Assembly (NCBI RefSeq): GCF_900048895.1
Contig: NZ_LT160640.1
Coordinates: 1,318,758 to 1,382,757 of the forward strand
Direction of reading: 5' to 3'
Length of the DNA stretch: 64,000 nt
Source of the DNA: Neglectibacter timonensis
GTDB taxonomy: Bacteria; Bacillota; Clostridia; Oscillospirales; Acutalibacteraceae
The notes beneath the pieces were generated by a model that did not search any database, was not told the DNA's origin, and worked only from the letters and a program-made list of their open reading frames with translations. The number at the start of each line of letters is the position of its first letter. Within the stretch, counting starts at the first letter, position 1. Both the position numbers and the translations under genes were made by a program. Positions 1 to 64,000 of the stretch are shown in pieces.

Positions 1-58
1 TTGTCACCAGGTTCTGCCGTAACCTTCTGATACGGCAGCCCAGTTTTCTTCTCTTTTC

Positions 59-436
59 TCAGGAAACCCTGGTAATGTACTGACAATACACATAGATATT
101 CTGAATTTTTTTTGCCGCAACCCCATCCTCAGTCTCTACTTCGGGTTGGGTTTCCGACTTTGTGACATACAGCTTAATGGCAATGGCATCCTGACCGACA
201 CGCATCTTCCTTACCGGCTTATAGGCGAAATCCCGCCGCTCTATCCCCACGTATTCATGCAGAACATCCTCAATGGACCGATCTGTAAAGCAGCGGAGAA
301 TATCCTCGGTTTCATACATATCGATGATAGCCTTGGCCTCTTCAAAGCTGAGATTGGTGGAATGATAGTCTCCGGCCCCCACCACATACATGGTGCTGTT
401 ATCGAGCAACAGCAAAGGTTCCTTCTTTTCTGGCAT
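59..436 (-). CDS. Small conserved-type protein of unknown function
   Basis: Encodes 125 residues. I chose the ATG at 436 because AGGAGG lies 8 bases before it; a longer reading from 496 has no such site. The N-terminus (LLLLDNSTMYVVGAGDYHS) is followed by a segment LSFEEAKAIIDMYETEDI, a layout that reminds me of small DUF1874/YddF-type proteins found in plasmids and integrated elements, but I cannot confirm this. No signal peptide or membrane segment is visible. It stands alone, with its own sigma-70-like promoter at 522-550. Function unknown; it could be an accessory gene from a mobile element lying to the left of the window. Confidence 0.6.
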   Translation of the reverse strand: MPEKKEPLLLLDNSTMYVVGAGDYHSTNLSFEEAKAIIDMYETEDILRCFTDRSIEDVLHEYVGIERRDFAYKPVRKMRVGQDAIAIKLYVTKSETQPEVETEDGVAAKKIQNIYVYCQYITRVS

Positions 437-521
437 AAGACAGACCTCCTTCTTGAAATGTTCTGAAAAGATTGACAAAGCATTGACAGATTGCACATGT
501 CATATATTTATCATCAAATTC

Positions 522-550
522 ATTATAGCAATTCTGCATAGGTAATTCAA
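522..550 (-). promoter_or_regulatory. Sigma-70-type promoter for the small protein
   Basis: On the minus strand TTGAAT (545-550) and TATAAT (522-527) are separated by exactly 17 bases. It points at the small gene starting at 436 and leaves a leader of about 80 bases. Confidence 0.6.
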
Positions 551-589
551 GCAAAAAAGGCCTGTTAAAAAATTAATTAAGCAGAGCGA

Positions 590-2170
590 TCACAGCTCTT
601 TCAAAATACCCGGTCCCTTTTTCAAAACCCAATGCCAGAGTACCGCGGCCAGCACCAAAAAGAGGCCGCTGCAGCAGAGAAGAAAGCTCTCCGCAGCCAA
701 AAACGTTCCCAATTTCCAATAAACCAGCGCGGCTGCAGCAGGAATGAGCATACTGGCGAAGACGCCAATCATAGTAGAGGCGGACTGCTTGACAACCAGC
801 GTATCGTTTACAGCGTCCATTTTGGGAAACCGGAGGTTGACCGCGAGACCGAAGCAGGGCACAAAGCACCCCAGCGAGGCGCAGAGGCAGAAAAGAGCCA
901 GCAAAGCCTGGGGTGTGAGGGAAAAACCGTACCAAAGCAGGGGCAGGCACAAAAGTGCCGGTCCCCAGATCAGCAATGCGTTGAGAAGAGCTTTCACAAG
1001 AAACAGCGTACTGCTGCGGATCGGCGCCTCCTTCAGAATCCAGAGATATTTCCCTTCCAGGCTGATGGATGCACAGGCGGGCACCGTCATGAGAAACAGG
1101 AAAGAAAGTGCCGCCGCTACCAGCAAAACTGCCGGAACTCCCGGAATCTGCGCCAGCATCAGCTGCAGCGCATCCCTCTGAAACGCGGCAAAAATACTGC
1201 CCGCCAGAGCCATCATGGCGCCGATCCCCAAATTAAACAAATAGATGGGCGTTCCGAAAAAACGGCCGGCTTCCTTTTTCAGCAGCGCTGAAAACTGGCT
1301 GCCTGCGGCAAGAGAACCCAAACGGTAGTCGGAACGGGAGGAATGTGTTAGAAGCCTCGTCAGGATTCCCGTATAAAAACGGCTGAACAGCCACACCGCC
1401 AAAAGAAAAGGGACCAGCGTGATGGCCGCGAAACCCAGATAAGCCGGCAGGCTTCCGGCAAGGCCCAGACGCAGCAGGCCAAAAGGCAGCAGCCAGCTTC
1501 CCAGCGCTCCCTCGATTGCTCCCTGATGGGCCGCAATGTCCCCCACCGCCTGATTGATCTGAAAGGCTGCAACAAACACCAACGCCAGGAACACCAGATA
1601 TACCAGATTTGTCACCAGCGCCTTTCCCTGGGAACGGCTTTGGATCAACGCCAGGAAGAAGCCCACCACTGCGGAGAGCAGGGTGGAAAGCAGAGACAGG
1701 AACAGGGTGGAGATCATCAGGGCCATACAGAACAGAACCCCGCCTCCCCCTCCGTATACCAGGTAGATCACTCCTGCCGGGATCAACAGAAACACGTTGA
1801 AAATCAGGTTTTCCAAATAGAGAGCCAACAACTTGGAGAGCATGACGGAAAAAGCAGATACCGGCAGGGAAAACAACAAGTCCATATCCCTGCCGCCAAA
1901 CACGATGCCGCTGGCTCCCATAGAAGCAAACATCAAAGAAGCGGCGCAGGCCACCACCGCCATGAGTATGGGCAGCAGCTCCAAAAGGCCCACAGGCTGC
2001 AGCGACTGCGCCAACAGTAAGCTGTACACCACAGAGATATAGACGGACAGCCCGCCCATCAACAATACGATCAACGCGCCGGAAGCCTTCTTTTTCCCCT
2101 GCTTGTTGTTGCTGAAGGAGGTGAGCATTCCCAACAGATTCACGCGCATCAGCGCCAGAGTTTCACGCAT
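590..2170 (-). CDS. ABC-2 type exporter permease
   Basis: Encodes 526 residues, mostly hydrophobic, with about a dozen predicted membrane segments in two blocks. The ATG at 2170 is preceded by a GGGGGG-rich ribosome site; an upstream reading to 2269 is rejected. The size and layout (N-terminal MRETLALMRVNLLGML, a central soluble stretch, repeated C-terminal helices) resemble the large permeases of BcrAB/YthPQ-like or putative ABC exporters. It follows its ATPase gene by about 110 bases on the same strand, so the two form one transporter. Substrate unknown: an antimicrobial peptide, lipid or similar compound is possible. Confidence 0.8.
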   Translation of the reverse strand: MRETLALMRVNLLGMLTSFSNNKQGKKKASGALIVLLMGGLSVYISVVYSLLLAQSLQPVGLLELLPILMAVVACAASLMFASMGASGIVFGGRDMDLLFSLPVSAFSVMLSKLLALYLENLIFNVFLLIPAGVIYLVYGGGGGVLFCMALMISTLFLSLLSTLLSAVVGFFLALIQSRSQGKALVTNLVYLVFLALVFVAAFQINQAVGDIAAHQGAIEGALGSWLLPFGLLRLGLAGSLPAYLGFAAITLVPFLLAVWLFSRFYTGILTRLLTHSSRSDYRLGSLAAGSQFSALLKKEAGRFFGTPIYLFNLGIGAMMALAGSIFAAFQRDALQLMLAQIPGVPAVLLVAAALSFLFLMTVPACASISLEGKYLWILKEAPIRSSTLFLVKALLNALLIWGPALLCLPLLWYGFSLTPQALLALFCLCASLGCFVPCFGLAVNLRFPKMDAVNDTLVVKQSASTMIGVFASMLIPAAAALVYWKLGTFLAAESFLLCCSGLFLVLAAVLWHWVLKKGPGILKEL

Positions 2171-2280
2171 GGCTATTCCCCCCTTTTTTCTGTTCCAAGC
2201 CGCATTTCCGGGCGGCGCCGGCACGGCCCAAAGGAAGAGCAGGGCAGTTTTCCCATATGCTCGGCTCAATGATTTTCATG

Positions 2281-3003
2281 TTATTCTCCAGCCCCTTCCT
2301 TGGCCAGCTCCAGAAACACGCTTTCCAGGTCGGAATTGCCCACCACATCTTCTGTACGGCCGATTTCGATCAGTCTGCCGCCGCGGATGATAGCGATGCG
2401 GTCGCAGAGCTTTTCCGCCACTTCCAGCACATGGGTGGAAAAAAACACGCTTCCGCCCTGTTCGCAGAGCTCTTTGAGGAATTGCTTCATGGTAAAGGCG
2501 GCGGCCGGATCCAACCCCACGAAAGGTTCGTCGAGAATGAGCAGTGCGGGTTCCCGGATAAAGGCGGAAATCAGGGCCAACTTTTGTTTCATGCCGTGGC
2601 TGTAGCTGCCAACCCTGCTGCCCAGGGAACCGGTGAGCTCGAAGGCCTGCCCATACTTCCCGATGCGCTCTTCCCGTTGCGCCTTGGAAAGACCGTAGAT
2701 ATCGGCAATAAAGTTCAGATAGGCGATGCCTGTCATAAACTCGTAAATATCAGGATTATCCGGCAGAAAAGCCATTTTGCGCTTGGCCTCCACCGGCTGC
2801 TTTTCAATGGATTTCCCGTCTATCAAAACTTCCCCGGCGTCGAACTCCATGATCCCCGCCACACAGCGGAGGGTGGTTGTTTTCCCCGCGCCGTTATGGC
2901 CGATGAACCCCAAAATTTCGCCGGGCTCTACCGTGAGCGACAGATCGTCCACCGCCCTTTTGCCTCCAGGATAGGTCTTTGTGAGATGATTGATGGAAAG
3001 CAT
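2281..3003 (-). CDS. ABC transporter ATP-binding protein
   Basis: Encodes 240 residues, a single nucleotide-binding domain. Walker A is GHNGAGKTTT (around residue 38), the signature is SHGMKQK, and Walker B is LLILDEPFVGLDP. The C-terminal part lacks the DUF4162 extension seen in some drug exporters. It is the first gene of a two-gene unit with the permease at 590-2170, a normal arrangement for CcmA/BcrA-like exporters. The start has a good AGGAGG site. It powers export through the neighbouring permease; the cargo cannot be told from sequence. Confidence 0.9.
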   Translation of the reverse strand: MLSINHLTKTYPGGKRAVDDLSLTVEPGEILGFIGHNGAGKTTTLRCVAGIMEFDAGEVLIDGKSIEKQPVEAKRKMAFLPDNPDIYEFMTGIAYLNFIADIYGLSKAQREERIGKYGQAFELTGSLGSRVGSYSHGMKQKLALISAFIREPALLILDEPFVGLDPAAAFTMKQFLKELCEQGGSVFFSTHVLEVAEKLCDRIAIIRGGRLIEIGRTEDVVGNSDLESVFLELAKEGAGE

Positions 3004-3134
3004 GTTATCCTCCTCTTTCCTCGGGTCCTTCTCTCAAACAAAGAAAACGGCCCTTTTTGCTTTTCTTCCCGATTATAGTCCCCTGTCCTTCCGGCTTCAA
3101 GGGATTTCGAGTTAACTTTCAGGCATATAAATCA

Positions 3135-3159
3135 ACCGGAAGGAAACAACCCTTCCGGT
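3135..3159 (-). terminator. Hairpin downstream of hflX
   Basis: A 9-bp perfect stem (ACCGGAAGG with CCTTCCGGT, seven-base loop) lies 50 bases after the hflX stop. The following minus-strand sequence has only a short T tract, so this is a weak terminator or an mRNA-stabilising hairpin. Confidence 0.4.
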
Positions 3160-3207
3160 CTCTGCTTTCGGTTCCGAACTGCACAGCTTCTTATTCAAAG
3201 CTGCCGC

Positions 3208-4470
3208 TTACAAAACGCCGCTTTTTTCTCTCTGGTCAAATTCCTGCACAGGGGCATAGAGGCGTTCATCCACCCTGGCTGTTATCCTGAGGCCTTCTTC
3301 CACATATTCCTCTGATAGGACGGCTCCCTCTTCCCGCAGCCTGGCAGCCAGACCGCTTTTGGCAAAAGGCAGCAAAAGCTCCACCTCGAAGGTTTTCTGC
3401 GGCAGGTTTTCCTCTACAGCCTTCAGCAGTTCCTCCACACCCTCTCCCGTAAGGGCGCTGATGCGTACCGCTCCTTGTACCCGTACAGCCAACGTCCTGT
3501 CCTCCACCGCATCCCATTTGTTGAGCACCGGGATGACCGGCCGGTCCGCGCTGCCCAGCTCCTGCAGCAGCTCGTTGGTCACCGCCAGATGCTCCCCAGC
3601 CTCCTCGCTGGAGGCATCGCACACGTTCAGGATGATATCCGCCGTAGCGGCCTGCTCCAACGTGGATTTGAACGCCTCCACCAGGTGGTGGGGCAGGCGG
3701 CGCAGCAGGCCGACCGTGTCGATCAGCATCACAGTCTTGCCGCAGGGCAGCTTCAGCGCCCTGGCCGTGGGGTCCAGCGTGGCAAAAAGCTTATCCTCCG
3801 CCAGCACGCCGGCCTGTGTCAGCTGGTTCATCAGGGTACTCTTCCCCGCGTTGGTGTATCCCACCAATGCCACGGTGATTGTGCCGTCCTTCTTGCGGCG
3901 GCGGTTGATTTCGCTCCGGGCCGCCTCCACACCTTTGAGCTGCTCCCGGAGGCTGTTAATGCGCCTCCGGATATGCCGGCGGTCCGTTTCCAGCTTGGTT
4001 TCGCCGGGACCTCTCGTCCCGATGCCCGCACCAAGGCGGGACAGAGCGGTCCCCTGCCCCGTGAGCCTGGGCAGCAGATATTTGAGCTGGGCGAGTTCCA
4101 CCTGCAGTTTCCCCTCCCTGCTCTGGGCCCGCAGGGCAAAGATATCAAGTATGAGCATGGTGCGGTCGATCACCCGGATGCTGCACAGCTTTTCCAGGTT
4201 CCGGATCTGGGTGGGAGAGAGTTCCCGGTCAAAAATCACCAGGTCCAATTCTTCCTTTCTGCACAGCTCAGCCACTTCCTGGGCCATGCCGGAACCCACA
4301 CAGGTTGCGGTATCCGGCGCAGGCCGCTTCTGCGCCAGGGTAAACGCCGGATCAGCCCCTGCGCTTTTGACAAGTTCGGAAAGCTCCGCAAGAGAGCTCT
4401 CCGCGTCATATTCTCCAGTATCCAGACAGACAAGGAGCGCACGCTCCTGTTTTTCTTCCGTTTCGTACAA
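3208..4470 (-). CDS. hflX: GTPase HflX, ribosome-associated
   Basis: HflX binds the 50S subunit and, in studied bacteria, splits stalled or heat-damaged ribosomes. The protein has the HflX N-terminal domain (ETEEKQERALLVCLDTGE), the coiled linker GTRGPGETKLETDRR, then the G domain: G1 GYTNAGKST, G3 DTVGLL, G4 NKWD. I place the start at TTG 4470 (420 residues, usual family length) because GGAGGG lies just upstream and the family homology begins there. The next upstream ATG (4554) would add 28 unrelated residues. It appears to be a single-gene unit divergent from the TM2 genes. Confidence 0.93.
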   Translation of the reverse strand: MYETEEKQERALLVCLDTGEYDAESSLAELSELVKSAGADPAFTLAQKRPAPDTATCVGSGMAQEVAELCRKEELDLVIFDRELSPTQIRNLEKLCSIRVIDRTMLILDIFALRAQSREGKLQVELAQLKYLLPRLTGQGTALSRLGAGIGTRGPGETKLETDRRHIRRRINSLREQLKGVEAARSEINRRRKKDGTITVALVGYTNAGKSTLMNQLTQAGVLAEDKLFATLDPTARALKLPCGKTVMLIDTVGLLRRLPHHLVEAFKSTLEQAATADIILNVCDASSEEAGEHLAVTNELLQELGSADRPVIPVLNKWDAVEDRTLAVRVQGAVRISALTGEGVEELLKAVEENLPQKTFEVELLLPFAKSGLAARLREEGAVLSEEYVEEGLRITARVDERLYAPVQEFDQREKSGVL

Positions 4471-4967
4471 AGCAATCCCTCCGTCACACTGACCTCCATG
4501 CGCCTCACGGCGCGGACGTCCTTCGGGGAAAACAGCCTTCCGCGCTGTTCCCACATTTTTGGAAGCAGCTGAACAGCTGCTTTCCCCTTTCCTTTGCTCT
4601 TCTCCCGGAAACGCCGGGAAACAATTGCAGACGCCGGAAGAGCGGAAGAAAGCCTGTGGGAAGAATCCTCTGTTGACACGGCTGAAGATATTCCACGGGG
4701 CTTCGTTTCACGCTCTCCGCTGCAACTGCCTTAATCATAGTATACTATTTTTCTCCCGTCAATTCTTTCTTTTCCCCCGGCCGGATCAAGGCCTTCTTCA
4801 AAAAACGCCGCACTAAGGCAAATGCTGTAAAACCCGATAAAATCCTGACATATCTCGATAAAAATCTTTCCTTCTTTAATTTTCTCTTACTTTGACTTTC
4901 CGCATATTGATTTCCAAAAAACCATAGTGTAAGATAGAATCAACAAAGCAAAAGAGGTGTCACTTGA
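4471..4967. other. Intergenic region between divergent hflX and TM2 genes
   Basis: About 500 bases without a convincing gene. It holds the promoter of the TM2 pair (4907-4935) and, on the hflX side, an inverted repeat GCGCGGA (4510-4516) / TCCGCGC (4539-4545) that could form a hairpin in the hflX leader. I could not match this leader to a known riboswitch. Short open frames here lack ribosome sites. Confidence 0.5.
4907..4935 (+). promoter_or_regulatory. Sigma-70-type promoter for the TM2 pair
   Basis: TTGATT (4907-4912) and TAAGAT (4930-4935) are separated by 17 bases, 32 bases before the first TM2 gene. Confidence 0.5.
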
Positions 4968-5312
4968 ATGGCAGACTATTATAATAACGGGAACGGGTAC
5001 CAGCAGAACTCCGGGCAGCAGCCCATGTATAATCCTCCCCAGTATCAGCCGCAGACGGGCATGGAGCCCCCTCCGGGCTACGTGCAGAAGAGCCGCACGG
5101 CCGCCGGGGTGCTGGCGATCCTGCTGGGCACCTACGGCATCCACAGTTTCTACCTGGGAAACACCTCCCGGGGATTGATGCAGCTGCTCCTCTCCCTGCT
5201 CACCTGCGGGATCGGCGCCATTGTCATTTGGATCTGGGGCATTCTGGAGGGCGTAAAAATTCTCGACGGCAGAATCAACACAGATGCAAACGGTGTCTTT
5301 CTGAAGGATTGA
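4968..5312 (+). CDS. TM2 domain-containing membrane protein
   Basis: Encodes 114 residues. The first 45 residues are rich in Gln, Pro, Tyr and Asn (disordered). Then comes a TM2 domain: KSRTAAGVLAILLG, a short turn containing GIHSFYLG, and a second helix around GIGAIVIWIWGILEG. TM2 domains are two-helix hairpins of unclear function in bacteria. The start has AGAGGTG nearby. The next gene encodes a larger protein of the same architecture 30 bases downstream, so the two are co-transcribed and probably arose by duplication. Confidence 0.85.
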   Translation: MADYYNNGNGYQQNSGQQPMYNPPQYQPQTGMEPPPGYVQKSRTAAGVLAILLGTYGIHSFYLGNTSRGLMQLLLSLLTCGIGAIVIWIWGILEGVKILDGRINTDANGVFLKD

Positions 5313-5342
5313 CGCAGGAAACCACTGGAATAAGGAGATACT

Positions 5343-6014
5343 ATGATGAATAATGAATTTGAGAACAACCCCAATCCTCAGAACGATATTCCGCAGCCCA
5401 CCTTTACGCCGGCTCCGGATTTCGAAGAGAGCGCCGCTCGTGCCGAAGAGGTTGCCGCACAGGCCGAGCAGGTAATTGCCGATGCGGAAGCCGGGGCCGC
5501 GCCGTCAGGAAAAGCTGAAGCCTCCGATAAAGCGCCGGAAGCCGCTGCCGGAAACGGACAGCAAACGCCTCCCCAGAACCCCTTCCCTTATGATTCCGTA
5601 CCCCAGTACGGCGCGCCGCAGTATACCAATCCGGACCCCAACCCCTACGGCGGCTATGACAACGGCTCTTACGGAGCCCCGCAGCAGCCCTACGGTTCAT
5701 CCCAATACCAGCAGTCCTACGGAACGTCCTATTACCAGCAGTACAATGTACCGCCTGCCGGTTATGCCCAGAAGAGCCGGCTTGCGGCAGGCCTTCTCGG
5801 CATCATCTTCGGCAGCCTGGGCATTCACAACTTCTACCTGGGCTTTAACACCAAGGCCGTTGTACAGCTCATTGTGAGCCTGGCAGGCGGGCTTCTCACC
5901 TGCGGCGTCGCTACCTTTGCCATGTGGGTTTGGGGATTTATCGAAGGTATCCTCATCCTTTCGGGCAACGGTCCTCGCCAATACGATGGAAACGGCGTCA
6001 TCCTGCGGGATTGA
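5343..6014 (+). CDS. TM2 domain protein with long disordered N-terminus
   Basis: Encodes 223 residues. Residues 1-140 are low-complexity: an Ala/Glu-rich stretch (EEVAAQAEQVIADAEAG) that may be helical, then Pro/Tyr/Gln/Gly-rich repeats (YGAPQ, YGSSQ, YQQSYG). The TM2 domain follows (KSRLAAGLLGIIFGSLGIHN, then a second helix near FAMWVWGFIEG). AAGGAG precedes the double ATG. It is a paralogue of the preceding gene; Tyr/Gln-rich tails of this kind are often sticky, so the pair may assemble at the membrane. That role is inference. Confidence 0.85.
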   Translation: MMNNEFENNPNPQNDIPQPTFTPAPDFEESAARAEEVAAQAEQVIADAEAGAAPSGKAEASDKAPEAAAGNGQQTPPQNPFPYDSVPQYGAPQYTNPDPNPYGGYDNGSYGAPQQPYGSSQYQQSYGTSYYQQYNVPPAGYAQKSRLAAGLLGIIFGSLGIHNFYLGFNTKAVVQLIVSLAGGLLTCGVATFAMWVWGFIEGILILSGNGPRQYDGNGVILRD

Positions 6015-6027
6015 CAGCTTGCAGAAA

Positions 6028-6078
6028 AAACCAGAAAGAGGGGACGCGTCAAACTGGCGCGTCCCCTCTTTCTGGTTT
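6028..6078. terminator. Strong bidirectional terminator
   Basis: A perfect 21-bp stem (6028-6048 with 6058-6078, nine-base loop) with A tracts on the left arm and T tracts on the right. It sits between the convergent TM2 pair and the glycosidase gene and can end both transcripts. Confidence 0.92.
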
Positions 6079-6104
6079 ATTATATTCCCCTGCTGCGGAA
6101 CCCT

Positions 6105-7616
6105 TCACTCCGGCAGCCTGCGCAAACGGATGGCCATATACTCTCTGCCGGGCAGCGGAATACGGAATTTACCGCTGTGAATTCCGGCGTCCGTCACCGT
6201 CATTCCCCAGGTGTCAATCACTTCCGCCTGATACCTTGCGTCAGGCTCTTTTCTGAATTCCCGGAAGGTGGGACGGCCAAAACCGTAATAATGAATCTCA
6301 TAGCCGCTGTCAGGCGCCATGCCCTCCGGCACACCCACGGTTTCATCAAAGGAACCTGTCCCCCTCTTCAGGCCCAAGCCGGGGGTTTCACAGAGAATCT
6401 GATGCAGAAAACGAATCCTTTCAGGGCTGTCCCCGTGCAGCTTCCCCCCATGGCTCCACCACAGCACATCCTCTGGATTCACAAAGGTCTCCCCATGCCC
6501 TGCATAGCCGCCCCGGAGAGAGGCCTCCCAAAACCGCCGGGTCAGCTCCTGACCCGAAATATTGCCCCAGCCCTGATCGATATTCCCCTCGTAGGCAATC
6601 TCATCCCACACCACAGGTTTGCCGTACCGGACGCGGTAATCGTCAGTGTATTCCACATGGCGATACAGGTCCTGCCGCTGCATGCTGCAATGGGTAATCC
6701 AGGGACGGGTATAGTCATAGAAATCAATGCAGTTATGCACGGAGCGCAGATGGTTGTAGGGATCCTTCTCACAAAGGATGGACGCATAACGCTCCCAGTC
6801 CTCCAGCGTTTTGGCACGCAGCAGGTCGTATTCGTTGGCAAGGCTCCACCACACATTCCGGTAAGCTGCAAATCTCGCCACCACATACTTCCAGTAAAGA
6901 TCGTCCTCTTCCCTGCTCATGGCGGAAAATCCCCAGCGGTCATAGGGGTGCATCACAATGATGTCCGCCTCAATCCCCCTGTCCCGAAGCTCCGCAATGC
7001 AGGCTTCAAACCGTCGGAAATGCTCGGGATGAAAGCGTTTGAAATCCCAGTGGTTCCCGCTGAAGTCCACATTGTAGGAAAAATTTTCCTCCGTCAGTCC
7101 GGAATTGTCCACCGGCGTACCCTCATAGGGGAAGGTTTCGGGATCGCGGAAATTGTGGATATAATGTTTGGGAAACACGCAGAATCTCATCTTGTTGAAA
7201 TATCCCTTGGAGAGTTCTTCCAAGGTCTGCTTGCGAATTTCTTCCGGCTGGTGGGACCAGACATAGCAGGTGGTGCCCACGCTGTAATAGGGCGTCCCAT
7301 CCTCATAGGCAAAATGATAGGTGTTGGCCACCCGCACCGGGCCGTGGTTCTTCGGAGAAGGCGGCGTTACCAGGAAAGCGCCTGTGGTTTTTTCCTCAGA
7401 AAAACTGCCGCTTATCTCGTAGGTATATTCCCCTTCAAACGAAGGCATAAACCTTACCTTGTAAACGCCTTCTCCATCGTAGAAACCATCAGCCTCCACC
7501 GTCTCATTCTTCCCGCGGAAAATTCCTTTCACCGTATAATCTGTAAAGGGATTTCCCTCTGTGCGGCCGCTGGCGGACACTTCAAATATGTCCCATTTTT
7601 CCACTGTCTGCATCAT
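6105..7616 (-). CDS. Putative glycoside hydrolase, DUF5060/DUF4038 family
   Basis: Encodes 503 residues without signal peptide. Residues 1-80 match a DUF5060 beta-sandwich (VEKWDIFEVS, then FEGEYTYEISGSF). Residues about 85-400 form a DUF4038-like TIM barrel starting NHGPVRVANTYHFAYEDGTPY; candidate catalytic acids are Glu in WWSLANEYDL and in VWDEIAYEG. A C-terminal beta domain (DUF5605-like) ends the protein. DUF4038 proteins include GH140 apiosidases and other cytoplasmic or periplasmic glycosidases. It is the last gene of the locus with FGGY kinase and split transketolase, so it may release the sugar those enzymes consume. Start supported by AAGGAG before ATG 7616. Confidence 0.75.
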   Translation of the reverse strand: MMQTVEKWDIFEVSASGRTEGNPFTDYTVKGIFRGKNETVEADGFYDGEGVYKVRFMPSFEGEYTYEISGSFSEEKTTGAFLVTPPSPKNHGPVRVANTYHFAYEDGTPYYSVGTTCYVWSHQPEEIRKQTLEELSKGYFNKMRFCVFPKHYIHNFRDPETFPYEGTPVDNSGLTEENFSYNVDFSGNHWDFKRFHPEHFRRFEACIAELRDRGIEADIIVMHPYDRWGFSAMSREEDDLYWKYVVARFAAYRNVWWSLANEYDLLRAKTLEDWERYASILCEKDPYNHLRSVHNCIDFYDYTRPWITHCSMQRQDLYRHVEYTDDYRVRYGKPVVWDEIAYEGNIDQGWGNISGQELTRRFWEASLRGGYAGHGETFVNPEDVLWWSHGGKLHGDSPERIRFLHQILCETPGLGLKRGTGSFDETVGVPEGMAPDSGYEIHYYGFGRPTFREFRKEPDARYQAEVIDTWGMTVTDAGIHSGKFRIPLPGREYMAIRLRRLPE

Positions 7617-7638
7617 ACCGCTCCTTTTCCTTTCTCAA

Positions 7639-7710
7639 GGCCGCCTGACCGGCGGCCCTTTTTTATTCCGTCCTGCGAAGCAGCCGGAAGGCCGCCCTGC
7701 CTTCCGGCTG
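7639..7710. repeat. Two intercistronic hairpins
   Basis: Hairpin one: GGCCGCC (7639-7645) / GGCGGCC (7651-7657) with T tract on the plus strand. Hairpin two: CAGCCGGAAGG (7681-7691) / CCTTCCGGCTG (7700-7710). They lie between the kinase stop and the glycosidase start and may protect or process the minus-strand mRNA rather than end it. Confidence 0.6.
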
Positions 7711-7725
7711 CTTCGCCCTTCTCAT

Positions 7726-9180
7726 TCACAGCAGCATGTTCACCGCTGCCTTCCAGCCGCCATAGCGTTTTTCCCGTTCCAGTGAGGACATTGCCGGGAC
7801 AAACCTGACGTGCGACATCCTGCTGAAAATCGACTTATCATAGAGGCCCACGGCAATTCCCGCCGCATAGGCTGCTCCGATGCCGGAAAGCTCTTCCTTT
7901 TCCGGCACTGCCACCGGTATGTTGAGAATATCGCTTTGAAACTGCATCAGAAAGCTATCCCTGGTAGGGCCCCCGTCCACACGCAGCTCGCTGATCTTCA
8001 CGCCTGACTCGCCGCCCATGGCATTCACCACATCAGCGATCTGGTAGGCAATACACTCTTCCGCTGCTTTGACAAGCTCCGCCCTGCCGGTGCTGCGGCT
8101 CATACCGCAGAGAATCGCCCTCACATCGCTTTTCCAATAAGGAGCGCCCAGGCCTGTGAAAGCGGGGACCAGATAGGTAGAATCCTCCTGGTTGGCCTCC
8201 TGCGCCACCTTCCCCGATTCCTTGGAGGATGAAAGCAGATGGAGATCATCTACAATCCACTTCATCACGGCTCCGGTATAATTGATATTGCCTTCCAATA
8301 CATAAGTGACCTTCCCTTCCATCCCCCAGGCAAGGGAGGTCACAACACCCTTGCTGCTGAACACCGGGGCTTCCCCAATATTCAGCATCACGGAAGAGCC
8401 CGTGCCATAAGTTGCCTTCATCATCCCCGGCTCCAGGCAGCCCTGTCCGAACAGGGCTCCGTGGGAATCCCCAAGCACACCGTGAATGGGGACAGGCTGC
8501 GGCAGATAGCCCGCAAAATCCGTTTCGCCAAACAGGGAATCACTGAAGCATACCTCAGGAAGCATGTCGGAGGCAACGCCGAACATGCTGCAGAGTTCCT
8601 CATCCCAGCAGAGCTCCTGAATGTTGAACAGCTGCGTCCGGGAAGCATTGGAATAATCGGTTTTAAAGCTTTTCCCGCCGGTCAGCCGGTAGATCAGCCA
8701 GGTATCGATGGTGCCGGCACAAAGCCGCTTATCCTCCAGGCCAGGCGTGTGTTCCAAAATCCAGGCCCACTTTGCCGCCGGAAAATAAGGGGAGAGGTTG
8801 ATGCCGGTTTTCTCTTTCACCTTTTCCCCCTGCGCAGAAAGCCTTTCACAGATTTCTGCGCCTCTCGCACACTGCCACACCACGGCATCCGCCACCGGCA
8901 GGCCTGTCTTCCTGTCCCAGATTAGCGCAGTCTCCCGCTGATTGCTGAGCCCCACCGCTGCGATTTCCGTTTTGTCGATCCCGGTCTTCTCCACCAGGTT
9001 TTTCACCGTCTGCAGCGTGTTGCGCCAAATCTCCATCGGATCGTGAGAAACCCAGCCGTTTTCGGAAATCTTCTGCTCATGGGGCAGGTCGCTCCGGTCC
9101 AGAAGCAATCCGGTTTCGTCGAAGAGCAGCGCCTTTGTGCCGGACGTGCTCTGGTCAATTGCCAGGATATACCGCTTCAT
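7726..9180 (-). CDS. FGGY-family carbohydrate kinase (glycerol kinase-like)
   Basis: Encodes 484 residues, typical FGGY length. N-terminal ATPase-fold motif ILAIDQSTSGTKALLFD; substrate-side motifs GLSNQRETALIWDRKTG and GTIDTWLIYRLTGGKS; C-terminal motif FTGLGAPYW and ELRVDGGPTRDSFLMQFQ. Several of these motifs are closest to glycerol kinases, but FGGY specificity is hard to read from motifs. The start overlaps the transketolase stop by four bases and the locus contains a ketose-forming isomerase, so the substrate is more likely a ketopentose or apulose-like sugar. If so it would make the phosphoketose for the split transketolase. Confidence 0.85.
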   Translation of the reverse strand: MKRYILAIDQSTSGTKALLFDETGLLLDRSDLPHEQKISENGWVSHDPMEIWRNTLQTVKNLVEKTGIDKTEIAAVGLSNQRETALIWDRKTGLPVADAVVWQCARGAEICERLSAQGEKVKEKTGINLSPYFPAAKWAWILEHTPGLEDKRLCAGTIDTWLIYRLTGGKSFKTDYSNASRTQLFNIQELCWDEELCSMFGVASDMLPEVCFSDSLFGETDFAGYLPQPVPIHGVLGDSHGALFGQGCLEPGMMKATYGTGSSVMLNIGEAPVFSSKGVVTSLAWGMEGKVTYVLEGNINYTGAVMKWIVDDLHLLSSSKESGKVAQEANQEDSTYLVPAFTGLGAPYWKSDVRAILCGMSRSTGRAELVKAAEECIAYQIADVVNAMGGESGVKISELRVDGGPTRDSFLMQFQSDILNIPVAVPEKEELSGIGAAYAAGIAVGLYDKSIFSRMSHVRFVPAMSSLEREKRYGGWKAAVNMLL

Positions 9181-10112
9181 CGGCCCATCAGCTCCCTGGC
9201 AGCCTTTGCAATTCCCTCTGCATTCAGGCCGTAATAGTCGAACACTTCCTGGGATTTTCCCGCGATTGCCGGCTCATCCGGCAGAGCCAGGTTTTTTACC
9301 CGCTTGGGACAGTACTCTGCCACCAGCTGGCTTACCATAGCCCCCATACCGCCGATCACGCTGTGTTCTTCAACCGTGACAAGGGCTTTGACTTTACGTG
9401 CAGAATTCAGCACAGCGTCCCGGTCCAGAGGCTTCACACAATACAGATCCAGCACCTGCACGGAGATTCCCTCTGCTGCCAGCAGCTTCGCCGCTTCCAC
9501 AGCGGGCTTCACCATTTCACCGCAGGCTATAATGGCAAGGTCATCACCTTCACATAGTGTCACAGCCTGATCCAGTTCAAATTTCATCGAATCCGGCGTG
9601 TAGATATCCTCCACCGGATTTCTGCCCACCCGGATGTAAGCGGGCTTATCATCCTGCAGCAAAGCTTCCATCAGGGCTCTGGTCTGATGCCTGTCGCTGG
9701 GCAGGTAGACCCGCATCCCCGGGATCGAGCCCAGCGCGGCAATATCCTGGGCGCTGTGATGGGTCATTCCCAGTGCCCCATAGCTGACGCCTCCGGAGAT
9801 GCCAATGAGCTTGACATTTGTACGGGAATAGGCCACGTCCACCTTCACCTGCTCCATGCTGCGGGTGGAGAGGAAACAGGCCGGAGAGGCTGCAAACGGC
9901 TTCTTCCCACCCCGGGCCAAGCCTGCAGCGGTGGAAACCAGGCTCTGCTCTGCAATGCCCATCTCAAAAAACTGTGTCGGGAAAGCCTCCGCAAATCCGG
10001 AAAGGGAGGCAGAGCCTCTGGAATCGCTGCAGAGAACCACAATATCCCGGTCTTCTTTCGCGTGCTCCAGCAGCACGTCGCAGATTACCTGTCTGTTCGG
10101 AATCTTATTCAC
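9177..10112 (-). CDS. Transketolase, C-terminal half (split subunit)
   Basis: Encodes 311 residues covering the pyrimidine-binding and C-terminal domains of transketolase. The conserved thiamine-diphosphate glutamate lies in FEMGIAEQSLVSTAAGLA. The C-terminal domain contains VTVEEHSVIGGMG. The N-terminal half is encoded by the adjacent upstream gene, whose stop overlaps this start by a few bases. Split transketolases of this kind are used in apulose-4-phosphate cleavage (AptA/AptB) and in other pentose salvage pathways; which one applies here is inference from the neighbouring isomerase, kinase and glycosidase. Confidence 0.9.
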   Translation of the reverse strand: MNKIPNRQVICDVLLEHAKEDRDIVVLCSDSRGSASLSGFAEAFPTQFFEMGIAEQSLVSTAAGLARGGKKPFAASPACFLSTRSMEQVKVDVAYSRTNVKLIGISGGVSYGALGMTHHSAQDIAALGSIPGMRVYLPSDRHQTRALMEALLQDDKPAYIRVGRNPVEDIYTPDSMKFELDQAVTLCEGDDLAIIACGEMVKPAVEAAKLLAAEGISVQVLDLYCVKPLDRDAVLNSARKVKALVTVEEHSVIGGMGAMVSQLVAEYCPKRVKNLALPDEPAIAGKSQEVFDYYGLNAEGIAKAARELMGR

Positions 10113-10941
10113 AGCACGCCGCCTCCTTTCGTTTCAGCTCTTCCATAGCTTTCTGATATTCCTCGTCCGTAGGCACCTTATGGTGCCATACAGCCTGGTT
10201 TTCCATAAAGGAGACGCCATAGCCCTTGGTGGTGTCCGCAATGACAACCGTCGGTTTCCCGCTGCAGGCCCTGGACTGCTCGAAAGCCTCGTCGAGAGCC
10301 TCCACATGATTGCCCTCCGCGTGGAGCACGTTCCAACCAAAGGCAGACCAGCGCGCGTCCTGGCTGTCCTGGGCCATCACCTCTTCGGTGCCCCCGGAAA
10401 TCTGCAGTCTGTTGCGGTCCACCACGGCGCACAGGTTAGAGAGCTTATAATGGCCGCCCGCCATGGCTCCTTCCCAAACGGAGCCTTCCGCCAGTTCGCC
10501 GTCCCCCATTACCACATAGACCCGGGCGCCGGAACCGTTCATGCGCTCCGCCAGGGCCAGCCCTACCGACACGGAAAGGCCGTGGCCCAGCGAGCCGGAA
10601 TTCATTTCAACACCATTGACTTTGTTGTTGGGATGGCCGATATATTTGGAGCCAAACTGAGAAAATGTCTCCAGATCCGATTCCGGAAAAAAGCCCTTGT
10701 CGCAGAGCACGCTGTACAGCGCCTCCACCGAATGCCCCTTGCTCAGGATCAAGTGGTCATGCCCGGGCTTATCAAAATTTTCCGGCGTCACATTCATCTG
10801 GCTGTTATAGAGCACATTCAGGATGTCGCACACACTGAAATCCCCGCCTATATGGCCGGTTTTTGCCCGGTAAACCATGTCGAGCGCTTTTTGACGGAGG
10901 GCAAAGGACTTTGCCCTCAACGCCTGATAGTTTTTTTCCAT
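10105..10941 (-). CDS. Transketolase, N-terminal half (split subunit)
   Basis: Encodes 278 residues: the diphosphate-binding domain. Motifs GHIGGDFSVCDIL, then the metal/ThDP motif GDGELAEGSVWE with the downstream asparagine in VDRNRL. I chose ATG 10941 because GGAAAGGA lies about ten bases before it; ATG 10965, which overlaps the isomerase stop, adds eight residues and cannot be excluded. It forms the heteromeric enzyme with the next gene. The order isomerase, transketolase N, transketolase C, kinase is a compact minus-strand operon with overlaps of 4-8 bases downstream. Confidence 0.9.
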   Translation of the reverse strand: MEKNYQALRAKSFALRQKALDMVYRAKTGHIGGDFSVCDILNVLYNSQMNVTPENFDKPGHDHLILSKGHSVEALYSVLCDKGFFPESDLETFSQFGSKYIGHPNNKVNGVEMNSGSLGHGLSVSVGLALAERMNGSGARVYVVMGDGELAEGSVWEGAMAGGHYKLSNLCAVVDRNRLQISGGTEEVMAQDSQDARWSAFGWNVLHAEGNHVEALDEAFEQSRACSGKPTVVIADTTKGYGVSFMENQAVWHHKVPTDEEYQKAMEELKRKEAACCE

Positions 10942-10961
10942 GCCAAACATTCCTTTCCGGC

Positions 10962-12368
10962 TCATTCGCCCCGGAGATAGGCCTTTACCGCTTCCTCGTT
11001 GCCGTCGTACAGGTCCGGCTTTACCTTCATATACTTACAGGCCTCATAAAGCACGGGAACCACATCTTTGTGAATGCCTACACAGTGGTGGATATAGGGC
11101 CCCTCCACCAGCTTTGCTTCCAGCCTCTTCCAATTTTCCACCTCTATCCAGAGGTAAGTGCCTTTGGTATAGGGCCCGTCAATGCCCTTTGCCTTGCCCA
11201 GGAGCAGGCTGTACTCGCCGTTGTCGCCGTCGAACCGGCAGAGGGTCACTTCTCCGTGTTTTGCCTCTGCCTCTACCGCGCCAGGATGGTCGAAAGCAAG
11301 CGGATAGCCGATGCAGGGCTTCTCCCTGGCGCAGGAAATGGGCCAGGGGCCGCAGTGCTGCAGCAGTTCGCCGTTTTCATTGTCGGGATGGCGGACGGTC
11401 CAGTCTGCAAAGAAGGAGGGGGTGTTATTCATAGCGGCAGCCTCCGCCAGCACAGCTGTCACCGCGCCGTGAATATCGGTTTCGCACACCACCGGGATTC
11501 CCTCTTCATTCATCAGGGAATTGGCCGCACAGGGCATAATGCCCAGCTCGCCTTGCAGGGCGTTCCAGCACTGAATCGCCACGGCATTGCAGCCGTACTG
11601 CTCTGCCAAACGTTTCATCGCCACCTTCAGCGCGGCCACATTCTCCAGCTCTTTCTCCTTGATTTTGACCTCCATGTTTTCCCGGCAGTAGTCCATAACC
11701 TGCCGGACTTCCGTTTTCTCTTCCTTTACCTTTTTCACCATACCGGTGAGCTCAGGCATGGGAATGGGAGAAAGCTGAATGTTAAACTTTTCCAGAAGCT
11801 CGCCCTCATTGCACATAGTGGACCAAAAATCAAAAGGCCTGGGCGCAATCTGCAGGATCCGGGTGTGCCGGAACACCCGCACCACGTTGCACACTGCCAG
11901 AAAGTCCCTGATGCCCCGTTCAAATTCGGGATCTGTCAGGCGGCAGTTGGTCATGTATGTAAAGGGTACCTGAAAACGCCGCAGCACCTTGCCTGTGGCG
12001 AACAGGCCGCACTGGCTGTCCCGCAGGCGCACGCCGTTTTCATCGGGCCGCTCATCCCTGGGGCCCCAGAGCAGCACCGGAAGCTTCAGCTCCCGGGCCA
12101 GCCTTGCCACCACATACTCCGTTCCGAAATTACAGTGGGGCACGAACAGGCCGTCCACGCCGGCCTCCCGAAATTTTTTCAGAATGGGCGCCACATCCCT
12201 ATCGTCATACAGGAGGCCCTCCGGGTTGATGTCGTCGATGTCCACGAACTCCACACCCAGCTCCTGAAGCCGGTCCCGGGTGAGTCCGCGGTACTTAATG
12301 GCGTCCGGCGCACTAAAAATACTCCGGCGCGTGGGCGCGTAGCCCAGTTTGATGGTCGCTTTTGCCAT
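10962..12368 (-). CDS. L-fucose/L-arabinose isomerase-fold protein
   Basis: Encodes 468 residues. The N-terminal Rossmann-like domain contains FVPHCNFGTEYVVARLAREL and LWGPRDERPD; the middle has the metal-site region QCWNALQGELG and NEEGIPVVCETDIHGAVT; the C-terminal beta domain carries HHCVGIHKDVVP. These features fit the FucI/AraA superfamily, which interconverts aldoses and ketoses with a divalent metal (Glu, Asp, His ligands). The exact sugar is unknown. It is the first enzyme gene after the LacI regulator, so it probably performs the first step on the imported or released sugar. Confidence 0.8.
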   Translation of the reverse strand: MAKATIKLGYAPTRRSIFSAPDAIKYRGLTRDRLQELGVEFVDIDDINPEGLLYDDRDVAPILKKFREAGVDGLFVPHCNFGTEYVVARLARELKLPVLLWGPRDERPDENGVRLRDSQCGLFATGKVLRRFQVPFTYMTNCRLTDPEFERGIRDFLAVCNVVRVFRHTRILQIAPRPFDFWSTMCNEGELLEKFNIQLSPIPMPELTGMVKKVKEEKTEVRQVMDYCRENMEVKIKEKELENVAALKVAMKRLAEQYGCNAVAIQCWNALQGELGIMPCAANSLMNEEGIPVVCETDIHGAVTAVLAEAAAMNNTPSFFADWTVRHPDNENGELLQHCGPWPISCAREKPCIGYPLAFDHPGAVEAEAKHGEVTLCRFDGDNGEYSLLLGKAKGIDGPYTKGTYLWIEVENWKRLEAKLVEGPYIHHCVGIHKDVVPVLYEACKYMKVKPDLYDGNEEAVKAYLRGE

Positions 12369-12387
12369 ATTCCTCTATCCTTTCTAT

Positions 12388-13392
12388 TCAGGCGTTAAGA
12401 TCCCGCACGCTGTCCCGCTCTACAAAGGTGTTGCACACCTGTACCTTCGTCTTTACGCCTGTATTGTTCTTCATAATTTCAATCAGCCTGCGCACGGCGG
12501 TTCTTCCCATCTCCTGCTTGTGCACACGGATGGTGGTGAGCGCCGGATAGGAAATCATCCCGAAGGGAAGGTCGTCAAAACCGATTACCGATACGTCTCC
12601 GGGCACCTTGTAGCCGCATTCCTGCAGGGCGCGCATGGCGCCCAGGGCAATGATGTCGTTATCGGCAAAAAAGGCGGTGGGAAGCTCCGGCTGCTGCCGG
12701 AGCAGGTTCTTCATATCCTCATAAGCGCCCTCCATTGTGGGAGTGAGGGAAAAAGTATACTTTTGTTCTACCGGAAGTCCAGCGCCCGACAAGGCGCGCT
12801 GATACCCCATATCCCGGTAAAAAAAGTTCTTGATCCGGATATTCCCGCGCAGGTAGCCGATTCTCTTATGTCCCTTATTGATCAGATATTTCACAGCATT
12901 GCACACAGAATCCGTATTGCTGATCAATACGGCGTCAAAGGTCATCTCTTCAAACCAGCTGTCCAGCACCACGATGGGGGCCAGGGCATTTTCAAAGGGT
13001 TTCATATCCTCTTCCTGCATTTCAGTTGCCAGCAGCAGAATCGCGCAGTTCGGGTCGGAAAGGAGCTGATCCCGCACCGCTTCAAAATTAGGATCCTTTT
13101 GGTTCAGATTGCAGATTGTGGTCTCATAGCCCGCGCTCCTGCTCTCCGCCTCAACGCCTTCGATCAGAGCGGAAAAGAACGGCGTATCGGAAACAACCAC
13201 GCCCTGCTTTTTGTAGATGACAAGCTTGATGTTGTCGATCTTCAGTTCCGGAAGATACCCATGCTCCCTGGCCACTGCCAAAATCCGTTCCGCCGTCTCC
13301 TTGTTGACCCCGCGCTTGTTGTTTAGCGCGTTGGAAACCGTCGCCTGGGAAAAACCGGTCAATTCACTGATTGTTTTGATATTGATCTTCAT
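12388..13392 (-). CDS. LacI-family transcriptional regulator
   Basis: Encodes 334 residues. The helix-turn-helix is at residues 1-25 (ISELTGFSQATVSNALNNK) followed by the hinge helix segment and a periplasmic-binding-like sugar domain (FFADNDIIALGAMRALQECG, VIGFDDLPFG). It heads the isomerase/transketolase/kinase/glycosidase operon, 19 bases before the isomerase gene, so it most likely controls that operon in response to a sugar. A candidate operator lies upstream at 13476-13493. Confidence 0.92.
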   Translation of the reverse strand: MKINIKTISELTGFSQATVSNALNNKRGVNKETAERILAVAREHGYLPELKIDNIKLVIYKKQGVVVSDTPFFSALIEGVEAESRSAGYETTICNLNQKDPNFEAVRDQLLSDPNCAILLLATEMQEEDMKPFENALAPIVVLDSWFEEMTFDAVLISNTDSVCNAVKYLINKGHKRIGYLRGNIRIKNFFYRDMGYQRALSGAGLPVEQKYTFSLTPTMEGAYEDMKNLLRQQPELPTAFFADNDIIALGAMRALQECGYKVPGDVSVIGFDDLPFGMISYPALTTIRVHKQEMGRTAVRRLIEIMKNNTGVKTKVQVCNTFVERDSVRDLNA

Positions 13393-13475
13393 AGGTAAGC
13401 CCGCCCTCTTTGTTTCTGTTTTTCTGCAGTAACTTTTTCTTATAAGGATACTATACCACCCGAGATTAAAAATTG

Positions 13476-13493
13476 CTACTAAATTTTCAGTAG
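13476..13493. promoter_or_regulatory. Candidate operator upstream of the lacI-headed operon
   Basis: An imperfect palindrome CTACTAAATTTTCAGTAG lies about 85 bases before the LacI start. It lacks the central CG usual for LacI-type operators, so the assignment is tentative. Confidence 0.35.
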
Positions 13494-13508
13494 AATATTT
13501 AGATGCTC

Positions 13509-13548
13509 AAAAAAATTCTCTGCAGGCTGGCCCCGCTCCTGCAGAGAA
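13509..13548 (-). terminator. Rho-independent terminator of the first transporter operon
   Basis: An 11-bp perfect stem (13516-13526 with 13538-13548) is followed on the minus strand by seven T. It lies 45 bases after the alpha/beta hydrolase stop, so the transporter operon ends here and the LacI gene starts a new unit. Confidence 0.9.
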
Positions 13549-13592
13549 ACGATGAATCGCAGCAAATATTCCGCAGGCCGCGCTTTTCCAGC

Positions 13593-15053
13593 TCATTTCA
13601 GGCCGCGCTTTGCGGCCAGTTCCACTGTCAACTCAATCATCTCTTCCCTGTCCTCAGGAAGGAGGAAGCCCAGGGCGATCATTTCATCTGCTTTTCCAGA
13701 TACCAGTTTCCGGTAATGCTCCAACGTGCCGTAAAGCGCCTGAAGCTTTTGCGGGGAGAAGGGAATCACCTGGCCGAACATGGCCTGATATTTTCCATTG
13801 GCCATTTTACTGCTGCTGGAATAGACGCCAACCGGATAATCTGCGCCCGGCGTGCGGATCCCGCCCACAGCGTTCCCGAAGGAATCCGGCTTGTTGCGCA
13901 CCCATGCGCCGAAGGGATCCGCTTCCTCCGGGGAAGTGAACTCTGTTTCGATTTTTGGCGCGTGCGGCGCCGGCATTCCCTCCCGCACCCAGAGATAAAG
14001 GTTCCGCCAGGCAGCGTTAAACACCAGCTCATAGGGATTGTCCAGCGGCTCTCCCTCCACGCCGTCATAGGTCAGTTCCATGCCGATACGCCGGCAATCC
14101 TCCCTGCCCTTCCCTTCGTAGTAATCCAGCAGGTTATATTTGGAATCGTGGCTGGAAGCAGGGATCTGGTAGGTGCGGAATTTATAGTCAGGCCTGTCAT
14201 AATCGTCCGACCAGCGCACCATCCTGTTCTCGCTTTCCGTGTTGATATTGATATAAGGTTCCCTGGCCCCCATCACGCTGCCCTTGGGAATACCGTTTGA
14301 GGCCATCATGGGCGTTCTGGGCTCGTAAGCATTCATGGGCGCCATATCAGCCCCGCATCCTGCGGCCAGATAGCCGTCAAAAACAGGGCCGCCCACCCTG
14401 TTTTCCGGCAGGTAGGCAAAGGAATTGACATACCTGCACAGATAGCTGCCGGACTGGGACCAGCCGGTGAGATAGAGATATTTTTTGCCGTACTCCCGCA
14501 GCGGATTGGCGTCCTCTTCAGAACGCAGAAGTTTTGCAAGGTCTGTCAGCATATCCCAGAACAGGCCCGATTCAAACTGGGGCAGGAAGCCGAACTGATC
14601 CAGCTTTTCAGGAGCCTTGCGTTCCGGCATGGGATTTGCCCAATTGATGGGGGCATAGCGTTCCGGGTCAAACCGCTTCAGAGCATCCACCACATGGCCC
14701 TTGCTGGTAATTCCCACATAGATATCGCCGCTGCGGGTGAAGAATTTCCAGCTGTCCACCCACATACGGTCAATGTCCATCATGGCGGAGGCGTTCAGCA
14801 CTTCTACCACCACATTGCCGCTGAACTTCGCGGGAGTTTCCGGCCTGCGGACCAGCACCCTGGTAGTGTAGGGCGCATCCGAACAAATGACCTCGGGCCT
14901 GTAATGTTCCCCTTCCCGATAGACATTGGCTGTACCGGACATAAAAAACTCGTCCTCCACATAGCCAAATTCCGAAAGTCTACAATGGAAATCAGCCGTT
15001 TCAAACGGATAGGACTGTTCTGTCACGGGTATTAGTTTCATTTCCTTGAGCAT
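13593..15053 (-). CDS. Alpha/beta hydrolase domain protein (Abhydrolase_10-like)
   Basis: Encodes 486 residues. The nucleophile elbow is GWSQSG within LTGWSQSGSYLCRYVNS, and the N-terminal region VEVLNASAMMDIDRMWVDSWKFF fits the alpha/beta-hydrolase domain family PF20091. Members often remove ester groups from polysaccharides, but most are uncharacterised. I chose ATG 15053, which follows GGAG by seven bases, not the in-frame ATG at 15080. No signal peptide, so it works in the cytoplasm on imported material. It is the last gene of the binding-protein/permease operon and may deacylate an imported glycan or sugar ester. Confidence 0.75.
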   Translation of the reverse strand: MLKEMKLIPVTEQSYPFETADFHCRLSEFGYVEDEFFMSGTANVYREGEHYRPEVICSDAPYTTRVLVRRPETPAKFSGNVVVEVLNASAMMDIDRMWVDSWKFFTRSGDIYVGITSKGHVVDALKRFDPERYAPINWANPMPERKAPEKLDQFGFLPQFESGLFWDMLTDLAKLLRSEEDANPLREYGKKYLYLTGWSQSGSYLCRYVNSFAYLPENRVGGPVFDGYLAAGCGADMAPMNAYEPRTPMMASNGIPKGSVMGAREPYININTESENRMVRWSDDYDRPDYKFRTYQIPASSHDSKYNLLDYYEGKGREDCRRIGMELTYDGVEGEPLDNPYELVFNAAWRNLYLWVREGMPAPHAPKIETEFTSPEEADPFGAWVRNKPDSFGNAVGGIRTPGADYPVGVYSSSSKMANGKYQAMFGQVIPFSPQKLQALYGTLEHYRKLVSGKADEMIALGFLLPEDREEMIELTVELAAKRGLK

Positions 15054-15089
15054 ATTTATAACTCCTTCCCATTGCCGCACGGGCTTTTC

Positions 15090-16013
15090 TCAGTATTTCC
15101 CTCCAAAGTTGAGGGCCAGCTTCGCATAGAAATCCTCCATGGTCAGCCGGGAATCCAATGTATGGTACACCCTGATTTCACGGTTATCCTGACCGTGGAT
15201 ATACTTCATATCCGGTGCAAACCGCGGAGCAGGATGAGGGTCCCAATTCATTCGCTCGCTCTCCTCCAGCAGCACAGTGACAGTTCCCTGGTCTCCCAGC
15301 CCCCAGCTCTCTCCATGGGGCCAGTGCTGTACCTGCGCGCATTTCCTGTTGAACTCCACCATCTGGGTAAACAGATAATTGCCGATTTCACCGCAGGGCT
15401 GTACCCGGTACTGCAGCTCAGCCAAGGATACGGCGGCCTGCTTATAGACGTTGATGGGGATCTGCCACAGAGGAATCTCAGAGGAAAACACCACGTTGGC
15501 GGCGTGGATGTCCTGCAATAGATTAAACTCAAAACCGCCCTCCGGCCACTTTCCGCCGCCAATCCAGATGGCGGTCATACGCTCCGCAATCCGGGGCTCC
15601 TTGAGGTAAGCGGACGCCAGGTCGGTGAGACAGCCCTGGAACACCACATACAGGGGCAGCGGATCTTCCCGCATCGCCTCTGCAATGATGGCGTCCGCAC
15701 CCTCTGAAGGCACAGCCGTCCTCTCATCCGGCAGCGGTCCCCGGGCGCCCCTCCATACGGGATATTCTCCGGAAAGGCCCATCAGGCCCATCACCTTCAG
15801 AATCTCCTCATAGCTTGCGTCCACCGTGTTTCCAGGCCCGTACTCCTGGGGGTTCTTTTCAAAATGCCCGGCAACGATCCCCCGCACCTTGAATTTCGGC
15901 GTCATCAGGTGGTGTGCCAAAGCAAACTGGTCGTCAGCTTCATTTTTGCAGTCTGTGTGAATCAGCAGCCGGACTTTTTTATTCTCCGGCACTTCAAATG
16001 CATATTGGAACAT
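15090..16013 (-). CDS. Nucleoside hydrolase-like protein
   Basis: Encodes 307 residues; AGGAGG lies before ATG 16013. The N-terminal motif HTDCKNEADDQFALAHHL (Asp21, Asp27, Asp28) resembles the calcium-binding DxDxxxDD site of inosine-uridine nucleoside hydrolases and the related DUF1593 proteins. The later segment GIVAGHFEKNPQEYGPG is also family-like. Nucleoside hydrolases break N-glycosidic bonds; this relative, placed between sugar permeases and an alpha/beta hydrolase, may act on another glycosidic bond. Substrate unknown. Confidence 0.75.
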   Translation of the reverse strand: MFQYAFEVPENKKVRLLIHTDCKNEADDQFALAHHLMTPKFKVRGIVAGHFEKNPQEYGPGNTVDASYEEILKVMGLMGLSGEYPVWRGARGPLPDERTAVPSEGADAIIAEAMREDPLPLYVVFQGCLTDLASAYLKEPRIAERMTAIWIGGGKWPEGGFEFNLLQDIHAANVVFSSEIPLWQIPINVYKQAAVSLAELQYRVQPCGEIGNYLFTQMVEFNRKCAQVQHWPHGESWGLGDQGTVTVLLEESERMNWDPHPAPRFAPDMKYIHGQDNREIRVYHTLDSRLTMEDFYAKLALNFGGKY

Positions 16014-16092
16014 AGGTCCTCCTTTTCCGGGCCGCCGGAAGCTTTTTTCCCAATTCCGGCGGCAAGACCGGGGATTTAATTGTCCTGTTTTC

Positions 16093-16989
16093 TTATCCCT
16101 TAACCGCGCCCAGTGCAATGCCCTTGGAATAGTACTTCTGGAGGAAGGGAAAAACGAGGATGATGGGAAGAATGGCGACAAAGGCGATAGCCATCTGCAC
16201 GCCGGTGCTGGGCACCTTGGATATCTCGGCCGCCAAGTCCGACGAGACGTTGCCACTGTTCTGCGACAGATATTGTAAGTCTGAGACCATCCTGTTCAGC
16301 AGGTTCTGTATCGTGAACAGTTCCGTTTTCTTATTGATATAATACAGACCGTTTGTCCAATCGTTCCAATATGCCAACCCGGAGAAGGTCCCGATGGTCA
16401 CCAGGATCGGTTTGCCCAGGGGCAGCACAATCTTTGTGAAGATCCTCACCTGGCTGGCTCCGTCTATCTGCGCCGCCTCAAACAGCGTATCCGGGATGCT
16501 GGTGGAAAAATAGGTCCGGATCAAGAGGATGTTCATCGCCCCCATCAGCAGGTTCGGCAGCAGCAGGCCCCAGATTGTATCCTTCACTCCGACGTAGTTG
16601 GACCACAGGATGTAGGAGGGCACCAACCCGCCGTTAAAAAGCATGGTGAAGAAGACAAAGAAGGTAATCACCCTGCGTCCCGGCAGGTTTTTCAGCGACA
16701 GCGGGTAAGAGAACAGCGCAGACAGCGCCACGTTCACCACCGTGCCGATCACGGTCACAAGAATCGTCATGCCATAGGCCCTGAAGATTTTTTCTCCGGA
16801 CCGGAAGATGTACTCATAGGCCCCCAGGCTGAACTTCTCAGGAAAGAACGAATAGCCATTTTTCAGCAGCGTGCTCTCATCCGTAATGGAGGACAGGAAC
16901 AGCAGCAGGAAGGGCAGTACTACCATTACCGCTACAAGCATCATCACCACGTTCGCGGTGATTTGATACCCTGAATTCTTTTTTTTCAT
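16093..16989 (-). CDS. Carbohydrate ABC transporter permease (MalG/LplC type)
   Basis: Encodes 298 residues with six predicted membrane helices. The EAA loop that contacts the ATPase is EAAQIDGASQVRIFTKIVLP. The C-terminus GIALGAVKG is typical of LplC/YtcP permeases. The gene starts 15 bases after the partner permease. No ATPase gene is present in the locus, which is normal for this subfamily: a shared MsmK-like ATPase elsewhere usually serves it. Confidence 0.93.
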   Translation of the reverse strand: MKKKNSGYQITANVVMMLVAVMVVLPFLLLFLSSITDESTLLKNGYSFFPEKFSLGAYEYIFRSGEKIFRAYGMTILVTVIGTVVNVALSALFSYPLSLKNLPGRRVITFFVFFTMLFNGGLVPSYILWSNYVGVKDTIWGLLLPNLLMGAMNILLIRTYFSTSIPDTLFEAAQIDGASQVRIFTKIVLPLGKPILVTIGTFSGLAYWNDWTNGLYYINKKTELFTIQNLLNRMVSDLQYLSQNSGNVSSDLAAEISKVPSTGVQMAIAFVAILPIILVFPFLQKYYSKGIALGAVKG

Positions 16990-17004
16990 CTCTACTCCCC
17001 CCGC

Positions 17005-17952
17005 TCAGAACAACGCGTTCTCTTTGCTGACCTTGCGTACCACCAGGTTTGACAGCAGCACCAGCACAAAGCCTACCACGGACTGATACACGCCTGCCGC
17101 CGATGACATCCCGATGTTCCCCTGCTTCATCAGGCCGCGGTACACATAGGTATCGATCACGTTGGTCGTCGAATATAGCATACCGCTGTCTCTCGGCACC
17201 TGATAAAACAGTCCGAAATCCGAGTAGAAGATCTTGCCGATGCTCAGCAGCGTCAGCGTAATAATCGATGGCAGGATGCAGGGCAGCGTGATATGCCAGA
17301 TCTGCTTGAGCTTCCCGGCCCCATCCAGTTCCGCCGCCTCATAGTAGGTGGGGTCGATTCCGTTAATAGCCGAGATGTAGATCAGGCAGCCGTATCCGAT
17401 GCCTTTCCACGTGTTCACAAAGATCAGGATGGCCGGCCAGTATTTCGGCTCGTTGTACCAGAAGATGGGATCTTTCCCCAGCAGGGGCAGAATCGTCTTA
17501 TTCACAATGCCGCTCTGCATGCTGAAAAACGCATATACGATGTATCCCACAATGACCATGGACATGAGGAATGGGAACAGGATTGCGCTCTGGTACAGCT
17601 TCTTCAGGCGCTTGTTGAGAATATCGCAGATGAAGATTGCGAACAGAATTCCCAGGGTGGTGTTCAAAAAGATGAACGCCACATTGTACAAAATAGTATT
17701 CCTTGTGATGACAGCCGCGTCATCGGACGCAAATAGGAATTCGAAGTTCTTCAGCCCGATCCAGTCGCTGGCGAAAATCCCCTTGGAGAAATCCACCTTT
17801 TTGAACGCGATGATCATTCCGAACATTGGGATATAGTTGTTTACGATCAGATAGATCGCCCCCGGCAGCATCATCAGGTACAGCGGAAGCCATTTCTTGA
17901 CCTTCTCGCTCCGGCTTCCCCTCTTCACCGCCGCTCTCGCTTTCTTTTCCAT
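17005..17952 (-). CDS. Carbohydrate ABC transporter permease (LplB type)
   Basis: Encodes 315 residues with a basic N-terminus and six predicted helices. The EAA loop is EAAELDGAGKLKQIWHITLP. LplB-type motif WIGLKNFEFLF near residue 80. It pairs with the permease at 16093-16989 and the binding lipoprotein at 18396-19967, from which it is separated by 443 bases containing hairpins. Confidence 0.93.
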   Translation of the reverse strand: MEKKARAAVKRGSRSEKVKKWLPLYLMMLPGAIYLIVNNYIPMFGMIIAFKKVDFSKGIFASDWIGLKNFEFLFASDDAAVITRNTILYNVAFIFLNTTLGILFAIFICDILNKRLKKLYQSAILFPFLMSMVIVGYIVYAFFSMQSGIVNKTILPLLGKDPIFWYNEPKYWPAILIFVNTWKGIGYGCLIYISAINGIDPTYYEAAELDGAGKLKQIWHITLPCILPSIITLTLLSIGKIFYSDFGLFYQVPRDSGMLYSTTNVIDTYVYRGLMKQGNIGMSSAAGVYQSVVGFVLVLLSNLVVRKVSKENALF

Positions 17953-18395
17953 TTCACACCTCTCAGTGATACATAACAGCTTTGATTTTTAAAACCGGAT
18001 AGGACTGCGGCATCCGTCCCAGCCGCATCCTTTTGTTTCGTGATAAAGAAAGGGGAGCCTCCGTTTGCCACGCAAGTAGAGACACCCCCGTTTCATAGAA
18101 TAACCGCCGAACCCGTCGCACCGGCAGCCCAGCGCACAGCCTTCCGGATATATTTTAGAACCCTGCTGCGTCAAAAACATCCTAAACACGGAAGATTTTC
18201 GCCTGTTTTTCCAGAATGCTTCAAAACTCGCCCGTCAAAGGGCAATGTTTGTCGCTCTGCGCCCTGAAAGCATCAGCGCTTACATAAAATCCTGATTTGG
18301 GAAGAGAACTCCCTTTTCATTTCCATCAAATAGGACATCTTCAATCAAGTTTCTGAAGAGAAACTTGATTGAATTTTCGGAACCCGAAAATCAGT
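17953..18395. other. Long gap between binding-protein and permease genes with tandem hairpins
   Basis: No gene seen. Directly after the binding-protein stop come two hairpins: ATTTTCGG/CCGAAAAT (18373-18391) and a 14-bp perfect stem (18341-18354 with 18359-18372, four-base loop). Neither is followed by a strong minus-strand T tract, so they probably protect the upstream mRNA or attenuate read-through, giving more binding protein than permease. The rest (17953-18340) shows no clear promoter or open frame with a ribosome site. Confidence 0.6.
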
Positions 18396-19967
18396 TTATT
18401 CCTGTGTTGCCAGCCAGGCGTCCAGCTGTTCCTGTTTCAGATCCATCACCTTCTGCAGGCCCGCGGCGTAGAGCTTGTCGTTGAAGTCCTTCAGTGTCGC
18501 TTCCACATCGGAGACGGAACCGGTTTCCAGGGGCTTCTTGTACTCGCTTTCCACGCCGGAAAGTGCTGTAAGCTCGGTTGCTACGCTGGAGGAATCATAG
18601 AAGAAACCGAACGCCTTGGAATAAGTGGCGGAAGCATTAAAATCCTTATACTGCTGCCATACATCCTCAGGCTGGCCGTTCCACACATATCCCTTGAACT
18701 GGTTGGGCAGATGCCAGCCCATGTTCAGATGGTAGGCGGAAGAAGCGTCCTTGCCCTCCGGATAGTCGATATAGACCTCGCTGCCTTCTACCCGTGCATA
18801 GTCCTCGCCCTCGATGCCGAAATTCATCAGGTTGTTCCATTCGGGACTGGTATAGGCGTAATTCAGGAACTGCATGGCTTTTACCTTGTCTTCGGACTGC
18901 TGGGCGATTCCCCAATCTATGTAATTCACATTTCCAGAGCAGATGATGTTGGAGACGCTGCCGTCATCCTTACCGATATAGGCAGTGACCATCTCCTGGC
19001 CGCAGCTCACGTTTTCCTGTACCAGGAATCCTGGCTTGATAGGAGAAAGATAAGAGAATAGGGTTCCAGCCTTCACCAGATTTGAGGAGGTTTCCGTGGT
19101 AGTGGCTGCGTCCAGCTTGATATAGCCGGTCTGATACCAATCTTTAATGCGGTTAAGACGAACCTTGTATTCCTCCGTCTCATAGAGGTTAACCACAGTA
19201 GTGTCTTGTCCATCATTCATCAACACGCCGAAGGAATCGGAGAGCGGATCCCAGGTCTGGATCTGAGTGACCAGATTGGTGCCAGAAATGCAGTCCAATT
19301 CCGGATGAGCCGCCTTCACCTTCTCGAAGATGGGGGTCAGGTCGTCGTAAGTTTTGATCGCGTCCACGTCGATCTGCAGCTCGTCCACAATGTCTTTTCG
19401 CATAACAATGCCTGCTTGAGAGGCACTTTCCTTGTTGGAGGGGATTCCATAGATAAAGCCGTTGACCGCACCGCTTTTTGCCACGTCTTCTCCCATAAAC
19501 TCCAGAATGCCCTTCCCATACTCGTCTATGTAATCCGCCAAATTGACAATCTGTTTTGCATTGATATAAGAGTTGGCCAGATTACTCACAACAGGAAGAA
19601 TGTCCAGTTTGTCGCCGCCGGAAAGCATCAGGTTCAGTTTTTGCTGGTATTCGCCGAAGCCCATCAGAAGTCCCTCAAAGGACATTCCCAAGTCCTTTTG
19701 AACCTGTTCATCGATCTTGGCCATGACGGCATCCTGATTGGGCTGTTCGTTGCCGAGATATGCCATGGTGATGGTGTAACCGTCTCCACCCGCAGCGGTG
19801 GACTCTGTACTAGCCTCGCTGTTCTGGGACGCAGCGGAGGAGGTTCCCTTGCTTTCCGTGCCGCTGGAAGCGTTGCTGCCTCCGTTCCCATTTCCGCAGC
19901 CCGCAAAGGCTGATAGCGTCATGGCAGCCGCCAGCGCCAAGGACAGGATTTTTGCTGTCTTTTTCAT
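18396..19967 (-). CDS. Sugar-binding lipoprotein of ABC transporter (LplA type)
   Basis: Encodes 523 residues. Lipoprotein signal: basic start, hydrophobic core, lipobox LSAFAGC with Cys23, then a Ser/Thr/Gly/Asn-rich linker to about residue 63. The mature domain (YTITMAYLGNEQPNQD onward) is a solute-binding fold with a DUF3502-type C-terminal region ending QLDAWLATQE. Such LplA/YtcQ proteins bind complex or acidic oligosaccharides. It is the first gene of the transporter operon and has a clear promoter at 20102-20130. Confidence 0.92.
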   Translation of the reverse strand: MKKTAKILSLALAAAMTLSAFAGCGNGNGGSNASSGTESKGTSSAASQNSEASTESTAAGGDGYTITMAYLGNEQPNQDAVMAKIDEQVQKDLGMSFEGLLMGFGEYQQKLNLMLSGGDKLDILPVVSNLANSYINAKQIVNLADYIDEYGKGILEFMGEDVAKSGAVNGFIYGIPSNKESASQAGIVMRKDIVDELQIDVDAIKTYDDLTPIFEKVKAAHPELDCISGTNLVTQIQTWDPLSDSFGVLMNDGQDTTVVNLYETEEYKVRLNRIKDWYQTGYIKLDAATTTETSSNLVKAGTLFSYLSPIKPGFLVQENVSCGQEMVTAYIGKDDGSVSNIICSGNVNYIDWGIAQQSEDKVKAMQFLNYAYTSPEWNNLMNFGIEGEDYARVEGSEVYIDYPEGKDASSAYHLNMGWHLPNQFKGYVWNGQPEDVWQQYKDFNASATYSKAFGFFYDSSSVATELTALSGVESEYKKPLETGSVSDVEATLKDFNDKLYAAGLQKVMDLKQEQLDAWLATQE

Positions 19968-20101
19968 CGTTTGTCACCTCATAAAAAAATTTGGTTCAAC
20001 CGTTCGTTCAAGTTTTATATTTCCGTTTATTTAAATTTAGATTTAAAAATTTTGATCGAAATTTTTCTAAACTTTCATATAAAACTTTACTTGATGGGCA
20101 T

Positions 20102-20130
20102 AGTATAACAGCACTTTCCGTTGTTTTCAA
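20102..20130 (-). promoter_or_regulatory. Promoter of the first sugar-transporter operon
   Basis: Minus strand TTGAAA (20125-20130), 17 bases, TATACT (20102-20107). Leader of about 130 bases to the binding-protein start. A short palindrome AAACG-T-CGTTT at 20249-20259 upstream could be a regulator site. No gene is seen between 19968 and 20294. Confidence 0.65.
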
Positions 20131-20294
20131 TAGCTAAATTCACGTATTTTCCGAATTAATTCTATACATTTTACACATTGTCGTAAAACAGTAATAAATT
20201 CTATTTATTTTTATGCAGTACGCCCTTATGCGATAAATATAAAGTTTTAAACGTCGTTTTATTTTCAGTTAGATTGCTGCCGTTCTTTGTCACA

Positions 20295-20323
20295 TAAAAA
20301 AAGGAGCGGTTAAGCCCGCTCCT
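20295..20323 (-). terminator. Terminator of the small XRE regulator gene
   Basis: AGGAGCGG (20302-20309) pairs with CCGCTCCT (20316-20323); on the minus strand seven T follow. It ends the gene at 20342-20584 before the transporter promoter. Confidence 0.85.
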
Positions 20324-20341
20324 CATCAGTCGGTATTCTCT

Positions 20342-20584
20342 TCAATCCAACCCCTGCAGCAATTCACACAACGGCATCCGATAAAGACCGGAAAGCTTCA
20401 GCAGCATCGTAATATCCGGCAAGGTTTTTCCCGCCTCATAATACGTATAGGTGCTGCGGCACATATGAAGCCGTTCAGCCACCTCTTTCTGGCTCATTTC
20501 CCGCTTAATACGCAGTTCCCGCAAACGGGAAGAAATCAATCGCTTTACTTGTTCCCCGTCGTACTCTTTTATTGCCTCTTCCAT
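20342..20584 (-). CDS. Small XRE-family helix-turn-helix regulator
   Basis: Encodes 80 residues from ATG 20584 (AAAGGA nine bases upstream; a longer start at 20617 is unsupported). The HTH covers about residues 20-75: MSQKEVAERLHMCRSTYTYY, then EAGKTLPDITMLLKLSGLYR. It is nearly all DNA-binding domain, with no sensor. A similar protein is encoded at 50779-51063, including the STYxYYExG motif. Single-gene unit with its own terminator; target unknown. Confidence 0.85.
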   Translation of the reverse strand: MEEAIKEYDGEQVKRLISSRLRELRIKREMSQKEVAERLHMCRSTYTYYEAGKTLPDITMLLKLSGLYRMPLCELLQGLD

Positions 20585-20921
20585 AAATAGCGCTTCCTTT
20601 CGTATGTTATAGTGCACTTACATCACTATTATAGCCTTTTTATAGTGAAATGCAAGCCACATTTGGCTTTTTTTCAATTTTTTTGTCCTCAATTGGCGTT
20701 TAACCGCCAGTTATGAGAAATTCTGTCGAAAAAATATGCAAAACCCCATGGACATCCTCACAGCGTCCCGGAATTTTCAGGAATACGCTCAGTTCATTTC
20801 CTATCAGAAGACTTTTTCCCTGCATAACAACTCAGATTCTGTAAAGGGGCAAAGTACGGCAGTTCCGGCAATAATGGTTCTTTCTTGTAAAAAAACAGGC
20901 AAAGGAATAACCGCCTTCCGG
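20585..20921. other. Gap between frlD and the XRE gene
   Basis: No gene supported. A weak terminator-like element for frlD is present on the minus strand near 20887-20917: a short AGGC/GCCT stem followed by seven T. The right part must hold the promoter of the XRE gene, but I see no strong consensus pair. Confidence 0.35.
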
Positions 20922-21710
20922 TCACCATGCGCCGCTGTACTTCAGTGTTTCACTGCTGCACTCCGCTCCCTGACGCATGCAATCCTCCAAAGGCCTGCCC
21001 TCCAGAATCCCCTTTAAAAATCCGGCGATATAACTATCCCCCGCCCCCATGGTATCAACAACCCGACAGGGAACGATACCGCAGGAGACAAACCGCCTGC
21101 CATCGTAGGCCAAACTGCCCTTCTCTCCAAGAGTGGCAGTCACCACTTTTGGCCCGCGTGCCTGTATTTCCCGCAGAAATGCCTCTAATTCCGGGCCTCC
21201 GGAACAGTCCAGCCCAAAGAAGGCATAATCCACATTGCCCACAGCAGCTTCCAGAACAGGCCCCCTGGGTTTATCGGCAAAATCAAAAGCAACGGGTACT
21301 CCCTGCGCCCTGATCCTGCCCAAATCCTGCTCCACCATGCCCCACAGCCCCGTGACCATCATATCATGAGAGCAAATGAACCGAATATCCTCCTCGGTCA
21401 GACGGAACCGGGGCAGCACCCCTTCTTCATACTCCCCCAACACCCGTTCTCCGTTTACCAGGCTCACATGGGTGACCGCCGTACTTCCCTTTAAGACCTG
21501 GATATGGGACAAATCAATCTTCTTTTTTTCCAGCGCCCGGGTCAGAAGACCGGCATAGCGGTCGGTCCCCACCGCACCGATATAGGAGGCGCGCCCTCCG
21601 ATGCGGGTGAAGTAAACCGCCACATTAACCGGATTCCCACCCGGATAGGCTTCTCCGGTCTGATCGTACACATCCATGCAGTTGTCGCCTACTGCAGCAA
21701 GTCTCAGCAT
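20922..21710 (-). CDS. frlD: Fructoselysine 6-kinase-like PfkB sugar kinase
   Basis: Encodes 262 residues. It follows E. coli FrlD closely as I remember it: GDNCMDVYD near the start, GGNPVNVAVYFTRIGG, the ATP/anion-hole motif DTMGAGDSYIAGFL, and the characteristic end YSGAW. FrlD phosphorylates fructoselysine and related Amadori products at carbon 6. ATG 21710 follows GGAG by ten bases. It lies 78 bases after frlB on the same strand, and the pair forms the catabolic part of the second sugar locus. Confidence 0.88.
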   Translation of the reverse strand: MLRLAAVGDNCMDVYDQTGEAYPGGNPVNVAVYFTRIGGRASYIGAVGTDRYAGLLTRALEKKKIDLSHIQVLKGSTAVTHVSLVNGERVLGEYEEGVLPRFRLTEEDIRFICSHDMMVTGLWGMVEQDLGRIRAQGVPVAFDFADKPRGPVLEAAVGNVDYAFFGLDCSGGPELEAFLREIQARGPKVVTATLGEKGSLAYDGRRFVSCGIVPCRVVDTMGAGDSYIAGFLKGILEGRPLEDCMRQGAECSSETLKYSGAW

Positions 21711-21788
21711 AAAAACAGATGCTCCTATCCACTGAACCATAATCTTCCAGCAGTTTCAGCTGTTAAGACGAATTCCTTTCTTGACTGT

Positions 21789-22790
21789 TTAATAGTCGAG
21801 GCAGCGGTAATACCGTCTGATCTCCATGGGGTGGCGGTTCAAAAGTTCAATATGCGCATCAATCCTCTGAGTGACTGCATGGGTCACCAGATGAGACAGG
21901 CTTCCTCTATACTCCGGACGGATACCCGCAAGTTCGTAGTCACGGCTGTCGATCAGGGTGAAGTTCCCGCAGATACGCGGCAGAAAATTCGCTACCCGTT
22001 CCGCCAGCGGACGCTCCGCATCCTCCCCCAGAAACACAGTGACCGGCGTATCCCTGTCTATAATTTCCAGTGTGCCGTGAAAAAACTCTCCCGCATGCAC
22101 AGCCTTGGCGCGCAGCCAGTGCTGCTCCTCCCAATAACACATGGCATAGGAATATGCGGCTCCATACTGGCTGCCTGCGCCTACAAAATAATGGATGGGG
22201 TCGGCATGGTGCCGCTGGGCAAACTCCTTTCCAAATTCATCAGCCTTCTTCTCTGCCTCTGCCAACGCCCGCGGCAGATATTGTTCCATTTCCCGATGGT
22301 ATTCCACATATTCCGGAAAATCTCCGTTATTCCAAAAGAAGCGATCCGTCGCCATAAAAAACTTCAGCTGCTCGCATCCCGGATAGGCAATCTCAAAATC
22401 CACCAGACCGGCCAACGGCGCGGCGGCATCATCTACAAAGCCCAGCACCAAGGCGCCCGCCGCTTTCGCCCGCTTGACAGCCTCCAGCATCTCCGGGGTT
22501 GTTCCCGTTACTGATGATATCACCACAGCGCTTCCCTTCCCTATCCTGCGGTTGCCGGAAGTGATATAACGGGCTGCATTTTCCGCAAAGACGGGGAACG
22601 CGCTTTTTTCCCTGCCATGCGCCTCCGCCTGCAGGGCGGAGGCATACGTACCGCCGATTCCCAGATAATAGGCTTCCCGGCATCCTGTCCGGCAGAGCGT
22701 GTCTACCGCCTCTTCGATTTGTCCCCGCAGGTCAAGAGCGCCTGCCACACTGTCAATCTGTTTCTGCTCGTCAAATTTCAGCATTGTCAT
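21789..22790 (-). CDS. frlB: Fructoselysine-6-phosphate deglycase-like SIS protein
   Basis: Encodes 333 residues with two SIS (sugar isomerase) subdomains: YYLGIGGTYASALQAEA and VISSVTGTTPEMLEAVKRAK in the first, HAGEFFHGTLEIIDRDTPVT in the second. The HAGEFFHGTLEI segment and the C-terminal RRYYRCLDY align with E. coli FrlB, which splits fructoselysine 6-phosphate to lysine and glucose 6-phosphate. Start at ATG 22790 after GAGAGGA; upstream in-frame residues to 22898 lack support. With FrlD it would complete Amadori-product breakdown. Confidence 0.87.
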   Translation of the reverse strand: MTMLKFDEQKQIDSVAGALDLRGQIEEAVDTLCRTGCREAYYLGIGGTYASALQAEAHGREKSAFPVFAENAARYITSGNRRIGKGSAVVISSVTGTTPEMLEAVKRAKAAGALVLGFVDDAAAPLAGLVDFEIAYPGCEQLKFFMATDRFFWNNGDFPEYVEYHREMEQYLPRALAEAEKKADEFGKEFAQRHHADPIHYFVGAGSQYGAAYSYAMCYWEEQHWLRAKAVHAGEFFHGTLEIIDRDTPVTVFLGEDAERPLAERVANFLPRICGNFTLIDSRDYELAGIRPEYRGSLSHLVTHAVTQRIDAHIELLNRHPMEIRRYYRCLDY

Positions 22791-23111
22791 GTTTACAACC
22801 CATCCTCTCCTGCAGCACACTGCACAATCTGGTTTAAGTGAGATAAAAGCCCAAAGTACGAAAGAAAACGTGAACCGCATGACAACTCCCCATCCCAAAA
22901 ATCAATTCCAGTACAGGCAGCCCGATAACACGGCCAATCTTGCACGATCCGTCAAATTCTCCCAGCGGCTTTGCTGTACTTTCAAGTATATCATGGTTTC
23001 CATCCCGCTGCGAGCCGTTTTTCCGTCAGCCGTCAATAAAAAAGGACGCTGCATCGGTTACCCGCACACAGCGTCCTTTCCCCCATTCAAAAAACATCTG
23101 CCCCAACAGCT
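22791..23111. other. Gap between lacI and frlB
   Basis: Contains the lacI terminator (23035-23079). Since frlB-frlD lie beyond it, they need their own promoter here. On the minus strand a TTGACG element is present but its partner -10 is poor. No gene seen. Confidence 0.4.
23035..23079 (-). terminator. Terminator after the second lacI gene
   Basis: An 11-bp perfect stem AAAGGACGCTG (23041-23051) / CAGCGTCCTTT (23069-23079) is followed on the minus strand by a T-rich tract. It separates the transporter/GH66/lacI unit from frlB-frlD. Confidence 0.88.
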
Positions 23112-24131
23112 TTATTCCAGGCTCCGGGTGCTTTCCCGTTCAACCACCTGTACAGGGAGCACCCTGCTTCCTACCATGGTAGCTCCGTCAAGCTCCTTTA
23201 ACAGAATATCTACCGCCGCCTTTCCCATCTCCCGGTACGGCTGAGCCACCGAGGTAAGCGGCGGATTCATCACGGAGGCGATCTGAGAATCATCAAATCC
23301 CACCACTGAGAGCTCTTCCGGCACCCGGATTCCCAGCTTTCCCGCTGAAGAGAGCACTGCCGCCGCCACCATATCGCTGCAGGTGACAATTCCTGTAAAG
23401 GAACTGTTTCTGGAAAGCAGCTCCTCAAAAGCAGTCTTTCCGCTCTCATAATTGAAGTGGTTTGCAAAGGCTTCCAATTCCGGATCCAGTTCCACCCCAG
23501 CATCCCGCAGTGCCTGGCGGTACCCTTCAAGACGCGGCCAGCCCGCCACCGGGTCCTTCACGTTCCCGGAAAGAATCGCTATGCGCCGATGCCCCCGGTC
23601 AAGCAGGTATTTCGTCGCCGTATACATTCCCTGGAAGTCATCTATTTTTACGTAGGGAAACGGACAGTCATAGGAGATGCTGTCCAACAGCACACAGGGA
23701 ATTCCGGTTTCCCGGATTTTTCTGTTGAGCGGGGAATCCGGCGGGATGCTGCAGGCTATCACACCGTCCACGTACTGCTGCCGCAGCATTTCCACATAGC
23801 TTTCTCCATACATGGCGTCAGCTCCCGTGTTGCAGAGTATCACCACATAACCGCGCCTGCGCGCCGCATCCTCGATTCCCTGTGCCAGCGAGCCGCAAAA
23901 ATATTCACTGACCTCCGGCACAATAAGTGCGATTGTTTTCGGCACTTTGTTTTTGACTGCGCGGGCCAAGCCGCCTCCAGAGTACCCCATCTCCTTCACA
24001 ACCTGACGGACCTGTCTTTCTGTTTGGGAAGAAAATCCCTGCTGCCCGTTAAGCACACGGGAAACAGTAGCCACAGAGACCCTGGCCGCTTTGGCCACCT
24101 CCCGAATCGTCGGTTTTTTTGCCATATCCAT
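23112..24131 (-). CDS. LacI-family transcriptional regulator
   Basis: Encodes 339 residues. HTH and hinge: TIREVAKAARVSVATVSRVL followed by NGQQGFSSQTERQVRQ. Sugar domain motifs IACSIPPDSP, ILDRGHRRIAILSGN-like region and VVGFDDSQIASVMNPPLTSV. ATG 24131 has AAGGA seven bases upstream. It lies between the GH66 gene and frlB and probably recognises the perfect CG-centred palindrome at 30429-30450 in front of the transporter genes. Confidence 0.92.
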   Translation of the reverse strand: MDMAKKPTIREVAKAARVSVATVSRVLNGQQGFSSQTERQVRQVVKEMGYSGGGLARAVKNKVPKTIALIVPEVSEYFCGSLAQGIEDAARRRGYVVILCNTGADAMYGESYVEMLRQQYVDGVIACSIPPDSPLNRKIRETGIPCVLLDSISYDCPFPYVKIDDFQGMYTATKYLLDRGHRRIAILSGNVKDPVAGWPRLEGYRQALRDAGVELDPELEAFANHFNYESGKTAFEELLSRNSSFTGIVTCSDMVAAAVLSSAGKLGIRVPEELSVVGFDDSQIASVMNPPLTSVAQPYREMGKAAVDILLKELDGATMVGSRVLPVQVVERESTRSLE

Positions 24132-24255
24132 TGACCATTCCTTTTAAAGGATATCCCCCGAGCGCAATCGCTCTGGTTGAACTTTAGAAATACATTTCTT
24201 CCAGCACATTCCTTTCCCCGCCTATAAGCCGCCAGGAATGCCGGCGGATTTACCT

Positions 24256-26064
24256 TTATTTTTCGATCATAATCATATCCCAGTAGGCGAGATAGGGAAT
24301 CTGGATTTTTAGTATACCATTTTCCAAGCTATATTCCAAGGGGTATGGCGTTCCTCCGGCAATATCCGGCGAAGCCAGAGCCACCTGCTTTACGGTAATC
24401 TCCCCCACTTCCAGGCTGAGCTCCGTGTCCCGCACCAGCAAAGGGTCCTCGCAGGTATTCCCATCGTCCCGCCAGCCAGCGTCTGTTCGGGAAAGCAGAT
24501 TGATCAGCTGAACCGTACAAAAACGTTCATTTTCCGAACCGAACATCCACACTTCCCCCGGTTCACCATCCTTGCCCAGCTGATACCCGGACAAGCTCCC
24601 ATTCCACTCCCGTCGGTCCTCCGGATGTCTCAGCACAGTTTCATAGGCGGTAAAAAAGTCGTAGTAATCCCGCAAATCCCTGGCAAGCTCTTCCGAAACC
24701 GCCAGCTTACGATTGGGAAAATATTCGCTGGAGAGCATTCCTGTATCCCCCAGTTCCAGATGACCCGCCCCTGAAGCAAACAGCACCGCGTCCGCCAGCT
24801 TTACCGCATTGGCGTTAAACTCCCCCTCAGCAACCTCATAGTTTAGGTAGGCGGCAATGACGCAGGCTTTCTGATTCTGAGAGAGGTCGTAGTTGGTATC
24901 TGCAACCTGCTTCAAATGGGCATATTCCGGATAACTGCCGGGCCATACCTCCTCATAGAGAAAATCGGCACAGCTCTGTGCAGCATCCATCGCTCCATAT
25001 CCATTCACCGGATTCAACAGGATTCGCTTCCCCAGCCTTTCTCCGGCCTGCTGCAGAAATCCCCCGTAAGAGGTGGAAAGCTCCACTTCCTCCCCCTCAT
25101 AATCATAGACATAGCCCCGGTAGCCCAAGGTATCCACATGGAACACATCAAAATCGTACACAGCAAATACATCCGCTTCCCTGGAAAGCAGATAATCCTG
25201 CCACTCCGGGTTGGAAGGGTCCATCAAATAAAGGCTGCTCTCCCAGTTGGGCAGCGGGTGGTTATCCTGAACCTCATGATGCTCATCCTGGTAAAGGCCC
25301 CATTCCTTTTTTGCGCCCTTTTCCTCATAGTCCTCATAAGCGCCGAACATCAGGTTATAGTTTGCCGCCATCATGTTTCTGGCGTGCAGCGCCTCAATAT
25401 ACCCGGACACCGTTTTGGCATACACATCCCGTTTTGCAATGTCCTGCCACTTTTCTGCCGGCTCCTCCCGGGTACCCGCCAGGGGTTTATCGTGCTCATC
25501 CTGCCAGTCGTAAAACTGCAGGCCGTTGATATGATACCGGGACAGCCGGGAGACCACAGCTTCAATCTCCTCTTCTCCCAAATCGCCGAATTCGCAGAGA
25601 TAGCCGTACCGGGGATACCGGCTCCAATCCGAGGAGACGTCCACCGCCGTATTTCTCCTGTCCACAGTTTCTTTCCCGGTACGGGCAAGCGCCGTCACCA
25701 GATAGCCGCGGTAATCTTCCTCCGGCGGCGTCCAGGAAAACTCCAGCGTCTTCTCCCCGCCGGCATCCACCTGCGCCTCCAAGGCGGGAAGCTCCGTTTT
25801 TTGGGTCAGGTCGTACCAGGCAAATTCGATTTTCCCTTTGAATTCTTCCTGCGTTTCGTTCTTCAGTTCCAGGGTAAAGCGCACCTCATCTCCCGGTTGG
25901 TAAGCGCTTTTGTCTGTATAAAAATCCGCAATCAGCCGGTCTTGTCCGGGAAGCTCTACTCCGGGGGACGGAAGCTTCGCCTCTTTGGCCGCACATCCGG
26001 AGAAGCACAGCAGAAACGCGCATAACAGGATTCCAACGGTACGTTTTGTTTCTTTTCTCATCAT
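24256..26064 (-). CDS. GH66 dextranase-like lipoprotein
   Basis: Encodes 602 residues. Signal: MMRKETKRT then hydrophobic core and lipobox ending LCFSGC (Cys24), so the enzyme is tethered to the outer face of the membrane. Residues 45-145 form a beta-sandwich domain (DRLIADFYTDKSAYQPGDEV). The catalytic (beta/alpha)8 domain follows; by family comparison the nucleophile is Asp311 (FDVFHVDTLG) and the acid/base Glu371 or Glu372 (DFLYEEVWPG). GH66 enzymes cut alpha-1,6-glucans or form cyclic isomalto-oligosaccharides. It would supply oligosaccharides to the adjacent ABC transporter. Start ATG 26064 follows AAGGA. Confidence 0.85.
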   Translation of the reverse strand: MMRKETKRTVGILLCAFLLCFSGCAAKEAKLPSPGVELPGQDRLIADFYTDKSAYQPGDEVRFTLELKNETQEEFKGKIEFAWYDLTQKTELPALEAQVDAGGEKTLEFSWTPPEEDYRGYLVTALARTGKETVDRRNTAVDVSSDWSRYPRYGYLCEFGDLGEEEIEAVVSRLSRYHINGLQFYDWQDEHDKPLAGTREEPAEKWQDIAKRDVYAKTVSGYIEALHARNMMAANYNLMFGAYEDYEEKGAKKEWGLYQDEHHEVQDNHPLPNWESSLYLMDPSNPEWQDYLLSREADVFAVYDFDVFHVDTLGYRGYVYDYEGEEVELSTSYGGFLQQAGERLGKRILLNPVNGYGAMDAAQSCADFLYEEVWPGSYPEYAHLKQVADTNYDLSQNQKACVIAAYLNYEVAEGEFNANAVKLADAVLFASGAGHLELGDTGMLSSEYFPNRKLAVSEELARDLRDYYDFFTAYETVLRHPEDRREWNGSLSGYQLGKDGEPGEVWMFGSENERFCTVQLINLLSRTDAGWRDDGNTCEDPLLVRDTELSLEVGEITVKQVALASPDIAGGTPYPLEYSLENGILKIQIPYLAYWDMIMIEK

Positions 26065-26187
26065 GGCCCATCCTTTCTTTGCCGGGCCGGAATCCGCGCA
26101 ATCACAATAAAGTACGGATCCCACTCTCCTTTTTCGTTCTGTTGACGGAAAAGGCTCCAAAGCCTCCCGGGCCTTGGAGCCGACGCA

Positions 26188-26964
26188 TCAAACTGTTTTG
26201 GGTTCGTGCAGGCCGGGATTACCGGTAATACCCTCTACATGGCTCTTAACTTCCATGATTGGCGGGGGATTGCCATAGGTGACATTGGGGAAGTTGATGG
26301 GCGCGGCCCACTTTACCGCATTCGTGATCACCTTCTGGATCTCCGGCTGATGGTAGATCGGGAATACCTCATGGCCGGGACGGAAGTAGAACACTTTCCC
26401 CTTCCCTCTGTGGTAGCAGCAGCCGCTTCGGAACACTTCCCCTCCCTCAAACCAGCTGATGAACACCAGCTCGTCGGGCTGCGGGATGTTGAACCGCTCT
26501 CCGTACATCTCCTCGTGCGGGATGATGATCTTCTCGTCCAAGCCCTCCACAATCGGATGGCTCGGGTCGATCACCCACAGGATCTCCTTCTCTCCGTCCT
26601 CTCTCCATTTCAGGTACCCGGAATTGGTTCCGCACACCTTCCTGAAGATCTTTGATGCATGACCTGAATGCAGCACGATCAGACCCATTCCGTCCTGGAT
26701 TCTCTGGTGCACCCGGTCCACTATCTCATCCTGTACCTGGTCGTGGGCCATATGCCCCCACCAGATCAGCACGTCCGTGTTGTCCAGCACTTCCTGCGTC
26801 AGACCGTGCTCCGGCTCCTTTAAGGTCGCCGTCTTTACCTCCATCCCCGCTTCCCTCAAAAAGTCCGCGATGCACCCGTGTATCCCCTTCGGGTACACCT
26901 CAGCGATCTCCGGAAACTGTACCTCATGCAGGTATTCGTTCCACACTGTTACTCTGATTGCCAT
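26188..26964 (-). CDS. ThuA-like protein (trehalose utilisation family)
   Basis: Encodes 258 residues with a class I glutamine-amidotransferase-like fold: [10 protein letters not shown] at the start, [14 protein letters not shown], the loop [12 protein letters not shown] where the amidotransferase cysteine is absent, and [16 protein letters not shown] at the end. ThuA-family proteins occur in sugar-modification operons, often with dehydrogenases or glucan enzymes; some are implicated in 3-keto-sugar chemistry. AAAGGAGA precedes the start. It lies between the permeases and the GH66 gene. Confidence 0.8.
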
Positions 26965-26982
26965 TCTCTTTCTCTCCTTTCT

Positions 26983-27028
26983 GTACCTTTCTGAAGAAAG
27001 GTACTCTGAACGCTTTCCTCAGGAAAGC
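26983..27028. repeat. Two short intercistronic hairpins
   Basis: GTACCTTTCT/AGAAAGGTAC (26983-26992 with 26995-27004) and GCTTTCC/GGAAAGC (27012-27018 with 27022-27028) lie between the permease and ThuA genes. No T tract on the minus strand, so a processing or stability role is more likely than termination. Confidence 0.5.
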
Positions 27029-27098
27029 ATTCCAGACTTTTCTTCTGCTGGGTTCTGCGTTTTACTGACACGCAGCCAGCACGCCGCCTGCATGCTGC

Positions 27099-27938
27099 TT
27101 AGCCCTTGACTGCGCCTTCCATCAGGCCCTGCTGCATGAACTGCTTCTGGAAGATGACGAAGATCACGATGACCGGGATGACCACGATGACAGAGGCCGC
27201 AAACATCAAGCCGTATTCCGTGGTATGCTGGCCGCGGAACAGCTGCAGCGCCACAGAGAGAGTCCGTTTTTCCTCAGTCTTAATAAAGGTGAGGATATTG
27301 AACAGATCGCCCCAATAACCGTTGAACGCAAAGATGGCTGAGGTTGCAATGGCAGGTTTGCACAGCGGGATGATGCAGTGCAGCAGTACCTGGAACCGGG
27401 AGGCGCCGTCCAGGAACATGGATTCTTCCAGCTCCTTGGGCACGCTTTCGAAAAAGCCACGGTAAAAGAAGGTGTTGCCTGCCACACAGGTGCCGCCCCA
27501 CAGCAGCAGGACGCCGGCGTAATTGTCGATCAAATGCAGACCGTTCAGCACTGTGTACTGGGAAATCAACGCCAGCTGCGCAGGAACCATCATGGTCAGC
27601 AAAAACACATTGAAAAGAATCTCTCTGCCCGGGAATTTGAACCGGGAAAAGCTGTACGCCATCGTGACGGAAATCAACACGTTGATCACCAGTCCGCAAA
27701 CTGAGATCAGCAGAGTGTTCACAAAGTAACGGGAGAAGTTATTGGCCGTCCACACCTTGACATAGTTTTCCGTAAACAGGGGCACCTCCGGGAAAATGAC
27801 GGGAGTGTCCGGCAGTACGCCGCGGATATCCATAAAGGAAGAGGAGATCATCGAAAGGAAAGGCGTCAGGCAGACCACTGCCAGCACAACCAGTATCACA
27901 TGGATGACTACCTGTGCAATTGTTTTTTTCCGTTTCAT
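27099..27938 (-). CDS. Carbohydrate ABC transporter permease (MalG type)
   Basis: Encodes 279 residues with six predicted helices. The EAA-like loop is EESMFLDGASRFQVLLHCII and the C-terminus QGLMEGAVKG is typical of this permease class. ATG 27938 has GGAGG upstream. It pairs with the permease at 27952-28890, only 13 bases away. No ATPase gene is nearby. Confidence 0.93.
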   Translation of the reverse strand: MKRKKTIAQVVIHVILVVLAVVCLTPFLSMISSSFMDIRGVLPDTPVIFPEVPLFTENYVKVWTANNFSRYFVNTLLISVCGLVINVLISVTMAYSFSRFKFPGREILFNVFLLTMMVPAQLALISQYTVLNGLHLIDNYAGVLLLWGGTCVAGNTFFYRGFFESVPKELEESMFLDGASRFQVLLHCIIPLCKPAIATSAIFAFNGYWGDLFNILTFIKTEEKRTLSVALQLFRGQHTTEYGLMFAASVIVVIPVIVIFVIFQKQFMQQGLMEGAVKG

Positions 27939-27951
27939 GCTGCTGCCCTCC

Positions 27952-28890
27952 TCACTGATCCTGCCCATAGCGCAGGAAGCGCTTGAGGCACATCGACGTA
28001 GTAAATACAAAGATACCCATCATCAAACCGCAGGCCGCCGCATAGCCAAATTCAAAATAGCTGAAGGCCCGGGTGTAAATATAGTTCATCATAACGTCCG
28101 TGGTTCCCACAGGGTCTCCCTTCGTGAGCAGGAACACCTGAATAAAGATGTTCATAGCGCCGTTGATGAGGTTGATGAGCAGATAGAAGGTGGTACCCTT
28201 GATGCAGGGCAGGGTCACATGGAAAAACTTATCCATGGTATTGGCGCCGTCAATGGTGGCCGCCTCGTACAGGTCGTTGGAAACACCCTGAAGCGCCGCG
28301 GTATAGATGATCATTACCCAGCCGAAACCCTTCCAGATGCTGAATACCCAGATAACAAAGTTGCCTGTCCAGGTCTCCTTCAGCCAGGCTATCGGCTCCT
28401 GGATCACATGCAGCTTCATGAGCACAAAATTCACCAGGCTGCCGCTGTCCGGCTGGAAAATGTAGTCGAAAATATTGGCCACCACAACCCAATCGCAGAT
28501 TACGGCGATATAGAACATGACCTTATAGGTGTTCTTGCCCATCTTCAGGTTGTGGATCATAACCGCAACCAGCAGGCCCAGCACCAGCTGCCCCGGCACG
28601 GTGACCAGTACAGCCAGCAGGTTGTTGCGAAAAGCGATCCAGAAATAGTTGGCGTCCGTTCCCGGCTCAAACATTCCTTCAAAAGCCCGTTTAAAGTTAT
28701 CCAGGCCCACGAAAGGATTTTCCGAACCAGGCATGATGCTGTAATCGGTGAGTGCTATGTACACGTTCTTGATCTGCGGGAACAGCACGAACGTGATAAA
28801 CAGGATTAACCCTACCGAGAGGAAGGGCAGTACCGCACCCCATTGGCGGGCTCCCTTTCGGAACCGCACCGCCAGTGATTCCTTTTCCAC
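27952..28890 (-). CDS. Carbohydrate ABC transporter permease (MalF/UgpA type)
   Basis: Encodes 312 residues from GTG 28890, which is preceded by GGAGG at seven bases; the upstream ATG at 28905 overlaps that ribosome site and is unlikely. EAA loop EAATIDGANTMDKFFHVTLP. It lies 71 bases after the binding-protein remnant and belongs to the second sugar locus. Confidence 0.92.
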   Translation of the reverse strand: MEKESLAVRFRKGARQWGAVLPFLSVGLILFITFVLFPQIKNVYIALTDYSIMPGSENPFVGLDNFKRAFEGMFEPGTDANYFWIAFRNNLLAVLVTVPGQLVLGLLVAVMIHNLKMGKNTYKVMFYIAVICDWVVVANIFDYIFQPDSGSLVNFVLMKLHVIQEPIAWLKETWTGNFVIWVFSIWKGFGWVMIIYTAALQGVSNDLYEAATIDGANTMDKFFHVTLPCIKGTTFYLLINLINGAMNIFIQVFLLTKGDPVGTTDVMMNYIYTRAFSYFEFGYAAACGLMMGIFVFTTSMCLKRFLRYGQDQ

Positions 28891-28961
28891 GTATATTCCT
28901 CCCATTTTTTGTGATGAAATGAGACGGCCGGAAGAGCACGCTCTTCCGGCCATACCCTCAG

Positions 28962-30326
28962 TTATTTTTCAGCCAGCAAAGCGTCAATTTCAGGCGCCAG
29001 CTTATCCAGCGCTGCTTTGGGCTCTGACTCATGGCGCAGGCAGCTCTGGAACAGCTTGCCGATCTTGTCGGACATCTTTTCCCAAGCGGGATGAGGCGTT
29101 CTGGAAACAGCGCCTTCCAGCTGCTGGACGTAGATATCCATGTTTTCCACTGACATAACTTCTTCGGAATTGGCGATATCCTTCACAGTGGGGATCAAGT
29201 GGCCGCCGCCAACTGCCTGGGCAGTCTGAGCGAATTCACCCATGAGGAAGCGGGCAAATACCCATGCAGCTTCCTGATTCTTGCCGCTGTTGAACATGCA
29301 CAGGTCCTCGCCGCCGACTACGGAAGCGGAACCGCCGTCCCCTGCAGGCAGAAGACCGGACTGCACCTTCGCAATGTCCTCTTCCTTATTGTTGGTATAG
29401 AACCAGGGGCCCTGATAGGCAAAGAGATATTCGCCGCGGAACACGCCGTTGGAAACGTCGGGCTTTCCGCCCAGTGTTGCCGGCCCGAGGATTCCTTCAT
29501 CGTACCACTTTACAATGGTTTCCAGCGCCTTGACGCTGGCGTCGCCATTCAAGTAGCCGCTGGCCTCGGTGTAATCCTCGTTGGTATACGTACCGCCCAG
29601 AGAATAGAACAGCGGAGCGGTAGCCCAGGTGTTGGTGTCTTCTGTGGAGAAGAGGTACTGGCCGTCCTTCAGCTGATCCTTCAGCGCGATGACGTCGTCA
29701 TAGGTCTTCGGAACTTCCTTCAGGCCCAGCTGGTCCAGCAGGGATTTGCTCCAGCAGCCGGAGAGGCAGTTGGTGTTCAGCGGGACGCCGTAATACTTGC
29801 CGTCGTAGTAGTTGGTGCTCAGGGGGCCTTCGAACAGGGTGTCCTTCATCTCGGCAAAACCGGGAAGATCATCCACCGCCGTCAAAGCGCCCATCTTGGC
29901 AAACTCGGGAACCCAGATAATGTCCATACGCATCAAATCGGGAGCCGTGCCGCTGGAAACACCCTGGATCACCTACTGCTTGAGGCCGTCATAAGGCATA
30001 CGGACCAGCTTCACATGGATTTTCGGGAACTGCTTTTCGAACTCCGGAACAATCTGTTCCTTCAGCACAACCTCTTCGGAATCACCGTGGGTGTGCCAGT
30101 ACGTAATGGTCACTTCGTCGCCGTCATAGGTGAGGCCGGAATCGCCCGCGGGCTCTTCTGTGCTGGTCTCTCCCGATTCCGCCTTGCTGCTTTCTGCAGC
30201 CGGCTTGCTCTCCGGTTTGGATTCCGGAGCTGTGCTGCTGCTGTTGCCGCCGCTGCAGCCCGCCGCTGATACCAGCAACGCGGCTGTAAGCAAACCTGCC
30301 AACAGCTTTTTAAGATTGGTTTTCAT
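28962..30326 (-). pseudogene. Sugar-binding lipoprotein interrupted by an in-frame amber codon
   Basis: A complete extracellular solute-binding protein of about 454 codons with one internal TAG at 29973-29975. The reading frame continues unchanged on both sides: YDGLKQ, stop, then VIQGVSSGTAPDLMRMDIIW. The preceding codon is CAG, so the TAG is one C-to-T change away from a second Gln. The N-terminus is a lipoprotein signal with lipobox VSAAGC and a Ser/Pro/Glu linker; GGAGG lies upstream. The product would stop at about residue 117 and lack most of the fold. Possible explanations are a recent null mutation, a sequencing error or suppression; the first two are most likely. Confidence 0.85.
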
Positions 30327-30428
30327 TTTCCTTTTTCCTCCTATCATATGATAAATTGGTGCTAAAAAGCCTCTTTGGCTTTCTTCCCCCTGAATAAAAA
30401 CCCTTCTGCGCCATTCCATGGCGCAGAA

Positions 30429-30450
30429 AAAAGGGAAACGTTTCCCTTTT
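30429..30450. promoter_or_regulatory. Perfect LacI-family operator
   Basis: A 22-bp perfect palindrome centred on CG: left arm AAAAGGGAAAC, right arm GTTTCCCTTTT. The CG centre is the hallmark of LacI/CcpA-family sites. It lies about 100 bases before the binding-protein start and downstream of the predicted promoter, so a bound repressor would block elongation. Confidence 0.8.
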
Positions 30451-30631
30451 GCAAGACAGGAAATAAAATTTCCGGTTGTTCAAAACTTTCTTTTTCAGGA
30501 ACCCCTGTCTTTATATTCCAAAGATTTTACAGCGATATTCTGGAAACAAAAAGCATATCGCTACCCATTTTGTTTAATTTTAAGAAACATCAAAGTAACA
30601 AATTAAGTAACTTTACTCTTTCGTTGCCTAA

Positions 30632-30660
30632 ACAATACCATTCTATTTCCATTCTGTCAA
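30632..30660 (-). promoter_or_regulatory. Promoter of the second sugar-transporter operon
   Basis: Minus strand TTGACA (30655-30660), 17 bases, TATTGT (30632-30637). It would give a leader of about 300 bases containing the operator. Confidence 0.65.
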
Positions 30661-30886
30661 GCTTATTTTCAAAATTTATTCATATTTTCTCATCATATTT
30701 CACAAATTCACAATAACATTTCTCTGATTTTGCAAGAAAAAATAACCTCTGTTCCGCAAATACAGCAGGTTTTCCCTGCGAATTACGCAAAAAATATCTC
30801 TTTTCTGTTTCCTCCATACCAAATAAATGCCGGTTTTTACAGATCACAAAAAGAGCAAAGAAAGTTCTGGGATTTTTCCTAAAATC

Positions 30887-30895
30887 TGGTATAAT
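30887..30895 (+). promoter_or_regulatory. Extended -10 promoter for the polyphosphate phosphotransferase
   Basis: TGGTATAAT, an extended -10 (TGn plus TATAAT at 30890-30895), about 100 bases before the start at 30995. No good -35 is present, as expected for this class. Confidence 0.5.
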
Positions 30896-30994
30896 ATAAT
30901 AGAATTGTTGTATCTTATCCCGCTTATCAAATAAATGCGGCAGGGCCATTGGGAAACAAAGGCCCTCTGCAAATCTGCCATTGAGGTGAAAACC

Positions 30995-32464
30995 ATGTTA
31001 AAGAACTGGAACCGTCCGGAAAAACCGGAAGGCGAGGAAATAAAGCTGCGCCTGAAAAACGTGCAGGAACGCCTTGCCTCTCTGCAAATGAAGCTGAAAG
31101 ACCGAAAACTGCCTGTTCTGGTGCTCATTGAGGGCTGGGGCGCCGCTGGAAAGGGCAGCGCCATCGGCCAGATCATCCGCAACATTGATCCGCGCTTTTT
31201 CAAGGTGTTCTCCATGGCTTCCCCCACGGAGGAAGAGCGCCGCAAACCTTTTTTGTACCGCTATTTTGAGCGCATTCCAGAGGCCGGGAAATTCACCTTT
31301 CTGGATTCCGGCTGGATGGATGAAACCGTGCGGGCCCGGCTTCACGGCGAGCTAGACGGCGAGGCCTACGCCTCCCGAGTGGACAGCATTAAACGCTTTG
31401 AACGGCAGCTGACGGACAACGGTTACCTGGTGCTCAAATTCTTCTTCCACATCAGCGAGAAGGAGCAGGGACGCCGCATTGCCGCTTTGCTGGAAAATAA
31501 GGATACCGCTTGGCGCGTCAGCAAAAACGACATCTGGCAGAACCGCAACTACAAGACCTGCGAGGAGGTATACGACCGTTACCTGGACGACACCAACGCC
31601 CCCAGCGCCCCCTGGTACCTGATCGATTCCAAATCAAAAAAATTTGCAGAGCTGCAGACCCTGGAAATCATGTGCACCGGCATTGAGACAGCCCTGCACA
31701 ACGACAGCCTGGCTGTTCCGCTGCTGCAGAACGTCTTCCCGCTGGTGAAGATGCCCAGGCTGCGGGAAGTACCGCTCAATAAAACAGTGGAGGACGAGGA
31801 ATATAAAAAGGAACTGAACCGTCTGCAGAAGAAGCTGGGCATGCTGCATAACCGTCTGTACCGCAAGCGGGTGCCCGTCATTATCGTGTATGAGGGCTGG
31901 GACGCCGCCGGAAAGGGCGGCAACATCAAACGACTCACCGGGGCGCTTGACCCCAGAGGCTACGAGGTGCACCCCATCGCCAGCCCAGAGCCTCACGAGA
32001 AGGCCCGCCACTATCTCTGGCGTTTCTGGACCCGCCTGCCCAAGGACGGCCACATCGCCATTTTTGACCGCAGCTGGTACGGCCGCGTCATGGTGGAGCG
32101 CCTGGAGGGCTTCTGCACGGAGAACGACTGGCAGCGCGCCTATTACGAGATGAACGAGTTTGAGCAGGAGCTGCACAGCTGGGGCGCTGTGATTCTGAAA
32201 TTCTGGGTGCAGATTGACAAGAACACCCAGCTGGAGCGTTTTACCGAACGCCAGAACACCCCGGCAAAGCAGTGGAAAATCACGGATGAGGACTGGCGGA
32301 ACCGGGAAAAATGGGACGAATACGAGGTGGCGGTGGACGAGATGCTGCAGAAGACCAGCACTTCCTTTGCCCCCTGGCACATTCTGGAATCTGTCGACAA
32401 GAAATATGCCCGTATCAAAGCCCTGCAGATTGTGGTGGACGCCCTGGAAAAAGCATTGGACTGA
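30995..32464 (+). CDS. pap: Polyphosphate:AMP phosphotransferase (double PPK2 domain)
   Basis: Encodes 489 residues with two tandem PPK2 domains. First Walker A EGWGAAGKGSAIGQ with the second half VSKNDIWQNRNYK; second Walker A EGWDAAGKGGNIKRL, lid region RPARHYLWRFW-like and DRSWYGRVMVER. Pap enzymes move phosphate from polyphosphate to AMP, making ADP. Usually the C-terminal domain is the active one. ATG 30995 follows GAGGTG; the frame open from 30935 lacks a site. It stands alone, ended by a bidirectional terminator. Confidence 0.9.
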   Translation: MLKNWNRPEKPEGEEIKLRLKNVQERLASLQMKLKDRKLPVLVLIEGWGAAGKGSAIGQIIRNIDPRFFKVFSMASPTEEERRKPFLYRYFERIPEAGKFTFLDSGWMDETVRARLHGELDGEAYASRVDSIKRFERQLTDNGYLVLKFFFHISEKEQGRRIAALLENKDTAWRVSKNDIWQNRNYKTCEEVYDRYLDDTNAPSAPWYLIDSKSKKFAELQTLEIMCTGIETALHNDSLAVPLLQNVFPLVKMPRLREVPLNKTVEDEEYKKELNRLQKKLGMLHNRLYRKRVPVIIVYEGWDAAGKGGNIKRLTGALDPRGYEVHPIASPEPHEKARHYLWRFWTRLPKDGHIAIFDRSWYGRVMVERLEGFCTENDWQRAYYEMNEFEQELHSWGAVILKFWVQIDKNTQLERFTERQNTPAKQWKITDEDWRNREKWDEYEVAVDEMLQKTSTSFAPWHILESVDKKYARIKALQIVVDALEKALD

Positions 32465-32528
32465 CCTGCTGGGAGGGACCGGGTTATTCCTATACAATCT
32501 GTCTGTTTGCTGTATGAAACAAAAAGGA

Positions 32529-32557
32529 ATGGGCCGCAGGAATATCCTGCGGCCCAT
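32529..32557. terminator. Bidirectional terminator between convergent genes
   Basis: A 12-bp perfect stem ATGGGCCGCAGG (32529-32540) / CCTGCGGCCCAT (32546-32557), with A-rich sequence to the left and T-rich sequence to the right. It serves the phosphotransferase and the SLH protein. Confidence 0.88.
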
Positions 32558-32596
32558 CCTTTTACTTTTAAAAACTCTGTAAAGCTAAATTACTTT

Positions 32597-35500
32597 TCAT
32601 TCTGTGATAAACTTTTCACAGAAACGCATCATAATCTGCGCCACTTCCGCACGGGTGGCGGTGCCGCCCGGGGCCAGCGTGTTGTTTTCGCGGCCATAGA
32701 TCATGCCTGCGCCAACGGCCCACTTCATATCGCCGACTGCCCAGCTGGAGGTCTTCCCGCCGTCCCGGAAGCTGTCCAGAGTGGCGGTGGCGCTCACATC
32801 ATATGCCTTATATGAGGCATAGCGGTGCAGAATGGCGGCCATTTCCTCGCGGGTGACCGGATCCTCGGGATTGAACTTTCCGTCAAAGCCGCCCACAATC
32901 TTGTTGGCAGCCGCCCAGTTTACAGGCTTGGCATAGTATTCCGTAGCCTTCACGTCGGAGAAATCCGCTACCGTATCCACAGCGGGCTCACCCTCCAGAC
33001 GGTGCAGCACCGTGACCAGCATGCCGCGGGTCATGGTATCTTCCGGGCTGAACTTGTCTGCAGCTGTGCCGCCGAACAGTTTCTTCTGGTTCGTGTACTT
33101 CACAGCGTCATAGAACCAGTCCTTCTCCTTCACATCCTTAAAGGGGTTGACCCATTCTTCCGGCTCTTCCCCGCCGCCTCCACCACCGCCGTTGTAGGTG
33201 AAGGTGTACTGGCCGTCAATGCCGTTACTTTCCCCAGCCGTAGTGTTAGCGCCGGGCGTGATGGTATATGTGATATTCCCTGCCGCCTCTACCTTGAAGG
33301 AAACCGTACGGCTGACTGTGGCAGTCTCATCAGACTCCAAAACAGTAATTGTCTCGCCGTTCTGAACAGCGTCTACCGCATCCTGCAGAGAGGTATAACC
33401 GATTTCCCCGATTTTCGCTGCAGGCGCTTCACTTGTAAGGGTGAATTCGCTGAAGCCGTGAGGGTTCGTAAAGGTGAGTACGTTGTTATCTACCGTTCCG
33501 GTATAGACATAGGTGCGACCATTCTTTATGTGGCGGACATAGAGCGTAGTGCTGCCCTGCGTTACAAAACCCGTTGGCAGGGGAATCGTGACCGTAACCG
33601 CCTCTTTCACTTTCAGTTCCCCAGACGCCCCCTGGATTTCCACAGCATTGACTTGGGTATTGTCTTCATTTTTTAGGACAATCTCGTCATCATTTTCAAG
33701 GTTTGCCGTTGTTGCCACTGTACGGTACATCGGCGTAATGTCCAGGGTCAGGGTCTTTGCACTGTTAGTATCATCAACTTTTACATCTGTGATCTTGATG
33801 TCCATATAGGGCTGGACTACAATCTTCACGTCATCTACATTGATATTCTCTTTTTCGGTAGCCTCTTTCAGTGCCTCCAAAGAGTCCTCTGCCTTATGGG
33901 TGTTGTTGTTAGCCTCTAATTTAGCTGCGGCTTCGATACCTGCGCCTTTGATAGCGGGAGGAGTGCTAGTGCCGCTGCCACCTTCGGTGGTTCCTTGCAG
34001 CGCCTTGGTGACATTTTCGACAAGAGTTTTCTCCTCTGCCTTTAATTTATCGTCTGAAACTGTTGTGTCCACTGCAGGCGGTGCAGGCGGCGCTACCTCT
34101 GCAGGGGTCTCTCCCTTTTTGCCGACCATAAAGGCGTAGCCCGCCTTATCGCTGGCAATAGCTGCCCAGTCAGCAGCGACATAGGGACTGGGATCGCTGG
34201 TAAAATAGCCGCCTTCAATAAACTTCGTCTTATTATCGGACAAGACAGCGCCCTCAGCGCCGGAAAAATTGCCGCCGGAAATTTTCAAAGAGTCAATATA
34301 GGCTCCATCCGTTGTATGGTCTCTAACATCATTCAGATTGTACTCATCAACAGCATAATAAGAAGCGCTCTTGAGCGTACCACCCTGAATATCGATGTTC
34401 ATATGTCCATAGTACCCACTAGTCGCATCCTGGTTTCCCTTGGAGACAACCGCTAGCGCTGTGCCGAAATTGTAGTTGCCGTCGCCGGTTTGCTTATACA
34501 TCCTTTTTCCTTCACCCATATAGGTGGACTCAATCGTACCACCTTTTATGGTCAGGTTACCGGAATCAATTTCAATGCCTGCCCAGCCCTTTACGACGGC
34601 GTCACCGGAAATGGTGGTATCCGTCTGACCCGGCAGATAAATAGCGCAATCCTGCTCGCTGATAATTTCGCCGCCGGTTATATTCAGCGTCACACGGCCA
34701 AAGTTTTCTGTTGCGTTACGTGTGCCGTTTGTGGCAATAGCAAAATTGCCGTCTGTATCGCCGTTTTTATAAGTATTGATAATCTTGCCGCCCTCGATGT
34801 TCACAATGGCACCGTAACCGAACACAGCAATATTTTCCATGGAACTGCTGGTGATTACACCGCTTTTGACAGTTAGGCGTGATGCAACAGGATCACCTGT
34901 TACACTAGTATTTCCCCAAATACCAATACGAGCGTCTTGGGTCATCGCAATCGCACCGTTTCCGTCAATGGTCAAACCACCGGCTTCGATAATCTGGATA
35001 GCTTTAGTAGCATTGACAGTTTTCCCGTTCAGGTCAAGCACAACCGCTTTTCCTGTGATCGTGATGGTTTCATCAACAGCTGCGTCCTTCAACACCTTCA
35101 CTGTTTCGCCATTCTGCGCTGCGTTAACGGCATCCGCCAATGACTTATAGTAGTTGCTTCCAGCCTGTGCAACGGCATTCTCCGCACCGAGAGACACCGT
35201 GAAGCTATCCCCTGTCCCTGTGCAGATGTAGCCTTCTGCCACATATTGGCTCACGTCCGAAGCAAAAGAACCTCCGGAAATAGTAAGATTGGCAGGCGTG
35301 GGTGTAGCTGCGCCACCTCCTGACTGTGTCCCGTTTGCCACACTCCCGTTATAGGTACCGCCACTGATGGTCAGCGTCCCATAACCTCTGCCGTTATCAA
35401 TATTATACACATTTCCGTTGAAGGTTCCGCCGCTGATTGTCATCTTACCCTGGTCAACATTGGGGTCAGCATAGTAATTGCCCACAATGTCAGCGGTTCC

Positions 35501-36226
35501 ATTTTCCGAACCAAATGTGCCTCCTGTAATTTCACACTCATTATAATTCAAAACGACCCACGCAGGTGCCTGAGTAAAATCACCGCCATTGATAGTCAGC
35601 TGGCTGCCGTCATCGTTTTTGATTAGAGAAGAGGTGCTATCAACAGTACCTTCAGCATCGTTTGTAAAATTCAGACCGTTGATGGTCATAACAGCAGTGT
35701 CACTACTCCCGCTGGGATAGCTATACCAGCCGTTATGTACAACAGAGCTCGAGGTGCTTTTACCAATAACATTGATACCAGCGCCGACCTGTTCACCGAT
35801 CATCATGGTGCCGACGTTATCGATCAAATACCAAGTACCCTGAGTCCAAGTGCCGTCATAAAGATTGGCAGTCGCCCCAACAGCATTATGAATTGCGCCA
35901 AAGCTCCCGCTGGCAGGCGCAGAAACGCCACCTGCACTGCCGGAGTCGATCACGGTCAGCGTACCATTGTTTGTAATGGTATGGCTGGAACCGCCTGTCA
36001 GTGTATGCCCCACCAAATCCAAAACAATTATTTTGTTTTTCGGAATCGTAATGCTCTCAGTAGTGTCAGCGGCAAGAGAGATTTTCGTTTCCGTGTTCTC
36101 TGCTGCTTCATTAATTTGACTCTGTAATGTAGCACCTTCATCCGCCAACGCCGCCAGAGGTGTCATAGAGAACACCAGGCAAAGCGCTGTCAGTAGGGAC
36201 AAAAGCTTTCTGCATTTTCTTTTCAC
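32597..36226 (-). CDS. Large SLH-domain cell-surface protein, probable beta-helix
   Basis: Encodes 1209 residues. I start at GTG 36226, seven bases after GGAGG; a signal peptide follows (RKLLSLLTALCLVFSM, cut near LAALADE). Residues ~30-750 are built of repeated short strands (patterns such as LTISGGTYNGS, MTISGGTFNGN, LNITGGEIIS), typical of a right-handed parallel beta-helix or autotransporter-like stalk. A middle region and a beta domain (DIKITDVKVDDTNSAKTLTL) follow. Three SLH domains occupy about residues 1025-1209 (NPFKDVKEKDWFYDAV; DFSDVKATEYYAKPVNWA; LDSFRDGGKTSSWAVGDMKW), which bind pyruvylated wall polymer. Probably an adhesin or surface-layer-associated protein. Its upstream region carries a probable invertible promoter. 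Confidence 0.9.
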   Translation of the reverse strand: MKRKCRKLLSLLTALCLVFSMTPLAALADEGATLQSQINEAAENTETKISLAADTTESITIPKNKIIVLDLVGHTLTGGSSHTITNNGTLTVIDSGSAGGVSAPASGSFGAIHNAVGATANLYDGTWTQGTWYLIDNVGTMMIGEQVGAGINVIGKSTSSSVVHNGWYSYPSGSSDTAVMTINGLNFTNDAEGTVDSTSSLIKNDDGSQLTINGGDFTQAPAWVVLNYNECEITGGTFGSENGTADIVGNYYADPNVDQGKMTISGGTFNGNVYNIDNGRGYGTLTISGGTYNGSVANGTQSGGGAATPTPANLTISGGSFASDVSQYVAEGYICTGTGDSFTVSLGAENAVAQAGSNYYKSLADAVNAAQNGETVKVLKDAAVDETITITGKAVVLDLNGKTVNATKAIQIIEAGGLTIDGNGAIAMTQDARIGIWGNTSVTGDPVASRLTVKSGVITSSSMENIAVFGYGAIVNIEGGKIINTYKNGDTDGNFAIATNGTRNATENFGRVTLNITGGEIISEQDCAIYLPGQTDTTISGDAVVKGWAGIEIDSGNLTIKGGTIESTYMGEGKRMYKQTGDGNYNFGTALAVVSKGNQDATSGYYGHMNIDIQGGTLKSASYYAVDEYNLNDVRDHTTDGAYIDSLKISGGNFSGAEGAVLSDNKTKFIEGGYFTSDPSPYVAADWAAIASDKAGYAFMVGKKGETPAEVAPPAPPAVDTTVSDDKLKAEEKTLVENVTKALQGTTEGGSGTSTPPAIKGAGIEAAAKLEANNNTHKAEDSLEALKEATEKENINVDDVKIVVQPYMDIKITDVKVDDTNSAKTLTLDITPMYRTVATTANLENDDEIVLKNEDNTQVNAVEIQGASGELKVKEAVTVTIPLPTGFVTQGSTTLYVRHIKNGRTYVYTGTVDNNVLTFTNPHGFSEFTLTSEAPAAKIGEIGYTSLQDAVDAVQNGETITVLESDETATVSRTVSFKVEAAGNITYTITPGANTTAGESNGIDGQYTFTYNGGGGGGGEEPEEWVNPFKDVKEKDWFYDAVKYTNQKKLFGGTAADKFSPEDTMTRGMLVTVLHRLEGEPAVDTVADFSDVKATEYYAKPVNWAAANKIVGGFDGKFNPEDPVTREEMAAILHRYASYKAYDVSATATLDSFRDGGKTSSWAVGDMKWAVGAGMIYGRENNTLAPGGTATRAEVAQIMMRFCEKFITE

Positions 36227-36349
36227 GTCTTTTCCTCCTTTTTTACACGATGGTTGTCTTTGGGGGATTTCTACTTGTTTTTCCCCGTACGCATGAACCA
36301 AATCCCCCGCCCGCTGCAGCCCATTCAGGGACCGCATTTGTCTTACAGC

Positions 36350-36367
36350 ACATAATTTGCATTATGT
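36350..36367 (+). repeat. Recombination-like site A
   Basis: ACATAATTTGCATTATGT. The core CATAA-N6-TTATG resembles the inner half-sites of Xer/dif-type recombination sites. Same orientation as site B, 74 bases apart; opposite to site C. Confidence 0.8.
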
Positions 36368-36423
36368 GGAGTTTTTACCCCATTGGCATCTCCTCCTTAA
36401 AGGCCCGTTTCAGTTTCATGGCT

Positions 36424-36441
36424 ACATAATTTGCATTATGT
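36424..36441 (+). repeat. Recombination-like site B
   Basis: Exact copy of site A (ACATAATTTGCATTATGT). With the inverted site C at 36674-36691 it bounds a 232-base segment holding a promoter and a terminator. Confidence 0.85.
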
Positions 36442-36506
36442 CATTTATTTTGTGGTGACGGAGGAATATTTTCCCGTAGGGAAGTATAAAAACGTCGCCA
36501 TAAAAC

Positions 36507-36562
36507 AAAAAAAGAAGCGGGAAATAGCACCGGAAGTTTTCTGAAATCTTCCGGTTATTTCC
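36507..36562 (-). terminator. Terminator inside the invertible segment
   Basis: Stem GGAAATA...CCGGAAG (36520-36536) with CTTCCGG...TATTTCC (36548-36562), 14 pairs with small bulges, followed on the minus strand by seven T. In this orientation it stops transcription coming from the recombinase gene before it reaches the SLH gene. Confidence 0.8.
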
Positions 36563-36586
36563 TACTGCACTTTTTGCGTATTGAGC

Positions 36587-36615
36587 TTGAATTTCACCAT
36601 GACAAGGAGTATAAT
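36587..36615 (+). promoter_or_regulatory. Promoter inside the invertible segment
   Basis: TTGAAT (36587-36592), 17 bases, TATAAT (36610-36615). It now reads rightwards, antisense into the end of the recombinase gene, where no plus-strand gene follows for over 1.2 kb. After inversion it would read toward the SLH gene. Confidence 0.75.
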
Positions 36616-36673
36616 GAAAGGGAAAATTACGCGAAATTGTGTTGTTTTCGTAAATCTTCCAAACCCTTTCGCT

Positions 36674-36691
36674 ACATAATGCAAATTATGT
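36674..36691 (-). repeat. Recombination-like site C (inverted)
   Basis: ACATAATGCAAATTATGT on the plus strand, the exact reverse complement of sites A and B. The TAA stop codon of the recombinase gene lies inside it (36686-36688). Confidence 0.85.
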
Positions 36692-37543
36692 GGCGCTGCA
36701 GCGCAGTACCAGGCCGAGACGGTCCAGGCGCTTTTCCTGTTCCTCCCCGCTCTCCATGGTGTAAATACGGGTGGTATTGATGTTGCTGTGCCCCAGCAGG
36801 TCTGCCAGGCGCACCAGGTTCCGTTCCGCCGAATAGAACACGCGGGCGAACAGGTGCCTTAGGTTATGGGGGAAAACCTTGCTCTTTTCCACCCCCGCCT
36901 CCGCGCACAGGGATTTCATCAACGCCCAGATATAGGATCTGCCCAGGGGCAGCCCGTTCCGGCTCAGGAACAGGGGCCCTTTTTTCACGCCCATCCGGCG
37001 GGCGTACTCCATCAGACGCCGGCTCAGTTGCCTGGGCAGGAACACCATCCTCCGCTTCCCTTTGCAGGCCACCTCCGCCCGGCCCAGGCGCGCCGCCTCC
37101 ACCGTGATATATTCCAGCTCGGAAACCCGGATTCCCGTAGAGCATACGGCCTGCAGCAGCAGGCACAGCCTTTCGTCCCCCCGCCTTTCCGCCGCCGTAA
37201 CCAGCCTTCCGTATTCTTCCCGGGTCAGCTCCCGCTCCGGGTCGCGGAACATCCTACGCTGCAGGCGCAGGGGTTTGATCCGGCATTCGCCCCAGCCTGC
37301 AAAGGCGAAAAAGCTGTTGAGCGCCGCCAGCATGGAATTCACGCTGGCCGGGGCATAGTTCTGCACCAGCCATTCTTTATAACGGAGCACCGCCAGTTTA
37401 TCCAGGGTTTTTCCATCCTCCAGAAAACGCTGGAAGGCCCGCAGGTCCCGCAGGTATTTTTCCCTGGTGGCTCCGCTCCGTTCCTCCTCCTGCAGATATG
37501 CTTCAAACCCTTTCAGACAGCGTTGTGTGAGCTCATGTTTCAT
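36686..37543 (-). CDS. Tyrosine recombinase (XerC/D-like), probable invertase
   Basis: Encodes 285 residues. N-terminal SAM-like core-binding domain (residues ~1-95, LTQRCLKGFEAYLQEEERSG) and catalytic domain with the full set: Arg in STGIRVSELE, Lys in CKGKRRMVF, His-x-x-Arg in HNLRHLFA, His in LLGHSNINTT and the nucleophile Tyr in TRIYTMES. The ATG at 37543 gives normal Xer length; GGGAGA lies upstream. Its last codons overlap recombination-like site C and it borders the putative invertible promoter, so it most likely flips that segment. It could instead be the relic of an integrated element, but no other element genes are seen. Confidence 0.88.
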   Translation of the reverse strand: MKHELTQRCLKGFEAYLQEEERSGATREKYLRDLRAFQRFLEDGKTLDKLAVLRYKEWLVQNYAPASVNSMLAALNSFFAFAGWGECRIKPLRLQRRMFRDPERELTREEYGRLVTAAERRGDERLCLLLQAVCSTGIRVSELEYITVEAARLGRAEVACKGKRRMVFLPRQLSRRLMEYARRMGVKKGPLFLSRNGLPLGRSYIWALMKSLCAEAGVEKSKVFPHNLRHLFARVFYSAERNLVRLADLLGHSNINTTRIYTMESGEEQEKRLDRLGLVLRCSAT

Positions 37544-37702
37544 TTTAATAGGAATCTCCCTTCCGCTTTTCCTCTCAGGCGGCCGCCTGGAATTTTCCGA
37601 TGCTTCAGCTCCTGTAATGCTGTTTGGCTTTACAGGAGCTGCGCTGAAAAATTGCGGTCCGCCTGTTTCTTCTCTCCTTCTAGTGTGCTTGCCTTCTGTA
37701 AT

Positions 37703-37731
37703 TTCATACATTTCCCAAGCCGCCGGTTCAA
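37703..37731 (-). promoter_or_regulatory. Candidate promoter of the recombinase gene
   Basis: Minus strand TTGAAC (37726-37731), 17 bases, TATGAA (37703-37708). It lies just downstream of the hairpin at 37754-37788, which would shield it from upstream transcription. Confidence 0.45.
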
Positions 37732-37745
37732 AATATACCAACGGC

Positions 37746-37788
37746 AAAAAAAGACTCCCGAGTTCCTCGCTTTGAGGGACTCGGGAGT
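37746..37788 (-). terminator. Terminator upstream of the recombinase gene
   Basis: ACTCCCGAGT (37754-37763) pairs with ACTCGGGAGT (37779-37788), followed on the minus strand by seven T. No minus-strand gene ends here, so it is an insulator, an attenuator or the end of a small RNA. Confidence 0.7.
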
Positions 37789-37839
37789 TTCTGTTGGGGC
37801 TTGCAAAAGCGGTTCCCAATTATTCCCAGTAGATTTTGC

Positions 37840-37853
37840 AGAACATGCGTTCT
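37840..37853. promoter_or_regulatory. LexA (SOS) box 1
   Basis: AGAACATGCGTTCT contains GAAC-N4-GTTC, the core of the B. subtilis-type LexA box. It overlaps a TATAAT at 37853-37858, so bound LexA would block the dinB promoter. Confidence 0.8.
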
Positions 37854-37863
37854 ATAATAAATT

Positions 37864-37877
37864 CAAACACACGTTCG
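37864..37877. promoter_or_regulatory. LexA (SOS) box 2, weaker
   Basis: CAAACACACGTTCG matches CGAAC-N4-GTTCG with one mismatch, two helical turns after box 1. Confidence 0.55.
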
Positions 37878-37930
37878 ATTTTTGTCTTCATGTTTTACAG
37901 CCGCATCACAAAAAGGAGTGGAAAAGCGGA

Positions 37931-39169
37931 ATGGAAAGGGTGATCCTTCACGCGGATATGAACAACTTTTACGCCTCCGTGGAATGCCTGTACCAACCCG
38001 GACTGCGGGGAAAACCTGTGGCCGTGGCCGGAGACCCGGAGGCGCGGCACGGCATCGTACTGGCTAAGAACTACGAAGCCAAGCGGTTCGGCGTAGCCAC
38101 GGGCAACCCTCTCTGGCTGGCAAAGCAGCTTTGCCCGGAGATCATTTTCGTACCGCCCCATTTTGACCGATACCTGAAATTTTCCCGGCTGGCCAGGGAG
38201 CTCTGCGAGGCTTATACCGACCAGGTGGAAAGTTTCGGCCTGGACGAATGCTGGCTGGATGTGACCGGAAGCGCCGGCCTGTTCGGCTCCGGAGAGCAAA
38301 TCGCAGACAAGCTGCGCGCCCGCATCCGCCGGGAACTGGGCATCACGGCGTCGGTGGGCGTCTCCTTCAACAAGGTGTTCGCCAAGCTGGGCAGCGATTA
38401 CAAAAAGCCGGACGCCACCACCGTGTTCACCCGGGAGAATTACCGGGAAGCCCTGTGGCCCCTGCCCGCCTCCGCCCTTCTGTATGTGGGCCCCGCCACG
38501 GAAAAGCTGCTGAAGAAATATGCCATCCGCACCATCGGGGAGCTGGCCGGGACGGAGCGGAAGCTGCTTTCCTCCCTGCTGGGGAAAGCCGGTGAAATGC
38601 TCTGGGCCTTTGCCAACGGCCTGGACGTCTCCCCGGTGACCCGGTCCGGGCTGCAGCCCGCCGTCAAAAGCATCGGCAACAGCGCCACCCTGCCCCGGGA
38701 TCTGCTGCCCGGGCAGGATTTAAAGCTCACGCTCTACATTCTCTGCGAATCTGTGGCAGAACGCCTGCGGGAACAGAATCTGCAGTGTTCCACCGTACAG
38801 GTGGGCGTCCGCTACGACAATTTGTTTTCTTTCGAACGCCAGAAAAAGCTGGACGCTCCCCTGTGCAATTCCAGAGGGCTGTTTGAGGCCGCCTACGGGC
38901 TCTGCTGCCGCAGTCCCCTGAACAGGCCTGTCCGCAGCCTGGGCGTGCGGGCCTGTCAGCTTTCCCTCTGCGAAAACCTGCAGGCCTCCCTGTATGGCGA
39001 GGTGCGGCGCTCCCAGCGCCAGGATGACCTGGAGCACGCGGTAGACGGCGTCCGCCGCCGCTTCGGCCATTTCAGCATCCAGAGGGGCATTGCCCTTACA
39101 GACCCGGCGCTCTCCCGCCTGGACCCCAAAAACGACCATGTGATCCACCCCGTCTCCTTTCTGAAATAA
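37931..39169 (+). CDS. dinB: Y-family DNA polymerase IV
   Basis: Encodes 412 residues. Catalytic acids: Asp9 in HADMNNFYASVE and Asp105/Glu106 in SFGLDECWLDVTGS. The finger, HhH thumb (GELAGTERKLLSSLLGKAGE) and little-finger domains are all present. It copies damaged DNA at the cost of accuracy. ATG 37931 follows AAGGAG; the open frame extends far upstream without a site. It is the first gene of an operon with a small protein and an SRAP protein and is controlled by two LexA boxes. Confidence 0.93.
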   Translation: MERVILHADMNNFYASVECLYQPGLRGKPVAVAGDPEARHGIVLAKNYEAKRFGVATGNPLWLAKQLCPEIIFVPPHFDRYLKFSRLARELCEAYTDQVESFGLDECWLDVTGSAGLFGSGEQIADKLRARIRRELGITASVGVSFNKVFAKLGSDYKKPDATTVFTRENYREALWPLPASALLYVGPATEKLLKKYAIRTIGELAGTERKLLSSLLGKAGEMLWAFANGLDVSPVTRSGLQPAVKSIGNSATLPRDLLPGQDLKLTLYILCESVAERLREQNLQCSTVQVGVRYDNLFSFERQKKLDAPLCNSRGLFEAAYGLCCRSPLNRPVRSLGVRACQLSLCENLQASLYGEVRRSQRQDDLEHAVDGVRRRFGHFSIQRGIALTDPALSRLDPKNDHVIHPVSFLK

Positions 39170-39211
39170 AAGAGAGGGATTCGGCGCAGACTATTCCCAG
39201 AGGCATGCAGT

Positions 39212-39448
39212 ATGCGAAAAGTATATGTAAAAGTGAAAGCGGAATTTGACACGGCAGGCTTTCTCAGCCCCCTCTCCCTCACCTGGGAGGACGGCCGGGA
39301 ATTCCCCATTGACCGGGTGCTGGACGCCCAGCGTGCGGCCAGCCGGAAAGCGGGAGGCATCGGTACCCGGTACACCGTGCGCATCCAGGGCAGGGAGCGG
39401 TATCTGTGGTTTGAAAATCCCGCCTGGTTTGTGGAAGCGCCGCGCTGA
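39212..39448 (+). CDS. Small conserved-type protein between dinB and SRAP genes
   Basis: Encodes 78 residues: MRKVYVKVKAEFDTAGFL, then LSLTWEDGREFPIDRVLDAQ and RYTVRIQGRERYLWFENPAW. It looks like a small all-beta domain. In my recollection proteins of this type often follow a Y-family polymerase gene in Clostridia, so a role in the SOS response is plausible, but no function is known. It is not an obvious shadow of another gene and fills the gap between two SOS genes; the frame is in line with operon structure. Confidence 0.7.
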   Translation: MRKVYVKVKAEFDTAGFLSPLSLTWEDGREFPIDRVLDAQRAASRKAGGIGTRYTVRIQGRERYLWFENPAWFVEAPR

Positions 39449-39499
39449 AAAGCCGCCCGCCGTTTTCCGCGCCCAAGACAACAGCAAAGGATGACAGCT

Positions 39500-40075
39500 A
39501 TGTGCGGCAGATACACCCTGTTCACCGATACCGAAGCCCGTGAAATCCGGGAGATCATCGAGGCCGCCCAGCGGCAGGCCGGAAGCGCGCCCCTAAAAAC
39601 CGGGGAGATTTTCCCCACCAACCTGGCCCCTATCCTGACCTGCAGCCGTCAGCGGATTCAGGCGGAAGCCGCTGTCTGGGGCTTTCCGGGTTTTCAGGGC
39701 CGGGGCGTGCTGATCAACGCCAGGGCAGAGACGGCTGCGGAAAAGAGAACCTTTCAAAAACCCCTGCGCGTCTCGCGCTGCGCGGTGCCCAGCACCGGCT
39801 TTTACGAATGGGGACCCGGCAAGAGGAAGCACTGCTTCCGCCTGCCGGAAACCGAAGCCCTTTACATGGCCGGGCTTTGGAACGATTACGGAGAGGAACG
39901 GAAATTCGTCATCCTTACCACAGCGGCAAACGCCTCCGTGGCTCCAGTCCATGACCGGATGCCGGTTATCCTCCCACGGGACCGGCTGGAGGAATGGCTG
40001 CTGGACCCGGAAGCCGCCCAGCTTCTTCTGAGAGCCCCCCAGCCGGGACTGGATGCTTTTCCCGAAGCGCTGTAG
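39500..40075 (+). CDS. SRAP-family protein (HMCES/YedK type)
   Basis: Encodes 191 residues beginning MCGRYTLF. After loss of Met the Cys2 forms a covalent bond with abasic sites in single-stranded DNA. The other conserved residues are present: Asn in GVLINARAETAAEK, Glu in STGFYEWG and His in APVHDRMPVIL. I start at ATG 39500, eight bases after AAAGGA, since Cys must be residue 2; ATG 39491 would bury it. Third gene of the SOS operon: it shields abasic sites while DinB works. Confidence 0.92.
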   Translation: MCGRYTLFTDTEAREIREIIEAAQRQAGSAPLKTGEIFPTNLAPILTCSRQRIQAEAAVWGFPGFQGRGVLINARAETAAEKRTFQKPLRVSRCAVPSTGFYEWGPGKRKHCFRLPETEALYMAGLWNDYGEERKFVILTTAANASVAPVHDRMPVILPRDRLEEWLLDPEAAQLLLRAPQPGLDAFPEAL

Positions 40076-40094
40076 AGCTGTGCCGTCCCCCTGT

Positions 40095-41225
40095 TCAGGA
40101 GAGGATGCGCACGGGCACGCCGTTTACCTCTACGCCAGCTTCCGCGTGGATGAGGATATAGCGCTTGCCGTCGATCACCCTGGTTTCGATCAAATCGCCC
40201 CGCTCCGGGTTCACCTGAATGGTTACATCGGGCGTGCGCACCTCGAACTGCTTCTCTACAAGATTCACCGGCCTGAGCTCGGTTTCAGCGCCGAACTCGC
40301 TCTCATATTTTTCCTCAAAAGCGGCCACATGTTCTTCCGCCACGCCGCAAGATTCCAAAACCCGCTTTACAGTTCCTCTGGAAATCACCAGAGGTTCTTC
40401 CTCTTTATTGGCCTTGTGTTCCTCCATCATGCTGCAAAGTTGTTCGTTCACCGCCTGCACCACGTCCAGGCTGCAGTCCTCTTCCAGAGTTTCCGCCAGA
40501 AGGCCCTGGAAGGTCTCCTTCTGCACCGCCGCCGGCATGGGCAGCTCGGTGCGGAACACCGTATCCACGAATTCCTGATGGTTCTCCTCAATATTCCGGG
40601 AATAGTAGAGGGCGTTGTAAATATTGGCGCTGCGGTCGTCAAAGGCCGGGAACAGGAATCCCAGCTCCGGCGGGGCCACAATCCAATCCACATCCCGGTT
40701 ATGGAACGTGTTCTGGGGCACATCGTAGCTCAGCATCGGCTTTGTCATCTTCACCGGACAGATGCTGCACAAAATATAAGAGTATACCTCCGACGAGGCG
40801 TCCTTCTGGGTCTCCCCATCCCTGGAACGGAAGGGGATATCATACGTGTCATAAGCCAGCAGGATCAAATAATTCCCTTCCAGGGCAAGGGTCTCGATCA
40901 CGCGCTGAAAAAACACCTGCACCATTTCTTCTTCCTTCAGGGCAGAATCCCGCAGAGCCATCAGCAGCCTGTGCTCGTCGCTGTCCACCACCTGCTGGGT
41001 GGCAAAGGAGATGTCGATCAGATTCTTTCCCAGGGTTCCCGAAAGGGTCCGCTTGAGAACCCCCAGCATATTTTCCGTTTCCTCCTGAGGCATCATGGAA
41101 AGCGCCTGGTCAAACTGAGAGATAATCTCCCGCTTTTCGTTTACATAACATCCGCGAATATGATTGATATTGCTTTTGTCCCCACGGAACCGGCGGCGGA
41201 TTTCCGCGATTTCCTTTTCATTCAT
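40095..41225 (-). CDS. DUF4317 family protein
   Basis: Encodes 376 residues from ATG 41225 (GGGAGA upstream). It has the DUF4317 start KEIAEIRRRFRGDKSNINHI with GCYVNEKREIIS, the segment LLAYDTYDIPFRSRDG and the C-terminal IDGKRYILIHAEAGVEVNGV. The family is widespread in Clostridia and has no known function; no membrane segment or enzyme motif is visible. It is convergent with the SOS operon, with only 19 bases between stops. Confidence 0.88.
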   Translation of the reverse strand: MNEKEIAEIRRRFRGDKSNINHIRGCYVNEKREIISQFDQALSMMPQEETENMLGVLKRTLSGTLGKNLIDISFATQQVVDSDEHRLLMALRDSALKEEEMVQVFFQRVIETLALEGNYLILLAYDTYDIPFRSRDGETQKDASSEVYSYILCSICPVKMTKPMLSYDVPQNTFHNRDVDWIVAPPELGFLFPAFDDRSANIYNALYYSRNIEENHQEFVDTVFRTELPMPAAVQKETFQGLLAETLEEDCSLDVVQAVNEQLCSMMEEHKANKEEEPLVISRGTVKRVLESCGVAEEHVAAFEEKYESEFGAETELRPVNLVEKQFEVRTPDVTIQVNPERGDLIETRVIDGKRYILIHAEAGVEVNGVPVRILS

Positions 41226-41369
41226 TTTAGTTTCTCTCCCTATCCTGATATTGGTGTAAAACCCTGTTATTTTACACCAGGAGGCTTTAAAACTCAAGTG
41301 AAAAAAGACGGCGGAGCCATCTTCCGGCCCGGTGGAAATCCTGGCGGAGCGGCAAGGCGGCTTAAAGAA

Positions 41370-43121
41370 TCAGGTCTGGACAAACTGGCTGTTGTAGAGT
41401 TCGGAATAGAAGCCGCCGCGCTCCAGCAGTTCCCGGTGGGTACCCTGCTCGATGATGTGGCCGTCCCGCATCACCAGGATCACGTCCGCGTCCATGATGG
41501 TGGAAAGCCGGTGGGCCACGATAAAGCTGGTGCGGCCCTGCATCATTTTTTGGAACGCCTTTTGAATGCGCTGCTCCGTCCTGGTGTCAATAGAGGAGGT
41601 AGCCTCGTCCAGAATCAGCATGGGCGGCAGGCAGAGCATCACCCTGGCGATGCATAAAAGCTGCTTCTGCCCCTGGCTGATATTCCCGCCATCCTCGGAA
41701 ATCACCGTATCATATCCCTCCGGCAGGCGCTTGATAAAGCTGTGGGCGTGGGCCGCCTTGGCGGCCTCCACCACTTCTTCCAGGCTGGCCTCCGGCCTGC
41801 CGTAGGCGATATTTTCCCGGATAGTCCCACGCTTGAGCCAGGTATCCTGCAGCACCATCCCGTAATTCCGCCGGAGGCTTTTTCGCGTCAGCCGCCGAAT
41901 ATCCGTTCCGCTCACCGAAATAGCGCCGGAATCCACATCGTAAAACCGCATCAACAGGTTGATTACCGTGGTTTTGCCGCAGCCCGTGGGTCCCACCAGC
42001 GCAACCCGCTGGCCCGGGGCCACCTTCAGGGTAAAGTTCTCGATCAGCTTCCGGCTTTTCACATAGGAGAAGCCTACCTGCTCGATGTTCACAGAACCGT
42101 CCGCCTCCTCCAGCACCCGGGCGTCCTGAGCGTCCGGCTGCTGGGGTTCTTCCTCGATCAGCTCAAATACCCGGGAGGCACAGGCCAAGGCGTTCTGCAG
42201 CTCCGTCACCACGCCGGAAATCTCATTGAAGGGCTTGGTATACTGGTTGGCATAGCTGAGAAAACAGGAGAGCGTCCCCACCGTGATGCCGCCCGACACC
42301 ACAGAAAGCGCCCCTACAATCCCCACGCCGGTATACACCAGGGAATTCACAAACCGGGTGGAAGGATTGGTGATGGAGGAAAAGAAGATGGCCCGCAAGG
42401 AACATTTCCGCAGCCGCTCGTTGATTTCTTCAAACTGCTGCATGGATTTCTCCTCGTGCCCGAAAGCCTGCACCACCTTCTGGTTTCCCACCATTTCCTC
42501 AATGAAACCAGTCTGCTCGCCCCGCACCTGAGACTGTTTGCGGAACATGGCATAGGTGCGCTTGGCGATGAAGGCCGCCACCAGCAGGGAAACCGGTGTG
42601 ATCAGCACCACTACCACGGTGATAGTCACGTCCTCATGAAGCATGAACAGCAGGGTGCCCAGTATGGTAATCACCCCGGTAAACAGCTGGGTAAATCCCA
42701 TCAAAAGGCCGTCTGCAAACTGGTCCACATCGGCGATCACCCGGCTCACCAAATCGCCGGAGGGATGGGCGTCCAGATAGCGCAGGGGAAGAATCTGGAT
42801 TTTTTCCATGGCCTCGTTCCGGATATCCCGAACCACCCTGTAGGCAACGCGGTTGTTGCTCAAATTCATACCCCACTGAGAGAGTGCGGCGATGCCGATA
42901 AAGACGCCGATCTGCAGAAGAATCCGGAAAATTCCGGAGAAATCCACCTCGCCCCGCCCGATCACCAAATCCACGGCGCGGCCTGTCAAAATGGGGATAT
43001 AAAGCGTGGCCGCCACAGTAACCGCGGCCAGCAGCACGGAGAGCGCCAGGAACATCCAGTAGCTCCTGATCCGCCGGAGCACCTTTTTCAGCGTGCCCTT
43101 CTGCACTTCCTTCCCTTTCAT
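41370..43121 (-). CDS. ABC exporter half-transporter, catalytic subunit
   Basis: Encodes 583 residues: six-helix membrane domain (1-330) and ATPase domain. Walker A VGPTGCGKTTV, signature ISQGQKQLL, Walker B LILDEATSSID with the catalytic Glu, and switch His in VAHRLSTI. It overlaps the next subunit gene by four bases. The pair resembles heterodimeric TM287/288 or LmrCD exporters that pump out drugs or lipids. Confidence 0.92.
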   Translation of the reverse strand: MKGKEVQKGTLKKVLRRIRSYWMFLALSVLLAAVTVAATLYIPILTGRAVDLVIGRGEVDFSGIFRILLQIGVFIGIAALSQWGMNLSNNRVAYRVVRDIRNEAMEKIQILPLRYLDAHPSGDLVSRVIADVDQFADGLLMGFTQLFTGVITILGTLLFMLHEDVTITVVVVLITPVSLLVAAFIAKRTYAMFRKQSQVRGEQTGFIEEMVGNQKVVQAFGHEEKSMQQFEEINERLRKCSLRAIFFSSITNPSTRFVNSLVYTGVGIVGALSVVSGGITVGTLSCFLSYANQYTKPFNEISGVVTELQNALACASRVFELIEEEPQQPDAQDARVLEEADGSVNIEQVGFSYVKSRKLIENFTLKVAPGQRVALVGPTGCGKTTVINLLMRFYDVDSGAISVSGTDIRRLTRKSLRRNYGMVLQDTWLKRGTIRENIAYGRPEASLEEVVEAAKAAHAHSFIKRLPEGYDTVISEDGGNISQGQKQLLCIARVMLCLPPMLILDEATSSIDTRTEQRIQKAFQKMMQGRTSFIVAHRLSTIMDADVILVMRDGHIIEQGTHRELLERGGFYSELYNSQFVQT

Positions 43122-44854
43122 ACGGCGGCCTCCTTCCCAGCCTTCTGGAATTGTGATTCATAGATTTCGCGGTACACTTCACAGCTTTCCAACAGCTCAC
43201 TGTGGGTGCCGATACCCACGGCTTCCCCGTCGTCCAGCACAATGATCTGATCGGCGTACTGCAGGGAGGAAGCCCGCTGGGAAACCAGAAACACCGTGGG
43301 CGCCCCAGGCATCTCCCGTATGGCCTTGCGAAGCTTTGCGTCCGTGGCGAAATCCAGGGCGCTGGCGCTGTCGTCCAGAATCAGGATTTCAGGACGCCGC
43401 ACCAGGGCCCGGGCAATGGTCAGCCGCTGCTTCTGCCCGCCGGAAAGGTTCTTTCCACCCTGGGAGACGGCCTCCTCCAGCTTTCCCGGCTTCTGCTCCA
43501 CAAACTCCCGGGCCTGGGCGGTTTCCAGGGCCTGCCAAAGCTCCTCCTCACCGGCATCTTCCCTGCCCCACAGCAGATTTTCCCGGATGGTACCCGTGAA
43601 CAGCACGGCCTTCTGCATCACGGCGCCGATCTTCCCCCGCAGCACGTTCACATCATACTCCCGCACGTCCACGCCGTCCACCAGCACCCTGCCCTCCGTA
43701 ACGTCGTAAAAACGGGGAATCAGGTTGACCACCGTGGACTTTCCGCTGCCCGTACCGCCGATGATGCCGATGGTTTCCCCCGGCCCGGCCCGGAAGCTCA
43801 GGTTCGTCAGCGAGGGCGCGCCTGCCCCCGCATAGGTGAGGCTTACATTTTCAAATACCACCGTGCCCCGCTCTTCCCCGGAAGCCTTTGGGGAAACCGG
43901 CGAAGCGAGGGTGGATTCCGTCTCCAGCACATTGGATATCCGGTTGGCGCAGGCCAACGCCTTGGAAATGTTGATGATCAGGTTCGCCATCTTGATCAGC
44001 TCCACCAGAATCTGCGACATATAATTCAGAAGCGCTACCACCGCGCCCTGGGTGAGGAAACCGGCGTCCACCCGCACGGCTCCCACCCAGATCAGCACTG
44101 CCGCCGCCACATTGATCAGCACAAAGGTCAGCGGGTTCATCAGGGAGGAGATTCTGCCCACAAAAACCTGCAGGTTTGTCAGCTCGCGGTTGCTCTCCTG
44201 AAAGCGCCTGGTTTCCGCCTCCTCCCTGCCGAAGGCCCTCACCACGCGCACGCCCGTCAGGTTTTCCCGGGTGATGCCCAGCACCCTGTCCAGTCCGGCC
44301 TGCACCTTTTTATACCGGGGCATGGTCCACAGCATAATACCGAACACCACCGCCGCCAGCAGCGGTATCACCGCGGCGAACACCAGCGCCGCTTTCCAAT
44401 CCACCGTAAAGGCCATCACCATGGCGCCAAACACCACGAAGGGGGACCGCAGCAGCAGGCGCAGCGTCAGGTTCACGCCGTTCTGCACCTGGTTCACATC
44501 GCTGGTCATCCGGGTGATGAGGGTCGCCCCGCCTACCCGGTCCATCTCCGTAAAGCTCAGGCTCTGAATGTGGGAAAACAGGGCGCGCCGCAGGTTTGCG
44601 GCAAACCCCACAGAGGCCTTTGCTGCAAAATACTGGGCCGTTATGGAGCATATAAGCCCCACCACCCCCAGCCCCACCAGAAGCAGACACATACGGATAA
44701 TATAATTCTGATCCCGGTTGTGAATGCCCACGTCGATCACCGAGGCCATCACCAGAGGCACCAGCAGCTCGAACGTGGCTTCCAGCAGCTTAAAAAGCGG
44801 CCCGAGGATGCTCTCCTTCTTGTACTCCTTCATGTAGACCAGCAGCTTCTTCAA
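43118..44854 (-). CDS. ABC exporter half-transporter, degenerate-site subunit
   Basis: Encodes 578 residues from TTG 44854, six bases after GGAGGGG; ATG 44884 would add ten residues before that site. Membrane domain followed by ATPase domain: Walker A IGGTGSGKSTV, signature LSGGQKQRLTI, Walker B LILDDSASALD, in which the catalytic Glu is Asp, and Gln in place of switch His (VSQRASSLQ). One degenerate site is the rule in heterodimeric exporters, so this is the non-catalytic partner of the next gene. First gene of the pair. Confidence 0.92.
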   Translation of the reverse strand: MKKLLVYMKEYKKESILGPLFKLLEATFELLVPLVMASVIDVGIHNRDQNYIIRMCLLLVGLGVVGLICSITAQYFAAKASVGFAANLRRALFSHIQSLSFTEMDRVGGATLITRMTSDVNQVQNGVNLTLRLLLRSPFVVFGAMVMAFTVDWKAALVFAAVIPLLAAVVFGIMLWTMPRYKKVQAGLDRVLGITRENLTGVRVVRAFGREEAETRRFQESNRELTNLQVFVGRISSLMNPLTFVLINVAAAVLIWVGAVRVDAGFLTQGAVVALLNYMSQILVELIKMANLIINISKALACANRISNVLETESTLASPVSPKASGEERGTVVFENVSLTYAGAGAPSLTNLSFRAGPGETIGIIGGTGSGKSTVVNLIPRFYDVTEGRVLVDGVDVREYDVNVLRGKIGAVMQKAVLFTGTIRENLLWGREDAGEEELWQALETAQAREFVEQKPGKLEEAVSQGGKNLSGGQKQRLTIARALVRRPEILILDDSASALDFATDAKLRKAIREMPGAPTVFLVSQRASSLQYADQIIVLDDGEAVGIGTHSELLESCEVYREIYESQFQKAGKEAAV

Positions 44855-45073
44855 CCGGGTCCCCTCCTTCTCTGTTCTCTGCATTTCTTCCGCCTGCGTT
44901 TTAAAAAGCGGCGGCGCTGCGCAGGCCGTCCAGCATGTGCGCCGCCTTCCAGATTGTTATCATTTTAACACAAAAACAAAGGAACCGGTATCCTTGGGCC
45001 GGATAAACCTTTTTTGATTTTGGAAAAAGATTTGTCAAATCCCGACAAAAAAGAATTTTTCTCATTTTTCCGG

Positions 45074-45102
45074 TTGCTTTTCCCAGAGCTTTTTGCTATA
45101 GT
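45074..45102 (+). promoter_or_regulatory. Promoter of the pfl operon
   Basis: TTGCTT (45074-45079), 17 bases, TATAGT (45097-45102). Transcription would start near 45109, at the beginning of the riboswitch. Confidence 0.6.
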
Positions 45103-45108
45103 AATGAC

Positions 45109-45192
45109 ACAAGGTCTCCGCAACTGACGGGTCAGGTGGGCAACCACCGGGGAGCGGAGGAACAAGCCTTATTTGCCGACCGTCTGGGCAGC
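45109..45192 (+). promoter_or_regulatory. ZTP (pfl) riboswitch
   Basis: The leader carries the conserved pieces of the ZTP aptamer: the P1/P2 region with CAACTGACGGG, the segment ACCACCGGGGAGCG, and the pseudoknot-closing segment GCCGACCGTCTGGGCA. This RNA class senses ZTP/ZMP, the alarm signal of folate shortage, and was named for its place before pfl genes. Its 3' end overlaps the terminator stem at 45186-45212, so ligand binding would prevent termination and switch the operon on. Recognised by memory of the consensus; not computed. Confidence 0.85.
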
Positions 45193-45217
45193 GTCGCCGT
45201 GCGATGCTGCCCTTTTT
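45186..45217 (+). terminator. Riboswitch-controlled terminator
   Basis: GGGCAGC (45186-45192) pairs with GCTGCCC (45206-45212), with inner TCGC/GCGA pairs, followed by TTTTT. The left arm is shared with the aptamer's last conserved segment, the usual ON-switch layout. Confidence 0.85.
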
Positions 45218-45295
45218 GATTTCCCTGGCGTGGGGAAGAAAAAGGGCAGGGAATCCGGGGCGCATCATCCGGTTATGAGAAAGGGAGTCATCCAT

Positions 45296-47530
45296 ATGGA
45301 ACAGAAAGCATGGAAAGGCTTTACAGGCGGCAATTGGGAAACTGAGATCGACGTGCGGGACTTCATCCAGAAGAACTACACGCCTTATGACGGCAGCGCC
45401 GGTTTTCTGGCAGGGCCCACGGCCCGCACCCAGGCAGTGCGCGCCAAATTTGAAGAACTGCTCCGGCAGGAGCATGAAAACGGCGGCGCGCTGAAGGTGG
45501 ACACGGATACGGTCATCACCGTCACCTCCTTCGGCCCCGGTTATTTGGACAAGGAAAAGGATATCATTGTGGGCCTGCAGACCGACGAGCCCCTGAAACG
45601 GGCCTGCAATCCCTTTGGCGGCATGCGCATGGTGCGCAGCGCCTGCAAGGCCTACGGGTACACCGTGTCGGATAAAATCGAGCAGGAATTCCGCCTGCAC
45701 AAAACCCACAACGACGGCGTGTTTTCCGCCTACACCCCCGAGATCAAGGAAGCCCGGCACTGCGGCCTCATCACCGGCCTGCCGGACGCCTACGGCCGGG
45801 GCCGCATCATCGGAGATTACCGCAGGGTGGCCCTGTACGGCATCGACCGCCTCATTGAACAGAAGAAAGCGGATAAAATCGCCCTGGGCGACTGCGTGAT
45901 GAGCTCCCCCTCCATCCGCGCCGCGGAAGAGCTTCACGACCAGGTGAAAGCTCTGGAGGACATGAAGGCCATGGCCGCCATGTACGGCTTTGACATCTCC
46001 CGGCCCGCAGTAACTGCCAAGGAGGCGGTGCAGTGGCTGTATTTCGGCTACCTTGCCGCCATCAAGGAGCAGAACGGCGCAGCCATGAGCCTGGGCCGCG
46101 TCTCCACCTTCCTGGACATCTATTTTGAGCGGGACCTGAACGCAGGCCTCCTCACCGAAACAGAGGCGCAGGAGATTTTTGACGACTTTGTTTTGAAGCT
46201 GCGTATGGCCCGCCATCTGCGCACCCCGGATTACAACGAGCTCTTCGGCGGCGACCCCATGTGGATCACCGAGTCTGTGGGCGGCATCGGCGAGGACGGC
46301 AGATCCCTTGTTACCAGGTCCTGCTTCCGCATGCTCAACACCCTGTACAACCTGGGCCCTGCGCCGGAACCCAACCTGACCGTGCTCTGGTCGGACAGGC
46401 TCCCGGAGAACTGGAAAAAGTTCACCGCCAAGGTCTCCTGCGACACCGACGCCCTGCAGTACGAAAACGACGATATCATGCGCCCCGTGTACGGGGACGA
46501 TTACGCCATCGCCTGCTGCGTTTCCGCCATGCGCGTGGGCAAGGACATGCAGTTTTTCGGCGCACGGGCAAATCTTGCAAAGCTGGTGCTGCTGGCCATC
46601 AACGGCGGCCGCGATGAATTGAAGGGCGACCAGGTTGGGCCCAAAAAGCCTGTGTGGGACGAGGAATACCTGGACTACGACGCCCTCATCGAGCGCATCG
46701 ACTTCTACCGCCCCTGGCTTGCGAAAACCTACGTCAACGCTATGAATATCATCCACTATATGCACGACAAATATTCCTACGAAAGAAGCCAGATGGCCCT
46801 TCACGACAGCACGGTGCGCCGTTTGATGGCTTTCGGCATCGCGGGCATGAGCTGCATGGCCGATTCCCTTTCCGCTGTGAAATACGCCAAGGTGCGCTGC
46901 ATCCGCAATCCGGAAACCGGCCTTGTCACTGATTTTGAAATTCAGGGAGAGTACCCCGCCTTCGGCAACGACGACGACCGGGTGGACGCCATCGCCCGGG
47001 AGCAGGCGGAAAAATTCTACCATGCCCTCTGCCAGTATTCCCTGTATCGGGGCGCTTACCACACCCTTTCCATCCTCACCATCACCTCCAACGTGATGTA
47101 CGGCAAGAAAACCGGAAACACGCCGGACGGCCGCAAGCACGGCGAACCCCTGGCCCCCGGCGCCAACCCCATGTCAGGCCGGGACAAATCCGGAGCGCTG
47201 GCCTCCCTCAACTCCGTGGCAAAGCTCTCCTACGACACCTGCCGGGACGGCATTTCCAACACCTTCTCCATCACGCCCCAGGCTCTGGGAAAAACCGAAG
47301 AGGAGCGGGTGGACAACCTGGTTTCCATCCTCACCGGCTATTTCGGACAGAGGGCCCACCACCTGAACGTCAACGTTTTAAACCGGGAAACCCTGATGGA
47401 CGCCTATGAGCACCCCGAAAAATATCCCAACCTCACAATCCGGGTTTCCGGCTATGCGGTGAACTTTTACAAGCTCTCCCGGGAACAGCAGCGCGAGGTC
47501 ATCTCCCGCACGTTCCACGTCTCCCTGTGA
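45296..47530 (+). CDS. pflB: Formate C-acetyltransferase (pyruvate formate-lyase)
   Basis: Encodes 744 residues, normal for PFL. It splits pyruvate with CoA into acetyl-CoA and formate. The catalytic pair is Cys407-Cys408 (AIACCVSAM) and the radical-bearing glycine is about Gly719 in [13 protein letters not shown] 45296 follows AAGGGAG. The activase gene follows with a one-base overlap. Control by a ZTP riboswitch fits with formate feeding the folate one-carbon pool for purine synthesis. Confidence 0.96.
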
Positions 47531-48228
47531 TGAAGGGGCATGTGCATTCCGTGCAGTCCCTGGGGGCTGTGGACGGACCCGGACTGCGGTATGTAGTGTT
47601 TCTGCAGGGCTGCCCCCTGCGCTGCGCCTACTGCCATAACCCCGACACCTGGGAATACGGCGCCGGGGAGGAACGCGGCGCGGAGGAGCTGGTCAGGCAG
47701 ATTCTCCGTTACCGCCCCTATTTCGGGGACAAGGGCGGCGTCACCGTCTCCGGCGGGGAGCCCCTCGCCCAGCCCGCCTTTGTGGAGGAATTGTTTTCCC
47801 GCCTCCGCCGGGAGGGCGTCCACACTGCTCTGGACACCTCCGGCATTGGGGATCCGGCTGCCGCGGAGCGGGTGCTCGCCCACACGGACCTAACCCTGCT
47901 GGATCTGAAATTTGCCGCGGAAGAAGAATACCGGAGGCACTGCAGGGGCAGCCTTTCTGCTGTCCTGCGCTTTGCCGCCCTCACCGCGGAGAGGAACATT
48001 CCCCTCTGGGTGCGCCATGTGGTGGTCCCCGGCCTCAACGATACTGTGGAGGACATGCGCCGCATCAGGGATATGGCGGAGGGCTTCCCCAATTTGAAAA
48101 AGCTGGAATGGCTGCCCTTCCACAACCTCTGCCTGGAAAAGTACCAGTCCATGGGAATCCCCTTCCCCCTGCAGGGCGTCCCGCCCATGGACGCGGACAG
48201 GCTGGAGGAATTGATTGCAAAGCTGTGA
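47530..48228 (+). CDS. pflA: Pyruvate formate-lyase activating enzyme
   Basis: Encodes 232 residues, a radical-SAM enzyme. The cluster motif CxxxCxxC is CPLRCAYCHNPD near residue 30; GGVTVSGGEPLAQPAF and LDTSGIG follow. It makes the glycyl radical on PflB with S-adenosylmethionine. The ATG at 47530 overlaps the pflB TGA by one base, so translation is probably coupled. Confidence 0.95.
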   Translation: MKGHVHSVQSLGAVDGPGLRYVVFLQGCPLRCAYCHNPDTWEYGAGEERGAEELVRQILRYRPYFGDKGGVTVSGGEPLAQPAFVEELFSRLRREGVHTALDTSGIGDPAAAERVLAHTDLTLLDLKFAAEEEYRRHCRGSLSAVLRFAALTAERNIPLWVRHVVVPGLNDTVEDMRRIRDMAEGFPNLKKLEWLPFHNLCLEKYQSMGIPFPLQGVPPMDADRLEELIAKL

Positions 48229-48275
48229 AACTGGATGCCAGACAGGACGAAGGACAAGCCTCTTTCCAAGACGAA

Positions 48276-48507
48276 AGCCGCCGGAAAAATCCGGCGGCTC
48301 AGCTTGTCGAAAAAGAGCATTTCGCCAAGCTGAACAAGTTTGCAGGGAAGAAAGAGTTTTCTCAGAAATCCTCTCCCTGTGCAAACTTGTTTCTGAATCA
48401 ACGCGGGAGAGGAACCCTGACGGTTCCCTCCCACACCCTTCCTCCCTCCGAAGGCGTTGGCTCTTACGTTTATCGACAGACCGAGCCGCCGGAAAAATCC
48501 GGCGGCT
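48276..48507. repeat. Structured repeat element, copy 1, between duplicated hairpins
   Basis: Core of 184 bases (48300-48483) flanked by two identical 24-base hairpins (48276-48299 and 48484-48507; stem AGCCGCCGG/CCGGCGGCT). The core is closely similar to copy 2 at 50059-50246 and holds at least three stem-loops: CAGCTTG/CAAGCTG, ACAAGTTTGCA/TGCAAACTTGT with a variable inner stem, and GGAACC/GGTTCC within GGGAG/CTCCC. It lies after the minus-strand HipA-like gene and after the plus-strand pflA. No credible protein is encoded. Confidence 0.85.
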
Positions 48508-48514
48508 TTCACTG

Positions 48515-49333
48515 TTACACTGCCTTTTGACGGATTAAAATGCAGGCGGAAACCCGTTGCATAATACCGTCCCGGTCCCGGGCGGGATAGTATTCCAGCA
48601 AGGGCCGCACCGTTTCCCGGATTTGCTCCGCAGTCAGCCTTGGCAGTACAAGCTGTTTCCCGGTAAGGCTGCGGGCGGCGTTCCTCTGCCGGGTGAATGT
48701 GGTTTGGAACGGCCTGGCCCGCAAGGAGGAAACCAGAGGTTCGGGATCAATATCCATCTGAAGAAGCCTGGTGTTGGAGAGCAGCCCCGCGCCGTTGTCA
48801 AAAATCGGGCAATAGCTGTAGCGCCCCTCCTGTTCTATGACGGCGATGTTGTTGAGATGCCGGTCGTCATTGCAAAACAGAGCGTCCACCTCAAAAAGCA
48901 GCGTTAAATACTGGGGAAATTTGTCCAGACCGGTATACTCCGCAACCGCCTCGGCCAAAAAAGCCACCCGCTTTTTGTCGCTGGAAAGCTGCGCCAGCTT
49001 CTGTTTGAGCGGCACTCCGAGAAAATTGCTCAGCAGACGGTTAACCGTGATCAACGACTGGCCCGGCCCAAGAAAATTTTCACTCACACAGCCCGTCCGG
49101 TCCCAGCCGTGAACATGCAGCCTTTCCATTCGGTAGCGCACAAAGGAAAAGGGCAGGCCGGTTTCAATATTACTTTTTTCCAGCAAGGCTGAAACAGCCG
49201 TTTCCGCCAGCGCCTCATAGCCAAACTGGTCCAGTTTATACCAACAGTTTTCCGCACGGTCCAGCCATTTTTCCTGATTCCCCTTGGAAGAGGTCTCCGC
49301 GATTTTTTCATCGGAAACAAGGCGTACCGTCAT
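48515..49333 (-). CDS. HipA-like kinase-domain protein
   Basis: Encodes 272 residues. The HipA-like kinase C-lobe is seen in FEVDALFCNDDRHLNNIAVI (catalytic loop about residues 155-162) and IFDNGAGLL (metal-binding Asp179). The usual N-terminal subdomain of full HipA (about 440 residues) is missing, as in short HipA/HipT-type proteins. HipA toxins phosphorylate translation factors such as glutamyl-tRNA synthetase; whether this one is toxic is unknown. It overlaps the AbrB-like gene by four bases, and the pair sits between two copies of a repeat element, suggesting a mobile cassette. Confidence 0.75.
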   Translation of the reverse strand: MTVRLVSDEKIAETSSKGNQEKWLDRAENCWYKLDQFGYEALAETAVSALLEKSNIETGLPFSFVRYRMERLHVHGWDRTGCVSENFLGPGQSLITVNRLLSNFLGVPLKQKLAQLSSDKKRVAFLAEAVAEYTGLDKFPQYLTLLFEVDALFCNDDRHLNNIAVIEQEGRYSYCPIFDNGAGLLSNTRLLQMDIDPEPLVSSLRARPFQTTFTRQRNAARSLTGKQLVLPRLTAEQIRETVRPLLEYYPARDRDGIMQRVSACILIRQKAV

Positions 49334-50004
49334 TTCCTTTTCTTCCTTTCCTCCGGCTTACCGCGTTCCCCGGAATCATCCGAAAGCGGTTTTGAAGAGC
49401 CGGAGAGACTTTCCTGGGAAATCTCCTCCACTTCCAGCCACTGCTGATCCTCCGCCATGCGCCCGCCGGTCTTTTGAATCAGCCTCAGAGGGTCGTATTC
49501 CTCGAGCCCCAAAGTTTCCAGGTACTCCCGAAGTCCGTCGCGTTCTTCCGGGATACAGCGTTCCCTCAAAAAGGCTTGGAACTCCGCCCAGCTGGGCAGA
49601 GGTTGATTGCCGAAAGCTGTTTTCACAGGGTCGTTCACGCAGTTTTCCGCAATGAGCGTTTCATCGGTAAAATCCGCATAAAGAATTGTACAGAGCCTGC
49701 TGCCATCATAATAGCGCAGGCAAGACACCCTGTGCCCCAAAGCCAGTTTTTTTTCGGCGAATTCCCGCCCTGAAAGACGGCGGGACAGGACGATACGGTC
49801 TTCATCGAAAGCAAGTTCTATTTCCCGGTTCTCCCGGCTCAGCCCCAACGCTTCCACCCAGGCGTTTGGCAGCGCGACCTTGCAGGTCTTGGAACCCTTC
49901 GCAGCGGTTCCCCCAGCTTTGCTGATGATAATTTGAGTCAGACGCGTGTCCAGACAAACCGCCCCCTTTGCATTTATTATAGGGTATTCGGTACGAATAA
50001 TCAA
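49330..50004 (-). CDS. AbrB-like N-terminal domain protein, partner of HipA-like gene
   Basis: Up to 224 residues. The N-terminal part (KTCKVALPNAWVEALGLS, REIELAFDEDRIVLSRR) looks like a SpoVT/AbrB swapped-hairpin DNA-binding fold. The rest has no recognised domain; the C-terminus is acidic then basic (GERGKPEERKKRK). The start is uncertain: TTG 50004 opens the frame, but a TTGATT-N17-TATAAT promoter lies just inside it, and a CTG at 49953 five bases after GGGGGCGG fits better, starting LDTRLTQIIISKAGG. It may be the antitoxin or regulator of the HipA-like protein. Confidence 0.65.
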   Translation of the reverse strand: MIIRTEYPIINAKGAVCLDTRLTQIIISKAGGTAAKGSKTCKVALPNAWVEALGLSRENREIELAFDEDRIVLSRRLSGREFAEKKLALGHRVSCLRYYDGSRLCTILYADFTDETLIAENCVNDPVKTAFGNQPLPSWAEFQAFLRERCIPEERDGLREYLETLGLEEYDPLRLIQKTGGRMAEDQQWLEVEEISQESLSGSSKPLSDDSGERGKPEERKKRK

Positions 50005-50030
50005 TCATTTTAACTCTTTTCCAAATCAAA

Positions 50031-50274
50031 AAACTCCGGCAGCCCATTGGCTGCCGGAATGCAGCTTGTCGAAAAAGAGCATTTCGCCAAGCTGCACAAG
50101 TTTGCAAGGAAGAAAAAGCTTTCGTTAGAAAGCCTCTTCCCGTGCAAACTTGTTTCTAAATCAACGCGGGAGAGGAACCCTGACGGTTCCCTCCCACACC
50201 CTTCCTCCCTCCGAAATCGTTGGATTTTAGGTTTGGCGACAGACTGAAACTCCGGCAGCCCATTGGCTGCCGGA
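50031..50274. repeat. Structured repeat element, copy 2, between duplicated hairpins
   Basis: Core of 188 bases (50059-50246), highly similar to copy 1 and in the same orientation. The flanks are two identical 28-base hairpins (50031-50058 and 50247-50274; stem CTCCGGCAGCC/GGCTGCCGGA) that differ entirely in sequence from those of copy 1. The hairpin at 50031-50058 is followed on the minus strand by TTTTTT, so it is the terminator of the XRE gene at 50303-50620, now split from a second hairpin copy by the element. In the long internal stem the two copies differ at paired positions while keeping pairing. Confidence 0.85.
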
Positions 50275-50302
50275 GTACTCATTTCTCTGCAATTGTAAAA
50301 AG

Positions 50303-50620
50303 TCACGGCCTTGTCCGATGAAACTGCCGCACCACTTCCGCGACGATCTGTTTTTGTTCTCCGGTAAGCGCGGCCCAGTCCATGAAAAATTCCTGCTGTT
50401 CCGGCGTCAGTTCCACCATGGCATTCCCCATACTCAAGACCTGAACCGCCGTCAAGCCAAACGCCTCTGCAATAGCCTCTAAAGTAGAATTCGTTATTCC
50501 CGTACCACGTGAGAACATGTTATCAATTGTAGATCTTGCAACACCGGACGCCCTGGTCAAATCTGCCACTGTCCAACCGCGCTGATCCATCAAATATCGA
50601 ATGGATTCTGCAACTGTCAT
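50303..50620 (-). CDS. XRE-family regulator
   Basis: Encodes 105 residues. HTH at residues ~12-60 (WTVADLTRASGVARSTIDNM, then ITNSTLEAIAEAFGL). The C-terminal part (LTPEQQEFFMDWAALTGEQK) is a short amphipathic helix pair often seen in such small regulators. AAGGAGGTG precedes the start. Divergent from the XRE gene at 50779, with an inverted repeat in between. Confidence 0.88.
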   Translation of the reverse strand: MTVAESIRYLMDQRGWTVADLTRASGVARSTIDNMFSRGTGITNSTLEAIAEAFGLTAVQVLSMGNAMVELTPEQQEFFMDWAALTGEQKQIVAEVVRQFHRTRP

Positions 50621-50654
50621 GTCCTCACCTCCTTGTGTTTTTATTGTACCCTAT

Positions 50655-50671
50655 ATCCAGTATGTGTGGAT
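50655..50671. promoter_or_regulatory. Candidate operator between the divergent XRE genes
   Basis: Inverted repeat ATCCA-N7-TGGAT, 35 bases before the minus-strand XRE gene. It may be the site for autoregulation. Confidence 0.4.
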
Positions 50672-50706
50672 TTATTGTTTTGAGTTATTCAATTCATTAA
50701 TTTGGG

Positions 50707-50735
50707 TTGACAAGTTGATTTACAAACCCTATAAT
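50707..50735 (+). promoter_or_regulatory. Consensus promoter of the plus-strand XRE gene
   Basis: TTGACA (50707-50712), 17 bases, TATAAT (50730-50735): a perfect sigma-70 consensus, about 44 bases before the start. Confidence 0.85.
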
Positions 50736-50778
50736 AGTGACAATATTCAACAATAACTATAAAAAGGAGCTGCTACCA

Positions 50779-51063
50779 ATGAAAGAACAACACTCCGCCC
50801 CAACGGGCCTCACCGCGGAAGAACAGAAGGATGCACAGCTGAAGGCCCTGATCCGCAGGCATCTTACCCTCACGCTGCGCAGGCTGCGTGCGGAACAGAA
50901 CGTCAGCCAGCAGGAAGCCGCCGATTTTCTGAAAATCAGCCGGAGCACCTATGTCTACTATGAAACGGGAAGGATCATTCCCGACATCGCCAAGCTGTGC
51001 CAGCTGTCCAGCCTGTTCCAGGTATCTGTTCTGGAGTTTTTTCCCTCCGTTCCGGAGAACTGA
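50779..51063 (+). CDS. XRE-family regulator
   Basis: Encodes 94 residues from ATG 50779 (AAGGAG ten bases upstream); the frame opening at 50737 lies at the transcription start and cannot be used. HTH: NVSQQEAADFLKISRSTYVYY, then ETGRIIPDIAKLCQLSSLF. It shares the STYxYYExG pattern with the small regulator at 20342-20584. A strong terminator follows. Confidence 0.88.
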   Translation: MKEQHSAPTGLTAEEQKDAQLKALIRRHLTLTLRRLRAEQNVSQQEAADFLKISRSTYVYYETGRIIPDIAKLCQLSSLFQVSVLEFFPSVPEN

Positions 51064-51077
51064 CCCTATCCCCTTTT

Positions 51078-51118
51078 AAAAGCAAGCGGCGCGGGAACCC
51101 CCGTGCCGCTTGCTTTTT
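51078..51118 (+). terminator. Terminator of the XRE gene
   Basis: A 13-bp perfect stem (51078-51090 with 51105-51117) with T tract. A-rich on the left, so it may work both ways. Confidence 0.92.
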
Positions 51119-51216
51119 CCGCCTTTTCCCTGTATACTTGGTACAATTTCTTCCCGCCTGCGCCTCTGTAAAACAGAGATGTGGGCGGAGAGCCAAGGAA
51201 AAAGGAGGTGGTACAA

Positions 51217-51297
51217 TTGGTTCTGATGAAAAATGACCGGTTCTGCTTCAGAATCGGTTCCGATGTGCTCCATACAAGCCCGATGAATGCGGACTAA
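51217..51297 (+). CDS. Leader peptide upstream of the ABC-F gene
   Basis: A 26-codon open frame starting at TTG 51217, eight bases after GGAGG (51204-51208). Product MVLMKNDRFCFRIGSDVLHT then SPMNAD. Its codons for VLHTS overlap one arm of the leader stem at 51268-51277, so a ribosome stalled or slowed here would change the leader fold. This is the usual layout of translation-sensing attenuators for antibiotic-resistance genes. Confidence 0.65.
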   Translation: MVLMKNDRFCFRIGSDVLHTSPMNAD

Positions 51298-51342
51298 ACT
51301 GGCCGATCCATTGTATGGAGCGATTTTCGGATCGCCTTTTTT
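51268..51342 (+). promoter_or_regulatory. Attenuator-like leader of the ABC-F gene
   Basis: A 10-bp perfect stem CTCCATACAA (51268-51277) / TTGTATGGAG (51311-51320) is followed by a short hairpin GCGAT/ATCGC (51320-51335) and TTTTTT (51337-51342), a terminator. A rival pairing CGATCC (51304-51309) / GGATCG (51329-51334) is possible. The stem's left arm is inside the leader peptide frame. The ABC-F gene begins 80 bases later. Confidence 0.7.
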
Positions 51343-51422
51343 GCACCCGCCGGACGCGGGGTTTCGCATGGCATGGGCTTGTCTTTTGAACCTACTACTC
51401 AAAAGAACAGGAGCCTAGTGCA

Positions 51423-53054
51423 ATGATCGAAATAGGAATGAACCATATTGTCAAAAATTTTGGATTTAAAAAGATTCTCGATAAAGCCTGTCTGGAAGTG
51501 ATGACTGGAGAACGGGCCGCCATTGTCGGACGCAACGGAACCGGAAAATCCACTATCCTGAAGCTCATCTCCGGGGAAGAAAGCCCGGATTCCGGAGAGA
51601 TCAGCATCCGCCGGGGCGCAACCCTTGGCGTGCTGGAGCAGATTCCCCGCCTGCGGGAACCGGGAAAGACCGTGGAGGAGGTGCTGCTGGAGCCCTTCGC
51701 CGACGTGCTTGCCGCCGAGCGGGAGCTGCGGGCCCTGGAAGCGGAAATGGCCTCCCCCGCGGCGGACTTCGACACGGTGATGGAACGCTACTCCGTCCTG
51801 CAGGAGCGCTACACGGCGCTGGGCGGCTACGAGCAGGAGGAGCGCACCGCCAAGGTGGTGCAGGGCTTCCGCCTCGCCGGGCTGCTGGACAGGGAGTACA
51901 ATGTCTTAAGCGGGGGCCAGAAAACCGTGGTGAACCTGGCGGCAGCCGTGCTGCGGCAGCCGGATATCCTGCTGCTGGACGAACCCACCAACCACCTGGA
52001 CGTAAAAACCCTGGAATGGTTTGAAGGGTTCCTTGCGAAATACCGAGGCACCGTGCTGCTGGTGTCCCACGACCGGTACTTTCTGGACCGCGTGGCGAAC
52101 CGCACCATCGTGTTGGAAGCGGGGCAGTGCGTCTCCTATCCCGGGAACTACACCTTCAGCATGCAGGAGCAGGAGCGGCTGATGCTGCAGGAATTCGAGC
52201 AGTACAAAACCCAGCAGAAAAAGATCGCCGCCATGAAGGCCGCCATCAAGCGGTTCCGGGAATGGGGCGCCCAGGCGGACAACCCAAAATTCTTCCGCAA
52301 GGCAAAGGAACTGGAAAAGCGCTTGGAAAAGCTGGAAATTCTGGAACGTCCCCAGCTGGAGAAGCCCAAAGTCCCCATCAAATTTTCTGGGGCCCGCACC
52401 GGCGCCGAGGTACTCAGGCTCCGGGATTTTTCCCTGGCCTTTGGGGAGACGGTCCTGCTGGAACACGCCGGGCTGCTGGTCCGGGAAAAGGAAAAGGTCT
52501 GCCTGATGGGAGACAACGGCACGGGAAAGACCTCGCTGATCAAGGCGGTTCTGGGGGAACTGGCGGATTATTCCGGGGAGATTGTCCTGAACCCCAGCGT
52601 CCAGCTGGGCTATATCCCGCAGGAAATCCGCTTCCCCGTGGAGAAGGACAGCGTGCTGGAAGCCTTCCGCAGGGAACACGTGTGCAGCGAAGGGGAAGCT
52701 AGGAACCTGCTGGCCAAGTATTTCTTCCTCGGCGCAAATGTGTTCAAGCGTGTTTCCTCCCTTTCCGGCGGCGAAAAGGTGCTGCTGAAGCTCTGTATCC
52801 TGCTGCAGAACCAGGTAAATTTTCTCATTCTGGACGAACCCACCAACCACATCGACATTGAAACCCGGGAAATGCTGGAGGACGCCCTCCTGGAATACAG
52901 CGGCACGCTGCTGTTCATTTCCCACGACAGGTACTTTATCGAAAAAACGGCCTCCCGCATCACCACCCTGCGGGAGCGCCGTATAGACAGCTTTGACGGC
53001 GGCTATGCCGCCTACCGGGCCTATCTGACAAAAAAAGGAGGGACGGCGGACTGA
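51423..53054 (+). CDS. ABC-F family ATPase, probable ribosome protection factor
   Basis: Encodes 543 residues: two ATPase domains and no membrane segments. First site: Walker A GRNGTGKST, signature LSGGQKT, Walker B LLLDEPTNHLD. Second: GDNGTGKTS, LSGGEKV, FLILDEPTNHID. The linker between them (about residues 240-320, rich in Lys and Glu) forms the helical hairpin that enters the ribosomal E site. ABC-F proteins either tune translation or displace antibiotics from the ribosome; the peptide-coding attenuator upstream favours the resistance class. AGGAG lies nine bases before ATG 51423. Confidence 0.88.
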   Translation: MIEIGMNHIVKNFGFKKILDKACLEVMTGERAAIVGRNGTGKSTILKLISGEESPDSGEISIRRGATLGVLEQIPRLREPGKTVEEVLLEPFADVLAAERELRALEAEMASPAADFDTVMERYSVLQERYTALGGYEQEERTAKVVQGFRLAGLLDREYNVLSGGQKTVVNLAAAVLRQPDILLLDEPTNHLDVKTLEWFEGFLAKYRGTVLLVSHDRYFLDRVANRTIVLEAGQCVSYPGNYTFSMQEQERLMLQEFEQYKTQQKKIAAMKAAIKRFREWGAQADNPKFFRKAKELEKRLEKLEILERPQLEKPKVPIKFSGARTGAEVLRLRDFSLAFGETVLLEHAGLLVREKEKVCLMGDNGTGKTSLIKAVLGELADYSGEIVLNPSVQLGYIPQEIRFPVEKDSVLEAFRREHVCSEGEARNLLAKYFFLGANVFKRVSSLSGGEKVLLKLCILLQNQVNFLILDEPTNHIDIETREMLEDALLEYSGTLLFISHDRYFIEKTASRITTLRERRIDSFDGGYAAYRAYLTKKGGTAD

Positions 53055-53086
53055 ACCGGCGTCCCTCGGAAAGAAGGGATCGCAGC

Positions 53087-54256
53087 ATGGAAGACCTCAA
53101 GCGGGCGCAGGCGCTGCAGGCGGAACTTACGGCATGGCGCCGGTATCTGCACCGCCACCCTGAAACAGGCATGGCGCTGCCGGAAACCTCGGCTTTTGTG
53201 CTGGAGCGCCTGCGGGAGATGGGTTTTGAACCCGCCGAGCTGCCTCACGGCGGCATCACGGCCCTGGCGGGCGGAAAGCGTCCTGGAAAAACCGTGCTTC
53301 TGCGGGCGGATATGGACGCGCTGCCCATGAAGGAGGAGAGCGGCCTGCCCTTCGCTTCCTGCCGGGAAGGGATTGCCCACACCTGCGGGCACGACATGCA
53401 CACAGCCGCGCTGCTGGGCGCTGCCAAACTGCTGAAGGAAGAGGAGGATGCTCTGCCCGGCACAGTGAAATTTATGTTCCAGCCCGGGGAGGAAACCCTG
53501 CAGGGGGCCAAAAGCATGGTTGCGGACGGCATATTGGAGCAGCCTCACGTGGATGCGGCGGTAATGATGCACATGGCCCCCCTGCTCCCCACCGGTATGG
53601 TGTTCTATGGGTCCGGGACCGTGGCTGCCTCCAGCGACCCCTTCCGCATCACCGTGCGCGGAAAAGGCGGACACGGGGCAAGGCCCCATCTCTCAGTCGA
53701 CCCTATCAATGCCGCCGCCCACATCCACCTCTCCCTGCAGGAGCTGATCAGCCGGGAGACGGATGCGGCGGACCCGGCCGTGCTCACCATCGGTACCTTC
53801 CACGCAGGGACGGCGGATAACGTCATCCCCTCCGAGGCCGTGATGACGGGAACCCTGCGCACCTATAACAAGAAAGTACGGGATTTTTTACTGCCCCGCA
53901 TGCGGGAGATGGTAGAGCTTACCGCAAAGGCGTTCCGCGCCGAAGGGGAGTTCCTTGTCACCTCCTCCGTGCTTCCGCTGAAGGCCGATCCCGCAGTGGT
54001 AAACCCGGCGGGGGCTGCTTTTCAAAGGGAGCTGGGCGGCAAGGCTGTGGAAAGCCATGAGCCCATGTGCGGTTCAGAGGACTTTGCAGAGGTGACGGAC
54101 CGCGTGCCCTCCCTCTGCTTCCTGCTGGGCGGCGGCTCCCGGGAGGAGGGCTTTTCCCACGGCATCCATCATCCCAAGGTGCGGTTCCAGGAGGACAGCC
54201 TTTCTTACGGCGCGGCAGCCTACGTCATTGCGGCCAAGGCCCTGCTGAGCCCCTGA
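53087..54256 (+). CDS. M20-family amidohydrolase
   Basis: Encodes 389 residues. Metal ligands by family: Cys/His in THTCGHDMHTA-like segment (IAHTCGHDMHTAALL), Glu pair in MFQPGEETLQGA, His in MMHMAPL and the late His in GFSHGIHHPKV. These aminoacylase/IAA-amino-acid-hydrolase-like enzymes cleave N-acyl amino acids. It lies 32 bases after the ABC-F gene and may be co-transcribed with it. GAAGGGA precedes the start; a strong terminator follows. Confidence 0.92.
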   Translation: MEDLKRAQALQAELTAWRRYLHRHPETGMALPETSAFVLERLREMGFEPAELPHGGITALAGGKRPGKTVLLRADMDALPMKEESGLPFASCREGIAHTCGHDMHTAALLGAAKLLKEEEDALPGTVKFMFQPGEETLQGAKSMVADGILEQPHVDAAVMMHMAPLLPTGMVFYGSGTVAASSDPFRITVRGKGGHGARPHLSVDPINAAAHIHLSLQELISRETDAADPAVLTIGTFHAGTADNVIPSEAVMTGTLRTYNKKVRDFLLPRMREMVELTAKAFRAEGEFLVTSSVLPLKADPAVVNPAGAAFQRELGGKAVESHEPMCGSEDFAEVTDRVPSLCFLLGGGSREEGFSHGIHHPKVRFQEDSLSYGAAAYVIAAKALLSP

Positions 54257-54284
54257 AGCTGCGGAATATCCTGTTGTTATTTCG

Positions 54285-54332
54285 AAAAGCGGAAGCCCCG
54301 CTGCCAAAATTGGCAGCGGGGCTTCCGCTTTT
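54285..54332 (+). terminator. Strong terminator after the amidohydrolase
   Basis: A 22-bp perfect stem (54285-54306 with 54311-54332, four-base loop) ending in a T tract. Confidence 0.95.
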
Positions 54333-54425
54333 TCCCTATAAGCCAAGAGAGGGACTCCCCTCTCCGCATCAAACTCCCCGGAGCGGGCGGAACGCATTTT
54401 TCCGTCCGTTTTTCCATTGCTCCGG

Positions 54426-54454
54426 TTGCATTCTACCACAACCCGTGATAAAAT
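54426..54454 (+). promoter_or_regulatory. Promoter of the AraC-family gene
   Basis: TTGCAT (54426-54431), 17 bases, TAAAAT (54449-54454), 54 bases before the start. Confidence 0.55.
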
Positions 54455-54507
54455 ACGTGCCAAATGAAGAAAAAATTGCGCCATAAATTGCGCTTTTGGA
54501 GGTGCCA

Positions 54508-55335
54508 ATGCTTCCCTTTTTTGAGAACCGAAACGACAGCTTTTCTGCTTCCGTGGCGGAAAACCTCACTTTCCCCCTGCATCAGCACGGGCATTTGGAG
54601 CTTTTTTATCTTCTGGACGGCTGCGCAGAGGTGACGGTTCGCAGGCAGGCAAAGCGCCTTGAAAAAGGGGCGCTGGCTGTCATTTTCCCCAACCAGGTGC
54701 ATTCCTACCGGTCGGAACCTTCGGGAAGCCGCGCCGCCCTGCTGATCAGCGATCCCACCCTGGCGGGCGTATACGGCGGCATCCTGCTGTCCCAGCATCC
54801 TTCCGATCCCTTTCTGCCGCCGGAACTGCTTCACCCCAATGTGGAATACGCCCTGCAGGAAATTCTGAAGGAATCCGCAGAAGGTGGAAACGACGGCGTA
54901 TGCGGGCCCCTGCTGCAGCTGATTTTGGCCCGGGTGCTGCCCGGCCTGCCCCTGCACCAGAACCTGAGCTCCGATTCTCTGGATCTGACCTATCAAATCG
55001 TCCACTACATCTCCAACCATTTCCGGGACCCCCTCTCTCTGGACTCCCTGTCCCGGAGCCTGGGGGTGAGCAAATACTATCTTTCCCATGTCTTTTCAGA
55101 AAAAATGGGCATGAGCTTTCCGGAATACCTGCAGAGCATCCGCCTCAACTGTGCGGTCAGCCTGATTGCGGGCGGCGAACAGTCCATCACGGAAATCGCG
55201 GCGGATTCCGGCTTCGAAAGCCAGCGCACCTTTTACCGCGCTTTCCGCGCCCGGTTCGGCATTACCCCCCTGCAATACAGGAAACGGCTTCTGCAGCCCG
55301 GCAGGCAGGCCCCGGAAGAATTTCATGCCATCTGA
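54508..55335 (+). CDS. AraC-family regulator with cupin sensor domain
   Basis: Encodes 275 residues from ATG 54508, which follows GGAGG by five bases. N-terminal cupin (residues 1-100: FPLHQHGHLELFYLLDGCAE, then GALAVIFPNQVHSYR). Two HTH motifs near the C-terminus: LDSLSRSLGVSKYYLSHVF and ITEIAADSGFESQRTFYRAF, ending FGITPLQYRK. Such proteins usually switch on sugar-use genes; no target lies next to it. Convergent with the MFS gene (14 bases between stops). Confidence 0.9.
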   Translation: MLPFFENRNDSFSASVAENLTFPLHQHGHLELFYLLDGCAEVTVRRQAKRLEKGALAVIFPNQVHSYRSEPSGSRAALLISDPTLAGVYGGILLSQHPSDPFLPPELLHPNVEYALQEILKESAEGGNDGVCGPLLQLILARVLPGLPLHQNLSSDSLDLTYQIVHYISNHFRDPLSLDSLSRSLGVSKYYLSHVFSEKMGMSFPEYLQSIRLNCAVSLIAGGEQSITEIAADSGFESQRTFYRAFRARFGITPLQYRKRLLQPGRQAPEEFHAI

Positions 55336-55349
55336 AGGGAAGCCGTCTT

Positions 55350-56594
55350 TCAGGCCTCAATCTGCTTCAACGCCCGCCGTGACATCAGGGAAATCAGGAA
55401 ACAGAAGACTGCCGAAAGGAATACCACCAAAAAGGACAGCCCGCCCGCGCCGTCGAACAGGAAGCCGTACAGCGCCTGCCCCAGCGGAAAGGCGCACATG
55501 CAGATTACGGTAACCGCGGAAGACACCTTGCCCAGCAGCCCTTCCGGCGTCAGCTTTTGAATGAGCGTCTGTGCGTATACGCTGAACAGGGTGGTGCAGC
55601 ACATCAGCGCCGTCACGCTGACCAGGATCACCCCATAGGAAAGATAGGGCGCGCCCGCCGTGAGCACAGCAGCCCCAATGGGAAGGGTCAGCACGGCCGA
55701 AGCCGTCAGCAGCAGATGGGCCCGCGTAAAGGGCAGCTTTCCGGCCACCAGGCCCGCGGTTAGCCCGCCCAGTATGGAGCCTACGCCCATGGCCGCTTCC
55801 ACAAAGCCGTAGTGCTGGTTGGAAAGCCCCAGGTACAGCTTTACCAGGAACGGCAGCCCCACCGTCAGCATGGAGGAAAGGAACAGGTTGAGCCCTGCCG
55901 CCAAAAAGAGCAGTTTCAGCAGCGGGCGCTGCTGCCGCAGGAAAAACCGGCCTGCCTCTCCAAATTCCGAGCGGACCAATTGAAACATATTCCCCTTCTT
56001 CTCTCTCTTTTCAAAGGGGATGTGCAGGAAGCACTCCATTACCGCGGAGAGGAAAAAGCAGATCACGCTCACATACAGGATGGGGGCAATGCCGAAAAAG
56101 CCGTAAAAAAGGCCGCCCAGAATGGGGCCGAGCAGATTTGAAAGCGCGTTCACCTGCACCGTAACGCCGTTTGCCGCCATCAGATGTTCCTCCCCCACCA
56201 ACAGCGGAATGCTGGACTGCACCGAGGGCTGGTAAAAGGACTGAATCACGGAAAGCGCCACCAGCATGACCGCTATGGCCAGAACCGGAGCCTTTGCCCC
56301 CCACGCCAGCGCATACAGAAGCAGAAGGCCCGCCGTGGTAAAATCCAGCGCCGCCATAATCCGCTTTTTGCTCACCCGGTCGGCCAAAATTCCGCCGAAG
56401 GGCGAAAACAGCACGGTGGGTACCATGGAAATTGCCGAAATCACACCGAATAAGGCGGCGGAGCCCGTCAAATCCAGCACCGCCATGGACAGCGCGAACC
56501 GCAGAGCCGCGTTGCCGAACAGGGAGATAATCTGCCCCGCCACCATCAGGGTAAAATCCCTTCCAAAAAGTTTCTTCTTCTGAGCTTGTGTCAT
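55350..56594 (-). CDS. MFS exporter
   Basis: Encodes 414 residues with about 12 predicted helices. It resembles the MFS_3/enterobactin-exporter-like group common in Firmicutes (LFGVISAISMVPTVLFSPFG, then GGILADRVSKKRIM, motif A). ATG 56594 follows GGAAG. A palindromic operator in its leader matches that of the tetR gene immediately upstream, so it is the target of that regulator. Probably a drug efflux pump; substrate unknown. Confidence 0.9.
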   Translation of the reverse strand: MTQAQKKKLFGRDFTLMVAGQIISLFGNAALRFALSMAVLDLTGSAALFGVISAISMVPTVLFSPFGGILADRVSKKRIMAALDFTTAGLLLLYALAWGAKAPVLAIAVMLVALSVIQSFYQPSVQSSIPLLVGEEHLMAANGVTVQVNALSNLLGPILGGLFYGFFGIAPILYVSVICFFLSAVMECFLHIPFEKREKKGNMFQLVRSEFGEAGRFFLRQQRPLLKLLFLAAGLNLFLSSMLTVGLPFLVKLYLGLSNQHYGFVEAAMGVGSILGGLTAGLVAGKLPFTRAHLLLTASAVLTLPIGAAVLTAGAPYLSYGVILVSVTALMCCTTLFSVYAQTLIQKLTPEGLLGKVSSAVTVICMCAFPLGQALYGFLFDGAGGLSFLVVFLSAVFCFLISLMSRRALKQIEA

Positions 56595-56695
56595 TGTGCT
56601 TTCTTCCTTTCTTTGTGCCATAAGGCACTTCAAAATTCCATTCTCACGCAGCCCTTCCGGGGCTGCATTTCCTTTTCCGGAAATTTGCCGGTTTC

Positions 56696-56722
56696 AATAC
56701 ATACCGACCGACGGTATGTATT
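56696..56722. promoter_or_regulatory. TetR operator before the MFS gene
   Basis: Arms AATACATACCG and CGGTATGTATT, spaced by five bases. The same TACATACCG half-site occurs at 57461-57479 before the tetR gene. Confidence 0.82.
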
Positions 56723-56757
56723 ATTCCAAAAAAATAAGGCCGTACCACCTTATTTTT

Positions 56758-57444
56758 TCAGCCGCTGCCCTGTCTGGGCTGCGGCGCTTCCCTTTCCAGC
56801 CTGTCATGCGCCCAGAGCAGAGTGCGGTCATAATACCGAAGCAACAGGCTGACCATGGTTTCCTCGATCAAGGGGATGCCGAGGGCTTCCAGGGCAGTCT
56901 GGCAGACTCTTACCTGCCGCTCAAACTTATCCCTGGTATCTCCAAATAGACCGATCCACACGTTGGCCATCATCAAAATCAGCTCCGCCGTCTCCAGAGG
57001 ATATTCCACCTGAAGGGAGCCGTCCCTGTTCCCCTGCTCAATCACCTTCGCCACCTCGGGCCCGCTCTCCACGATATTCAAGCGCATATGCTCCATGAAA
57101 ACACGGGGGTCGGAAATCTGGGTGAAGTACAGCTGGTCCATCGCCAGCTTTTCCTCGTCGGCCATCTCCGTGCGGAACATGGCCCGCAGTTTTTCCAGGC
57201 CGCTGGTGGTCTCATCCTTCAGAATGGCGTCGAACCTGTCGTCTCTGGCGTAGAATTCCAGCACGGCCCGCTCGAACAGCTCTTCCTTGGATTTAAAATG
57301 GTGGTAGATCGCACCCTTGGACATACCCAGTGCATTGACGATATCCTGCATGGAGGTCTTCTCGTAGCCATTCTCCAAAAACAGGCTGATCGCCGTATTC
57401 AATATTTTTTTTACCGTCTCTTCCGGATACTTATTTCGCGCCAT
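56758..57444 (-). CDS. TetR-family repressor
   Basis: Encodes 228 residues. HTH at residues ~25-55 (TSMQDIVNALGMSKGAIYHH, then FKSKEELFERAVLEF). The C-terminal helical domain is the ligand pocket. It precedes the MFS gene on the same strand, and matching palindromes lie before both genes, indicating self-control and control of the pump. Confidence 0.93.
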   Translation of the reverse strand: MARNKYPEETVKKILNTAISLFLENGYEKTSMQDIVNALGMSKGAIYHHFKSKEELFERAVLEFYARDDRFDAILKDETTSGLEKLRAMFRTEMADEEKLAMDQLYFTQISDPRVFMEHMRLNIVESGPEVAKVIEQGNRDGSLQVEYPLETAELILMMANVWIGLFGDTRDKFERQVRVCQTALEALGIPLIEETMVSLLLRYYDRTLLWAHDRLEREAPQPRQGSG

Positions 57445-57460
57445 GACTCATCCCCTCTGA

Positions 57461-57479
57461 TACATACCGTCGGTATGTA
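57461..57479. promoter_or_regulatory. TetR operator before tetR
   Basis: TACATACCGTCGGTATGTA, a perfect palindrome with a single central base, 17 bases before the repressor start. Confidence 0.85.
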
Positions 57480-57521
57480 AGTTATCTTACCTCAAATTTT
57501 CCCCGCTGTCAAGCCTTTCGT

Positions 57522-57549
57522 ATAACAAAGGATTTTTCGCGCATATACT
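57522..57549 (+). promoter_or_regulatory. Candidate sporulation (SigE-like) promoter
   Basis: ATA (57522-57524), 17 bases, CATATACT (57542-57549). This fits the B. subtilis SigE pattern ATA-N16-18-CATAnnnT. No good sigma-70 pair is seen before this gene. Short consensus, so weak evidence alone. Confidence 0.4.
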
Positions 57550-57585
57550 GAAACTATCTGAAAATGGGAAGGGGTTTGATTTGAG

Positions 57586-59397
57586 ATGAGCGGCATTGCA
57601 GGATTCTCCGTGTACACAGAGAGCCTGACGGAAGAAAAATACCTGTGGATGGCCCTGGCGCGCAGGATGGCGCGCAGGATTTCCCACCGGGGGCCGGACG
57701 ACCGGGGCGCTCACGTTTCCGAGCACTGCGCGCTGGCCCACGTACGGCTTGCCCTGCAGGATCCGGAAAACGGGCTGCAGCCCATGACAGTGCATCAGGG
57801 CGGCTGCGCTTTTACCATCGCCTATGACGGAGAACTCTGGAACGCCGCGGAGCTCCGCCGGGAATTGGAGGCGCAGTGCTTCCATTTTCATACGAGCAGC
57901 GACACCGAAGTTGTACTCAAAGCCTATCTTTGTTATGGAGAGGCCTGCGCCCCCAGGCTTTGCGGCAGCTACGCCTTTGTGGTGGACGATTCCCTGCGCC
58001 GCCTCACCTTTCTCTGCCGGGACCGTTTCGGCGGAAGGCCGCTGTTTTACAGCCTTCAGAACGACAGGCTGGCCTTTGCCTCGGAACTCAAGGGACTTTT
58101 CGAATATCCCGGTCTGGCCCCGGAGGTGGGAAGAGAAGGGCTCTGTGAAGTGTTGGGGCTGGACTCCGTCCGCACTCCGGGCTGCGCTGTCTTTGAGCAC
58201 ATTCAGGAGGTGAAGCCCGGGCATACGGTCCTGTTCGATGCGGACGGCCTGCGGGACAGGGAATATTTTCACCTGGAGGCCCGTCCCCACCTGGAAGAGT
58301 ACGAAGAGACAGCCCGCACTCTGCAGGACCTGCTCACCGAAGCGGTGGCATGCAGGCTGGACGACGGAGGGCCGCTGTGCGCTTTTCTGGAAGAAAGCCC
58401 CGGTTCCGAGCTGGCCGCGGCCATCGCCGCAAAAGAGCTGGGCAGGCGCGGCAGGCAGCTGTGCGCCTATTCCTTCGAACTGGAGGGGTTCGGAGCCCCC
58501 CTGCCTCCTGCGCCCGCCTGGGAAAACTCGGAGGAAAGCCGCATGGAGGAGCTGAGCCGCGCCCTGTCTGCAGACCACACCACTCTGGTGTGCGCCGCCG
58601 ACACTTTGGGGGACTGCCTTTTCGAAGAGGTAATTGCCCGGGATCTTCCAGGAATCCCAGGCAGGGAAAGCCTTCTCTTCCCCTTTGGGCGGCTCATTCA
58701 AAAAAGGCACCGGGCCGCGCTGTGTTCAGCCGGCGCCGAAGAACTTTTCTGCAGTTCTTCCTGGTTTCAGTCCGGCTTTGATCCGTCCCGTTTCCCCTGG
58801 CCCGGCATGTCGTCCCTGTGGGCGTCCCTGCTGAAGCCGGAGCTGCTCCAGCTTCTCCGCATGGAAGAGTACGCCGCCGTACGTCTGCAGGAAGCCCTGG
58901 ATTCCTGCCCCGTCCTGCGGGGTGAGCCGGCCCATTCCAGACAGATGCGGGAACTCAGCTATCTCACCCTTACCCGGTACCTGCCCTCCCTGTTGGAAAG
59001 GGAGGACCGATGCAGCATGGCAAACGGCTTGGAACTGCGTTCCCCCTATACGGACCACCGGTTGATTCAATATGTGTTCAACCTTCCATGGGAGTGGAAA
59101 TGCGGTCCGCAGAAAAACCTTTTCACAGAACTTAGGAAAGCCTTCCTGCCCAAGGACGCCCCGAAACCGGAAGGGGGCCCGCAATCCGGCCCGTCCGGCC
59201 CGGAGTACGGTCCCCTTCTCAAACAGCGGCTCACCTACATTCTGCAGGACAGCCTGCAGCCCATTCAAAAGCTGCTCTCTCCGGAAGCCGTCAAGCAATT
59301 TCTGGCCGGGCCGCTGCCGTCAGATCCGCTGACAGCGTCTGCGCTCATTCAGGTAAACTACTGGCTGCTTCATTACGGCATTTATCTGAAGCTTTAG
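57586..59397 (+). CDS. Asparagine synthetase B homologue with altered active sites
   Basis: Encodes 603 residues aligning over its full length with class B asparagine synthetases: N-terminal amidotransferase domain (SHRGPDDRG, YDGELWN, CGSYAFVVDD) and C-terminal synthetase domain (DRCSMANGLELRSPYTDHRL). Two key sites are changed. The glutaminase nucleophile Cys2 of MCGIAGF is Ser here (MSGIAGF, AGC codon). The ATP-binding SGGLDS loop is replaced at residues 269-274 by EESPGS, and the later GEGADELF-type motif reads SAGAEELF. The frame is intact, so this is a maintained pseudoenzyme rather than a broken gene. It meets the germination operon tail to tail and may be sporulation-related. Confidence 0.85.
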   Translation: MSGIAGFSVYTESLTEEKYLWMALARRMARRISHRGPDDRGAHVSEHCALAHVRLALQDPENGLQPMTVHQGGCAFTIAYDGELWNAAELRRELEAQCFHFHTSSDTEVVLKAYLCYGEACAPRLCGSYAFVVDDSLRRLTFLCRDRFGGRPLFYSLQNDRLAFASELKGLFEYPGLAPEVGREGLCEVLGLDSVRTPGCAVFEHIQEVKPGHTVLFDADGLRDREYFHLEARPHLEEYEETARTLQDLLTEAVACRLDDGGPLCAFLEESPGSELAAAIAAKELGRRGRQLCAYSFELEGFGAPLPPAPAWENSEESRMEELSRALSADHTTLVCAADTLGDCLFEEVIARDLPGIPGRESLLFPFGRLIQKRHRAALCSAGAEELFCSSSWFQSGFDPSRFPWPGMSSLWASLLKPELLQLLRMEEYAAVRLQEALDSCPVLRGEPAHSRQMRELSYLTLTRYLPSLLEREDRCSMANGLELRSPYTDHRLIQYVFNLPWEWKCGPQKNLFTELRKAFLPKDAPKPEGGPQSGPSGPEYGPLLKQRLTYILQDSLQPIQKLLSPEAVKQFLAGPLPSDPLTASALIQVNYWLLHYGIYLKL

Positions 59398-60518
59398 GCG
59401 TTTCTTTTTCCGCCCAGCACATCAAAGGTTTCCTCCTCAATCCGCTGAACCTTTGTCTCCACCTGAACCACATAGCTGCATTCCGCCATCTGCTTTTCCC
59501 AATCCAGGCCCTTCCAAAAAGAGGGGTATTTTTGGTACAATAAATTGCCAAAGCCAAAAATGTCGCAGGAATTTTTCAGCACAGCCGTCCGGATAGCGTC
59601 CTCGGCCTGCCTCTGAAGCTCTTCTCCGACGCAGGCTTCCAGCTTTCCGTAAGCGCCGCTTTCAAAGCGTGTTCTGCCGCCGGATATTGCGCTGATATCG
59701 GCCTCGGCCTGGATTTTTACCAGAAATCTGGGCCGGCCGTCTTCTCCCAGTGTCACCTGGGTTTTCCCCTCCCTTGTGGAGATGGAAAGCGTGACTGTGC
59801 CGAACGCCTCATCCGAAATAACGGACTCTCCTTTTTCCACCTGATTCCGGATCATCAGCAATCCCCGGGTTTCCTCCAGGGTCAGATAATCCTGCAGGCG
59901 GTATCCGTCAAAAATCGCTGTGGCAACCACTTTCACGCCGTCCTCCCCTGCCTTCAGCACCGGCAGGTAAGGGGAGGAGCCTTCCCTCCTGACGCCGTTT
60001 ACAAATTCCAGAATATCCATTCCCACGGTCTTTCCGTTATAACGGCTGCTGTTTGCCAGCTGCTGAAGCTCCGACATCCTGAGAAGTTTGCCGTCCTTTT
60101 CCGCTCCCAGCACCTCTTCCGCCGTGTTTTCAGCCAGAAACATTTTCACCGCGGGGCGGGTATTATAGTAGCGCACAAAGAAATCCAGCGAGCTGTCAAG
60201 CCCTTCTTTCGCGCATTCCCTGCCGAACACCACCAGATAATTGTGGGAATAAAAAGGTTCTCTCCCCGTAAGCAGCGAAAGGTTATTCAGTGCCTCCAGC
60301 ACCGTTTCCCCCTCGCTTTTAAAGAATTCCTCCCCCTCCTCCTCCGACGAGGTAGAGGAACGGACGGTAACCACATAGCCATTTTTTCCACAGTCGATAC
60401 CGATGCCATGAATCAACAGCCTTTCATAAAGCTCCATAAAGCTGGTACAGGCGCTCAGGGAGAGGAAAAGCCCTGTACAGAGCGCCAGACACACCGCGCT
60501 TTTACACCATTTATTCAC
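59394..60518 (-). CDS. Ger(x)C-family spore germination lipoprotein
   Basis: Encodes 374 residues. Signal peptide with lipobox SLSACT (Cys24), so it is anchored in the spore inner membrane. GerC features: HGIGIDCGKNGYVVTV early, LTGREPFYSHNYLVVFGRE, and a C-terminal DIFGFGNLLYQKYP. It is the C subunit of a GerA-type nutrient receptor. Its start overlaps the B-subunit gene by eight bases, and its stop overlaps the stop of the convergent asparagine-synthetase homologue by four. Confidence 0.93.
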   Translation of the reverse strand: MNKWCKSAVCLALCTGLFLSLSACTSFMELYERLLIHGIGIDCGKNGYVVTVRSSTSSEEEGEEFFKSEGETVLEALNNLSLLTGREPFYSHNYLVVFGRECAKEGLDSSLDFFVRYYNTRPAVKMFLAENTAEEVLGAEKDGKLLRMSELQQLANSSRYNGKTVGMDILEFVNGVRREGSSPYLPVLKAGEDGVKVVATAIFDGYRLQDYLTLEETRGLLMIRNQVEKGESVISDEAFGTVTLSISTREGKTQVTLGEDGRPRFLVKIQAEADISAISGGRTRFESGAYGKLEACVGEELQRQAEDAIRTAVLKNSCDIFGFGNLLYQKYPSFWKGLDWEKQMAECSYVVQVETKVQRIEEETFDVLGGKRNA

Positions 60519-61605
60519 TGTCTTTCCCCTCCTTTCTCCGGTTCTTCAGCCAATCTGCCAGCAGCACCAAAGCGGGCAGGAGGAATCCGGTAAACAGGGT
60601 GGTCAGAAAAAGAATCGAAGTGTTGAGCGCAACTTTCTGCATGGAAAAGCTGCGCACTGCAAAAAACGCCGTCCCCAGCATCAGCAGCGCAGCTCCAAAG
60701 GAAGCCCATCTCGGCTCCTTTTTCCGGGTCAAGGAGGAAAAGCAGACGCGGCAGGCATACACATCGCAGGCCAGCTTTGTAACGACGCCCATCATCCAAA
60801 CCCCGATAAATACCGCGTCCAGACGCTGCAGGGAACGCACCTCCGTGATGGAGGCCAACACATAGACTGGAAAATTTTGAGTGGCGGCATACCGTCCCAG
60901 ACAGCCTGCCAGCAGCAGGAGCAGCGCCGACACAAAAGCCGCCGTACCCACGCTCCACAGGGAGAATCCCAGCGCCTTCTTCCCCCGCACCATGGGAAGC
61001 AGTACGGCCATATCCGCGAAGATGGAGGTGCGGGCCACAAACAGCATGACGCTGCGGGCCGTCTGCTCCAGGCCGCCGGCAAACAGGGGTTCCAGGTTTT
61101 CCGTACGGAACCGGAACAGGACGATTCCAAATACCAGCGCCACCCCCAGAAGCAACACGGCAAATACGCAGGTGGCGCACCGGGAAATAGTCTCGATTCC
61201 CCGAAACGCGCCATACAGCGCCACACCTACAATCGCTAACAGCACCAGTATGGAGGAAAAGTCCGGATTCACCGTATCCAGCAGGAAAATCTCAAACAGA
61301 GCAAGGGATGCTCCGTTTGTCAGCACAAAATAAAGAATATAGCAGACAGGCACAAGCTTCCCCGCTTTGCCCAGCGCCAGTTTTGCCACATCCCCTACGT
61401 TGAGATAGGGGTACTTCCGGTTTAAAATCCAGATGGGGAGGGCGATGAAAAAACCCAGTACCATGGACAGAAGGTAGGCCGCAATGCTGTCCACCATGTT
61501 TTCCCCGCCCAGATACTGCGCATTGAGCGCAATGGTGACTACAACACGGGAGACGAACATCATAAGAAAGAACTGCGCCGAGCTGATATTTGTTTTTCTC
61601 TCCAT
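60511..61605 (-). CDS. GerAB-type spore germination permease subunit
   Basis: Encodes 364 residues with about ten predicted helices (APC superfamily, GerAB/ArcD family). The segment ISSAQFFLMMFVSRVV opens the protein and YPYLNVGDVAKLALGK lies in the first cytoplasmic region, as in GerKB proteins. The B subunit binds the germinant. Middle gene of the A-B-C operon. Confidence 0.93.
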   Translation of the reverse strand: MERKTNISSAQFFLMMFVSRVVVTIALNAQYLGGENMVDSIAAYLLSMVLGFFIALPIWILNRKYPYLNVGDVAKLALGKAGKLVPVCYILYFVLTNGASLALFEIFLLDTVNPDFSSILVLLAIVGVALYGAFRGIETISRCATCVFAVLLLGVALVFGIVLFRFRTENLEPLFAGGLEQTARSVMLFVARTSIFADMAVLLPMVRGKKALGFSLWSVGTAAFVSALLLLLAGCLGRYAATQNFPVYVLASITEVRSLQRLDAVFIGVWMMGVVTKLACDVYACRVCFSSLTRKKEPRWASFGAALLMLGTAFFAVRSFSMQKVALNTSILFLTTLFTGFLLPALVLLADWLKNRRKEGKDSE

Positions 61606-61631
61606 CGTTTTGACCGTTCTCCTTTCCCCGA

Positions 61632-63104
61632 CTATTCTCCGATCTCCCGGCTGCCCGGCATATCCTGCACCTTGGCGTCCTTACGGGACAGCTTTTTCCA
61701 GTTCTCCCTTGCCAACACGTCACGCAGAACCAGCCCTCCGCGGAAAGGCGCTATGGGAGAGAGCAGCGGCACGCCGAATTCGCTTTCTCCGCACAGGTTC
61801 ATCACCACGAACACAAGGCCGATCATCACGCCCCAGACACCCAAAAAATTTCCCACGACGATGAAGGCCAGCCGGAGAAGCGCCAGCGGTTCATACAGCC
61901 GCGGAATGGCATAACCGGCAATAGCCGTCAGGGCAATAACCAGCAGTGAGGGCGCGCTGACAAGCCCGGCGGAAACTGCCGTATCTCCAATGACCAGACC
62001 GCCCACAATACTCACCGTGGTGCTCAGGCCCCTGGGCGCCCGAAGACCGGCTTCCCGCATCACCTCGTACATGAAATAGAGCAGCAGGGATTCCAGCATC
62101 ACGGGAAACGGCGTCTGCGCCTGGGTCTCCGCAATTTTCAGCAGCAGCGTTTCCGGCAGCAGTTCGGGATGGTGTGTGGTGATGGCCACATAAAGCCCCG
62201 GCAGAAAGGCGCTGAGAAAAAAAGCCAAATATTTGAGCCAGCGGATAAAAGTGCCGTAAAACGGCCGGGTCAGGTAATCATCCAGGGTCTGAAAATTTTC
62301 TACAAACAGAAACGGGACCAACAGCACGCTGGGAGTTCCCTCCACCAAAATGGCGATGCGGCCCTCCTCTATTTTTCCACATACTACATCGGGCCGTTCC
62401 GTAAGTCCTACAGAGCTGAAAATCCCGGTTTTTTTCTCCAAGTAGGCGCTGAGATATCCAGCCCCCAGGGTAGTTTTCAGGTCGCAGTTCTGAATTGCCT
62501 TTCGCACCCTGCGGAGGATCGCTTCGGAAGCCACGCCCTCCAAATAGCACAGTGCCAGCGGAGTCCGGCTCTGAGAGCCCGCCTCCGCCTTTTCAAATTT
62601 TAGCGAAGTTGATTTCATTCTGCGGCGGATCATGGCCATATTATTCTGGTAGCTCTCTGTGAACCCGTCCTTTGCTCCCCGCTGCATCACCTCGTTTTGG
62701 GGTTCCTCCGGGCCGCGGGTGGCAAAGCCCTGCACGCCGAAAATCAGGGCGTCCGGACAACCATCCAGAAACAGCAGGGCAAAGCCGCTCATCAGGGCCA
62801 CCAGCAAATTGTCTATGTCCGCCTCATGCTTCTGTTCCATCGATCCCAGCACATGCTCTTCGATAAATTTCATCTTTTCCGGCCCATCGTTTCCCGGCAT
62901 CTCCGCCGCGTGGCTCAGAAGAGGGTTGAGAATGCTCAGGGTGATCACCTGTTTGCTCACCAGGCCGTCCAGCGCAATAAGCGCCGCTTTCGTACCGGAA
63001 AGCTCCAGCTCCCTAAGCATAAAATCCATCGCGTTTTTAAATTTTTCCTGGAAGAACGCCTTGTTTTCCTCCAGGCTTGAGGACACCTGCTCCAGTTCCT
63101 GCAT
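61632..63104 (-). CDS. GerA-type spore germination protein, A subunit
   Basis: Encodes 490 residues from ATG 63104, preceded by AAGGA; in-frame ATG 63185 would add 27 residues but lacks a site. N-terminal soluble domain, then membrane helices; family motifs GRIAILVEGTPSVLLVPFLF-like (IAILVEGTPSVLLVPF), PFYGTFIRWLKYLAFFLS and GGLVIGDTAVSAGLVSAP. A subunits oligomerise into a channel for ion release during germination. First gene of the operon. Confidence 0.92.
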   Translation of the reverse strand: MQELEQVSSSLEENKAFFQEKFKNAMDFMLRELELSGTKAALIALDGLVSKQVITLSILNPLLSHAAEMPGNDGPEKMKFIEEHVLGSMEQKHEADIDNLLVALMSGFALLFLDGCPDALIFGVQGFATRGPEEPQNEVMQRGAKDGFTESYQNNMAMIRRRMKSTSLKFEKAEAGSQSRTPLALCYLEGVASEAILRRVRKAIQNCDLKTTLGAGYLSAYLEKKTGIFSSVGLTERPDVVCGKIEEGRIAILVEGTPSVLLVPFLFVENFQTLDDYLTRPFYGTFIRWLKYLAFFLSAFLPGLYVAITTHHPELLPETLLLKIAETQAQTPFPVMLESLLLYFMYEVMREAGLRAPRGLSTTVSIVGGLVIGDTAVSAGLVSAPSLLVIALTAIAGYAIPRLYEPLALLRLAFIVVGNFLGVWGVMIGLVFVVMNLCGESEFGVPLLSPIAPFRGGLVLRDVLARENWKKLSRKDAKVQDMPGSREIGE

Positions 63105-63263
63105 GACGCTGTCATCCTTCCTTTTTCCGCCGCACGTTTCTCTATAGAGTTCCCCTGTCACGTTTCTTTTATGCCGCCGCCTCATAAAAATCAATGGCCG
63201 GGCGATACTAACGTAAAGCTGTTGTTGTGAAACAGCGATCCCGGAAGGAAGAGAGGAAAACCC

Positions 63264-63947
63264 ATGCTCATCAGCCTAATCCGCACCATTCTCCTATACA
63301 TTGTCATTCTCATCGGCGTCCGCATCATGGGGAAGCGGCAAATCAGCCAGCTGCAAACCTCGGAATTGGTGGTAACCCTGCTCATTTCCGAACTGGCCGT
63401 CATGCCTATCCAGGAGCACGACGAACCCATTCTGAATGGGCTGCTGCCCATTATAGTGCTTATTCTCTGTGAGATTATCGTCTCCCTCGTCATGCTCAAA
63501 AGCGGAAAATTCCGCCGGGCTGTCTGCGGAAAACCCATTGTAGTGATTGAAAACGGCAGAATCCTGCAGGATCAGATGCGGAAGCTGCGCATGAGCACGG
63601 AGGACCTTTTTGAGCAGCTGCGCCAAAACGATGTGTTTTATCTGCAGGAAATTGCCTACGCCATCATTGAAACCAACGGCATGATGAGCGTGATCAAAAA
63701 CCCGGAATATGACTTCCTGACCCCAAAAGAGATGGGAGTCAAGGTCAAATTCGACGGACTCGAGGTGGTTGTGGTCAGCGACGGAGAAATTTCCGACAAC
63801 TCTGTCAAGCTCTGCAAAAAGGACCGTGCCTGGGTGTTGGGCTGCATTGCCAAAGCCGGACTTTCCCTGCAGGAGGTTTTTCTGATGACCGCCCGCATGG
63901 ACGGCACCCATAAAATCATCCGGAAGGAACAAAAAAAGGCCGGCTGA
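63264..63947 (+). CDS. DUF421 (YetF-like) membrane protein
   Basis: Encodes 227 residues. Three N-terminal helices with the conserved GVRIMGKRQISQLQTSELVV between the first and second, then a cytoplasmic region with KPIVVIENGRILQDQMRKLR and a second domain FLTPKEMGVKVKFDGLEVVV. YetF-family proteins are linked to spore germination or envelope stress in Bacilli, but the mechanism is unknown. Divergent from the germination operon; GGAAGAGAGG precedes the start. A hairpin follows. Confidence 0.92.
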   Translation: MLISLIRTILLYIVILIGVRIMGKRQISQLQTSELVVTLLISELAVMPIQEHDEPILNGLLPIIVLILCEIIVSLVMLKSGKFRRAVCGKPIVVIENGRILQDQMRKLRMSTEDLFEQLRQNDVFYLQEIAYAIIETNGMMSVIKNPEYDFLTPKEMGVKVKFDGLEVVVVSDGEISDNSVKLCKKDRAWVLGCIAKAGLSLQEVFLMTARMDGTHKIIRKEQKKAG

Positions 63948-63980
63948 CGGGAACTCACCCACATGAAAAGGAAGGGAGCG

Positions 63981-63999
63981 CCCCCAGGAATTCTGGGGG
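63981..63999 (+). terminator. Probable terminator after the DUF421 gene
   Basis: CCCCCAG (63981-63987) pairs with CTGGGGG (63993-63999); the window ends here, so a T tract cannot be checked. Confidence 0.6.
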
Positions 64000-64000
64000 A

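Follow-up and report, generated by a model that had tools for sequence, protein, structure and literature searches.

Does a short promoter-bearing segment next to a recombinase gene of Neglectibacter timonensis invert, and would its inversion switch a large surface protein on and off? The question arises from a window of 64,000 nucleotides (the whole stretch of DNA that was analyzed; contig NZ_LT160640.1, positions 1,318,758 to 1,382,757 of the forward strand), in which a sequence-only reading had proposed a promoter that is inverted by the neighboring recombinase. On the evidence of the locus and its relatives, we consider it very likely that this is a self-contained phase-variation cassette, one recombinase serving one switch, in which an invertible promoter controls an SLH surface protein.

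Organization of the N. timonensis locus

Along the + strand, the locus comprises the SLH gene (encoded on the − strand), site A, site B, a 232-bp segment, site C, and the recombinase gene (also on the − strand). Site A (36350-36367, + strand), the outer site on the SLH side, has the form ACATAA-TTTGCA-TTATGT, site B (36424-36441, + strand) repeats it directly 74 bp on from A, and site C (36674-36691, − strand) is an inverted copy. The sequence of A and B is ACATAATTTGCATTATGT, and that of C is the exact reverse complement of ACATAATTTGCATTATGT; the earlier description of three perfect 18-bp sites, two direct and one inverted, with 74 bp between A and B, was therefore correct. The pattern CATAA-N6-TTATG occurs at eight places in the whole 3,671,597-base genome, and across these 3.67 Mb it is combined with the spacer TTTGCA only at sites A, B, and C.

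As in an inverton, the inverted repeats flank a promoter-bearing segment, here the predicted 232-bp invertible segment between B and C (36442-36673). The promoter (TTGAAT-17-TATAAT, 36587-36615, + strand) points to the recombinase and away from the surface gene, as had been claimed, and its −10 end is 58 bp from site C; because of this direction the SLH gene is predicted to be OFF in the assembled orientation. The promoter call, which is weak taken alone (3 promoter-like sites in 1751 bp compared to 1.0 expected), gains weight from the promoter positions across the family that are described below. The terminator said to oppose the recombinase transcript was recovered by folding and by eye as a terminator-like hairpin (about 36507-36565, − strand; −20 kcal/mol) followed by TTCTTTTTTT. 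Two automatic terminator scans did not pick this hairpin, the likely reason being its long, interrupted stem. In the assembled orientation it would stop read-through from the recombinase gene before the SLH gene. No terminator was seen in the fold of the A-B interval (36368-36423), the − strand of which holds a 14-codon ORF (36419-36375) with a ribosome-binding-like AAGGAGGAG stretch.

The target gene (32597-36226, − strand) encodes 1209 aa from a GTG start codon (36226) that is preceded by the ribosome-binding site AAGGAGG; an alternative start, the first in-frame ATG (36337), gives 1246 aa. The protein has three C-terminal SLH stretches according to Pfam (PF00395, E 7.2e-30) and, according to a simple hydrophobicity score, a hydrophobic N terminus that serves as the predicted export signal, and it is assigned on these grounds to the SLH surface proteins.

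The recombinase gene (36686-37543, − strand) encodes a 285-aa protein with a Phage_integrase domain (PF00589, E 3.3e-22) that scores 79.5 bits against a curated cut-off of 27.1, which places it among the tyrosine recombinases. The R-K-H-R-H-Y residues are present, the motifs GIR, KGK, HNLRH, LGH, and IYT were located in the translation, and the R, HxxR, H, and Y align to 4a8e. The scores with the NCBIfam equivalog models for XerC, XerD, and XerA were 131.4, 121.1, and 115.1 bits, all below the cut-offs of 220, 329.6, and 335.15, respectively, and by these models the enzyme is classed as Xer-like and not as a Xer orthologue. The stop codon was rightly said to lie inside the inverted site: it is the TAA in the ACATAA half of site C, so that inversion between identical sites leaves the recombinase protein unchanged. 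The arrangement of the stop codon at the site looks the same in two other loci of the family, L045 and L114. Upstream of the recombinase gene are two strong inverted repeats (37605-37641 and 37747-37795), one of them with a run of T after it on the − strand, and by eye also a 23-codon ORF; this region looks like leader or attenuator control.

Site pairs in the recombinase family

Homologues were sought in 60 relatives and in 200 genomes drawn from the same family. At E 0.001, 58 of the 60 relatives gave matches, many of them only via Xer-like genes at about 30% identity. At E 1e-50, matches were obtained in 37 of the 200 same-family genomes (N. timonensis included) and in 25 of the 158 good-quality ones, and the recombinase family is therefore patchy. 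The fetched stretches provided 85 homologues with at least 40% identity; for 65 of these, the sequence continued for 400 bp or more past the gene. An 18-bp site of the form half-N6-half, accompanied by an inverted copy, was present beyond the gene in 56 of these 65 homologues. Among the control stretches, such a pair turned up in 5 of 325 shuffled ones and 4 of 62 upstream ones. Two of the 56 pairs (L105 and L139), which are GC-rich palindromes and chance-like, were removed. For the 54 pairs that were kept, the start of the first site is at −2 to +266 bp relative to the end of the gene match, the inner segment spans 151-325 bp (median 243), and the partner sites are identical across all 18 bp in 34 cases. 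The other nine of the 65 loci had no inverted site pair in the search range; at one of them, L058, sites are found about 2.8 kb further on.

Site pairs were also present in four of five further records, namely Pusillibacter faecalis, two Subdoligranulum variabile replicons, and Monoglobus pectinilyticus, and the fifth, a phage-labelled contig, had no pair in the stretch scanned. The genome_contigs scan added two matches, one in a Mogibacterium (41%), where a site pair is present, and one in a Flavobacterium (26%). A viral origin was considered and rejected. None of the IMG/VR contigs matched the peptide patterns, and the single exact site match in that collection (L151) is, by estimate, at about the chance level for its size. 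Among phage records the 36 matches were without exception below 60% identity, and the scanned stretch of the top match, an unannotated faecal contig at 48%, contained no site pair.

Five loci (L053, L066, L052, L054, and L057) have a second recombinase gene just downstream of the first, the products of which are 30-33% identical to the N. timonensis recombinase. At L053 and L066 the inverted site pair lies between the two recombinase genes, so one recombinase may control the other.

Spacers and half-sites

The partner sites of the 54 pairs differ by 26 mismatches in total, all of them in the half-sites and none in the 6-bp spacer, where one third would be expected (p 3e-5). The 54 pairs have 40 different spacers between them; the first base is mostly T (43/54) and the last mostly A (47/54). 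This pattern is as would be expected of a strand-exchange region. The spacers of the four N. timonensis cassettes are TTTGCA, CGCACA, TCAACA, and TCGTTA, of which CGCACA belongs to the cassette at C9:94523, and spacers differ within 10 of the 11 genomes that have at least two cassettes in the set; in genome G211, three recombinases that are 91-93% identical to one another are accompanied by three different spacers. These results suggest that the spacers keep cassettes apart. The one exception is G148, where cassettes L146 and L147 have both half-sites and spacer in common and could therefore recombine with each other.

The half-sites of the 54 pairs were ACATAA (34), ACAGAA (6), ACGGAA (5), ACAAAA (3), and others (6). 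Half-site class clusters on the recombinase tree, with 15 changes compared to a shuffled mean of 19.5 and none of 200 shuffles as low; the clustering is not clean, and the N. timonensis recombinase has no firm placement. The 18-bp site of L153 (OY725846.1) is the same as that of N. timonensis although the two recombinases are just 52% identical.

Promoter positions and orientation

Promoter positions were analyzed after the loci had been thinned to clusters below 75% identity, 41 in all. In 40 of these clusters the promoter points toward a site 15-70 bp away from its −10 end, compared to 29% of shuffles; for 21 clusters the distance is 43-51 bp, compared to 4.6% of shuffles. The remaining distances were 17-18, 25-28, 35-38, 41, 58, 67, and 103 bp. 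For the 18 strong promoters that lie outside 43-51 and under 90 bp, agreement with the helical phase of the main peak beat 20,000 random draws, in a test that was post hoc and that used a simple promoter score.

Of the best promoters in 56 segments, 42 face the recombinase and 10 the target, with 4 unclear; this tally includes L105 (unclear) and L139 (toward the target). These orientation calls are fallible, since L110 and L112, whose segments are opposite to each other, were both scored toward the target. Promoters and terminators alike were called by simple scans. Reading from recombinase to target, a terminator-like stretch was called in 31 of 54 segments compared to 17 of 108 shuffles, and reading in the opposite direction in 29 of 54.

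We also considered an antisense latch, by which an OFF-facing promoter would read into its own recombinase gene and silence it. A terminator-like stretch is situated between the OFF-facing promoter and 200 bp into the gene at 25 of 42 loci (weakly at that of N. timonensis), and the latch was therefore rejected as a general mechanism.

Evidence for inversion and alternative explanations

A search for flipped segments in relatives, which the sequence-only reading had advised, succeeded for one orthologous pair of the family and gave the same orientation for the rest of the close pairs. In two different genomes, the recombinases of L110 and L112 are 87% identical, their targets are 85% identical over 1326 aa, and the segments between the sites are 86% identical and lie in opposite orientation; both orientations are thus seen, between species, at one family locus. 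The six other closest pairs (L106/L107, L100/L103, L113/L125, L146/L147, L131/L136, and L045/L121) are in the same orientation. Contig ends are found within 400 bp of the 3′ end of the recombinase gene at 20 of 84 loci, but within that distance of its 5′ end at only 3 of the 84 (p 5e-4), an excess such as mixed orientations would cause. The counts were 15 and 3 when only full-length gene ends were considered (p 0.008) and 14 and 3 of 77 when genome G042 was omitted (p 0.013). Some of these contig ends, above all in G042, may reflect repeated recombinase copies.

The anatomy of the locus, the uniqueness of its sites, their recurrence in the family (56 of 65 homologues with a site pair), the identity of the spacers, the positions of the promoters, and the one flipped orthologous locus (L110/L112) together support the cassette reading and, with it, the original proposal of an invertible promoter worked by the neighboring recombinase. 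The recombinase (36686-37543) would bind the ACATAA/TTATGT half-sites of C plus those of B or A, strands would be exchanged inside the identical 6-bp TTTGCA spacer, and a stretch of 232 bp (B × C) or 306 bp (A × C) would be inverted. After inversion the TTGAAT-17-TATAAT promoter would drive the SLH surface-protein gene; in the assembled orientation, in which the promoter faces away and the hairpin would block recombinase read-through, the gene would be OFF. The outcome would most likely be on/off switching of the large surface protein at random. This mechanism is well supported for the family, and for N. timonensis we infer that the recombinase acts on these sites, that the strain flips, and that flipping switches the SLH gene.

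It is highly improbable that the palindromes are instead transcription-factor operators or hairpins that undergo no inversion and have the recombinase as a chance neighbor. Each site does have a perfect, operator-like palindrome in its outer 7 bp, and three copies are close to one promoter. However, the inner bases are non-palindromic and vary between loci (40 spacers in 54) but not between the partner sites of any of the 54 loci, the site pair goes with the 3′ end of the recombinase gene, and the segment of one orthologous locus is flipped. We give equally little credence to the sites being dif-like targets of the housekeeping XerC/XerD, perhaps marking an integrated mobile element, with the local recombinase dispensable. 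The CATAA-N6-TTATG core does resemble dif, and a pair of Xer-like genes is present elsewhere in the N. timonensis genome (C14:634-636 kb), but the sites are inverted, short-spaced, and different from cassette to cassette, other half-site types (ACGGAA, ACAAAA, and ACAAT) occur beside diverged recombinases, and no element bounded by the sites was seen in the stretch read.

The switch might also be silent, with sites and gene intact yet in practice locked OFF in this species, as the large share of promoters facing the recombinase in the tally given above would allow. The three perfect sites and the intact recombinase with its catalytic residues argue against this explanation, since in a dead switch the sites should no longer be kept identical, and we regard it as unlikely. 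An active cassette that controls the SLH protein is the reading that we prefer.

Three-site arrays

The third site at the N. timonensis locus had been thought unusual, a view that the family does not bear out. At least two direct sites plus an inverted one are present at 6 of the 54 loci (N. timonensis, L045 with three direct sites, L114, L065, L067, and L137), and multi-site layouts are found also at L058, L153, and, with a 16/18 copy, L152. The layout is thus a recurrent variant, which could give more than two states. By eye, the extra site arises from a 63-bp tandem duplication in L065 and from a repeat bearing a promoter-like copy in L067, and the extra interval of L114 has a promoter-like sequence of its own; the extra intervals of L153 and L058 contain a terminator-like hairpin. 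The doubled site is on the target side at the N. timonensis locus, L137, and L153 and on the recombinase side at L045, L114, L065, L067, and L152. Outer inversion would turn the first layout into the second, and vice versa.

Three-site arrays could conceivably be two-bit switches, with private spacers preventing cross-reaction among the several per genome, although we hold this idea only tentatively and think it rather doubtful. If it is true, one recombinase would flip the promoter module and would separately carry the A-B module from the target side to the recombinase side. At L153 (Subdoligranulum), the promoter is already directed toward the target, at 48 bp, and the terminator-like hairpin is in the A-B interval; the ON state would then need both modules to be correctly placed, as in an AND gate. 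The N. timonensis locus would have three states: OFF, ON with leader, and ON without leader. Literature searches of open-licence papers, aimed at three-site promoter arrays in clostridial invertons and at private spacers in natural promoter switches, found nothing on either. The target of L153 reads, by eye, like a chain-length protein.

Relation to known switches

In the fimS switch of Escherichia coli, the promoter is on a 314-bp invertible element worked by the tyrosine recombinases fimB and fimE; it differs from the present cassettes in its two recombinases, its enteric accessory proteins, and its sites. The PhaseFinder paper reportedly appeared in Science in 2019. Clostridial invertons tied to tyrosine recombinases are already known from Jin et al. 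2025, the available part of which describes an inverton group 139 with 32 of 33 members from Clostridia, nearly all with a nearby recombinase of tyrosine invertase group 35, and with orientation shifts in culture for Clostridium sp. D5 and Intestinimonas butyriciproducens (PMC11892184). The segments of that group are likewise short, about 205 and 227 bp as calculated from the coordinates of two examples (PMC11892184). Judged by its description, group 139 may be the same family as the present one or a sister to it. The most striking features of the present family are its private spacers, its phased promoters, and the recurrence of three-site arrays, none of which was met in the available part of the group 139 account (PMC11892184).

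The Clostridioides precedent put forward for this locus holds in part. According to the available portions of the C. difficile reports, cwpV has inverted repeats, a 195-bp segment, the RecV tyrosine recombinase, and a cell-wall protein as its target (PMC2784873, PMC5903667), so that recombinase-driven inversion and a cell-wall target are indeed found there, and the flagellar switches resemble the present cassettes in having inverted repeats and a tyrosine recombinase. The cwpV promoter, however, is outside the inverted segment, and a terminator model is given for its switching (PMC2784873); RecV, unlike the recombinases of the present cassettes, is encoded away from cwpV and works on more than one switch (PMC2784873, PMC5903667). 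In the Vpma system of Mycoplasma agalactiae, as far as the available text goes, the Xer-type recombinase Xer1 also varies surface proteins but does so by shuffling a lipoprotein gene family with a single enzyme (PMC5634654).

Engineered orthogonal LoxPsym sites, described in the accessible part of that report as variants for one tyrosine recombinase that do not cross-react, offer a parallel to the proposed private spacers, with the difference that they are man-made and serve the single recombinase Cre (PMC10850332). Cassettes of the G211 type would be a natural collection of recombinase-site pairs that are possibly orthogonal, and spacer identity provides a testable rule for which switches can cross-talk. 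The results point to several coin-flip promoters in bacteria of this order, independent of one another and each served by a recombinase and a spacer of its own.

Targets across the family

Targets were chosen by a simple ORF rule that yielded one at 50 of the 54 loci, and 28 of the 50 picks have a hydrophobic N terminus. The Pfam scan covered 49 of them, the 91-aa pick of L065 being left out, and detected SLH in 4, which are the four of N. timonensis. That genome has four cassettes, each ahead of an SLH gene, and at least four of its SLH surface proteins would be phase-variable; its 110 SLH domain matches are at many more loci than the four switches. The same succession of recombinase, site pair, and SLH gene is seen on the Pusillibacter faecalis plasmid pMM59_01, where the SLH gene is about 0.4 kb past the second site. 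The same design is present in many relatives ahead of other genes, including those for leucine-rich and InlB-like repeat proteins, collagen-like proteins, Wzz, a signal peptidase-like protein, and GGDEF/HD regulators.

The recombinases of L127 and L112 are 94.6% identical, yet they are ahead of unlike genes, a metallophosphoesterase and a 1318-aa protein with a hydrophobic N terminus, respectively, so recombinases or targets may be exchanged. At L058 (11460-12170), two divergent genes flank the sites, with starts that are near-perfect inverted copies of each other over 120 bp, and the promoter may therefore choose between two surface proteins. On contig C11 of N. timonensis, SLH genes on opposite strands face each other at 28-29 kb and 63-64 kb, the + strand copies have identical domain scores, and integrase matches that look split are found at 86-88 kb; this region is possibly another rearranging surface locus.
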